Source: Utricularia gibba
Lineage: Eukaryota; Streptophyta; Magnoliopsida; Lamiales; Lentibulariaceae
Reading direction: 5' to 3'
Assembly (NCBI GenBank): GCA_002189035.1
Contig: NEEC01000019.1
Location: 1,426,001 to 1,490,000, forward strand
DNA: 64,000 nucleotides
In this document: piece after piece, positions 1 through 64,000 of the stretch
Layout of the letters: each line of letters opens with the position of its first letter
Position numbering within the stretch: position 1 is the first letter of the stretch
Translations under genes and position numbers: made by a program
Notes under the pieces: model-generated
Databases searched by the model: none
What the model saw: the letters and a program-made list of their open reading frames with translations, nothing else
What the model was told of the DNA's origin: nothing

Positions 1-218
1 TGTACACCCTTCTGAAAGTATGAATTTACATTGTTTGATTTAAAGGAGGTTAGTTATGCACTGGAGCGTTTAGTGGAGTTATATATTCTTACCTCGTTTT
101 GCTTGTAATGTTTGCTGTAGTTGTTTGCTAAATGTTGCGTGCTCTGTAGAGAATACTGATCGAAAGCGCTAAATATGTCCTGGGAGAGCTGACGAGTTGA
201 ATACTTTTTAGTCGCACG

Positions 219-8661
<8,443 letters not shown>

Positions 8662-9066
8662 GGTAACCTCTCTTACTATTTCCATCACCTTTACAGCAAT
8701 ATTTTGCTCCACTTTAATCGCTTCTAAACTTCGCATATTGTCGTTGCAGCAGCATGTGAAAGCTGAGCCTTTGCAATCGCACCGGGGACCTTTAGATTAA
8801 CTAACGACATGTTTCTTTTATATTATTGAATCGTATGATCAGTGTACATAAAACCTTTCCAAATTATTAATGTCCGAACTAAACATCCGCCCAGCGGAGA
8901 AAGAATGCTTGGCGATTAGTTTGTTTTTGCAGAAAGAATGCTTGGAGAAAATCACTACAAATGTGTCATGTTTGAGAATACATGAGAACTTTGCTGAAGC
9001 CCTATGGTAAGCACTAGAAAACGAAAAGAAGACTACTAAAATGGTCATCAGGTTTAGAATGAGCCA
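8662..9066. other. Tail-to-tail spacer between SMC3 and cyclin B
   Basis: Only the 3' ends of two converging genes lie here. No open frame of coding character is visible. A short direct repeat sits inside it (see 8898-8945). Confidence 0.6.
8898..8945. repeat. Short direct repeat, 15 bp twice
   Basis: The 15-mer AGAAAGAATGCTTGG occurs at 8898-8912 and again at 8931-8945, 33 bp apart. It looks like a small local duplication in the overlapping 3' flanks of SMC3 and the cyclin gene. No function is suggested. Confidence 0.7.
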
Positions 9067-11030
9067 TTACTTTTCTGCTGAACTCTTGCTAAGGCTTGTA
9101 CGAAGAAAGGTTTTAGCAGGGGGGAACATGGCCACAGCACCTCTATGAGGATCGCAGTACTTGCGACGAACAGCATTGGACTTGTTATCTGCTGTCCCAA
9201 CATGAAGATCGACCAACGATTTTGCACAATCTCTGGATGAAGATGGAAATCGTGGTGAGAGATGATGCAATTGCGACTGAAAGCAGCAGTTAAGAAGAAT
9301 TTTTTTAGGAAGTGCTAAATACTTACATTAGCTGATGCTCTTCATAGCCAGTGTAGAATATCAGAGTTTCAGTCCACAGGGGGCTGCAGTTGAGGGTGCA
9401 ACGCGCAGCATATACTGCAGAAGCAGATATCTTTGATGGACTGTGCTTGATGACGATGGAGTAGTCCATCATGCCGAGTTCACCAAAGAAAAAGGTCATG
9501 TTTTCCATCTGCAGAAAGACCATAAATGAAGGCTTGAACTCTATGATGAAACTGAAAGGAATATGATGAACTTTCCGTGTCTCACCTCTTTATCAGCTGG
9601 AATGGAAGCTTTGACATATCTTGCCAAGAAGACATAAGATGTAGGAACTGTCAGGTACCATTCCAACTTCCCAAGAATGGCTTTCTCCATGAGGAGCACC
9701 TGCTTCCTCACATAGGCATTGTCTGATATTGCTATGAAGTCACTCACCTGTAAGAGAATAGCAGAGGCCAGTTATGCAATTTTGTCTAAATCCTCCAAAA
9801 ACAGGGCCACTTGATATTCCTTTACCTCAGGTGCCCAGATCTCCTCATATTTGCAAGCAATGAGCATCGAGCTAATGCCAACCAGCTGAAGTTCCTGCCT
9901 TGGGACAGTCTTCACAGCTAGAAATCTGTCCACTATGTTCACCGTGAGGTACAAAGTTTCAGGCATCAGTTCAAACTTCTTGTGAACTTCAACCAGCCAA
10001 TCCACAAGGACTCCTCTCATTTTCATACTGATCTCCGGTTGAGTGCCAATGTAGTCATGAACCTTGCCCTCTTCCTCTGCCTCTCTGTAGAATGTGTACA
10101 TATCATCAACATACTCCACTGCTGCTAACTCGTTCTCCTTGTCCAGGGCATCAATGTCCACCACCACCGGCTTCTCAGTAAGCCCACGAGCAGCCTGCAG
10201 AAGAATGCCCAACTTTTAGAGCCTTGAATGCATGACAGAATAAAGCTTCCTGATGCACCAACTACCTTGCTTCTAGCCGTGAGAGTTGCAGTGAGGCTTT
10301 TTCCTGACTTCTTCTTAGATGCTTTCACTTCACCTTTCTGCCTTTTCTCATCATCAGGACTGATGAAAATCTCTCTGGCGTCACTCGTCGGTTGATCAGC
10401 AGCAACACATGATGTCTCCTTTTTAGCTGCGGGTTTTGCCTTTGCAGCAGCCTCTTTACCCACTGAGCCTTCCGTGCTTTTGACCAATGGCTTCTGCAAT
10501 GGATACAGATTATTTCATCATCAGTTCTCTGTCTCAGTATCTCCCATAGGAAAGAAAATACCTTGCAGTGGTTTCTCTGAGCTTCGGCCTGTGCATTAGC
10601 CAAGAGCTGGGCACCAAAACTCCTGGAAAACAGAGCAGCAGTTTAGCTTCAACATTAAGACCAGCCCAACAACGCTATGCCCTTAGGCTTCAGTTGGGCA
10701 GAGAGAACCTCGTCACCGGGCGCCTTGCTACTGGATTATTCTTCTTCTCCGCGGGCGGTGCAATCACCAAGTTCCCAATGTCCTTCAACACCCGTCGATT
10801 TCCATTTCCGTTCTTCTGGTTCCCTCCATCTACCAAATGCCAACAGTGCATTAGAATGAAAAGAGAGATGAACCACAACCCCCAGTTCAAAGACGACGTG
10901 AAGTATAAACCCGCAAGAACCACCAGTATCAACCCAAAGGAAAGATACAATCTTTCGCGAAACTGCAAAAAGCGATAAAAATCATCCATTTACCTCTGGG
11001 TTGGTCAGCAGGAATCACTCTGGTAGCCAT
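9067..11030 (-). CDS. CYCB1: G2/mitotic-specific B1-type cyclin
   Basis: Regulatory partner of cyclin-dependent kinases at the G2/M transition, destroyed by the anaphase-promoting complex. The first exon encodes MATRVIPADQPRG from the ATG at 11030. The second encodes a destruction box RRVLKDIGN. A basic, disordered N-terminal region follows (KKKSGKSLTATLTARSK). The cyclin box begins with MKMRGVLVDWLVEVHKKFEL and contains YLTVNIVDRFL and LIACKYEEIWAPEV. The C-terminal cyclin fold has GELGMMDYSIV and SPSKISASAVYAARCTL, and the protein ends SLSKSSAEK. All exon joins I checked are in frame, for example RPVTR|SFGAQLLANAQ. The 430-bp upstream spacer contains a TATA box and MSA-type motifs, in keeping with M-phase transcription. 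B1 subtype is inferred from overall similarity to plant B1 cyclins. Confidence 0.93.
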
Positions 11031-11172
11031 TTCGCTGTTCCTCACAATACCCAAAAGAAACCCCTCCAAGACTTGCGGATAACCCAAGCGATTTCGCTCC
11101 GAAGAGCCTCCAGATTCCGCCTTGGTGAACACAAAGAAAAGACACAGAAAACACGAACGAGAGGTGTGGATG

Positions 11173-11181
11173 TATATATAA
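11173..11181 (-). promoter_or_regulatory. Putative TATA box of the cyclin B gene
   Basis: On the minus strand this reads TTATATATA, about 143 bp upstream of the cyclin start codon and just downstream of the MSA-type motifs. Position and sequence suit a core promoter. The transcription start is not visible. Confidence 0.5.
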
Positions 11182-11232
11182 TTTTGTAAAAGGGACGGAG
11201 GATTGGCAGCGGGAGGGAGGATCCCCGTCACT

Positions 11233-11243
11233 GGCAACGGTCA
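11233..11243 (+). promoter_or_regulatory. Partial MSA-like motif
   Basis: Plus strand GGCAACGGTCA keeps the AACGG core and the following YYA of the mitosis-specific activator consensus YCYAACGGYYA. The first two bases do not fit. It lies about 205 bp upstream of the cyclin start. Confidence 0.45.
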
Positions 11244-11260
11244 TATTTGTTTGAAGTTAC

Positions 11261-11271
11261 TAGCCGTTGGG
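11261..11271 (-). promoter_or_regulatory. MSA element (MYB3R-type site) upstream of cyclin B
   Basis: On the minus strand, which is the cyclin coding strand, the sequence is CCCAACGGCTA. This fits the plant mitosis-specific activator consensus YCYAACGGYYA at all 11 positions. Such sites bind three-repeat MYB factors in B-type cyclin promoters. It sits about 235 bp upstream of the start codon. Confidence 0.7.
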
Positions 11272-11461
11272 GTCCAAAATAATTAATACATTCGCCCTCT
11301 TTTCTTTTACTAACAATGAAATATATTAATAACAAAAAAAAAGGAAAAACTTGTTGTAAATGGGGAATGCTCATGTGCTATTTTGTAATTTAAATTTATT
11401 TTGGAATTTAAATTCAACTTCATGTATTTACGGGTTGATTCGCACATTAAATTCAATAGCA

Positions 11462-13773
11462 TCAGTGAATGGCGGCGGCGGCGGTGGAGAGGGACGGCTG
11501 GTACCAATGCTCCGGCGATCGCGTGATGAAGCTGGCATCTGCATTATTCATATAACAAGCAGTTAAGACACCAGTGTTCTGAAGCTGAAAACAAAAAAAT
11601 ACCTGAAACGAACACATCCTTGTAGTCATCCTCATCGTAGATGAACTGAGGGGGGTCAGGGGATCCCACTCCAACAATCGTGCTTCCGCTGCCGGAGATA
11701 CAAAGACTGTAAGTTTCTAGCTGTTTCGAGAAGCCTTGTGTGGTGACTGAACCATACCTTCCTGACATGAAAACAGCTCTGTATTGTCCTCTACCAGCTG
11801 CAGTGATGCGCTGCTTCAATTTCTTCAGTGATGGGAGGACTTCAAAAGCAGGGGGTTCTGCATGGAACAAGGCGTTTTAGTGTCACTCCCACGTACATTG
11901 AGATGCATCCAACTACAAGTTCATAATATCATCATCCATGATATGATAATCACTTCACAGTAGTACGCAATGAAATGGGTGTGAAACATGTTCAATATAC
12001 CACAGAGAATACCAAAATCGATTTCACATCTGTGTGTGCGAGAAATCGGTGAAGTCATACCAAGATCATTAATGCAAACCTCCTGAGATATTCCACTGGC
12101 TGAGATTTTCTCCAGCAAAGTCAGAGGATCGATTCTGTTGGTTTGATCCAACTGAAGGCGCTGAAAAACCAAAGCATCTTTGGAAGATTAATAAGGATGC
12201 CATTTAACTCTATGAGGTGAACATAACCAGTTATCTAATGTACCTTGTAAACATCAGCAGTGGAGCATGCCTCCGATGGTTTAATCAGAACCATTGGAAA
12301 GTCGCTGGGAGCAGGTGGATGAATATCTTCAACAACCTGAGCTTTTTTTGTAACGAACTGTGACTACATTATACGTATAGTCTGCTGTAACAGAAGTTTT
12401 GGGATGCAAGAAGGCATACCTCACCCCGACCGGTGCAGTATGCAGCTCCATGGGAGAAAAAGAATGGAATATCAGAACCAATCTCACTTGACCACTCCTG
12501 GAGTTCCTTCTCGGTGGCAGCACATCCACTGAACTGATTTGCTGCCCACAATGCGGTAGCAGCATTACTGCTGCCACCTCCAAGACCAGCACCCGTAGGT
12601 ACCTTCTTGTCAAGATGAACCTAATATTTACGTGCACCAGAAAGATGCTTTACATTAGTCCTAGAGAGAATAATTGTATTGCAATGTATGGCTTCATAAA
12701 TTTCTCAAAAGTTACCCAAAAGTAATTGTCAATCCCTGTCTTCTTTCTGAAAAGATTCAGGGCCTTAATGATCTGCACCAAAGAAAGAGAGTCAGATGTT
12801 TAGTTTCATGCAAAATCATCTCGATGAAGAAACAAAGCTCGTTACCAAGTTTCTCTCATCAAGAGGAACACCCGATACAGTAGATGACAGACGATCTGTT
12901 GACTTTGATGGAGACAACGAAAACTTTATCGTATCTCCCAAACTAATTACCTGCAGAGAACATCTAATCAGTATCAATTTCAAGAATGAGAAAATGTTTG
13001 CACGGGCGTTTTTCTGCACTTGAAATCCCTTTTTCCTTACGTTCTAAAACGTTCTACTGTTCAAACAAAGAACGAATAGGCTAGTGCAAAAATACTCATA
13101 AAATCAAATGAAACCTATCCAGGCAGTTATCGAAACACGATAGAAATGCCACAAGGACGCTACTAACATGAAACAATGATGCTAAATCATGATACCCATC
13201 AGCTCTTTTTCCTGTTATCCTCAGAAAAATATTCACCTGCGACCAAAGACGTCTCAAAAGTCAAAAAAAAAAAAATGGAGCTTTCACCCACTAAAGACAA
13301 AAGAAAGAGCGGAGATCACTAATAGGCTTACTTTGCAAGGTGAAAATAACGTTAGCCTTTGCATCCCGCCTCCTTGTCCACTTCATCAGCTAACTTGCTC
13401 ATTCTGTCCTCAAGATCATAAACTACCTGAAAACAGTCTCTAAAACTCTCAGAGCGCCACAGCCACAAACCCAAATCAGGGAACCCAACACCCCCGAAAA
13501 GACGAAACTGGATCAAGAAAATGAGTCGCCCAATCACGATCAGGGAAATCAAAGTTGCCCAAAATTCAATACCTCCACCTTCTTCCTGCTCGTTCTAGAG
13601 TCAGAAGCAGTAGCCCTGACTCGAAGTTTACTAGTAAACCAACGTCTCTCCCCCAAAATGGAGAGCCCATTTCGGATAAGCTGAGAAGGCCCCCTTCTGA
13701 AAGAATGAAACCGTACTTTGGCGTCAGAAGAAGCAGCGAGCTGCTGGCTGCTGAGAAGGTGAGCAGAAGACAT
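11462..13773 (-). CDS. ISPE: 4-diphosphocytidyl-2-C-methyl-D-erythritol kinase, plastid (one-base frameshift)
   Basis: Phosphorylates the 2-hydroxyl of CDP-methylerythritol in the plastid MEP pathway that supplies isoprenoid precursors. The ATG at 13773 opens a serine- and arginine-rich transit peptide (MSSAHLLSSQQLAASSDAKV). GHMP-kinase features follow in order: RLTLFSPCK, VNIFLRITGKRADGYHDLASLFH, ISLGDTIKFSLSPSKSTDRL, the ATP loop VPTGAGLGGGSSNAAT, SEIGSDIPFFFSHGAAYCTGR, and AVFMSGSGSTIVGVGSPDPP. The protein ends ASFITRSPEHWYQPSL plus an alanine run. All later splice joins are in frame. Between DKEAG and RLTLFSPCK, within one exon, the frame slips by one base at the TTT run 13358-13360 (AAA on the coding strand). 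Adding one A would restore it. Either an assembly error or a damaged allele, since the rest is intact. Confidence 0.92.
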
Positions 13774-14517
13774 TGCCAAGAGATAAGCGAATCAAGAACT
13801 GGAGCAGTTACGCCCGCGCCTCCAATTCGTCGGACTTCATCACACTTGACTCGTCCGAAGTAATCTTTTTGCTACCGCCACCGGTGTGCGCCTCGTGCGC
13901 ATATATACATATATTTTTTTTTTCTACATTCGCCACACCCTTTTAACTCAAATAATTATAAATAAAATATGAAATTGTGTATTTATATTAAATATATATT
14001 TATCAGATTGATTAATTATATTAAATTTTAATTCTATTTTAAAATGTTTTTATATTTAGATATAATACAAGTAATAATAAATTCATATATACATTTTTTT
14101 AGTTTTAAAAAAACTTTTAATATTCAACTTTTATTTCATTAGAAATAATTATCGATAAATACTTTTAAAATTAACAAATTTTAATATAAAAGTCTAAAAA
14201 TAAAATTCTCTTTGCTTTAGATAAATACCCATAGAATATTTTTTTAAAAAAATTATAATAAGGATAATTATGTAACCTGAAATGGCCATTATTTACATGA
14301 ATTTCAAGGACACACTATGAGTTGTTTCAGACCTAATGAGACATCTTGTGAAATCCAAAATCTCACATGCAAATAGCAACACCCTAATGTTAAATACATT
14401 CAGTAAACTGCAGCCATTAGAAAGATAGATAGAGAGTAGAACCTGCAGTGTGCAATTCACTGAGACCTGGTTCCTGCACATGTAGTGATCCAGGCATGCT
14501 GGAGGGAGGGGAGGATC
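13774..14517. other. ISPE promoter and AT-rich spacer
   Basis: The ISPE 5' flank with a TATA-like tract, then about 370 bp of very AT-rich sequence (13910-14280), then the 3' flank of the RING-H2 gene. No coding signal on either strand. Confidence 0.6.
13901..13914 (-). promoter_or_regulatory. Putative TATA box of ISPE
   Basis: The ATATATACATATAT tract begins 128 bp upstream of the ISPE start codon on the coding strand. The position fits a core promoter, though the neighbourhood is AT-rich, so chance is possible. Confidence 0.35.
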
Positions 14518-15395
14518 CTAATCTGGTGAACTTGAGGAAAAGAAAAAGGAAAAGGGATTCCATCTGTTGTGACTATCGCCATTGCTGTTGCCTCCACGAG
14601 CGCTGGTACCACCAGAGCCACTTGGAACTCTGGTGCTTTGATTCGATCTAGCACGGCTGTTTCTGGCACCTTCAGAAGGAAGCTCCACACGGCAGACAGG
14701 GCATGAGTTGTGCTCCACGAGCCAAGGAACGATGCAGTTGGAGTGGTAGATATGTTCACATGGCATCAGTCTGGCTCTGGAACCCAACTCAAATTTGTCT
14801 TGGCAGACGGGGCAGTGAGCATCTGCGTTTATATGCCTTTGAGTGATTTTGATTGTTGGCATTGCATCAATGGCGGAGCGGGGAGCAGGAGGAGGGCCTC
14901 GCCTTTCATTTATGCTAAGCTGTTCAAACAGCTCTTGCAAGCCACGATCTGTGAGGAAACCACTGGGGTCTGTAGGCCTTCTCAATGGTCCATGCATATT
15001 GCTGAAAAATAACTCGAACGGATCGGCGACAGGGGCACCATTTGACTGGCCATGAAATATCAGTACCCGAGATCTGGGACCAGGACCAGGATCAGGATTA
15101 GGGCCACCCCCCTTCCAGATTGCATCCCTGCTCTCGATCTGATTTCGAAATCGGGATTCCGTCCAGCAATTCTACGCCTCATAATTTCAGACAATGCATC
15201 CATAATGCCCAAGCTTGGGTCCTGGAAGGGCTCCCCAACACCAAATACGGAGGGATGATGAGCATCTCTATCCACAACCCCATGTAGCTCTTCAATGAAT
15301 CCTTCATCGCAATAGGGACAAGCCAAACCACGGCCTTGCGGTCGAATTGGCCGGCTACAATGATAGCACCAGTGCGTGTTTCCACCACTTGACAT
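14518..15395 (-). CDS. RING-H2 E3 ubiquitin ligase with N-terminal zinc ribbon, RHC1A-like (one-base frameshift)
   Basis: Probable E3 ubiquitin ligase of the plant RHC/RING1-like family. The coding region is a single exon. From the ATG at 15395 the N-terminus MSSGGNTHWCYHCSRPIRPQ with CPYCDEGFIEEL is the zinc-ribbon domain typical of this family. The RING-H2 finger CPVCQDKFELGSRARLMPCE, then HIYHSNCIVPWL and NSCPVCR, lies in the second half, followed by a Ser/Gly/Asn-rich tail ending SSSSPD. The frame breaks at the CCCCCC run 15107-15112 (G6 on the coding strand). Upstream reads to SGRGVALILI and then a stop. The next frame reads GPNPDPGPGPRSRVLIFHG without interruption into the RING half. 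One extra G would join them. The 5' leader extends to about 15860. Ligase activity is inferred from the family. Confidence 0.88.
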
Positions 15396-16234
15396 GCGTT
15401 TATACGATCAACTTACAGAATTCAAATTACACCCAAACCACCAACCTGCATCAAATCTCTTTCAATTCAGCCAATAGAAACAACAAAGAACAAAACTTAA
15501 AGAAAGAGCATGCATAAGAGTCATAAGAGCTTCAATCTCATGTAATCCATCCCGCGCGTTTCGAGTTACACCGATTCAATTCGTAAGACGCGGAAACAAA
15601 CAACATGAACACCAAATACACCTAAATAAACAAAAGCCAGTTCCTCGACGAAAATCCACCGCCACACACAAAACAAACATCAAACAGCTCAGAAAAAAAA
15701 ACTCAGTAAAACTACGAGAAGAAAGCAATCGCAACAAACAGAGTCAAGTTAACCGGCGAAACGCGCTGAATTGACTCCAAAACACCGCGAGAAAGGACAA
15801 GAGGAAACTCCCTCCGGTCCTCGAGGTCAGGTCCCCTGTTTCTGAAAACTCGTGTTTTCACGCTCGCACATGGCGAGTTGCTTTATCTAAAAATCAAGGG
15901 GCATAAAGGTAATATACTTGTAAACAGTTGTAATTTATTTATTTACTTTTTTTTCCTGGCTGATTTTCTTGCCGTTGGAAAATCATATTTTTTTTCTGCG
16001 TCATAAAAAATCATTTATTTTTAAATAAATGTGAGAAAAATGCGAAAAAAAATAATAAATCGAATAAAATCAAAGATACATAATACGATTATAAGCCTCA
16101 GCAGCAGTTCATAACAAAACAAAAAAACTTGTAAAAAAAAAAAATCCCCTAGAGAATGGCGGTGGTATGGATGGAGAAGGACACTGGACTGCCATCATCA
16201 CCTCTAACTCAAGAGAATGCGCTGTGCAGGCCGA

Positions 16235-16252
16235 CCGGCCGGCCGGCCGGCC
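16235..16252. repeat. CCGG microsatellite
   Basis: Four CCGG units plus CC in an otherwise AT-rich area. It is a run of potential CpG methylation sites. Confidence 0.8.
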
Positions 16253-16664
16253 ACCACTTCTCCATCGCCTTGCGCTTCAGCATGACACTGCATTCTCTTG
16301 CTGAATCACCCGGCTTCGGTGGAGGCTTGTCAAATCCAGTAGCAGGAAGACCAGTTTTGGCTTGGAGAGTTGAGGCCAAGAAGGAGTTGCAGGAGCTGTA
16401 CTTCGGCAGAAACAGGGAGCTAAGAGCTTTCTCTTTGTAGTCTGGCTTGAGTCTTCAGGATCAAACAGTTGAAAAAAACAAGCCCGGGTTCTGAGTCGGC
16501 TGCTGTGGGCCTGGAGAAAGCTCCATGGCCGTCGGGAGGACATCTGGTTTCAGTTTCTGATGTGCTCAGGGCAGTTTATTCAGGATCTCTGGAACTGCAT
16601 CTTGTGATCTGTGAAAGGTTGTCACAGGTGCCACTCCAAGCTCCAGGGGAAGAAAAAAAATGAA

Positions 16665-16684
16665 TTTTTTTTTTTTTTTTTTTT
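16665..16684. repeat. Homopolymer of 20 T
   Basis: Uninterrupted T20 preceded by an A-rich stretch, in the 3' flank of the LARP gene. It could be a slippage tract. Confidence 0.8.
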
Positions 16685-16872
16685 GGTATCTAGATATGGA
16701 CATATCTACCGACCGAGCTGGAACTCCAAACTAATAGAGTGAGGTGCTGCTGCAAGGATGTGCTGTGATCATATCATCCTTGATTCCGTTGTAATCCTGA
16801 GAGAACAGAAGCCATGGGAATGATCAGAACTCCATCAGAACTAGAATGAAGCATCCAGAAATACAGCAGAAT

Positions 16873-18458
16873 TTAGAGAATCACTTGAATGATTCTGAGC
16901 CTGTCGATATCTTGATCATTGGAGGGGGTTTCATTGCCAGAAGTGATGCTCCGTTTCCCTGGATGAGATTCTCTGAGATCAGTATCATCATGAGACTGGA
17001 GATGAGCATCTTCTTTGCTTGATTGAGCTTCAAGTGTAATGTTCTCTACACTTGAAGATTCCATGTGGATCAGTTCAGTAGAACCATCTCCAGCTTGTGG
17101 TGAAGATTTATCTGCTGCTGGGGCCTGAATCCACTTTGACCATTCACCACGCCTCCTTACATATGAACCCTGAAAATATTGAAAGAGGAAGAGTCACTGC
17201 ATAGAAGCAAAACAGAGAACCAGATCTCTCAAACAAACAGTAGCACACCTGCTGCTCGATGGTCGCTGACTTCTTCAGAGCTTCTAAAATAAACGGTATC
17301 CCAACATACAGCCTTCTGATCTGTGAATCATTAAAAATGTATTTGATCAACACAAACCCTCTGGAATTTTGGTAAAAAGTAGATCATGAAGAGAGGAGAA
17401 TCAGTGAAGTCATTACCCTGTTGAATTTGGCGATTTCTGATATTGGAACCCATCCTTCATTATCCATCAAGGATTTCAAGTAGGTATCATTACAGAGGTT
17501 CTCATCACTGCACAAACAATTAAAAGTCACAACAGGGAAGCATCATGCTGTAAAGATATTCAAAAAGTGAACAAAAAGGCCACCAAACTCAAAGAAAATC
17601 TGAAAAAAATGAATAGCGAGACAGTACGGAGAACTCACCAGAAATAATACTCGATCTGCTTTAAAATTTTATCCTGCTGTTCACCTACTGGCACCGTTGG
17701 CATGGCACCTCTTCTGGTGGGATTAGAAGCGACATTCGGTGAATAAGAAGCTGCCGGAGAAGTTCCACGATAAGGAACTGGGTGTTCAAAAACTGCTCTT
17801 GGCGCTCCTGTGTTCCAGTGATTAAGCGTTCCGGCAAGGAGATACACTAAAGATGATTTTGCAAAAAAGGAACAATCTTTAGAAAAAAAAACAATACCTT
17901 GGAAAGAGGCACTTCCAGGAAACACAGGAGGTATATAAAAAGGCCTCATCCCATTGCCTTGCTGCACACAGCCACCCCCAGACACGGCGTTGGGAGTTGC
18001 CGGTGGACGACCATGCTGCTGTACCCAATTACCCGTTCCTCCGACGTAAGCACCACCATGAAATCTAAACTCCGGTCGCACGCGAGGATAAAAACCACAC
18101 GGCACATAAGGTGGCGCGTTTGGATTCAGCCGTCGGCGATTCATCATCATCCTGACGTGATGCCCATATGGGTTTGCATGAACAGGAACTATCCAACCAT
18201 AAAAGGGTCTAAAGGATAACCATGGTTACGATATTTATTCCAAATCATGCTCGGATACATGAACTGAGGTGCGAAATTTGCTCTCATATCTTTCAGTCTC
18301 CGCAGTTTTTGCCTCCCAAAAGTTGGCTGCTGTCAACACAAACAAATCAATAAACCATACAACTTAGAAACCATTTAACACTCAAAATGGAGGAAGCAAT
18401 TGTATTTATACAACACCTCAAAATGAGTTCCAATGACAGGGTTCACAACGAACGCCAT
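16873..18458 (-). CDS. La-related protein, LARP1-like (5' end uncertain, one-base frameshift)
   Basis: La-motif RNA-binding protein of the LARP1 group, which acts on mRNA stability and translation in the cytoplasm. The La motif is split over exons: GEQQDKILKQIEYYF, CDENLCNDTYLKSLMDNEGW, VPISEIAKFNR, IRRLYVGIPFILEALKKSA, and GSYVRRRGEWSKWI. Before it lies a Pro/Gly/Arg-rich region (MRPFYIPPVFPGSASFQ). The chosen ATG at 18458 begins MAFVVNPVIGTHFE, but the frame stays open upstream (FSRRPE), so an earlier exon may exist in the AT-rich spacer or be lost. At the AAAA run 18201-18204 the frame slips: upstream reads YPLDPFMVG then a stop, downstream reads WIVPVHANPYGHHV, and one extra T on the coding strand joins them. 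The protein ends at NDQDIDRLRIIQVIL with no DM15 repeats. Product is sure; gene borders are not. Confidence 0.75.
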
Positions 18459-19918
18459 TTCAGGTCTCCTAGAGAACACTACACAGCAGAAAGAGTTCAA
18501 ACAGACAATAACAACAAGGTAGTTTTTGTTAACAATAGAGATATATTCCTATACATGTAAATAATATGATAATATATATATATATATATTCGAAATATAT
18601 CGAATCATGTATTTAGATATTTATTTGACACATATAATAATAGTAATATATCTTATTATATTAAATATATATTTTTGTATATTTAATTAATATAATCTAT
18701 TATCTTTAATTTTATTATTAGTATCTTGAAATATTTAATATACCTTTTGAATATAATCACTTGTATTGGGTACATAGTATCTTTTAATATATTTAATATT
18801 AGATGGGTTATTACGTAATACATATATTGAATATATTTAATTTATATAATAATATAATATAATATCGAATTCTATATACCATTGGGTATATTTAGAGATT
18901 ATAGTAAATATAATTTTAAGTATATAATCTAGGCATTAAATCATGTACTCTAAATGTATTGAATAATATATAATTTATTACAAATTCGAATCTACTTATT
19001 AGTATATATACTTTATAGTGCATTTTTAATAAAAGGTATTATTAAATAATTTTTTAATTAAATGTAATTAAATATATTATGCAAAACATAAAGTTATTAT
19101 TTGGTGATAAAAATAATTTTTATTTTAAAGACAATTTAATTTTTGTGAATAATTTAAAAGTATAATACACAATTATATTTATTTATCACATGTATATTAC
19201 ATTTAAATTCATAAATTTGTTTTATTTGAAAATATATCATTTAAATTTTAAATAAATTATCAAATATATGTAGAATGATACTTTTCTTATATAATAATCT
19301 AAGTAGTTTTAGAAAAATCAAGCAAGGAATCCAAAAGGGGAGCATCTCTAATCTCATGCGTCTTATGTATTTTTTTATTCATAGAAGTTAATATTAAATA
19401 TTCTATTTTTTCAAAAACAAATTAAAATACCAATGAAAAATATTATAATTAAAAACAAAGGCCCAAACTCGACAATATTCTTTAAATTATAACATTATAA
19501 TGTTTTTTTCCTTTTAATATATTAAAATTATGAGGGGGCCATCGAATAGGAAAAAAAGAAAGTCATGAGAGCAAATAAATGTAGTGTAATTATTTAAGAA
19601 AATGAGCACACTATACTTCATAGTCCCTATTTTTAGAAGTTTGAAATGGATGGGATTTTTTTATTACTTATTAGAAATAATTTGAGAATTAATCGTGAAA
19701 AATGATTTGGTAACCCTATTTTTCTCACAAAGGAAATATTCACGAAAAATTGAAAATGAAAAAACCATATTAATAAAAATAATTTTTTTTATTCTTGAAA
19801 ATGTGATATTTAATTTTTGCAGCTATCTTGAAAAGGAAAAGGATCTGATTCCCGACATGTTGAAGCTATTTAATTGAGTTGCTTGATTTGTCCTCTGAGA
19901 ACTGTGCGTCCATCGGAA
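18459..19918. other. Long AT-rich spacer between LARP and calmodulin
   Basis: About 1.4 kb of extremely AT-rich DNA (densest 18540-19690) with ATATAT tracts and poly-A/T runs. It has no open frame of note, no terminal inverted repeat that I can see, and no tRNA-like fold. The last 100 bp before 19919 are the calmodulin leader. It may be decayed transposon sequence or a matrix-attachment-like region; the sequence does not decide. Confidence 0.55.
18572..18589. repeat. AT dinucleotide microsatellite
   Basis: Nine AT units within the AT-rich spacer upstream of the LARP gene. Confidence 0.75.
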
Positions 19919-20706
19919 ATGGCGGATCAGCTCTCCGACGATCAGATCGCTGAATTCAAAGAAGCTTTTTCACTATTCGACAAGGATGGGGATGGTAGAT
20001 GACAATAACGCCTTTTCCTCCTTTTTCTTTTTTTTTTTTTGAATTCTTAATCGCCTCCGCCTTCCAACTCTTTACAGGATTAAGATTGTCTTCGCCGCGA
20101 ACTGTGGATTTAGTGCCCTTTTTTGTTTTTGATTTTCCGGAATTATTTTTTGTGGGGTTTGTTGCCCCTGTAGTGGTTGCAGGATTTGTTGAAACTGTCA
20201 CTAAGTTTTGTGCTGCGTGATTGGAAGGAAGTACATATAAATTTAGTGGGAAATGATGGTTTTTAGCTGTGAATGTTGTACTGCTGCACTCTTTCCGTTT
20301 GAATCTGGTATATATAACTTCTGTTTTGATAGGTTCCATTACAACTAAGGAGCTAGGTACTGTGATGCGCTCATTGGGACAGCATCCTACTGAGGCTGAA
20401 CTTCAGGACATGATCAATGAAGTGGATGCTGATCAGAGTGGAACAATCGACTTCCCGGAGTTCCTCAACCTTATGGCTCGAAAGTTGCGGGACACAGAAT
20501 CTGAGGAGGAGTTGAAGGAGGCTTTTCGTGTTTTCGACAAGGATCAGAATGGGTTCATTTCTGCTGCTGAACTTCGTCATGTGATGACAAATCTTGGGGA
20601 GAAGCTAACCGATGAGGAGGTTGATGAGATGGTCCGTGAGGCGGATGTGGATGGCGATGGACAGATCAACTACGAGGAGTTTGTCAAAGTTATGATGGCC
20701 AAGTGA
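19919..20706 (+). CDS. CAM: Calmodulin
   Basis: Calcium sensor of 149 residues with four EF-hands. Two exons, 19919-19994 and 20333-20706, joined inside the codon after DKDGD as in other plant calmodulin genes. The EF loops are [36 protein letters not shown] and [12 protein letters not shown]. The linker is [18 protein letters not shown] and the C-terminus is FVKVMMAK. Two features differ from the usual plant consensus: residue 27 (Met counted) is Ser where plant calmodulins carry Cys, and the second loop has QS where GN is usual. Calcium ligands are kept in all four loops. The lysine in GEKLTDEEV, a methylation site in calmodulins, is present. It sits alone between a LARP gene and GONST. Calmodulin versus a close calmodulin-like isoform is the only doubt. 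Confidence 0.95.
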
Positions 20707-21447
20707 GATCCTCAAAACTATATGTTTTCAATATCACCATAACTTGCCAGACAGGGTAGAATTAAGTCTTCATCAGGTTGATAGATACATGCATACGAGT
20801 ACGAGTCCTTCATGAATTCTGAAACTGCCAAGTTGCTGTCTTTAATCTATCGTTTTGTTCTTCTGTTAGTCAACTAGTATCATGAGTCATCACCACTTGC
20901 TCCTTCCCCATAATCACCCGCTGTGCTAAAGTTTAGCTAGTAGCAGAGCTTTTCCATCTGCGGTATGGGGATTTGCCTTCCTTTGTCTATCCTGGTGGGA
21001 GTGAAAACAAGATGTATAGTTTGTTCTGTGCTAGCTTTTCATGGGGCATTAGTTGCATTGCTTGTCTTGATTGACTTCAAGGAAGAAATGAAAATGCTGC
21101 ACTTGCAGGAGGATGGAGGCAAGAAGAGAAGCAGCGAGGAGCTCGAGCTATGACAAGGGGAGCAAACACGGCCTTGAAAGTGAGACAAGAAAGAAAACCA
21201 AGTGTGGTTGTTCGATTCTCTGAAATCCCCCATGCCCAAACTTGATGATGTAAAATAAGTTGTTTATTATTTCGATTTACGTGTATTATGAGATTCAAAC
21301 TCGAAAATAAAGATAACAAATAATCTACCTTTATTTTCAATTGTCATTTTTACAATGCAGATAGTGATTTGAAGGAGAAAAAAAGTGATGTATGTGTATA
21401 AAAGGTGTGACCGTACAATGCAGTAGCTCTGTCTGTAAAACCTTAGT
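20707..21447. other. Converging 3' flanks of calmodulin and GONST
   Basis: Mostly the calmodulin 3' UTR and downstream DNA up to about 21150, then AT-rich sequence and the 3' end of the transporter gene. The short open frames here overlap one another on both strands and show no conserved motif. Confidence 0.55.
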
Positions 21448-23300
21448 TCAGCGCCTCATTTTTGCTCTTGCAAAGAGCACTCCTGCCAACAAACCTGCAG
21501 AAGAGAATATCAAACCAGCCCTTCAACAGTGAACTTTGTTGATCATCAGATGACTCACCGAAGAAAATACTCAGAAGATTCTCCATACTGGTGCGAACAC
21601 TGAAGAGGAGAATCCCAGCAATTGAAAGAGGTATCTTGTTCAGAGATCCAACCAAGCTGTGATATCGAAGTTTCCAGTGCGTATTAACGAACTAGTAATG
21701 TAGAAATAGAAGCAGAAGTAGTAGTGGCAACCTGTAAGTGGTGGCTCCTGTGTGGTGAAGGAACCACATTGAGGTAAAGCTGATAGCCAAGCCCAAGAAT
21801 CCACTAAATGTCATCAGCATCCAGAAAGAGGGTACTCTCAGGAGGGGGCTTTTAGTTGGTGTGGTGTGGAGGCAGGGAAAAAGGAGCGAGGTGAGCAATG
21901 TGGATCACGGAAGAACGTAGATAACAGCAGAAAAGCACTACTTACGTTTCTAAAAGATACTCAAATTCATTGAAGATGAAGATCAGAATGATTCCTAGAG
22001 GCATTGAGAGGCAGTTGTTCATGAACACCATGGAGATCTCATTCAGTTCTCCGGATTTTGTAACTAGCTGTGCTGTATCCATCACCCTACGCAAAGTCAG
22101 CTGCAGCACAGGATGATCAATCATCCCCTTGTTCAAGAAACATATTGCAGAATATGGCAGCAAAAAATTCTAATGTTCTGTAAACTTGAACTAAATGGGA
22201 TGGTTCTATTTGATGGTAAACAAGATGGGATAGTGAAGCATAATTACTCACTGAATACGATGCTGTCAGAACACAATTGATGATCTGCCATGTATAGCCA
22301 ACAGCATGAAATTGGATATCAGTGAATCCTCCTGCTATTGCTGAAATGATCTGCTCAGTATTAGAGCATTCAAACTTCATTGGACTATTGAAAACAGTCA
22401 CAATTTCAAGGGAGAAGTTAAAATTATCCTTACCATCAAGATGAGGGATGTCCAAACTTTGTAATCATGGCGTTTTTTAAATAAATACATTTCTCCAAGC
22501 GCAGTTATCACGTTGGTAGCATTCTTCAAAACTGTAACCATGGCAACGTTTATGTGTTTCAGACTGCAAGGAAATGAATACATCATGTAGCCTCGTTGAA
22601 AACAGAGGGCAATAGCACCACAGAAAATAGGTCTCCTAGCTGTAAATGACATTTACTCTTGTCAGTTGACTAGCTAAGTGTAGACATGTTGAGAACAATG
22701 CGAACCAAGGCTAGAAATAATAGCAATTGAGCATACAGCCAAGAATAACAGCAACACCACAGCGCTATTTAAAACAACAGTGAAATGATAACCAACACGA
22801 GTTAAGAAGGATTAAAGCACAGCCAATAGCTTTGCATACTGTTGAAATACATAGTGGTACCTGTACATGCTCGTGAACAGCATTCCAACAAATATAAAGT
22901 TGACTGGAAACCAGACCTTGATTAATCTCCATCTAAGTGGCTCCAATGTGATTACACCAAACAACTTCATAAGGGAAATAACAATTACTGCAACAAAATT
23001 CTGCACCCAAATCACCAGTGTTTTCACCATCAGAGTGAAACATGGAATTTTCATAGCTAAATTGGAAGGCGAAGAAGGATTAACCTGGTATAGCATCAGG
23101 GATATCCCGGCGTTAAAATTGTAACTAGAAAGAAAAAACTTGTTCCCTAGTATCATCGCACAAGAAGCAAAACAATACGAGGCTCCAGACACGAAAGCAA
23201 CATTGCCTATTTTTCCTCTTTTACTCCGTATCACCTTTACTTTGTCTCTTGTCGAATTACCATACTCTAAATCCACCTGATCGTTGATCTTCAGAGTCAT
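21448..23300 (-). CDS. GONST1: GDP-mannose (nucleotide-sugar) transporter, GONST1-like
   Basis: Multi-span Golgi antiporter of the drug/metabolite superfamily that imports GDP-sugars for glycan synthesis. Exons in order encode SGASYCFASCAMILGNKFFL, NFNAGISLMLYQ, NFVAVIVISLMKLFGVITLE, VWFPVNFIFVGMLFTSMY, SLKHINVAMVTVLKNATNVI, TALGEMYLFKKRHDYKVWTS, IISAIAGGFTDIQFHAVGY, LTLRRVMDTAQLVTKSGELN, PLLRVPSFWMLMTFSGFLGL, SFTSMWFLHHTGATTY, and SLVGSLNKIPLSIAGILLF, ending LLAGVLFARAKMRR. GSLNK corresponds to the GALNK sugar-nucleotide motif. All joins I followed are in frame. The start at 23300 (MTLKINDQVDLEYG) is chosen by analogy with the acidic GONST N-terminus. An in-frame ATG at 23321 overlaps a sequence that looks like a splice acceptor (TTATGCAG), suggesting a 5' UTR intron. 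GONST1 rather than GONST2 is inferred. Confidence 0.9.
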
Positions 23301-24973
23301 CTCAGAGCCTGAGAGCTGCATAAGATAAGTATCAATGAACTTTCAGTCACACACTAACCACCAGGAAGGAGCTATGAAAAAATTTGAAACTCCCTTAATC
23401 AACTGAACACACATCCTGGATTTTGCACTCAACTATTACCTTTGACGACAGAAACTGAAACGAAATATACCTTTCACTGATACTCTGGAAAACATATCTT
23501 AAACAAGATTGAAAAAAAGTTCCAAGATCATATTTTTTTACATATGATTGAATGCATTCCAATTTCAAAAAAAGAGGTAGCAGAATCCACAAATACCCAT
23601 TGAGCACAAAATCCCATCCTCAGAAAGGAGGAAAAGAAAACAAAAAAACCCACCCAGCGTTATGAGTATTTGAAAACATCAAAGAACAAAGTCTTACGAA
23701 GTTAAAACCACCGATCATTACCAGCTTCACGGGAAATCTACCAGGCTGTTAACGGGTTGCACCGAAAACCCACCCCACCCCAATTCTGCAAAAACACAGA
23801 TACCCAAGGCGTCCCTCACCGCCGCATCCATCCTTTCATCGATCCAGAATTGGACTTTTTTCTCAGCACAGAATCAACAACAAGTTTCCCAACTCCAACC
23901 AATACTTCCCAGTTCCACATCACATAAATGGTTGATCAAACAAGCACCAAGGGGAGCGCTATAAGTGGACCAGCAGCAAGGACAGGGGGCAGTCAACACT
24001 ACAGGCACAGAGCATCTGCGCACTCCCCGCGACGTCGTTTAGTTAATGCCGTAGTACTTGGTTATCACATTTTGTGTAGCTTGACTTTTAGTTACAGAGA
24101 CTACAGCAAATAGCTGTGCCGTGCGCATTAATGTTAGATACCCGATGAGGTTGTCCCGCTGTTTTAAAATGGGCCAACATGTTATTGTTGGATTAGATTC
24201 TGATTTTCATAATTTCTCTTTAATTTTTAAAGATTTAAATCTTTAATCATATTATACTAAAATCATAAATTCATATATTATTAAATTTTTTAAATATCTA
24301 TTTTAATAATTAAATAAAAGGTGAATTATAAAAATTATAATATTTACTTTTTAATATATTAAAATTTACAATATATATTTTATTTTATTAAATTTTAGAA
24401 TATAACTTAATATTATCTTATAAAACAGTTTTACAATATCAAACTGAAATATATTTTACATAATTTAAAACACAATTTTAAATTATACCTTACAATCGGT
24501 TTGAATCTATGGTATGATTTTATTTATGATTTTGAATCTAACTTTTTAAAATATATTCAATGGTTAATTAAATTTATAAATATTAAATTTAAATAACGTT
24601 GTAGTGGTAGCCGGAGGCTCGAGGTTTAAGAGAGCTGCTGTTGCTGGTTCTAGTGGGGGGTCATGATCAAATCAAGCTAAGTGATTCGGAAGGGCATGGT
24701 GAGGGCGCGGGAATCTCTGTAGGATTGGGAAATGAATGAATGAATTGATGCCCAAATCCCACATCTACTTGATAGACAGGAGGCATGTTTACATTGAATG
24801 GAAGAATATGGAGAATCTGCAGTTGTTGTCCATCACAAACATTTCCATTATTCTTTCAAGTTTATCATGAGGAGCAGGGGAGGAGATCACATGCAGGCAG
24901 AGGGCAGAGGGGGGAAAGGGGGAGATGCAGTTGCTCAAAATTTCAGCCTTCCCCATGGGAGTTGTGAGTGCAG
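23301..24973. other. GONST leader/promoter, AT-rich block, SKIP35 3' flank
   Basis: 23320-23960 probably holds the GONST 5' UTR intron and first exon (minus strand). 24180-24600 is very AT-rich. 24600-24970 is the SKIP35 3' UTR region. No coding region can be supported. Confidence 0.5.
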
Positions 24974-27255
24974 TTAAGCCATACCAGGAGGATGAGGAGG
25001 AGGGGTGACCAAAAATGCGGGAAAATGGCGTTCCAGCTCTGCCAACAGCTCCTTCTTCTGCCCCACTTCGTCCAGGCACACTCCCGAGAGCCGCCAGCAC
25101 GCCTCCACGAGCTGTCCCCGGTGCCTCTGCGACAGCAGCCGGCCTCTGGCTTCGATGACCTCCCGGTAGAGTGGGAGGTATGTGATGGCTACTCTCAGCT
25201 GGGCTGGGAGGTCCATCAGGCGGATTGGGGAGTTTCCCCACTTCATGATCTTCACTACGTTTGTGAAATGGAGCTGTCCTTCGTTGAGGCCGATGTAGAA
25301 GGCCTCCTGAGACCAGTATGCGCGGAGGAAATCCCTGAGCTCTGGATCGATGGCTTCATCATCCGACATTGCGATGCTTTCTGCAACAGCGTACGTGGCT
25401 GCTGGATCTAGAAGGAAATCTGAGTACAGGAGAAACTCCACCCCATCGAATGACCCACAGCTTCGCTCGCCAGCAGCCTTGAGGATTTCGATGCTGAGTG
25501 CAGCCAGAACGTGCTGAGGGACATGGGGGAGGAGGTATGCAGCTACTTGGATTCGGCTACTTGAGGTTGCAGCGGTCAGAGCAAGACAGAGCTCCATGTC
25601 CCTGCAGCCCCTTTGTACGAACCAATGTACAACAGGCATGCAACCCCTCTCCGCAGCTCTCATCAGAGGGCCCAAGAATGCAACAGCGTTTCCCTCTTCG
25701 ACAAGGCATTCCATTGTGCCGATTTTACCGTAGTGAGAAGCGAATCCCAATGCTAAATCGACATCCACATCCAAGCTGTTCCTTTGAGCAATCTAAAGTC
25801 ATCACCAAGAAATGGAAAACAATGAGTTGATGATGCAGGAACCGTACAAAAGACACGTCCAATTCAGCAAGAGGGAATGCGTGGAAATGAAATGAACACA
25901 GAAAGCATTTACCTGCAATAAAATGCGGACAAGCTCCGTGCTCCCGAACCGTGAAGCTTCTAAAAAGCACTGATTTACATTATCGGCACCTCCCTCGACT
26001 AGAAGGCTCAGCAATCCTTGAACGGCAGTAGCTGATACCCCGGATGCCCAACCAGGATCAAAAGAACTAGAGAAAAGAGTGAGTGGGAAACAAGCTGCAT
26101 CAAATGCTTCTGTAAAATCTTTCCCAGTAAGACGGTTTCCGGCCAGATCAAGGAATGTCCTGAAGGCAGATAGCTGCAGCTGGACCTCCAGAGGAGAATT
26201 GCTGCTCACCCTGTCCTTATTTCCCTGGCAACGAGCATGGAAACTAATGCATTTAAGAGCCCATTCAGTGAATTTCTGAACTTTGGCACCGGCCTCTGCC
26301 TTCAGCACTTCATCGCCAGTGCATTCTTGCAGCCGCTCATGTAACCTGATTCAGTAATGAAGTGGTGCGGGGAGGGGGGGGGGGTGCTTTTTAGAAACAC
26401 GAAAATACAAATGCCAATGAATAAAGAATGGCAGAATGATGACAGTGAAAAAAGAAGACCATACTAGAAGGATTTGTGTAGTTCTCATTTGATAATTTAA
26501 TACAAGAACAATCCTCAAAGAGTATTGCTCAAAGTGGATCTGCACAAGTTAATCAGCTACCTTTGTGCCATCACAGAAACAGTATCCGCTAGGCTCATTG
26601 TCCGTCTCTGGCAAGCAGAAACACAAGAAGCTAGAAACGAAGTTCTAAGAGCAGCTCGAGTGAAGTCATATGCCCCGTTATCAATTACCTTCTTAATCAA
26701 CCCAGTAATTCCATATAATTCTGCTTCTGTACTCAAGAACCAAATCGAGTCTAAAGCTATACATAGGGCATCATTCAGAGTCTGAGGATCAGCGGCCAAT
26801 ATCAGACCTTCAGCAAGTTCCCAATCATGCGCACTAACAGCACCCTGAAACAGGCGACCAACCTCAATTCTATCCTGTCGACTGAGCTTTTTCCCATTTT
26901 TTCCGGGTTCGAAATCTGATACGTCCAGCCTGGGTTTGAGCTTTTCAGCACCACAGCTACAGACGCTAATGCCCAAATCTCCATTTCCTACAAGTGGTTT
27001 TTCTCTTGAGAAAACCAAATCTCCTTGAATTCCTTCATCACCCTTTTCGCCACTGAAGACTACATCAGTTTCATGTTCATTCCCGTTGCTCCTTATCACC
27101 GATTCAGATTCGGTTGTTTCCATCTCTGTCATACCAATTTCTGGATCATTGGACTCTTCTGTCCTGATCTGATTCCCAGTAACCAAGACTTGGTTTTCAC
27201 TTTCAATTCTATTCTCACATTCTCCTTCATGTAAAGGACCTTTATTTGCTTCCAT
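24974..27255 (-). CDS. SKIP35: SKIP35-like ankyrin repeat protein (SKP1-interacting)
   Basis: Homologue of Arabidopsis SKP1-interacting partner 35, a plant-specific protein found by its binding to the SCF ubiquitin-ligase adaptor; its biochemical role is not known. The start is the ATG at 27255 (MEANKGPLHEGECENRIES). An acidic, disordered N-terminal part runs to about residue 100. Helical repeat sequence follows: KLSRQDRIEVGRLFQGAVSA, HDWELAEGLILAADPQTLND, LLSLLVEGGADNVNQCFLEA, SRFGSTELVRILLQ, IAQRNSLDVDVDLALGFASH, and YGKIGTMECLVEEGNAVAFL. The C-terminus is ELLAELERHFPAFLVTPPPH then PPGMA. There are three coding exons (about 27255-26560, 26345-25915, 25790-24974), all in frame. The ankyrin repeats are degenerate. 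No F-box is visible. The 5' leader with introns extends to about 27960. Confidence 0.9.
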
Positions 27256-29026
27256 TCTATATATAAACCCCACACACCAAACTTCAATTTCAAAAAACAG
27301 AAACTCAAAATGCGTGGTTTTCCCACTACCAACCTATTCCTATACAAGTAAAACTCAAAAATCTGCCAAAGCACAACCGCTTAATCCACCAGTTTCCAGG
27401 TAATGATCTTTGAAAATCAAAGACCACAAAACCCCTTGATTCCCTGGCGCCTCACAAAACCCCAGACTTTTATGGGGAAAAATTAGGGGAAAAAAAAAAC
27501 CAAAGAGGCTTGCACGCCAACAACCAGCGAAACGCTTCAGAGATCAAATCTGATCTCCATAAGCTCAAAAGGAAAAAACCAATAAATTATACGGGCAATC
27601 AGAAACCCATCACGAACACCATATTCTAATACAAAACCCCTTTAACCATCAAATTATCTGCCCAATCAAAACCCTTCAACTTCATAGAAAAAGTCACGAT
27701 GTACTCCAGAAACCGATCGGCTTCCAAATTCCTGCAACCCCAAAATTCGTTTCTGTCAAACCAACCAAAATTAATACAGATAAACGAAGAACCACCAAAA
27801 GTGGACCAAAAAAAAAGTTTAAAAATACCATAGAAACACATAAATCCCAAGTTCCTTGACTCCAAATGATCAAATCTCTCGCACCAAAACCAAAAAATGA
27901 AAGGGAAGCGTAAAGGCAATACCTAAACAATTATGAGCAGAGAGAAGTAGAGAGAGAAACCATGATGGTGTGGTTGCCCTCATCTCAGAAAGAAACCGAT
28001 TTGTTTCCTAGCAATCTTTTCTTTTCCAACCCCTTTATTTTCGGAAATTCATTTCGTTACTCCAAACCTAAAATGGACAAAAATAATATCAATTAAATCA
28101 GGGGTCATAAATGATCCATTTTCCCATTTTCCGAATATTTTAACAAAATTATTTCTGGTATAATACAACTATATTAAAAAAAATAATAATCATAAAAAAA
28201 ACATATTTTTATCCAAGGTGCCGTTGAACGTGACCCCAAGGCAACTGCCGGAGAGTCAACATCCCATTCTCGATGAATTTTAATTATATTTTTTGAAAAA
28301 TATTCTAAATATATATATTTATAATATTTTCATTATAATCATATAATATAGATTTATCTAGATATTAATGTTCAAATATATTATAAATTAAATTATGTAA
28401 AAACACGTATTTAAACATTGTTTTGGGGATACATTAATTCTATTTCTAAAGTTGAAGCAGATGAACTTGGGATCATTTATAAAAATGATCATTCATATGT
28501 TACAGATAACCAATTTTATTATATACTTTATAATATATAATCATATTTCTAATTAATCCGATGACCCTGCATCAGAACTGGAACATGGTGCTGAGCTTCT
28601 GTAAGCCTTCTTTGGACAGCTGCTTTCTCAGGGACAGAACACAAGTTCTGCTTCACAATGTTTGGTTGCTCGAAGTGCTGAATATGTATACCATGAAACT
28701 GGGCTGCTGCTGATGAATGCAAATGGTATTTGTGTGTTTTGAGTTTATGCACATGCTACAGTTGTGTGTCTTTGGAATGAATGGAGAGTGAAAAAGGTGA
28801 CTTCTAGAGATCAATATAAAGAAAAGACTTGATGACAGATAGACCTCAGGGGATACAACAGGAGTAGCTCACAACAGATGATGTAAACGTTATTGCTGTG
28901 AATGAATGATAATGCTTGGATCAGTGGCAGCAACACAACAGCAGTGGAAGCGACAAGCATGACTAGCTTTTCAAATCATTGTAAAAGAGGATTGATTCAA
29001 CCAGGTTCTAGATACCTGGAGGTGCT
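27256..29026. other. SKIP35 leader/promoter and MTHFR 3' flank
   Basis: 27256-27960 looks like a spliced 5' leader of SKIP35. 28080-28560 is AT-rich. 28560-29026 is the downstream region of MTHFR. I see no further gene. Confidence 0.5.
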
Positions 29027-31918
29027 TCAAATTCCTTCGAAGACGGCAAACAGGTCTCCATTGATGAAGTCATTATCGACTATGCTCACTAGATAGTAGC
29101 TGTCCTTGGCCTGTAAATCACATAACAAAAACTTAAACACTAGTTTATGGTGATTGGGGGATGAAAGGGACAGGAGGGAGTGGGTTGTTGAAGCTACCTC
29201 CTCAAGTAGTTTTCTGGAGGGATCAGATTCAGGATAGAGTTGTGACCATCCTCTGGACCAAATCTCGAAGGCCTCATCCTTCCAGACCTCGAAGCTCGCA
29301 GGGTCAACTACTGTAGGCTGAATGATCTCCTTAGCAGGGAATACTCCCCAGGTAACAGCATTAACATGGGTTCTGTCAACGTTGGATATCCAGTCCCCTT
29401 GTTTGTTCACAGCCATGTAGGTGAAGAATGGGAAAGATTTGCATTTGTCAACCAAGGCATTCAACTTTTCCGGAGAACAAAACAACTCTAGGTAAGCCTT
29501 CTGGTATACATATCCGTGTGGCCCTCCCCATCCTGCAACACAAAAAAAAAGGTGTCTTTCAGTAATCATGCATTTGCTATATTCTCTTGACTTCATCAAA
29601 TGACACTGACATTTTCTAGTTAAATGTAATGAGTCCAGAACAGAAGAATGCATATGATATCAATTCGGGTTTAATGCATAGATGTGTCTGTATGTATGCA
29701 ACACTAATCTTAATTACCAAAACTAGGGCAGTCAGATGGTTTCCCGTTAACAGCAGGCTGACTGTTGATAGTGAGGAAGCCCTTCAGGTTTATGTTGCCC
29801 AGTTGTTCATTAATGATTTTGGTCTCAGGTTGAAGACCATCTAATTCAGACCACGGATTACTTTTGAGTTTCCCAAGGCAGAACTTCATGAATTTCTGAA
29901 GTTTAAAGGGGAAACAAAAGTTTGTAATTCTAAGAAACATTCAAGGATTTAAATGATCTGTTAGAGGAAGGTCACGCTACCTCATAAATGTCTTCAACTT
30001 TCTCTAGAGGGAGAGCCCATTCTTCAAGGAGTTTCTTATTACGTGAACGTGGGCGCATAAACTGGTCACAAGATAAACATCGGTCAAAAAAGGGAATCAA
30101 GCACAAAGAGTAAGCTTAAAATGTAATGCCTTCTAAAGAGGAAAAAAGCATGCATGCCTGATAATCAGTCAGAGCTCCATATGAAGCATTTCGAGAATCC
30201 CCCCATCGACCTTGAGGATATTGATCCCAGCCCAGAGTCCGGGAGATGTAGCTTTTAGGACGATTAGCCCTAAGAACGTTCAGCAAGAAGATAAGACTTG
30301 TAACAATCATAATTTTTGGAATGCAAAAAAATATATATATTCAAACACGGATATGTCACCAGAAAATTGGGCGAACATCTTCTTTCACACGGAAAACACT
30401 TGTGGGTCGTCTCCATGGCAGGGACCTGGAAATCTTAGACTCTTCAATCAGCCCCAGATTCTGCACATTCAAGACCATATATGTCTATCATTTCATCCTG
30501 ATTTGGAAGGAAAGAAACAGAGAAGTTCAACACCCCACCATCAGTATCGCAAGTGCAGACTTATCCATGTTCAGTGTGTACAAGTGCAATGTTCTGATCC
30601 CACTTGCCAGGATCTTTTTGCACATTTCTGTTCCAAGGTGAATCCCATAGGCCTTAACAGCCTCTTCGTTGTCCTTGATAGGTTCCAAGGCTGCTGTAAT
30701 CTCCGGAGGAATCTACAAAAAGAAAAAAAAGGCCAAGTTTTTTAATGGAACAAAGGGAGCATATCTTAGATGACAGTCTCTAGTGTTGCATAGTGTACCT
30801 TAGTTTTGCAGAAGCCAGTCATGCGAAGGAAACCCTTGTAATTATTAATTGGCATGATACCAGGCACAATGGGACAGTTAATTCCAATTTGGCGACAGTC
30901 ATTAACAAATTTGAGGAAGATATCAGTGTCGTAGAAGAGCTGAGTTACAATGACCTCAGCTCCAGCATCCACCTGGAAAAGGCATAGAGCAATTTTAATG
31001 TCGACCAAACTTGAGATTTCCATCACTCACATTTGGTACGGCATTGTGTTTAAAAACAATGATATCTAAAACTATGACCTTTTTCTTTAGATAAGCAAGC
31101 TCTTCCTGATAGACTTCCAATGGAGCCACTCCATCTTTAATAACATCGGGATGACCCTCTTAATTCACAAAACAAAAAATGAAAATGAAGATTTAGGTGG
31201 TTAACAATAAGAAGATAAATGCACTATGCAGACACACAGTTGACAGTAATTACGAGATAGATGCCCAGTTAACTAACGATCCATAACATACACTAAAATC
31301 AACATCACAAATGAATTTGATGGCGACATAAATTCAAAGAATCTAACACAAAGAAAGGGAATTGAATCGAGACCTGGATAGCCAGCGACTGTGATCCCAA
31401 AATAGTCCCCATAGCTTGAACGAATGTGTTCAACCTGTAAAACAGAGGGAGATCAGATTCCTTACAACCCATTTCGCACTTCACTTCAACACATAAGATC
31501 AAAGACTTACAAGATCGAGCGCGCAAGCAAATCCTCCTTCAACCTTAACGAACTTATCCTGTCCATGAGGCGGGTCACCCCGCAAAGCAAGCACATTCTG
31601 AATTCCATTACCCTTAATCGTCTTCAAAGCATGGTCAATCTTTTCAACCGGCATGTTGGTACACGTGAGATGCATCATTGTCTCCACGCACACCATATTC
31701 TGCATCCGGTTGGCGATCTCCAGCGTGAGATCAGCCGTAGATCCGCCTGCTCCCCAGGTGATATCACAAAACGAAGGATTGTACGCGACCATCCGATCCA
31801 TTTTCTCGAAGAGGTTGTCCACTCCATCCTCCGTCTTCGGAGGAAAGAACTCGAACGAGAACACCACGCGGTCGCTGTTCCCCGACGTCGCCTCGCGTAT
31901 CTTCTCAATCACCTTCAT
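29027..31918 (-). CDS. MTHFR: Methylenetetrahydrofolate reductase
   Basis: Flavoenzyme that reduces 5,10-methylene-tetrahydrofolate to 5-methyl-tetrahydrofolate for methionine synthesis; plant forms are cytosolic and use NADH. The start [20 protein letters not shown] at 31918 matches the usual plant N-terminus. The catalytic barrel has [99 protein letters not shown], and [20 protein letters not shown]. The linker is [20 protein letters not shown]. The C-terminal half has [40 protein letters not shown] and [20 protein letters not shown], ending [10 protein letters not shown]. There are about eleven exons. The intron after ALTDYQ (30158-30160) has a GC donor (CAG|GCATGC). The gene appears complete. 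Confidence 0.95.
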
Positions 31919-32848
31919 CTTAGATTGTCTCCCGAACCAGATCGAAGGGATTCCGATGAATGGAGTCCTCCCCTACGCCTCACAATGCGGAATCCGGTCA
32001 CCTTCTTCCTCAGATCTGCTAATTCGGCAGACTTCATTTCACATCCTCTGAATTTATACATCCAGCGAGCAACACCTTGGTTTGGTGGCGGTAGGTATAA
32101 GGGCAAATTCGTAATTCTCTTCAACAATAATTTTTTAATGATCTGATGATATAACTACAACTGCTGAATCAAATGGAGATCAAGTCGGTCTTAAAACATA
32201 TCTAAATAAAAAAATACTTATTAATTTCTTATTGTATTTATATTTAGATATATCGAATTATTTTATTTTTTAAAAATAAAAATATATATATTTTTGGAAA
32301 AAAAAAGTAGTTTCCCATGATAGGGTAGGTATAATGTTTGGTCGTGAAAATACTGTTAATTACTACCGACACAAAGTCGCTATTTGTTCGGACAAACCAG
32401 AAAAGTCAACCAACTGCCAATAGTTGAAATTACGAAAGTGACCCTGATGGCGTCACCTTCATCCTTATTATGCCCATCCGCAGCATGTGCCTTCTCTCAG
32501 TCGCCCTAAGCTGCTCGGTGGATCGGAAGAATGGCGGCCATTGATTTTGATCAAGGATGGGGGTTCCCGGAGAAGGGTGGAAGAAGGCACGAATTCTGGG
32601 ATTCCGTTCATCCCTGATTTATCTCCTGTTGTATAGTGAGATTTGCAGGGGATGAAGAGCAAGATGCTCTGATTCTGATAAACAAAGCACAAAACCACCG
32701 CATGGGGTTTGGATGTCAACAGCTTATTACAAGGAAACATGTCTTTACATAGATTGCCAGAGATCACGGTTTTGGCACACAGGAGAGGCCAGAATCAGAT
32801 GCAATATCATGACTTGTCGCCTCGCACTGAGGAATCATGGAGGGTGTT
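31919..32848. other. MTHFR promoter and UPF0047 3' flank
   Basis: 31919-32100 is the MTHFR leader. 32150-32330 is AT-rich. 32450-32848 is the downstream region of the UPF0047 gene. No coding feature can be supported. Confidence 0.5.
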
Positions 32849-34070
32849 TCAGATGCCGTTGATGGTGATGACGATGCGACGAGGGGTGGCAGCATCACGA
32901 TGCTCACAAAGCCATATACCCTGAGACCAGAAAACTCAAAAGAATTGAAGACATAGTTCTATTCCTGCAGATATGATTTCAGGCTGGAGTTCCAACTTCA
33001 AGAAATACCTGCCAAGTTCCCATGTTCAGCTTTCCATTTGTGACAGGTATCCTGTAGGAATACAAAATTGAACCAAGTTAGAGATTTGAACCACAAGCAA
33101 ACCAGTTTGAATTAACTATAAAGCATAGAGAATTCTCACGTGAGGGTGCAGCCAAACATCGAAGACTTGATGTGTGCTGGCATGTCATCAGGACCTGCGA
33201 AGGTAAAGCCCTTTGTTTTAAACAAGGCCTTTGATAACAAACAAGGAGAATAGCTTGAGAGCAGGGAATCATAATGAAATGAAGCATCATTTTATTTGAG
33301 AGGATTCACAAACTCACCCTCCAATGTATGCATCCAAGGTGCAGAAGCTCCCTACACCATAAAAGGAGATGACTTTACTTTGAAATCATGCAAAAAAACA
33401 GATTTTGCACCAGGTTCAAACATGAATCGAACATTGAGGAATCCAAAGTGCACAATGGTGCAAGGATATACAGATATAAATCTCACCTCCGGAACAATGC
33501 GGTTCAAAAATGTCTCTGTATCATATCTGACATCCGAGTCATAATTTTCATTGATAGTAAGTGATGCACTCGTATGCTGCACTGTTCCACATACATGTTT
33601 TCAAACAAGGAACCCAAAATAAGAAGCCATGGTAAAAAATTATTGAACAGATATAGCGAAACTTACAGAAAAGGTGAGCAAGGCCACATTTAAACCCAGC
33701 CAAATCATTTTCAATCTCCTTCACGATCTGAGAAGACGCGAAACTCAGTGAACCAAAAGCTCGATTACAAGACAAAGAAAAAAAGTCTTACAACCTTGGA
33801 AGTAACGAGGTGACAGCCTCTTTTTTGCGCAGGAATAGTTACAATCTTCTGAGCCCATTTCGCAGGGCTCCCCACCGATGAAGGCGCCGCCATATCTGAG
33901 TGGCGATGACCCACAGAAACCTCCTGCTGGTTAATGATTTTGAACGAACTATTCTTCTTTATGGAGGCGAAATTTCTTCCTCGGGCGCCGAGTTTAGCAA
34001 TAGCCTTAAGCTTCGAGATCGATATCAATGGCTGCGGAGGCGGTGATACCAGTGAAGTCGCCACCGGCAT
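32849..34070 (-). CDS. YjbQ/UPF0047 family protein, probably plastid
   Basis: Member of the YjbQ/UPF0047 family, annotated in databases as secondary thiamine-phosphate synthase; the physiological role is unsettled. The ATG at 34070 opens an N-terminal extension rich in Ser, Lys and Arg ([20 protein letters not shown]), likely a plastid transit peptide. The conserved core is [106 protein letters not shown], and [10 protein letters not shown] at the C-terminus. The His of QHTSASL, the DMPAHIK stretch and the CEH near the end are the family's metal-site residues. Seven exons, all joins in frame. It lies 263 bp downstream of the AP-1 sigma stop codon on the same strand. Confidence 0.88.
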
Positions 34071-34333
34071 CTGTGGCGTCGCTATAAGAATCTTGAAAGC
34101 CCAAAGAGAGGAGTAGCTCCTCGCTTTCCATCCAGAAGATAATTATAAAATTTTCACATAAGCCCCAATTCTTTAATTATTTTCATTTTGGGTGGTCATC
34201 ATTAATCTTTTACCATTTTTAGAAAATCATATTAAAATTGCACTTGGCCGATTAAATAATTATTAAAAAACACAAAAACATCGTCTTCCTTCTCCATGGC
34301 ATTACTCTATCAGGCATTTATCCAATTCAAACC

Positions 34334-35713
34334 TCATTTCGTTGCCTGCGCAATGATGTTGGATATTGAGCTCGCTTGCTCCTTGGCTGCCTCGACGAGG
34401 GAGTCCTGGAGAAGAAAAGTGATTCGGCATTGCTGCAGATCGTCGCATGAATGTTGTTTCGACGTACCTGTGCAGCTACTAGACGCGCAACTGTTTTCTT
34501 ACTGGATTCTTGGAGTTCACCAGCAATCAGAATTTCATCCAGTATGTAATACGCCTGTATAAAATGGATGCAGCATTGCAGAGAAAGGGAGTGGATATTT
34601 AGAGATGGAGCATTACTGCTGGGGAATGAAAGCATACCTTGTGGAAATTGAAGATCAAATCCAGTTCACAGACCTTAACAGCCAGAGGAAGGAAAGAAGA
34701 ATTATGATATTCAAAGTGAAACAACATGGAAAATAAGATGGGAGGTGTTTCAGGCCTTACACTTCCAAAGTAGCGGTCTAATATCTCAACATAGTGATGG
34801 ATGATTTCAAGGGTCTCCAATTCATTGTCATCCTGATCAATGCACATGCAAAAATAAAGGCTAGCATACCTGCGGAATAGGGCCATAGAAATTTTGAGCT
34901 GATGGAAATGACGACCCCCAGGCAGGGTGGCCGGATACATATTCTCAAGGTTTGTTGAAGGCTGGAGGTTACCTTTTGTACGCTACTTTGTATCCTCTCC
35001 AATCCACAAAATTACATAACTTGGGGCCTCGATTGAGTATCATGCCACTGAGCTCTCGAATAACCTTTTGAAATCGGGTAGTTTTCAAAAAAAAAAAAAA
35101 AAACAGATTGCCCATTAGAATAAGCCCAACTAACTTGACAGCAAAAGTTTATGTAGAATGTTTAAATGAACTTGTGGCTGTTTTCAGATTTGAAGTAATG
35201 CACGACATACCTTTGTTCTTTCCTTCTGTGTATAGGGTGAATACCATTTTGTCAGCCTTACTTTCCCTTGTCTGCTTACGAGAATAACAAAATGAATCTG
35301 CACCAAGTATACCATGCGGAAAAGTAGTAACAGCGTAATCAATCAAAAGGGCTGAAACAACCATAGCACAAAAGACCAAACGCTGCGTGCCGAGACTCAT
35401 TCCAAACAAAATTGCAAACATTGGGCGACAAGGGAAAACCAATCCTGATTCATCGACGCCGCGAATCCATGAATTAAACGCACAATTCAAGCGCAGGAAC
35501 AAAATTACGGAAAGAAGTTCAACGGAACACGAAAAAACATAAACCGAGAAATTCAACCAGATCCGAATACCAAACAAATTTCATATCTAAACCGCGTGAT
35601 GCATCAAATCATCAAATAACGGCACGAGACACAAGAAATCCCAAATTTTTTATAAAAAATAAACCGATAAACACCTGGATTTAAACACAGATAACTCAAA
35701 ATTTGCATACCAT
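34334..35713 (-). CDS. AP1S: AP-1 complex sigma adaptin (small subunit)
   Basis: Small subunit of the clathrin adaptor AP-1, which sorts cargo at the trans-Golgi network and early endosome. The first coding exon is only the ATG (35711-35713, ATG|GTATGC). The second begins [20 protein letters not shown] and continues PYTQKERTK. Then come [109 protein letters not shown], and [20 protein letters not shown], ending ATK. All joins are in frame and the length is that of the family (about 161 residues). The [18 protein letters not shown] stretch and the extended C-terminus point to AP-1 rather than AP-2 sigma. Confidence 0.95.
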
Positions 35714-36058
35714 GGCGGAGATCGGCGGCGCTACCGGAGACGGAGAAACTGCTCTTTTCGTCCCCGCCCACGATCAACGATCTCTTAATTTTATTGTTTG
35801 TCTAACGTGAATTGACTATAATACCCTTAACCTCAATAACCAAGCCACATTCATTCCGTAAAAAAACAAGTCACCCTTCGAACAACTATTAAATTCAATT
35901 TAATTATATGATTTTTAAAATCGTTTCAATAATTTTTATAAAAAAATTAAAAACTAATAAATTCAATTCAATAATATAAAAACCAATAAATCCAAAATAG
36001 TAATTAAACCAAAAAAAAAAGATTGAGCTCAATATTATTGATACTTACGGATGCTGCT
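35714..36058. other. AP-1 sigma promoter
   Basis: Short leader, then an AT-rich spacer from about 35860 to 36030 between two genes on the same strand. No feature beyond that. Confidence 0.5.
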
Positions 36059-39022
36059 TCAATGGCTTCTCTGAGCTAAGTTCCGATGGATCACGTACCG
36101 AAACGACGTCGTCTGCTCGATCCAGTATATGTTCTTTTCCAGCCGGCCGGACTTCATGAGCCTCCTGATAGCTTTCTGTTGATCCTCAGAAACGCTGCTG
36201 TTGATCGTCTCAACAAGCTCAGCTGAGGTGAGGGACATGTCTCTGGCGTAGTTTCTCAACTTCCTCGGAAGGTAAAGCTTGGTCTGCTTCTGAAGGTAGA
36301 CGACGGATTGCAGGAACTCTTCCTTGGCAACCTTGAGATCATCAAATATGGTCTTTGGGGAATAAACTCGAACCTGCAGATTCTTCAATTTTGGTCTGCT
36401 GTTGGGTGTGAAGATCGAATGAGGGGAGAAGGATGTGGGCTTACTGCAGGATCCGTTGTCATTCCGGTGCAAAGAGCGAAATGGACGAGGGGTTCGGGAT
36501 ACTCCACTGCATAGGGGTGATCCATCTTCAGCTTCCTGCCTGGGGACAGCAGCGTCTGGAGCCACTGCATTTGCCACAGAGAGAGTGTAAATAGAAGCTT
36601 CATGGAAGCTCCAAGGTGCCATTTTATATCCTCTGCCTTTTGGTGTATGTTACAAAGATAAACATAAGCAGGAAGAAAAGATAGATGCCTGTGCAGATGA
36701 ATGAGCTTTGAGTCTCAGAATGGAGCTCTGTATATCGCATGCATTTAAACACTTCCCACCAACGATATACGAAGCCTGTAAATCAATGGAAATGGATGCT
36801 CAGGATTGACTAAACAGATATAGAATGATGCATCAAGGTGCCATGTCTTGCCCTTTACCTTCATTACTGAGTTATTTCTAGTGTAGCTGTGAGTCCCATA
36901 TGCTAAATATCCCTGCCAAAGTAGTGAAAATTTGTCATGTAGAAAAGAAGAAACTTTATGTCGTAAACGAATCTCATTTCGATATTTTTTCAATGTGTCT
37001 GATCAAATGAGTCCTAGATGTTATGGAATTTAAGAGAAAGCTTGTCAAGGCATAACATACATGCATCACCAATGCATTGTGGATATTGATCCAGAATGCA
37101 AGTTTCTCCTCACGGCTCATCTTTGTTGGGTTGACGACCTCAAGGCTCCTCACCAAGTTCCTGCACAACGTTGGGGCATCAGAGAAAAGAAAGATATCAG
37201 CTAAGCATACTCAATACTATGACTTATATGCAGGAGTATACTGGAAATACTTTTCTCATAGAGGTAAACAGGGACTACCTGAAGTTCTGAAGCATCTCAG
37301 CTGCATGGTTATAACTTTCCTTATCCAGAGCTAGCCTTGAAACTTCCAACATTGATGAATATGGACCCTTTTCTCGTAGTAGACACTCTGAGATTGAGAA
37401 TTCGTCTGTTTCATCAATGAACTGAGGGCTCCAACTATTTCTTGGGGAAAATGTGCCAGAGGAGTATGAGGAACCGGAAGAAACTGAGTGGCCATTTCCT
37501 GTCTTTCTGGGATTGGATAGCTTGCAGTAGATTGAGGCTATGCATCTTATAATGTCCTCAGATAGTCTATTAGGAGAAACACGAGCAGCAGGATACTCAA
37601 GATGGTCTGCTAGACTCACATGGCGATCATAAGCACTCTTCGTATCCTGCAATTACTCCTCATATGAATAAGATTAAGTTCTTGTAAAAGGAAAGCATGA
37701 ATATGGAGAAGAAGCTCAAATAAGACACTTGAACCTTGGAAAGTAACATTGTTATTCATCATCTTGAAATTACATCGAAAAGTTAAAAACAGACTTAAAA
37801 GCATCTATGTTTATGGCATATCAAGAGCATAGCAATATATAACCTTTTCTCTTGCTGATTCTGAAGCAACTTCAAGAGAAGCATCTTTTCGTGGTGCAAT
37901 TGAGCTATTGAGTTGAAGGCTGTCATCTCTTTCCGAAATTTCTGATTTCTTTTGTGTGAAGGGTAGGTCAGTGGAACACCTTGGAGCAACCCCATTAACA
38001 TGGTGCAGATGCTTAGTGCTGTCTACAGCAGCAAATGGAAGGTACTGTTGAAAAGCTGTCCGGTAAAGAGTAAGCAAATGCCTTTCCAAATGCATAATGT
38101 CTTCTTCCAGAGTAGTGATTTCTTCCATAAGTTTCACAGAATGCTGCAGCCAACAACCAACTAACAAGTCAAGGAAGGAAGCAAACCAAAAAAGATGAAA
38201 AAGAACAAAGCCCACGTAGGTTTGTTCTCCTCCAGATTTTCCATGACAATTCTTCAATGAAATTTGTGTTGATTCAACCATGTAACAAACTTTACAGCAA
38301 AATGTTAAAGTTTAGCTGATCCACATTCACTTAACAGGAAACCAATGAAATCAGAAAGCTATGGAGACAATCCATGATCACCAAGAATGTGTGTTGTGCC
38401 ATCCGCATACATTCACATTGTTCATCACATCTACATCCGATGGTTGTATAAAATCTAAATCAGCCGCTCTTGCAAACAACAAAACTCCAGAGAGAACATA
38501 TAAGAGGCTACATTCGGACAAGAAATCTCAAACACGGACATGCTTCAAACGAAGAGGAAGCCTTGGCGTCACGTTAAGCACATTGTGATCCTCAGCCATT
38601 TCACCACTGAGCAGAGACGTAGAACCGCCCGGAGAAGGAGATAAGCCACTCATGGGTTTGATACGAAAGGCAACCCCGCAATACCCAATACACTCACAAC
38701 ATAATGCGACAGCAGTCGAACCACCGACACTATAAAATGAATAAAAACAGGTGCCAGAACCAATGAATCGCAAAGGTTAAGCCATCAAACATTAGATAAG
38801 CAGCAACCCATAAAACAATTACCGAGAAAACGAAAAAAATGAAGGTCTGGATTGTAGAAGGAGCATTTAATGCAAACACCCATGCTGGAGTAGGTGGCTA
38901 AAAAACATTGAATAATGATAAATATTAAGAAAGAAAAGGAAATGTTTCCGTAACGTAGGGCCTGAAGAAGCATCAGGGTGAAGTGTAGTAGTGGCAGCTG
39001 TGGGTGTGGCGTCCATTACCAT
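36059..39022 (-). CDS. DUF547 protein with N-terminal leucine-zipper region (MIP1-like)
   Basis: Plant protein with a predicted coiled coil (SVKLMEEITTLEEDIMHLER then HLLTLYRTAFQQYL) followed by a Ser-rich linker and a DUF547 domain. The domain has KMSREEKLAFWINIHNALVM, HGYLAYGTHSYTRNNSVMK, ASYIVGGKCLNACDIQSSIL, WLQTLLSPGRKLKMDHPYAV, EYPEPLVHFALCTGMTTDPA, and VRVYSPKTIFDDLKVAKEEF, ending SFRYVIHRNLAQRSH. DUF547 has no established reaction. The intron ending each of these exons is in frame; the one after AHSSAQ appears to use a GC donor at 36687-36688. From 38281 upstream the exons are uncertain: MVMDATPTAATTTLHPDASS at 39022 and a frame containing MAEDHNVLNVTPRLPL near 38560 are candidates. 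The core from 36059 to about 38150 is firm. Confidence 0.75.
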
Positions 39023-39703
39023 TGAAAAAGGCAGTAAATTTGAAGGAGAAGAAATTGATGGCGATGTGGGGAAGGCATGAATCAATGCAGTTCGCCGACT
39101 GGAAAAATTACAGAGATTCAATTATTTTCAGGGACAAACTGCTTCATTTTCTTCATCATTATGATCATGTTCCTGCTGATGAATCGGGGAGAAATATCAT
39201 TCTTAGGCTCTCCCTTTTCTTCCCTTCACTGCGTGTAGTATTCACTGTTCAGGACTGAGGCCCAGAACAGTTACCTTCGATGTACATAGAGCAGTTCCTA
39301 TCTTTAGATACCATCCAACCGTTAAACTACGTACGCGTTTGAAATCTTCAACCTACTAGTAGAATCCGTTTGATATCGATTAACATTATTACATTCGTGG
39401 ACTTTCTTCCTGTGAATGGGGGAAAAGAATTCATTTTTACTGAAAGCGTATCTCTGTAATACAGATGATTAAAGGTTTGGAAATATTGTAGAGAAAGTGA
39501 ATCACCTTTTTTCATTCCACGAAGAAACTACGAAAAGGGCTATCAGGCAAAAAGATGAAGAGCGTGGCATTTCCTCAAGTCTCAATAACTCAGACCCAAC
39601 AAATGTGAGTCACGAAGACCCATGTATAGAGTAAATATCATCATCAAAGTGACAAAACAATCACGACTTCAACGGAAGATAATTCTATAATTTTCTGGGA
39701 GAT
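39023..39703. other. Divergent spacer between DUF547 and DprA-like genes
   Basis: About 680 bp between two head-to-head starts, presumably holding both promoters. An open frame at 39004-39258 (+) overlaps the DUF547 first exon and has no recognisable motif. Confidence 0.4.
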
Positions 39704-42045
39704 ATGATAGCACGCTCATTCAAGCTACTTCCTCTGCCTCTACCCAATTTCGAGACTTTCAAGCTACCGGGTTCCATTGCATCCGTTTCGAATGCTCATG
39801 GTGGGTATTGCTGTTTCCACGCCGTGTCTCTGTCTTCCGGGACCACGAAAAGATGTGTTCTTTCTCCATTCTCTTCTTTTAATGAAGATAAGGTAAGCCT
39901 TTTCCTCTTGTTTTCAGTTGTTTTTGTTGGTTTTAATCCCTTTTTAGGTATGGGATTTGTGGGTTTTGGTTAAAGCTGTGTGGTTCACATGGGCGGTTCT
40001 GACCGTGATTTGGAAGAACGTTATTGGGTTCTTTTAATTTCGTTCCTACTTTATGGCAACGGTTTTGGTGTGCAGATTTCCTATTTAGGTTGCAGACTTG
40101 TGGTTGAATTTTAAGTGCAAAATACGGACATATCTTGTTTTTCATCCTTCCACTGATGTTTCCCGTTGGAGACATCTCGTTTGTGAAGAATGCTGAACCT
40201 CTCTTGGCATCTTAGACACATAGCTGGTTGACCCTGAGATACACTAATGAATGTTATAGCTTGGTTTTTGCCCATATTTTTCATCCCAAAATCATCAGTC
40301 TTTGTGGATTGGTTGTTACACAATAGAATTGTATAGCAATCTGCCTGCTTCTGATGCATGGTATAGAATCCTATTAACACACCTTCTTTCGAACGTGTCT
40401 CCAATTTGCATAACATCAATGTGAATCTAAAGTTTTATGATGTAAATATCCCATCTTTCAGTGGTTTTTCTAATATGTACTACAATGGGGCTCTGTTTTG
40501 CATATTTCCATAGTGTGTTTGCCGATGTGATAAAAAAAGTCAAAGTGTTGGAGCGGTAGGAGATGGAGAAACAAGGGAAATCATAGTAAGTGGATCAGAC
40601 GATGAATTCAAAACCCAAATTCCATCCCAAGCACAGTCTTTAGTTGAAGGGTCCGGAGCTGTTTTGGTAACGGAATATAAACCTTCTCCTGATGTGGATT
40701 ATTTACAGGTTTGTTGATCTATACCCCTTTTTAGCTGATGAAGTACTCGTGGTGCTGGTTTTTTTTTGCCTTGATTTTCCACTGCTTATCTTCTCTGTTC
40801 TCGGCTATTGTTAGCTTCCTGGAAGTTTTTATCATTTTCAATGGGCCTATTCATTTTTTTGTTCAACGTCATCGAATGGCTTGCTTGAGCCCTTCCTGTT
40901 TTGGCCTCAACTAATCAAGTTTTCAGGTCTTATGTCTGGCCGAAAGGAAGGACTCAACATTCTTCTCTGCTTCAGATTTCTCTTTGCATTAAGAATAACT
41001 GTGAAATACATAACTTCAGGAGTTGCTAGCAATTCAGCAACAAGGTCCTCGAGCAATTGGATTTTTTGGGACCAGAAACATGGGGTTCATGCACCAAGAG
41101 CTTATTGAGATCTTGAGCTATGCATTAGTCATAACGGTAGCACTTTTTTTTTTCTAGCCTCTGGAATCAGTCACATTGATTTTTTTTTTGTGTGGAAACA
41201 GTCACACTGATTTTCAACCGTCCTGTTATTGATGTATGAATCATGTTGACAATTTCCTCATAGCAATTGGATTCTTGCAGAAAAACCACATCTTTACATC
41301 TGGGGCTTCAGGAACCAATGCTGCTGTAATTAGAGGAGCTCTTCGTGCTGAAAAACCAGAGCTACTTACGGTGATATTGCCCCAGAGTTTGAGCAAGCAG
41401 TCCCCTGAGAGTCAAGAATTGCTCTCGAAAGTGAGCATAATATTCTTCTGAAAGTATCACGCACTGGTATATGATGAATTAGTGTTACTCTGGAGGCATT
41501 ATTGCCTTGCACACACAGCTTCTCCTTCGAGATAGTGAACAAAATACAAAACCATGAGAAGCTAAAGCAAACCATTCCATTTGATGTGTGATGCTGATAC
41601 TAAGGGGCCATTAGAAGTTTGTTAGAAGTTTGGGTTGCTTGTTGAATTGCTGTATCTAACAGTTTCCAACGCATGAATCCTCAAATTCTCTTCCTTTCAG
41701 GTAAAACATGTGATCGAAAAGCCTCACAATGACCATCTTCCTCTGATAGAAGCCAGCAGGTCTGTCACTTCCCTTGCATCATTGTGACTGTTTCTCTACC
41801 AGTGTATCATATACACTGGCTTGTAGTGCCTGGACATGGGGAACTTATGTGCATGTGTTTGTTCATGTGTGTCAACTGTCATTGTTAGTAAGATTCCATG
41901 CGAATGCAGGCTGTGCAACATGGACATAATCTCCCAAGTTCAGCAAGTGATTTGCTTCGCTTTCCATGACAGCCGGTTGCTCATGGAAACTTGCCAGGAG
42001 GCGAAGAACATGCGTAAGATTGTTACTCTCTTCTATCTTGATTGA
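39704..42045 (+). CDS. Plastid-targeted DprA/SLOG-fold-like protein
   Basis: Conserved plant protein without an established function. The ATG at 39704 begins MIARSFKLLPLPLPNFETFK, a basic, Ser-rich presequence suggesting plastid import. The next exon (from 40514) gives an acidic spacer, then ELLAIQQQGPRAIGFFGTRN, MGFMHQELIEILSYALVIT, KNHIFTSGASGTNAAVIRGA, LRAEKPELLTVILPQSLSKQ, VKHVIEKPHNDHLPLIEASR, and LCNMDIISQVQQVICFAFHD, ending MRKIVTLFYLD. The order AIGFFGTRN, TSGASGTNAAVIRGAL and LTVILPQSL parallels the Rossmann-like core of bacterial DprA (GTR, SGxAxGID, AL, TIAVL). I infer membership of the SMF/DprA-LOG (SLOG) superfamily, which includes nucleotide- or DNA-binding proteins and cytokinin-activating LOG enzymes. 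All exon joins can be made in frame. It faces the DUF547 gene head to head. Confidence 0.82.
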
Positions 42046-42680
42046 TCATTCTTTAATGAAGTCTGCTTTCCCTGTCTGTTGTTGTGTACACATATTGTGC
42101 TCCATAAACTGGTGCAAGTCGTTAGGAAAGTGAAATCTTAGCATGCTTCTGTATAAGATGTTGGGATTCATTCATTTCTGGTTAATCAGCTGTTTAAAAA
42201 AGGTTTAATTGAGTTGAGGACAAGCTAAGCAAAACACCCCACAAAATTGATTGCAGAAGCCAAAATTTGAGCTTCACAGAAAATATACAATGAAATGATT
42301 CTATGCAGCTCCATCCCTCATCATCATTCCCTTGAATCGTGTGTTATACATACCATTCGTCCTCTCTGGACAAATATACAAATCTCTGTGATCAGAAATT
42401 TCACAAATGTTACATCACCTTTCTCCAAGGCAAGTCAAGGAAAACCAACTGTAGATGCCAAAGGGTGGCAATCAAGCTCTAAACCTCATACCTTGGACCT
42501 CCTGCTTACCGCTCTCTCTGAGGAAGATGATCCATTTAACTTGTATGAGATGCTTGCATGTCTCCTAGATACATGCGTTTATTTGAGCTATTCAGGGGCA
42601 ATATGCAGTAGCTATGTAGTGACTGAAGTGAAGCCAGGAAAGCTTCTTGAGCTGCAAAGATCAGACAGTGTTCTTGCATC
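42046..42680. other. Converging 3' flanks of DprA-like and ankyrin/PGG genes
   Basis: Tail-to-tail spacer. The plus-strand open frame 42295-42918 is partly antisense to the ankyrin/PGG gene and has no family signature. Nothing else is supported. Confidence 0.5.
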
Positions 42681-44618
42681 CTACACTGCATACATTCTTG
42701 TGCGTCTCTCACTGAACATCTCATGGTTAGAAGCAAATGATCGCGAAAAAGAACGCGAAAGAGCACTATTCCTTCTTGAGCTTTTGGTTCTCGAGTCTTC
42801 TATCCTGTGTCGAACAACACAGAAACACATTGAACCAATTGTTGTCAGCATGATTGTGCTGCCAATCACTGTGGTGTATATGGCGAGCCCCCGTTGCTGT
42901 GATCCAACAACGATGTAGGTGAGTGATATGAAGGCAATGGAAATGAAGAGGCAGGCCATCCACATGAGCTTGTTTATCACAAACATGAGCTGTTTCTTCG
43001 CCTTCTGTTCGATCACAACCACAGAGGTTTGCACCACAACGACAGCCAGGGAGATGAACAAGGCAAAACTGTCTGACAAGAAGAAAATGATGAAGGCAGC
43101 ATTGTTAGCTATGTTGGCCTGCCCCAAAGAAGCCCCACTTTGTGGTGATTCAACATACTGTCCAGGGACACTGAAGATGGCAGCAAAAGCCACTGTAGCA
43201 ATCAAGACAGCAACAACAGTAGCAGAGTTGATAGCATTGTTGAGACCCTCAATGTGGAGTTTCTTCACTTTCTTAGCAATCCTTTCTACCCGGAATCCTG
43301 TTTTTCTAGTCTGTTGGAGCTGTGACTCCACATCGTGCTTTATGTCACTAACAGTCTGTTTAAGCTGCTTTGCTGCACTCTGAGGCTTTACAGACGGCCT
43401 GGCTCCAGCCTCTTCCAGAATGGTCACCATTTCAGATAATCCCAGCCTCTGTGCAATATCCAGTGGTGATTCTCCCGCCCCATTGATTGCATTGACATCA
43501 ATAGTCTCAACAGAGAGAAGATACCGAACAATCTGCCACACAAGAGAGCAAAGATCAATCTTCTCATCAGTTAAACTGCAGATTTAATGATTATTCATGA
43601 AAAAAATGTGATGCTTCTTACATTGATGCTTCTTACATTGCTCCGGCCTTTTGTTACTGCAATATGGAGAGGAGTATTTCTCTTGCCATCTACCAACCCC
43701 AGAACAGAAAGGTCTGGTTTCACGAGCTCCTTTACAATCTCCACATTCTGTCCTTTGACAGCCATATGCAATGCCGTCTGCACTTTCTTATCAGTCCTAA
43801 ATCCGCAACCTGGATCCTTCTCTAGAAGAGATTTCACCACCTCCAAGAATCCCAATCTTGCTGCAGTGTGAAGTGGGAACTTGCCATTGTTTCGAGAAAT
43901 CTTTGCTAAGTTGGGGTCTGTATCCAGAAGCAGATCAACAACATCTTTGTTCCCCTTAGCGGCAGCAGTGTGCAATGGAGTGCAATTTGCACCATCAGTT
44001 GTCATGGCAAGGGAAGGGAAAACTTGTAGCATATGTGTCAGTACACCTGCAAGTTCAGAAAGAAACTCATGATCAGGAGAATTGGAGAAGCTCTTCATTC
44101 GAAAAATGCATGGAAACTCATCATAAACACTAAACTCTGAATAGCAAAATCAACAGAACTAAAAGAACAAAACAATAGAGATCACAAGAAGATAACCAAC
44201 CAATATGGCCTTCCCTGGCAGCAACATGGAAAGGATCAAAGGTATTGTTGGCCTTCATTGAGCAAGTCTCAGCATCTGAATGCTTCAAGAACTCTGCAAC
44301 AACCAGAGTATGCCCACTTTCTGCTGCAACATACAAAGGAGTCTCACCTTCATTGTTCTGCTTAGATAGCAGTACTTTCAAACCATTCTCTTTGTCACCA
44401 ACTCCATGAATAATATCCTTTACTTTTCCCAGATTCCCTGCTCTTGCAGCAAGATGAAGAGGCGAATCGCCTTTCTTCCCAGGGGAATCCTTGATCTTCT
44501 TCTTGTCCATACCGAAACTCAACTGCCTCTCTAATGATATCTTAAAGCTTTTTTGTTTCTCCATCAATCCCTTGAAACTTCTCTGCTTTTCAAATCCTTT
44601 GGAATTCTGTATTTCCAT
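42681..44618 (-). CDS. Ankyrin repeat protein with PGG membrane domain, ITN1-like
   Basis: Plant membrane protein of the ITN1/ACD6-related ankyrin family, linked in Arabidopsis to salt, ABA and stress signalling. The start is the ATG at 44618 (MEIQNSKGFEKQRSFKGLME). The ankyrin array includes KGDSPLHLAARAGNLGKVKD, EGETPLYVAAESGHTLVVAE, DPFHVAAREGHIG, NCTPLHTAAAKGNKDVVDLL, KFPLHTAARLGFLEVVKSLL, QTALHMAVKGQNVEIVKELV, NTPLHIAVTKGRSN and GESPLDIAQRLGLSEMVTIL. The PGG region begins GLNNAINSATVVAVLIATVA, with FAAIFSVPGQYVE and three further hydrophobic spans (FIIFFLSDSFALFISLAVVV, MWMACLFISIAFISLTYIVV, IGSTIMLTTIGSMCFCVV). The C-terminus is basic and Ser-rich. Three exons, in frame. Complete. Confidence 0.92.
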
Positions 44619-46382
44619 CACAACGAACTACTCACCAGAAAAATTACAGCAGCATACTTTTCAGACACAGCAAACAGCAAAAATCCCTGACCAAAAAAGG
44701 TAATAATCAGTTCCTGTATAGAGTAAGCTTCAGAATATAGAGCAAGAAAAAAAGCAAGATACATGAATCCTCAACCTCTGTTGCAAAATTGATAATTTCA
44801 GCCTCAATCCAGAACGATGTATCAGAAACCCACAAACTTGCGCAGTCAAAATAACCCCAAGCCCGAAAAAGCTTCAACCCTACGAACAGAGACAGGAAAC
44901 AATGGAGACCAGAAAGAAAGAAGGACGGAAAGCAAAGAGACCAAAAGAGAAACCACCACTTTCTCATGTGGTGGGCGGTAACTTTCACGGGGTGCTTCTA
45001 ATGCTAATCTCTTGTTCGCTTCTGATCATTATTGATTGCAAACAATAATTACAGTACAGTTTAACTTCATTGAAGAAAAAACAAGCTTCCTATTGCAATT
45101 TGTATCAGCCGCCATTGATGCTGACTTCAATGGCAGTGATTGCTTCATTCCGGCATCAACGGTGGATCAACACTGTTGGCCCCTCCGCCGGCCACTGATA
45201 AGAATGGGAAGACCAAACTCCCGTGTTGGAACACATGGCGTAAGGAAATCATTTTTTTATTGGATCCTGAGAATCCATCTGACGCAGCAACACAACCCTT
45301 TTCACCAAAACCAACACACAACTCCAATAAGAAGCAAAGTTCTAACCTTTCCATCTCTGACTTAAAAAATGAACCAGAATGTTACTCCCCTTCAGAAACC
45401 CAGAAGCCACATCCCAAAAGGAGATTAAGGTATAGTAAAAACTTATCCCTTCTCCCTAAACAGTTGCACTACATGCAGTAAAAAAATGCTAAAAAGACAG
45501 GTTTGAAATTTCAAAGGACCATGAAAAAAAAATCTAAAATCTAAAGAGCTCTCTTGTTCACACTTCACACCATGGAATTCACCATCATGCGATCAGCGGT
45601 CAAATGTCAATGGGATAATTAACATCTTTGACTTGGGTTAAGGAATTAATACTATTTTAATCAGAAAGCATTCCAAAATTAATTACCACGGCTGCTTAAA
45701 AGCAGGCACTTTCGTCTTAATAATATATCAACTTTTAAGAAGATTACGCCATTGACTACATATTCTATTTCCTAATGTCTCACTTTTGATCCCAAAAACA
45801 TCATCAATTTTGAATTAAAATATTAAAATATCAATAATTATATTGTATCTGTATCTATTTAATATATTCAATAAAATTACTCTTTATAATACTTATTTAA
45901 AACGTTATTATAGCAAATATTTAAAAAAAAAAACAAACCAAATTTCAATTTATTAATAAAATTCATGAAAAAAATAATTTTGATAAACATGATTAGAAAA
46001 ATTACGCATGTTTTACAAATTAGGGCTTGGATTAACCACAAACCCCAATCGAATTGTAAAACAATGGTTTGAAATTAACCCACTAAAATCGATTTTTGGA
46101 TTTAGGGTTGATCCCAACACCTCTGATTTGAATGAATATGTGATTGATATAAGTATTAGTAGAGCAAAAAAAATCCAGAACTAGCAAAAACAATGGTCAC
46201 CAAAATGCAGTCACAAGCAACACAGGAACTAGTGATAAAGCGGTTGTAAGGATATAGATAGCTTCATCATCTAAACAAACTAAAAACAGAGAGCTTCAGG
46301 ATGGACAACACAGACAGACAGACACACCCCAGCAGCATTATTCCTGCAGTTTCTTCTTACCTGGAGGGCTACATGACTGGGT
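44619..46382. other. Ankyrin/PGG leader, unassigned open frames, AT-rich spacer
   Basis: 44619-44990 is the leader of the ankyrin/PGG gene and includes a hydrophobic open frame on its strand. 45036-45481 (+) has two overlapping open frames; one reads KTKLPCWNTWRKEIIFLL then many Lys, Ser and Pro, without an ATG of its own. It could be a gene remnant, and I do not recognise it. 45640-46150 is AT-rich. 46270-46382 is the desaturase 3' flank. Confidence 0.4.
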
Positions 46383-48480
46383 TCAGAGCTGCACTTCCCG
46401 GTCATGTATCCAGCTGAAGGAGAGCCTTGGGGCTTGTTTTGCTCGGCTTTGAGCTCTCTCCTCCAGCTTTCTGAACCTTGGAGCAAGGCCACACAAGTAG
46501 TCCTGTGCTTTCTGGCCCTCTGATGACAATCCGGTAAGATCAGCCACTTTCCAGTGGTTGACCAAGTGTTCGAGGATGCTTGCGTAGTCGCTTGCGGTGT
46601 ACACTCCGAGTCGTTGTGCAACGGCTGAGTAGTGTTCAAACAAGTCGAAATCCCGGCCATCGTACATCAGGTGTGCGGGCATGGAGATTTTCTTCCTCAT
46701 CATGTCTTCAAAGGCAAGCACAGTGCCATTGGGATCTATCTCGAACAGCTTCTCCACTATCTTGGTGTATGCTGTTTCATGGCGTTTCTCGTCTGAGGCT
46801 ATGGATCCACATATCTGTGCAAGCTTGAAGTCTCCGTGCTCTCTTGCGAGTCGAGCAGTGTTTCCATGGGAGATGAAGGTTGCTCTCTCTTGGAATGATG
46901 TGTATATAAATCCAAGATAAGGATTGTTTTCCGTCCTCGGATCCTATGCATGTTTCATTATCACATATATTGATACTAAACCACAGCAACATCAACTAAC
47001 GTTCAAAGCAAAATAACATGCTACTACAAAAAGGGCAATGAAACAGATGTATCTTACTTAAAATTCACATGATAACATCAGAGGATTCAGACGATTCGAG
47101 CATACCATATTACACAATCACATGTAGCAACAATGCCAACTCAAGAACAAACAATATAAAGTCACCCCACTACCATGTAAACTAGCTTTTGCACATATTT
47201 TGATGAAGATGGAAAACCCGGCTACAGAACAAGCCTAATAAATGGCAGTGCTTGTTTTATATATAAGAAAAGCATAGTGATGAAATTGACTACTGGAATT
47301 TCAAATGCTAAAAAGTTAGCAGTCACAAGTGTATATACCACACCAACTTCAACAAGATGATAAAAAGGCCAAGCGCCACTTACCATTCCGGATCCAATTA
47401 GGTACTGGATAGTCTTCTCGATTTGCTTCATGTCAACTCTCCCAGATAGGTATAGATACTTATTTAGAAGGTCTCCATGCCTATTTTCTTCAGCAGTCCA
47501 TGCTCTAGTCCAAACTGCCCAAGAAGTTGCACTTGCCCCGGTTTCATCACGAACGCCATCTAAGGTGTTAAGCATTGTTTGATATGTTGGAAGAGCTTCC
47601 TCCGTGATCATATCACCTACCAGAACAACAAAATAATCATCAGGAATCTCTCTAGCTCTTTCTCTTAGTTCCTTGACCTGATCATGGAAATCTTCAGAAC
47701 ACGGATCGGGTAGAAAATCTTGAGGTTGCCAGCATTTTTCAACAGATTTGAGAAGAGTGAGTATGTTATTTTCTGCCCATTCTTCCAAAGATTTGAAGAT
47801 CTCAACTTTTTGGGGAGGTAATGAGTGTGTAACTTGAACGTGAACCTCCTTTGGTGGAGTAAAAGGTTTCCTCTCAATTTCAAGCTCCCTGTGGAAAGAT
47901 CCAAAAAGCCCATCAGCGCCTAGATAGCACTTATTTACCAAAGAAAGCGTCACCTTTCTGTCAAACATCATCATCTACAAAGAAATTGCTAAAAGGGAAG
48001 TTGAAAAAAGACACAAACAAATGGGACAATATGCTTTCAAACCCTATACAAGAAATCAAAATCGCATAGATAGGACAATTAGCAGTCATATACAAAGCAT
48101 TGCCAAGTTCTCTGAAAAAACACCATCATCACCAATAGCAAACGTGCCATTAGATCAAATGAAAGCATAAAATCCCAGAACGAAAGCATGCTTTCCAAGC
48201 TCCAAATCGCACAGAGACACCAAATAATGGTGACATTTGCTATAAAAAGACATCTCATCACCGAAGAACATTGGCAAATGCAAATTGACAGTCTCCGGAC
48301 AACATAAAACCCGCATGCACATACAAAAACCCATATAAAACCGAATTGCAAAGACCTGGAAACAGGACGGAGAGATGACGCCATATAAAACTTGGGAGAT
48401 CTGAAAAACCCAGTCTTTGGAAGCGCGACAGAAGGGGTTTTTGGTGATTGAAAAGTGATCGCATTCAGATTCAGCGCCAT
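46383..48480 (-). CDS. SAD: Stearoyl-[acyl-carrier-protein] 9-desaturase, plastid
   Basis: Soluble plastid di-iron enzyme that makes oleoyl-ACP from stearoyl-ACP. The ATG at 48480 begins the transit peptide [20 protein letters not shown]. Three coding exons: the transit peptide exon ends RPVSR; the second runs from [20 protein letters not shown] to YLIGSGM; the third from [20 protein letters not shown] to DREVQL. The iron ligands are visible as EENRHG and DEKRHE, with further glutamates in [14 protein letters not shown]. Other hallmarks are [31 protein letters not shown] and [20 protein letters not shown]. The length is that of the family (about 396 residues). A TATA box lies about 145 bp upstream. 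It is divergent from the ribosomal protein L1 gene. Confidence 0.96.
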
Positions 48481-48918
48481 TTCTCCTCACCCTTTTCCTT
48501 CTTCACTTGCTCAAGTTCTTCGAGGAGATCGAAATTTATTTCCACCGCAAGGGGAGCGTCGACGGACAACTCGATAGAGATATCAGAAACAAGAGGCAAT
48601 CTGTCATTCATAAACGTTACTACCTATATATACTACTTTACCAGCCAACAGACAACTCACGGGGCCACGGGACCTGCAGTGGTACCCTTCACCGGCTCTT
48701 TTTTAATTCGATTCCTCAGATCAGGCCTTAGCTTTAATGGCCACCCAGTTTAGTGGCGCTGTGAACTCAACCCACTGGGAAATCAGGTTATTAGTGAGCT
48801 ATTTTTGCCACAAATGGACCCAAGAATCTTTGGGTATTCTGCCTGGGTCTGACTCCAAGGAGTTTTGGGCTACTTGCTAGAGAAACCCTCCTTCTCCCCC
48901 CGCTTCGCTGGTCGCCGG
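48481..48918. promoter_or_regulatory. Shared divergent promoter region, desaturase and L1
   Basis: 438 bp separate the start codons of two head-to-head genes. A TATA box faces the desaturase. No TATA box is evident for the L1 gene. Whether regulation is shared is not visible. Confidence 0.5.
48625..48632 (-). promoter_or_regulatory. Putative TATA box of the desaturase gene
   Basis: TATATATA in an otherwise mixed-composition region, 145 bp upstream of the start codon. Well placed for a core promoter. Confidence 0.5.
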
Positions 48919-51462
48919 ATGGCGTCGTTGAGGATTCTCCTCCGTCAGAGTCGCCGTTTTGGATACTGCGAATCGCCGTTGCCTCATTCCATTTCACGCT
49001 TTCGTGGCTTTTCTTCAGACCCAACTGTCTCTGTAGACGCTTCTTCAAACTCCGAGCCGATCAACAACAGTCGGAGCCCTCTTACACTCCAGCCTGTGTC
49101 TTACCAACCTAAGCCGAAGCCTCCACCTTCGGAAGAAGAAGTTCCCAAACCTCCGGCTGAAACGCAAGCAACCGCACAGGATGCTCAGGAACCTCGGTTG
49201 TGGACTCGAGGGGAAATGCGGTACATTAAAGATGCCCCGGTGATTCCACCTGTATCGTATGCTGCTCGTGTTGCTCCATTGCCAGAGTACCGAGGAGAAG
49301 TGAGAGAAAGGGAAGCTGGGGATGAACAGCAGGGCAGGGAGAGGAGAATGATAGAGCTTCAAAGGAGGCGTTCGTCTTTGAGATATGTGAAGGATGTTGA
49401 GGAGGACAATTTGCCATTCCCGAAGCTGATCAAGCCTGATACAGCGGATCAGGATACCAAGAAGAAGGAGAAGGTAATTTATGATCTCAAGGAGGCTATT
49501 CGTCTCGTCAAGGTCAGTTTTTTAACCAAGTATGCGTTATTTTCTTCGAATAAATTTCGTTTGTCAGCTTCTTTAGATTTGTTGTGTTAGTGGATTGAGG
49601 AGAATTGTGTATTTTTTAGGGGTTTAGGATTCACTTAGAATGTCACATTGAGATGATTGGATACTACAATACTGTTCCTATAATTAGTATTCTTCTGATG
49701 AGTTCTGCGTATCATACAAAAAAATTGGGTATTTTTTCCCTCTCGCGCATTACGTCCCCAGGTGCTTCATGGCTTGTTTCCAACAATAATTTTTTGATAT
49801 GCACTTTCAATATTTTGTAGGCTAATTCGAGGAAAACATTTGATGAGACTTTAGAAGTGCATGTTAAGATGTCTCCTGAGTTAAGGCGAACTGATCTGGT
49901 ATGTTCCATTTTTTTTTGGAAAGAGAATCCGTGAACAACATTATTTAAGCTCTTTTTCTCCTATGTGAAACGCAGAAACTGAGTGGTTTTGTGCGACTTC
50001 CTCATGGTTTTGGAAAGGTATAGATGTGGTTCTTCTGCTTGCTAATATCTGTCAAGATATTGCTCTGACGCTTTCTTGATTAATTCGATTCTTCATCAGA
50101 CTTATCGGGTGGCTGTTTTTGCTGAAGGAGCTGCAGCAGATGAAGCCCGAGATGCTGGAGCTGACATTGTTGGTGGCCCAGAGCTTGTGGAGGAGATAAA
50201 AAATGGTACTAAAAACTTCCTGCGTGCCTATTTTAATTAAGACGCCATTTTACACGTCATATTTTTAATTTTTTGCAAGGAGAATTGTCACATCACCACT
50301 AATAAGATGTTTTTTTTGGAAACACTGCATCATTCGTGTGTTCTCTTGTTATTATTGGTTGAATTTGGCCTGAAAGAATGGGAGGGGGATATGCATCTAT
50401 AGTTCTTTGCTGATTCCTCTGATTCAAGTATTGGAATATCACCTCTGTATAACTTGCAGCTGAATCAGAATATCGTTCTCTTACATTTTTTTGTGTGGGC
50501 AGGAGAAATTATTGATTCTTCTAAATAATATATTTTTCTTCATGCAGGAAATGTTAAAGTAGATTTTGATAAATGCATCTCTACTCAATCTATGATGGAA
50601 CATGTGAAAAAGGTTTTTACATTAGGTGCCTCTTTTTCCTACAATTCCCTTGTTCTTGGCATTTTCTCATTGAGCCATCTTTTCGACAGTTATCAAGGAA
50701 TCTTAAACAACTAATGCCAGACAAAAAGGTTAGTTCTTTATCACCCACCATACCTATGCTTCTACAGCTTGCGTGATTTTAGCGGACTTATCACTTAACA
50801 GAAAGGCACATTGACAAACGATATATCACGTGCTGTGAAAGAAGCAAAAGAGCAAAGCGTTCTTTTCAAGAAAGACAAAACTGCAATTGTGCACGTTGGA
50901 CTCGGGAAGGTATAGGCGTCATTCTCCTGCTTTTCAATCAGGTCACTTCCTGATGCATCCTGCTTTATTTCTGCAGCTCAGTTTCATAGAGGACGCCTTG
51001 AGTGAAAACATTGGAGCTTTCGTGAATGCCCTTTTGGTTGCCAAGCCAGCTGGCCTCAAAAAGAGTGAGTATATCTCGCCACATTTCTGCAGCAGCATGC
51101 TGTATTTAAGCTTGGAAACAGGCCAAGCACCATGTCTTCCTTTTCCCTGGAGCTAATATATGACTTTTCTTTCCTGCAATCAGGTTCCAAGTTTGCCGGA
51201 TACATCGACTCGTTCCACATTTGCAGCACGGTAAGCCATCTCAAACAAGTTGCTCGATTTCATAAACCAAAGAAAAGGATATATATTGTATTTGCTGGGA
51301 AGGGAGTGTCCTCCCAGTCTGGTTCACCTGCTCTTGCTGTTTGCGTTTAATCCTTATATCTGCGGAGGGTGTGATGTGCAGATGGGGAAGTCATTTCAAA
51401 TCTCAATACAATCTCTGTCCATGGCTGCTGATCGACACACCAGAAGATTGCAGCTGCAATGA
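48919..51462 (+). CDS. Ribosomal protein L1 family, organellar (probably mitochondrial)
   Basis: L1 of the large ribosomal subunit, which shapes the L1 stalk near the E site. The ATG at 48919 opens an Arg-rich presequence ([20 protein letters not shown]) of mitochondrial type. A Pro- and Glu-rich extension follows, then the L1 fold: [158 protein letters not shown], and [15 protein letters not shown], ending [10 protein letters not shown]. About ten exons, all joins in frame. The loop [12 protein letters not shown] replaces the bacterial GPRGLMPNPKxGT. Mitochondrial rather than plastid targeting is inferred from the presequence. Confidence 0.9.
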
Positions 51463-52028
51463 CGCGGAGGGGGAGACGGTACGCCATTCACCATCTGGAA
51501 TTGCAACCTCCGATGCAGCTTCTCCTTTGGTTATATGCTTTATTTAGAAATGGAAGTTATATCTTTCTGTTAATTTTTAAAAATTTCTTCGATTAAATTC
51601 AATATTTTAAAATGACCGATCAAATTGGAGTAAGGTATCTGAATTTATGAATTTTTAAGTTTGATTTAATAATTTTTATAAAAAAATTTAAATTAAATAA
51701 TAGTAAATTTAAATATATATTTTTATAATAAGTGAATTCGAATAATTTTTTTTAATTCAAAATAAAATTGAACCTTATTATAAAACACGGGTTAAATGTA
51801 TATTAATATAAATATATACTTCTTTTTCATCAAAAAATATATTAATATAAATATTATATATATACATATATTTTTTTTTTCTTTCTTTCGTTTATTTTTT
51901 TTAACTTGGGCTGAAATGGAACAGCCTCTCGGTTGATCATTTAAAAAGTGTGGAAATTTTGCTGAAACCTGAGGCTCCAAGCACAAAAACAAAGACTGGG
52001 CCTGGTTCGATTCAAAAGCACGGGCTCA
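51463..52028. other. AT-rich spacer and FtsZ1 promoter
   Basis: L1 3' flank, an AT-rich block from about 51560 to 51900, then the FtsZ1 leader. No other feature. Confidence 0.5.
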
Positions 52029-54299
52029 ATGGCGATGCTCAGAATCTCAGCTCCGCCGTCCTCGCACACCGTCGGACTTCCGCCGCGGCTGTCTGAGAAT
52101 GCCAGGTGTAGAATATCTCGCCGGAAAACACATTTCGACTGTGGAAGCAACCGCACTGGGGTGTACTGCTCCCTTGTGTCTACGGAGACTGCTAAAATTA
52201 AGGTTGTCGGCGTCGGCGGTGGCGGTAACAATGCTGTTAACCGCATGATTGGTAGCGGCTTGAAGGTTTTACTCGATTCCCTTTTGCCAATGTATTTTGT
52301 ACTATCGCCATTATGAGTGCGATGAGAGGGAGCGGCTAGTTCGACCTTAAGCTGGTTTTGGTTCTTGATTTTGGAGTTCACTCAGACCTCAGCTTTATAA
52401 CTCGTCTTTTTTTTTGGTTCTGGAGTATGAACTCTACGCAGACCTAGTGATTCTGTTTTCTTTTGGTCATTTCAAGTCAGTTCTCTTGTTGTCATTCCAA
52501 CTTTGTTACATATGTTCTTCTGGTTATGCCTCTAATTGAACTTTAAGATGTTCCTAGTGTCACATCTACTGCCTGTACCCAATTCCAGGGTGTGGACTTT
52601 TATGCGATAAACACAGATTCACAGGCTCTGCTGCAATCTGCCGCCGAGAATCCTATTCAAATTGGAGAGCTTTTGACTCGTGGCCTCGGTTAGCATCTTG
52701 TTTTTTCAACAATGATGAACACGATTTGAAGTTCAGTTGATTTTTTGTATACTAAATGATTTTTATTTTTTATTTTTTATTTTTTAAAAGAGTATGCATT
52801 CCCTAACACCTCAATGCAGGTACGGGTGGCAATCCACTCCTAGGGGAACAGGCTGCAGAAGAATCCAGGGAAGCTATTTCCAGTGCTCTCGTGGGATCAG
52901 ACATGGTATTTATAACAGCTGGGATGGGTGGGGGTACGGGTTCTGGAGCTGCTCCTGTTGTTGCTCAAATAGCAAAGGAAGCTGGATTTTTGACTGTTGG
53001 TGTGGTCACGTATCCTTTCAGCTTCGAAGGACGGAAAAGATCTACACAGGTAAGGTGGATTTTAAGTCTTTGAATTTGAAAGCACAGGTAAGTCATGCCT
53101 TGAAATGAACTGCATACTGTGCTCTTTGCAAAGCCCTAAGAGAATGTAACCGAGATTAGGCTAATGTGGTACTTCTTCTCTGTTGTGAAAATGAAGTACA
53201 CTGTATTGTCTAACCATACAACTTATGGAACTGTTAGGTTCCTGTATTGGATTTGGCTGGTAAATTTATAAACCATCTTATGTGGGGCAGCAATGCAATT
53301 AGCATCATCTTTCGGTGTCTATGGAACTGTGCTTCATCTATATTGGATATTCAATATCTTTATCTGGTATCTTTTCAGGCTCTTGAGGCAATTGAAAAGC
53401 TCCAGAAAAACGTTGACACACTTATTGTGATTCCTAACGATCGTCTCCTGGACATTGCTGATGAACAAACTGCCCTTCAAGATGCCTTCCTTTTAGCCGA
53501 TGATGTACTCCGTCAAGGAGTCCAAGGGATATCTGATATAATCACAGTGAGTGACAATGCAGATCCTGTTCTTCAAATGCAGTAACCTGCTATTTCTCTT
53601 CTGCTTTACTTTCTGAATTTGGATTTCTTTAAAGTCAACACATCTTGTACACTGCTTCTTGATGGAACAATATTTGTTTCTTGGGCCTGTGACAGATACC
53701 TGGCTTGGTAAATGTTGATTTTGCGGACGTGAAGGCAGTAATGAAAGATTCAGGCACAGCTATGCTTGGAGTGGGTGTCTCCTCCAGTAAAAACCGTGCC
53801 GAAGAAGCAGCAGAACAAGCTACTTTGGCTCCACTGATCGGTTCTTCTATTCAATCAGCCACTGGGGTGGTGTACAATATTACTGGCGGAAAGGATATAA
53901 CTCTACAAGAAGTAAACAGAGTATCCCAGGTATGAATTGTTCTTTCTCCCACTCATCTGAGCACCTAAGGCCTACACTTCCTCTTTTACCTCATCTTTGA
54001 AAAGATTGCACAGGATCTACTCTTTTTACTTTGAATTCCAGGTAGTTACCAGCTTAGCAGACCCTTCTGCCAACATTATATTCGGAGCAGTGGTGGATGA
54101 ACGATACAACGGAGAAATTCATGTCACAATTATTGCCACCGGGTTCACACAGTCATTTCAGAAGAACATTCTGACAGATCCCAGAGGAGCCAAGATAACC
54201 TCCGATAAGGCTAATGATGCTGCTAAACCTCTGGTCACGGTTGGCTCAAGTTCATCCCCTGCCTCTGCTTCACAGAGACCTGTTAGGAGGCTGTTCTAG
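52029..54299 (+). CDS. FTSZ1: Plastid division protein FtsZ1
   Basis: Tubulin-like GTPase that polymerises into the Z ring inside the chloroplast. The ATG at 52029 opens a Ser/Arg-rich transit peptide ([20 protein letters not shown]). The GTPase domain runs [34 protein letters not shown], the tubulin signature [54 protein letters not shown], and [20 protein letters not shown]. The activation domain follows: [60 protein letters not shown]. The tail ends [11 protein letters not shown] and lacks the conserved C-terminal core motif that binds ARC6 in FtsZ2, so FtsZ1 is the better call. Six exons are in frame. Confidence 0.95.
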
Positions 54300-54566
54300 C
54301 ATTTCCTTGGCCTTTTGCGCGTTTTGTTCAGGCAACTTCTTACTTCAACTCCTGTTATGCATTCAATGCTTTGTTGCCCATGACATTACAATGCCTAACA
54401 CTGCGAAGTAGGTGTTCATATGACAATGAAAGCAAGATACAACGTAGAGCTAAACCTGTAGGAGCCAACTCTTTGGTTCCCAAGCCAAAAGTGAAACCAT
54501 CTGAATAACATAGAAACCGCTTCATGAACTTCAAACCAGGGGCAAAAAGGTGTACTCCTTTCCCTC

Positions 54567-56224
54567 TCAAATCCCCCTGTTAGGTGGCGGTGCACCCACC
54601 GGCGGACCATGAGAATATCTCCAAGCCCCACAAGCAGCACAGTTCTGAAGCTTCACTTCGTTCTCTAATGTGCAAAATCTACACAACCAACATGGAGTAT
54701 TGCTTCTTACATCCTTCGGTTTCTCGGCTTCGCAGGCACCACATATAGGAGCTAATGGCTGCAATGCAGTGTTTCAAATGGTATCATCAGAAAACAGTAA
54801 CGTTAATGTACTCAAATCCAAGACACTAAGACACTAGACAGCCAGTGGAGTTGGGATGGATGCAGTTCCATGGATTGCTTAAGTTTCCAGCTATGGCTAC
54901 TGATAAAAGCAAGACTTGCTGCCCCAAAACATTAGAAGTGTAATTTGACAGAGAAAAGAACTCACAGGGTTCATTAAGGTGCATGCAGAACATTGCCATC
55001 TCTGAGTGTCATCCGTGGTAGAGCAACAAGCTTCTCCAGATAAATGTTCCCGGCTAGCTTTAACTCTGTTAACAGAAACTGATTCCTGAATATTTGTCAA
55101 GTCTATTAAGGCGTCTTCTTGGTTCGAGCTAGGGGATTGGGATAAAGGAGCACCATCTGGCTCCCTGCTTCTTTTCCTAGATTCTGACTGTGTCTCGTTC
55201 TGAGCATTTCTGGTCCTTGATTCATCTGAACAGCATCCATTATCGAGGTTCATGGAACAATCTTGGAGCTCCTCCTCTGAAAATTCTGAGCCACACCAGA
55301 TATTATCCTGTAGTCTTCTCTCAGCTGCCATTGCAGCAGCTTGGACAGGAGTAAGTGCAACCTTTATAGAACTATCACCACCAACTTTCCTTGGTCCCGA
55401 TGGCAGCAATTTCCCAAGTTGACTTCTCTTTTCTGCAGCGGTCAATGCAGCTTGGCGAAGTGACGAGAGTGGATGCTTATAACCACCCAAACGCCTTCCA
55501 GGTATATCGAATCCTTTCCCTGATCCTGAAATTCCTCTGTTCATGAGGTCTTCACATTCCTGCAAAACATGTTAATAACTTGACATACGCTGAGAGCATC
55601 AATCTGAAATGGCACCAAACATGTAGCAATCCAATGTCCCTGTACATGATTCATGAGCTCATACCACTCCATATATGTCTTCCCTTTACATTGTCAATAT
55701 ACAGTCTCGTAGAATCAGTAAAAAAAAACGTAACATAGAAGATGCATACCTTTCGAATGTCATCCCATAACTTGTAAAAAGCAGCATTATGTGGACCATG
55801 GAGATTATGGCAAAGCTCGTGAAGCATGGTATCTAGGACTTCATGGTAAGGAATAAATTCCCTGTCATCGTTTGCCCTTCTAAGCCTCAATTTTACATGA
55901 ATCCCAGATCCCACGTTCAATCCCAGAAGAGAATTGTTCTTGGGGCTGTCATTTAACACAAGTTGATGAGCTTTAAACGCCATCGTCTACTTAACAAAGC
56001 AAGAACCATTTCTGGGTTCGCAAAACATGGAAAAAGAAACGAAGTTTAGAGAAGCAGGTATCATACTAGAACTCAGAGAGCAATTTGACCCTCCAGTTAC
56101 GGCTGCACATGATGGGTTGAACCTGCTTCGCGATTCTGTCCAAAATTTTCAACGCTTCGTCTTCCCCAGGCTTTCTCTTCAGCGCTCGGATCTCCCATAC
56201 TTTATTCAGATCGCCCAGATTCAT
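54567..56224 (-). CDS. WSS1A: WSS1A-type WLM metalloprotease (DNA-protein crosslink repair)
   Basis: Zinc protease of the WLM/Wss1 (SPRTN-related) family; plant WSS1A removes proteins crosslinked to DNA in the nucleus. The start is the ATG at 56224 (MNLGDLNKVWEIRALKRKPG), the family's usual N-terminus. The first exon ends at KLLSEFY and splices to PKNNSLLGLNVGSGIHVKLR. The catalytic motif HELCHNLHGPHNAAFYKLWD carries the HExxH and third histidine. Then come ECEDLMNRGISGSGKGFDIP, an acidic disordered middle with DALIDLTNIQES, and two RanBP2-type zinc fingers: WQCSACTLMNP with PICGACEAEKP, and WLCRFCTLENEVKLQNCAAC. It ends GAPPPNRGI. The start codon is only 115-250 bp from that of the divergent gene on the plus strand. 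It is tail to tail with FtsZ1. Confidence 0.93.
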
Positions 56225-56339
56225 TCTCGAATATACAGTACAAAAAAGAAAGCGGTTCCGGATTCAACTGAGAGGTTAATGATCGAATGGCGATTGATTT
56301 CGAAGCCTGGAACACAAAAATCAATGCCTAGTTCGCAAA

Positions 56340-58959
56340 ATGGCGGGCTCTCCACATCTCTTTTTTTTGTTTGAGAATCTTATTTATATTCATTTGGAGG
56401 GGGCTTTGCATTTTAAGCGCAATGGTCAGTCGGTTCCTTCTCCCGGCGCCAAGCATTCCCAATTCTTGCAGCCGATGTCGATTCCTCCGGACGGCAGTCG
56501 TTTCCGCCGCCCGACGCCGCCACCACCGCCGTCTTCTCCTCAAATATTTCCCCAATCACACTCTGACACACTCTTCTTCAACCAACCCCCGCCCCCGCTC
56601 TCTATCCGCAAACTCTCCGATAACAGCATCCAAATAACCCTAAATTCTCCTCCCAATTCCCTTCAACATGCTGAATCAAGGGTCAATCAGCTCTTAGACT
56701 ACGGGAGAGAAGCTTTTGGTGACTTAAGGAGTCTCGTTACATATGATGAAGGCCGTGGGGGTGTAGTGATATCTTGCAGGAGATCCACTGTAGAGTTTTT
56801 TGCGGTACTGTTGGCTTCCAGTTTGTTACTAGCAGTTGCATTTCAGGGTATCTTCAATCGCAGAAGGAATGGCCGTCAAGGTTTGATTTATAGGAGGGAC
56901 AGAAGCTTGGGAGGCAGGGAGGTGTTGGTTGGTAAAAGTGAGTCCTCGAAACCAATTTCTAATCCTCTGAGTTCTTATACTTCCACGGAGTATTATCAGA
57001 AGAAAAAAGATGGAATTTCTCGAGGTAGAAGTAGAAAGGTGCAGTTGCCCCGGTGGTGGCCACAGGTAGTTGACTCTGAACCCGGTGAGACCTCAAATAA
57101 GGAGGAGTATCAGAAGATGGCTAACGAATGGGTTCGAGGTTTGATCCAATTTACTTGATTTTCTTTTTGTTTTGTCACTGGATTTTCAAAATCGTAAATT
57201 TGCATTCAAGATCGAATATTTATATTGCAGTTGCTTTATATCGTCGCAATGAATTTTCCTGTGATAATTATTTTGTTGGTTATGCAATTCCAGTGATCAC
57301 TGAATACGCACTGATAATGGGATACGGTGTTTTTTTTTTTTTTTTCTCATGTGTCATGGTGAAGAATCCAAACTTTTTATGGTGTGTGTTGCATGCCTTG
57401 ATGTTTCATTTTTTTGATGCACAGAAATCACTGATAGCAAAATGGCCGGTGAGGATGTTTCATTGGATGATATTGTTCAGGTAGCTAGATTTGTTGCTCT
57501 CTTCTGAAACTATTAATGATGTTTTTTCACCATGGATTTCTGAGCTGTTATGGTATGTTGTCCTTCACTCGGGACACACAAGATCCACGCTTAGGTAGCA
57601 TGGCACAAATTATGCATCTCTTTCGTCATTCTGCTGCTGCTTTTAATATATTCTTTTTACCAAAGCAGCAAAGTACCATTACATGGTAGTATTGTGTGTT
57701 TTTCTCCTATTTTGTAGTTACGTCATTTATGCAAGACATACGGAGTAAAGGCTCACATTAACACCGAAAATATGCGTGATTCATTGTATCGCGTATCTGT
57801 AAACTTTATTATCAACGCCTGTGAGAGGTAAATCCAATATATGTTGGGAGTTCTTCCATGATTTCCTTCCTGTCATGCAAATTTCAAAATTATTAGTCAC
57901 TTAATTTCATCATTTAATAGCACAGGAAACGCCACCTCCATCAGCATCAATGGTGAGGGTGTACATGAGTTTCTTGCTGGTCTTGCTGCTAATATTGGAC
58001 TTGAAAGCGCTCAAGCTGCAAGAATGGTTGGTGGGGCTGTTGCCGCATATACGCATTCGAAGATTCTGCAGTCTTGGGTACAGTGTGTCGTTACTGAATA
58101 TTTCTTGCAAAGATAATGTTACTTTCTGTGATCCATTTTCTTTATTTGTTGATTGTGGCGCCTTCATACATTTTCGTGAAACAAAACTTGTCATTGTGAT
58201 TACACCTATGATATATGTGCTGCAGGTGATGCCACTGGGGGTTTTAGTATAGGCTTTCTCCCTTATGTTGCTTTTTTTATCTTTTCCCTCCTCACCTGCC
58301 GCACTGAAATAGGACGCTAGTTTTGTTTGTTACTGATTCTAGTGTTTTTTAATTCCAGGCGCTAAAAGCTCAGGGTAAACAGTCAGAAGCATTAGCTGAA
58401 CTTTCCAAAATCTGCATCATTCATCGATTATTTCCTCCTCATAGGAATTCGGTATGGATCCTTCTTTGTTATTATTATTATGAGCCACTCTTAATGATTC
58501 CTAGTGCTTTGAAAACAAATGGCCTACTTAATATGTTTTTTTCCACGCAATGTATAATGAAAATTAAGTTAGTTAGCACTTGTTTGTTGGTGAGAATTCT
58601 CATGGTGTCTAGTTTGGGACTTTACCTTTTTGTCTGAATGCAGCCCGAGATGGAAATGGTTTCTGGGACTCTTGCCAAGTCTCTAAGTGTAGACCAAAGA
58701 AAATTTATATTGGATCTCTTCACCTCCATTTCTGGTGGAGACGTCCTCGAAAGTGTTGTGGAAGCGCTGGGTCTGGTATTCCATCTTTTTCATGACCCAT
58801 TCTCAGATGAATTACGATGCGCAACCTGTAGACTATGCCACTAGTTATATGACTGTCTACAAGACATACAACTCATGATTCTGAATCTTGTATCTCTTTT
58901 ACATGACTATTCGTTTCCTAACACTTGAGCTGCATCTTGATCGTGTAACACAGGAATGA
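56340..58959 (+). CDS. Uncharacterised plant protein with one membrane segment and helical C-terminal domain
   Basis: A conserved plant protein I cannot name by function. From the ATG at 56340 the frame gives MAGSPHLFFLFENLIYIHLE; a later in-frame ATG at 56475 (MSIPPDGSRFRRPTPPPPPS) may be the true start. A Pro-rich stretch is followed by QITLNSPPNSLQHAESRVNQ, one hydrophobic span (TVEFFAVLLASSLLLAVAFQ) and a basic linker. The C-terminal part is helical: ITDSKMAGEDVSLDDIVQ, LRHLCKTYGVKAHINTENMR, DSLYRVSVNFIINACE, GEGVHEFLAGLAANIGLESA, QAARMVGGAVAAYTHSKILQ, ALKAQGKQSEALAELSKICI, PEMEMVSGTLAKSLSVDQRK, ending VVEALGLE. All joins are in frame (NEWVRE, ACEST). It is divergent from WSS1A. Localisation is inferred only as membrane-bound. 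Confidence 0.8.
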
Positions 58960-60494
58960 TGAGAGGTGATCTCCGAAGTCAGCATCCATTCATCAAATAA
59001 AGTGTATGCGGCTGATTGCTCCTCGTCCTTTACTGTAAGATCTCCTTGATCACTTGGTTTTTTCTCCCGGATATGGAGTAACTTTTGGCTATGTGCTGCA
59101 GACTTGATGGTCTGTTATATATGACTCAGTGCAAGAAACACATGGAATCTTGAGCCCTTTTTCGTTCCATGTCCAGGAGCAAATTGATTAAGGTTGTTGT
59201 GATTGGAACCACGGCATTCTCTCTGAACATGTGGTCGAAATCCTGCTTGATATCCAAATGCCATCATCCTTGATGCATCAACATGTTGTGCTCAGTATCA
59301 AGAAATCATTATCATTACTATACATTCCTCGCTGTTTTTCACGAACCCACCATGCTTTGCTCTCTCAGACACACTCCTTGAGAAGTGCGCATTTTTTAGA
59401 GCATGGGGTGCCCCCATAGAGTGACTGCTACAGTATACCACTACTGATAAGCTGCTGCTGTGTTAAAGAATTTGACTGAAAACCAGGCAATAATTCTTCC
59501 TATGATGCGTGAAGCTTATTGGGTGGTTAGCCAGCGTATTGTTTTCCCAGAAAGGCTGCACATGCCATCTCAATTCGCAAGTCTCTCAGTCCCACCGACG
59601 GGCCGGACAGGGACGAAGAGATCCTGCCCGTGACATGAGGAAGCCGATCCAGATCTTGCGTGGTAGGCCTCACTCTCTCTGTCGCCGTTGATTGGATGTC
59701 CCCTCTGATTCATCACCCTTCTCCTTCCATCTACCTGCGGTTTTTGTACGAGGGCGAAATAAACCTAATTTAACACCTGACTTGACCTAACCCTAGGGAC
59801 CAGCGTCTACTATGTTTTGGGTCGTGGCAGTTACCGTTGTTTCTTTTTTCATTTTTGTTTTTGGTGGCGAAATCCTTACGTCATCCTTCAAGAAAATGAT
59901 TAATGGCAATGGCTGTGCTGGACCTGGCTGGGGACAAATCACTGGGTGTGGGTTCTCCTTTTTGGTTTTGAGAAAGTGGACACAAAAAAGGTGGAAGCTT
60001 TAGTGACTTATTCCCTTCCAAGTGCACACACTGTAGAAAAAGTAGAAAGTTAGATTGGGACTTGGCTGGTTTCTGGGTACTGAAATCCAAGCAACCTTTG
60101 GGAAAATGGTTCCGTGAAGAGTAGAACAAGCTGCGGTGCGTTCTCAAATACGTAATGGGAAGGTACCTTTCATGTTTCGGGTTCTTCTTCGACAGTTCAG
60201 TGAATCATCTTTTTTTTCACAAGATTCTGTCGTCTTCTGCGCTTGTGTAATTTTTAGTTTTCTTGCAGCCGTCGTTTAGTTCCAGACGAACCAGATTTCG
60301 GGGAAGGAGATTCTGCATAACGTCCTGGTACGCCGTTTCTTCTGGGTTGAGCTTTTTTTACGTTTTTTTTAGGAGTTCTTTGTAGATTGTGTTGTGGTTC
60401 TTGATGATAAGCAAGGATTTTAACCTGAATTGGGAGTTTTTGAAGTTAATGGCTCTTGGAGATGGTGTAACCTTAATCTGGCTTGTGTAGGGGA
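58960..60494. other. Spacer and IQD leader
   Basis: 58960-59430 is 3' flank of the membrane-protein gene. 59500-60490 has mixed composition with TC-rich tracts (for example 59668-59683) and probably contains the IQD promoter and a spliced 5' leader. Open frames here are short, overlapping and without motifs. Confidence 0.45.
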
Positions 60495-62746
60495 ATGGCT
60501 GGGATCATGGGGAAGAAAAAGAAAAGCAGCTTGTTTTCAGCAATCAAAAGGATTTTTAGTTCCAAGGAAACAGATGTAAGGTTCTAATTCAAGTTCTCCA
60601 TTCTTGATGGCAGCATTGTGTCACTAAATCTTCGTTCTATGGAAATATCCAACTCTATGCATACCCCTGTTTGAGCTTTGATTAAGGCATTAGGAGCCTC
60701 TCTCTACAAAGTGCAGTTGTTTTAACTTCAATTGATAGTTTTTGGGTTTTCTGCATATCAGCACCTCATATTGTATATGCTCTTGGTTGTTGCCTGGACG
60801 CAGAAAAAGAAAGGCATATGGGCACCTAGTGAAACCAGGTCTTTGTTTCCCCTGTTCAGAGGACCAAGCAGTATTGAAAAAATTTTGGGGGAAGCCGATC
60901 AGCTGAACATCCGCCCTCGGTTGTTTTTAGAGTCCCCTACAACTCAAGAAAAGCTAGCCTTGGGGAAATCTCCTACTCCCCCAAAGTCTGTCTCTCCTAG
61001 AGCATGTTCCTCAAATGATCCCGGCCATGTTCCTCCTGAGCTTTTTGCTGCAAGCTCTTCTAATTCTGTAGCTCCTTGTCTTGATCCTCTTTCCCATTTG
61101 AGGGAAGGCAGAAATGAAATCACCTGCGTGATAAAGGGAAGTTCTCCTTCAAGTGACCCTGAACCGAATGCTCCGGAATGTTCCTCTAATGGTGGGGATC
61201 CTTCGTTTGATCCTGCACCATCTGCCACAAAAGGGAGAGAGGAAGTCAGCAGCCTCGACCGCTATCCTGATCCTGAGCCAGATACCCTCCTTGCTAGCTG
61301 TTCTCATTGTGGAGGACCTTCCTCCCGTGTGTTAGAAGGTAGTAAAGAAATCAGCAGTGTCGAGAAGAATGCTTCAGCTACTAAGATTCAGGCAGCATAC
61401 AGAGGCCATCTGGTTTTGCTTCTCCCCTCTCCATTCCAGCACTGTTTTCTGCTCTCTTGCAACGCGTGTTCGTTATCGAAACTCATAGCTTTCTGTGTGT
61501 TGATATACAGGTGAGGAGGAGTTATCGGGCCTCAAAAGGCCTAGCGAGGCTGCAACGAGTGATGAGAGGCAGAACGTAAGGCGTCAAACAGTGAGTGCCA
61601 TGAAGCAAGTGCAGCTTCATGTAAGAGTTCAGAGACATATTCAGTCCCAGAGGAAGAAAGTGCTCGAAAACCAGACGCTGAAGCACCAATCTAATCATAC
61701 AGAGAAAGATACTGAGAGCCGCTTGAGCAAACGAACGTTGAGTCAAATTCTGGTGAGCTCTTGCATGATGCTTTCATTTCCCTCCCTGTCATCATTCTTT
61801 CTAGTGGATGCTTTTTTATCTTCATTGTGCTTCTTCAGTCTGAATCCACCGGAGCCGATGATTGGAACGACAGCTTGCTAACGAAAGAGGAGGAAGAAGC
61901 ACAACTCCATAAAAAAGCAGAAGCAGTCATGAAAAGAGAGAGAGCCATGGCGTATGCATACTCTCACCAGGTAATGTGCATCCCTGGAGAATCAATCTGC
62001 AATGCTGCTTCTTCGATATCAAGTTCTTTTACCGTTCCCATGTTGATGCCACCCTCTGCTATCAGCTATCAAAGAACCAGAAGTTGGTGGACGCCACTCA
62101 GAACCTGGGGTACGCTCGATTCCCCTGGTCATGGAACTGGTTCAGCGATCAGCTGCCTGTAGCAGATGCTTCACAGAGCCAAAAAGCAGCAGAAAGTGTT
62201 GCATCAACTCCTCTACAGGCTTCCTCAGAGACAGAGTCGAGCACCCGCTTCCTTACAAGATTCTACAACCACAGGAATCTGTATTCCAAGAGTGGAGGGT
62301 CTGTCACGCCGCAATCCACAAAGTCAGCAGCCCTTTTAAGGCCAACCAAAAGAAACCCGTTAGGAACCAGGAGGTTCTTCATATCAAGAGCAAGTCCTGT
62401 TAGTTCAGCTGGTGACACTCAACCGAAAGATGATGACAGCCACTTGAGCTGCCCTCCGTTCTCCCGTCCTCATTACATGACGCCCACGATCTCAGCATTG
62501 GCGAAAGCAAGAGGGGGTAGCAATCCGAAGGAGAGACTTCCCGGCACTGCGGACTCCGGGAGGCGGCGATTCTCGCTTCCCTTTACTCCGGACAGCAGAA
62601 ACTTGAAATGGAAGAAAGGGGATTCCGGATCTCAGACAGGAAGTCAGTACCAGGAGTCTCCGAGCTCCAACAAAAGCTATGTTGCAAATTCGACGGTTTC
62701 CATGCCGGCTTTTGTTGGCAGAAAGCCTTTTAACAGATTTGTATGA
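60495..62746 (+). CDS. IQD: IQ67-domain (IQD) calmodulin-binding protein (one-base frameshift)
   Basis: Plant-specific scaffold that binds calmodulin and microtubules. The first exon encodes MAGIMGKKKKSSLFSAIKRI then FSSKETD (an inner ATG at 60507 is possible). The second exon has KKKGIWAPSETRSL, a long Ser/Pro-rich acidic stretch, and the start of the IQ67 domain ASATKIQAAYRGHL. It splices at the phase-0 site usual for IQD genes to VRRSYRASKGLARLQRVMRG. The domain continues VRRQTVSAMKQVQLHVRVQR and HIQSQRKKVLENQTLKH. Later parts are EAVMKRERAMAYAYSHQ, FPWSWNWFSDQLP and the conserved C-terminal RPHYMTPTISALAKARGGSN with RRRFSLPF, ending GRKPFNRFV. At 61573-61574 one A seems missing: GGC-AGA-AC-GTA would read RNVRRQ with an extra A, but as given runs into TAA. 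Otherwise complete. Subgroup not assigned. Confidence 0.9.
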
Positions 62747-63010
62747 ATCCTTTGTGCATGTCATGGCCATGTTTTCTCTGTTTTCTATTGAACGTGCATT
62801 AAAAAAAAAAGGAGTTGACACTGAGAAAAAAAATACTTAATTTTAAAAAGAAAGACCTTAACCACATCCAAGTACCAAATTAAAATTCAATATTTCACGA
62901 TCACTATAAATCGTATCGATTTTATATTTGAGGTAAATTTTATAATTGATAATTTGACACCAATATCTAGAGGTGGACAGGGGACCGATTCAACAGGTTG
63001 CAGGTCAACA
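62747..63010. other. IQD 3' flank
   Basis: AT-rich downstream sequence of the IQD gene leading into the GC-rich repeat array. No feature. Confidence 0.5.
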
Positions 63011-64000
63011 TGGAGCCGGGCTGGGCTGCTACCAGGAGTCGAGCTGGGCTGCCACGAGGAGTCGAGCTGGGCTGCTAAGAGGAGTCGGGCTGGGCTGCTA
63101 TGATGAGTCGGGTCGGGCTGCTACAAGGAGTCGGGCTGGGCAGCAACACTGAGCCCGGCGGGGCTGCCACGAGAAGTCCGGCTGGGCTACAACACGGAGC
63201 CGAGCTGGGCTGCCACGAGCAGTCCGGCTGGGCAGCCACAAGGAGTCGGGCTGCGCTGTCCCGAGGAGTCGGGCGGGGCTGCCACGAGAAGTCCGGCTGG
63301 GCTACAACACGGAGCTGAGCTTGGCTGCCACTACGAGTCAGGCTGGGCTGCCACGAGGAGCCGGGCTGCCACGAGGAGCCGGGCTGAGCTGTCACGAGGA
63401 GTCGGGATGGGTTGTCACGAGGATCCGGGCTGAGCTTCCACGAGGATTCGTGCTCCGTGTTGCAGCCCAGCCCGACTCATTGTGGCTGCTCAGCCCCACT
63501 CCTCGTGACAGCCTAGCCCCACTTCTCGTAGCAACCCAGCCCACTCCGTGTTATAGCCCAGCCCGGCACATCGTGACAGCCGACCCGACTCCTCATGGAA
63601 GCCCAGCCCGGCTCCGGGTTGCAGCCCAGCCCGACTCCCTGTGGCAGCCCAGCCCGGATCCGTGTTGCAGCCCAACCCGGCTCATTGTGGCTGAGCAGCC
63701 CCACTCGTCGTGACAGCTCAGCCCCACTCCTCGTAGCAGCCCAGCCTAGCTCCGTATTGTAGCCCGGCCCGGCTCATCGTGGTAGCCGACCCCGACTCCT
63801 CATGGCAGCCCATCCCAGCTCCTTGTTACAGCCCAGCCCGGTTCCGTGTTGCAGCCCAGCCCGACTCCTCGTTGCAGCCCAGACGGATCTGTGTTGCAGC
63901 CCAGCCGACTCCTCGTGGCAGCCCAGCCCCGCTCCGTGTTGCAGCCCAGCTCGACTGCTTATGGCTTCCAGCCCGACTCCTCGTGGCACCCCAGCCCGGC
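63011..64000. repeat. GC-rich 23-bp tandem array with an orientation switch
   Basis: A minisatellite with a 23-bp unit close to GAGTCGGGCTGGGCTGCCAC plus GAG. From 63011 to about 63448 the units read in this orientation. From about 63454 to the window end they read as the reverse complement (CTCGTGGCAGCCCAGCCCGA plus CTC). Copies differ at many positions, with a few 18- to 22-bp units. Two higher-order patterns are visible: a block repeats after 115 bp (5 units) near 63171 and 63286, and in the inverted half blocks repeat after about 205 bp (63476 and 63681). The array is far richer in G+C than its AT-rich surroundings. Open frames through it on both strands are by-products of the period and do not look like genes. 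It runs off the right edge. Confidence 0.93.

Follow-up and report, generated by a model that had tools for sequence, protein, structure and literature searches.

A GC-rich 23-bp tandem array with an internal strand switch, nested in a MITE copy of Utricularia gibba

The routes by which short tandem arrays spread to new sites in a genome are, to our knowledge, poorly understood, and one locus of Utricularia gibba bears on the question: an array of 23-bp units lies inside a copy of another repeated element, and near one of its ends the units change strand. How did the array come to lie there, and how did part of it come to point the other way? We analysed a window of 64,000 nucleotides (positions 1426001-1490000 of the contig, label G000:C142) and searched the 100-Mb assembly of 516 contigs to which it belongs; positions prefixed L009 refer to a fetched locus that reaches past the window, such that L009:5745 is position 67745 in window numbering.

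The array and its two arms

The whole insert (L009:1012-5752; 4,741 bp, GC 66%) is a degenerate, GC-rich tandem array, in which about 200 diverged copies of a 23-bp unit fill 4.7 kb and the first tenth is directed oppositely to the rest. TRF reported a 23-bp array at 63012-63454 (consensus GGAGTCGGGCTGGGCTGCCACGA) and a reverse-complement array from 63459 or 63462 to the window end, and an independent unit scan found 18 plus-sense and zero minus-sense units left of 63448 and only minus-sense units from 63457 onward. By these two methods, a left arm of 18-19 units occupies 63012-63448 on the plus strand, and a right arm of minus-sense units occupies 63454-64000 and runs on, off-window, to about L009:5745. 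The scan of 63011-64000 counted 38 units in 990 bp, versus a mean of 0.9 and a maximum of 4 in base-shuffled sequence, so that a unit within the 10-100 bp range of minisatellites is repeated head to tail well above chance.

The arms are very unequal in length (0.44 kb plus, 4.3 kb minus) and 70-79% alike, a difference of 20-30%, which bears out the divergence between them noted in an earlier, sequence-only reading of the window. That reading had set the limits of the two senses at 63011-63448 and 63454-64000: the senses are as described, but the first array base is 63012 and the minus arm, followed beyond the window as had been recommended, continues for a further 3.75 kb. Its description of a large inverted repeat holds for the opposite senses but overstates the symmetry, since the 0.44-kb plus arm alone can pair and the mirror register (below) is not above average.

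The first part of the right arm has a higher-order period of 205 bp, or nine units, and the left arm one of 115 bp, unlike the 205 bp that adjoins the junction. Further along the right arm (L009:4590-5400) there is a recent-looking multi-unit repeat with a period of about 269 bp, and the right edge of the array (L009:5738-5752) holds both a small stem (CTCGT-GCG-ACGAG) and, beside the duplication described below, a possible 10-bp remnant of plus sense (ACGAGAAGTC). A coding origin of the array was rejected: a period of 23 bp is not divisible by three, and the frames of the array are short, mutually overlapping ORFs. No match to a known RNA family was found over 5.6 kb.

Insertion into a MITE

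The array is a discrete insertion: its flanks, once joined, rebuild a hAT-like MITE with TAGAGGTGGAC inverted ends. Directly to the left of the array, the plus-strand stretch 62968-63011 (TAGAGGTGGACAGGGGACCGATTCAACAGGTTGCAGGTCAACAT) begins with TAGAGGTGGAC, runs up to GTCAACAT, and matches MITE 5' ends, which its 44 bp resemble more than random window pieces do (p 0.005). To the right, the element resumes off-window with GTCAACATAAAAAATCG and ends at L009:6074 in the terminus TGTCCACCTTTA, which matches TAGAGGTGGAC. The target-site duplication of the host element, read directly, is near-perfect: CCAATATC at 62960-62967 and TCAATATC at L009:6076-6083, one base beyond the MITE end, agree at 7/8 bases. 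Among eight copies of the family, true pairs of flanking 8-mers match at a mean of 6.0/8 bases versus 3.55/8 for permuted pairs (0/5000 permutations). The right part of the element is dispersed in the genome, where 20 further places match it, so that the family has at least 20 degenerate members besides this copy; those that were aligned show a likeness of 65-81% to it, and most stop at approximately the same point. Seven other copies measure 340-421 bp between their inverted ends, and the copy with the array 5,107 bp.

Like other hAT-like MITEs, the host element thus has short terminal inverted repeats, an 8-bp duplication, and small, non-coding, dispersed copies. We read it as a member of that group, the superfamily being suggested by the 8-bp duplication, by the TAGAGGTGG ends, which we take to resemble those of rice nDart1, and by the abundance of hAT transposase domains in the genome. 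Plant hAT-type MITEs such as nDart1 likewise have short inverted ends, duplications of about 8 bp, lack of coding sequence, and many dispersed copies (PMC12595863); the array, unlike the MITE family itself, is an insert in a single copy. The hAT dimerisation domain has at least 150 matches genome-wide, several of them in reading frames that stay open for about 700 codons and may encode intact hAT transposases.

A second duplication stands at the edges of the array itself, where GTCAACAT at 63004-63011 is repeated exactly at L009:5753-5760 (off-window) and is the sole exact 8-mer common to both edges. Because other MITE copies carry GTCAACAT or a close variant once at this site, and the present copy carries it twice, once on each side of the array, the simplest reading is that array DNA inserted into the MITE with an 8-bp target duplication, although the match could be an 8-mer coincidence, the chance of which, exactly at the edges, we put at about 1 in 1000. 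We rejected the possibility that the array arose by amplification of a piece of the MITE itself, since the other MITE copies are continuous over the insertion point and lack any unit, and also the birth of a minisatellite between short direct repeats, since GTCAACAT is absent from the units.

The surrounding genes are plant genes. An IQD/DUF4005-like gene (with a DUF4005 match slightly under the curated cut-off) ends at 62746, its stop about 265 bp upstream of the array, and a Stress-antifung (DUF26) gene lies on the other strand beyond it, which places the array between two convergent 3' ends.

Related arrays and their dispersal

A genome-wide search with a 25-base unit pattern (at most 3 mismatches) returned 72 places, all within four arrays; the reversed control pattern returned zero in the same genome, and no solo units were detected with the 25-base pattern. 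The three further arrays uncovered by genome searches, which the sequence-only reading had called for, are each essentially single-orientation and close to a gene: two are of plus sense on C4 (at 530.0 kb, 0.48 kb long, and at 928.8 kb, 0.87 kb long), and one is of minus sense on C413 (at 4352 kb, 1.6 kb long). None of the three has a convincing target duplication, just weak or array-derived matches, and insertion with duplication therefore rests on one locus. Apart from a thiolase fragment, the four loci have no flanking sequence in common beyond matches that are short, weak or AT-rich. The C413 array has a Tim17-family gene on one side and a gene of opposite orientation on the other, and a lone plus-sense unit remnant (GGAGCCGGGCTATC; about 4352.2 kb, L012:4165-4195) stands ahead of it and may mark another, minor change of strand.

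At its end, the C4:928.8 array is fused to 34 bp that match the first exon of a thiolase gene at 32/34 positions (L011:5207-5241, C4 about 929.7 kb). The gene itself is about 370 bp away from the C4:530 array and, on the same contig, 400 kb away from the fused fragment, and no further copies of the exon were found in the genome. Because one array thus carries an exon piece from beside another, the evidence favours a spread of the arrays in which DNA next to them is copied or captured.

With its degenerate head-to-tail 23-bp unit, GC content of 66%, higher-order periods, and euchromatic, gene-adjacent position, the array resembles GC-rich minisatellites. Unlike minisatellites in general, it is nested in a MITE, flanked by an 8-bp duplication and divided by an internal strand switch, and its unit was found at four loci only and not as solo copies. 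One alternative is a foldback-type transposon, an element with long inverted termini of tandem subrepeats that would have entered the site whole, generating an 8-bp duplication, and that would have strongly unequal arms. Like Tetris and Galileo, the array has opposite-sense arms of tandem subrepeats and an 8-bp flanking duplication (in Tetris, the inverted termini contain tandem repeats and the duplications measure 8-9 bp; PMC4079207); the arms extend to both edges, the duplication is exact, and the C413 minus array is likewise preceded by the short plus remnant GGAGCCGGGCTATC. However, no conserved terminal or middle domain is present, the arms measure 0.44 versus 4.3 kb, the array edges neither mirror each other nor match as inverted termini at the duplication, and each of the three other arrays is essentially of one sense and has no convincing duplication, so that common ends and target duplications do not recur among the four. 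A foldback origin is, in our judgement, unlikely, and it is more doubtful still that the array represents a new mobile minisatellite, a plant foldback-like element built of 23-bp units only that makes 8-bp duplications, possibly by way of a hAT transposase, and seeds arrays near genes. In Tribolium euchromatin, the satellite-type repeats of TCAST satellite-like elements are likewise scattered close to genes, and some of them are paired in opposite sense and bear the hallmarks of transposons (PMC3411249); there, the repeats make up the terminal inverted repeats of an element that recurs, whereas the present array is internal to one MITE copy.

Origin and predicted effect of the strand switch

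The orientation switch (63434-63458; read directly as ...CCACGAGGATTCGTGCTCCGTG...) contains a 5-bp stem, CACGA/TCGTG, around GGAT. A unit variant ending in CAACAC (GTGTTG on the other strand) is found on both sides of it, in 3/18 left-arm units and at 26 right-arm places, and in 0 of about 120 units of the three other arrays; similarly, left-arm units are on average nearer to most right-arm segments than to the arrays of other loci. Because of this locus-specific variant and the closer likeness of the units, both arms most likely descend from one array. The mirror register about the junction scored 378-416 versus an array mean of 412, with the best value (492) at L009:4120, and the left arm matches best at about L009 3960-4600, its best matches lying 1.4-3 kb away. 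Since the register is not above average and the best matches are distant, the switch fits the inversion of an array segment, or its relocation in inverted form, and not a palindromic copy, and the junction stem may have helped the inversion. The earlier proposal of an old internal inversion, after which the arms had time to diverge, agrees with the distribution of the variant and with the present likeness of the arms.

The same stem-loop (CACGA-GGAT-TCGTG) would suit snap-back priming, in which case the left arm would be an inverted duplication of the adjacent right arm, made by palindromic template switching at the junction hairpin. We regard this as improbable: a mirror duplication at the junction was rejected when the register scan revealed no excess there, the best left-arm match lies elsewhere, and the 115-bp period of the left arm differs from the 205 bp beside the junction. 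Less probable again is the side-by-side insertion of two separate arrays of opposite sense, given that the unit family, although known in both senses at other loci, lacks the CAACAC/GTGTTG variant outside this one, that no spacer marks the switch, and that a single duplication encloses both arms. Least plausible is an assembly or library artefact from a chimeric or fold-back read, hard as such repeats are to assemble, because the arms differ by 20-30%, matched MITE halves and unique flanks enclose the array, and the flip lies mid-contig; the sequence-only reading had already discounted a single-molecule fold-back, and in this it is supported.

We consider it probable that a minisatellite was captured by a hAT-type MITE and then grew and was partly inverted. 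A GC-rich 23-bp minisatellite would have inserted, with an 8-bp target duplication, into a pre-existing hAT-type MITE between the convergent genes, most likely when a staggered double-strand break captured array DNA and not by cut-and-paste transposition, because the array has no terminal inverted repeats like those of known transposons. After insertion, it may have grown to 4.7 kb by unequal exchange or slippage, and an end segment of about 0.44 kb may have been inverted through end-joining or a template switch inside the array, a step for whose reconstruction the units are too short and too diverged. Our literature search on strand-switching minisatellites found nothing specific. The locus is a well-bounded, real structure, unusual in detail; its overall explanation is ordinary, and repeats are known to evolve in ways of this kind.

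The 990 nt around the switch have a predicted fold of -700 kcal/mol versus -457 (sd 7.6) for shuffles (z = -32), whereas a one-sense 990-nt piece of the same array folds no better than its own shuffles (z +0.4); folded as DNA, 201 nt of the switch region gave a z of -7.2. Because the fold lies far below that of shuffles and the one-sense piece does not, a transcript over the switch would form a long imperfect hairpin, as had been suggested from the letters, and by this prediction the locus resembles hairpin small-RNA loci, whose transcripts fold in the same way. The effect is likely passive: any read-through RNA from the IQD-like gene, which would be the closest origin for such a transcript, would carry an imperfect hairpin of about 0.4 kb that could be diced.

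With four arrays in a small genome, one of them bearing a clear insertion footprint and another a fragment of a gene that adjoins a third, the dispersal and strand switching of such repeats become testable, and the inverted stretch beside a gene end offers a natural test of hairpin silencing.
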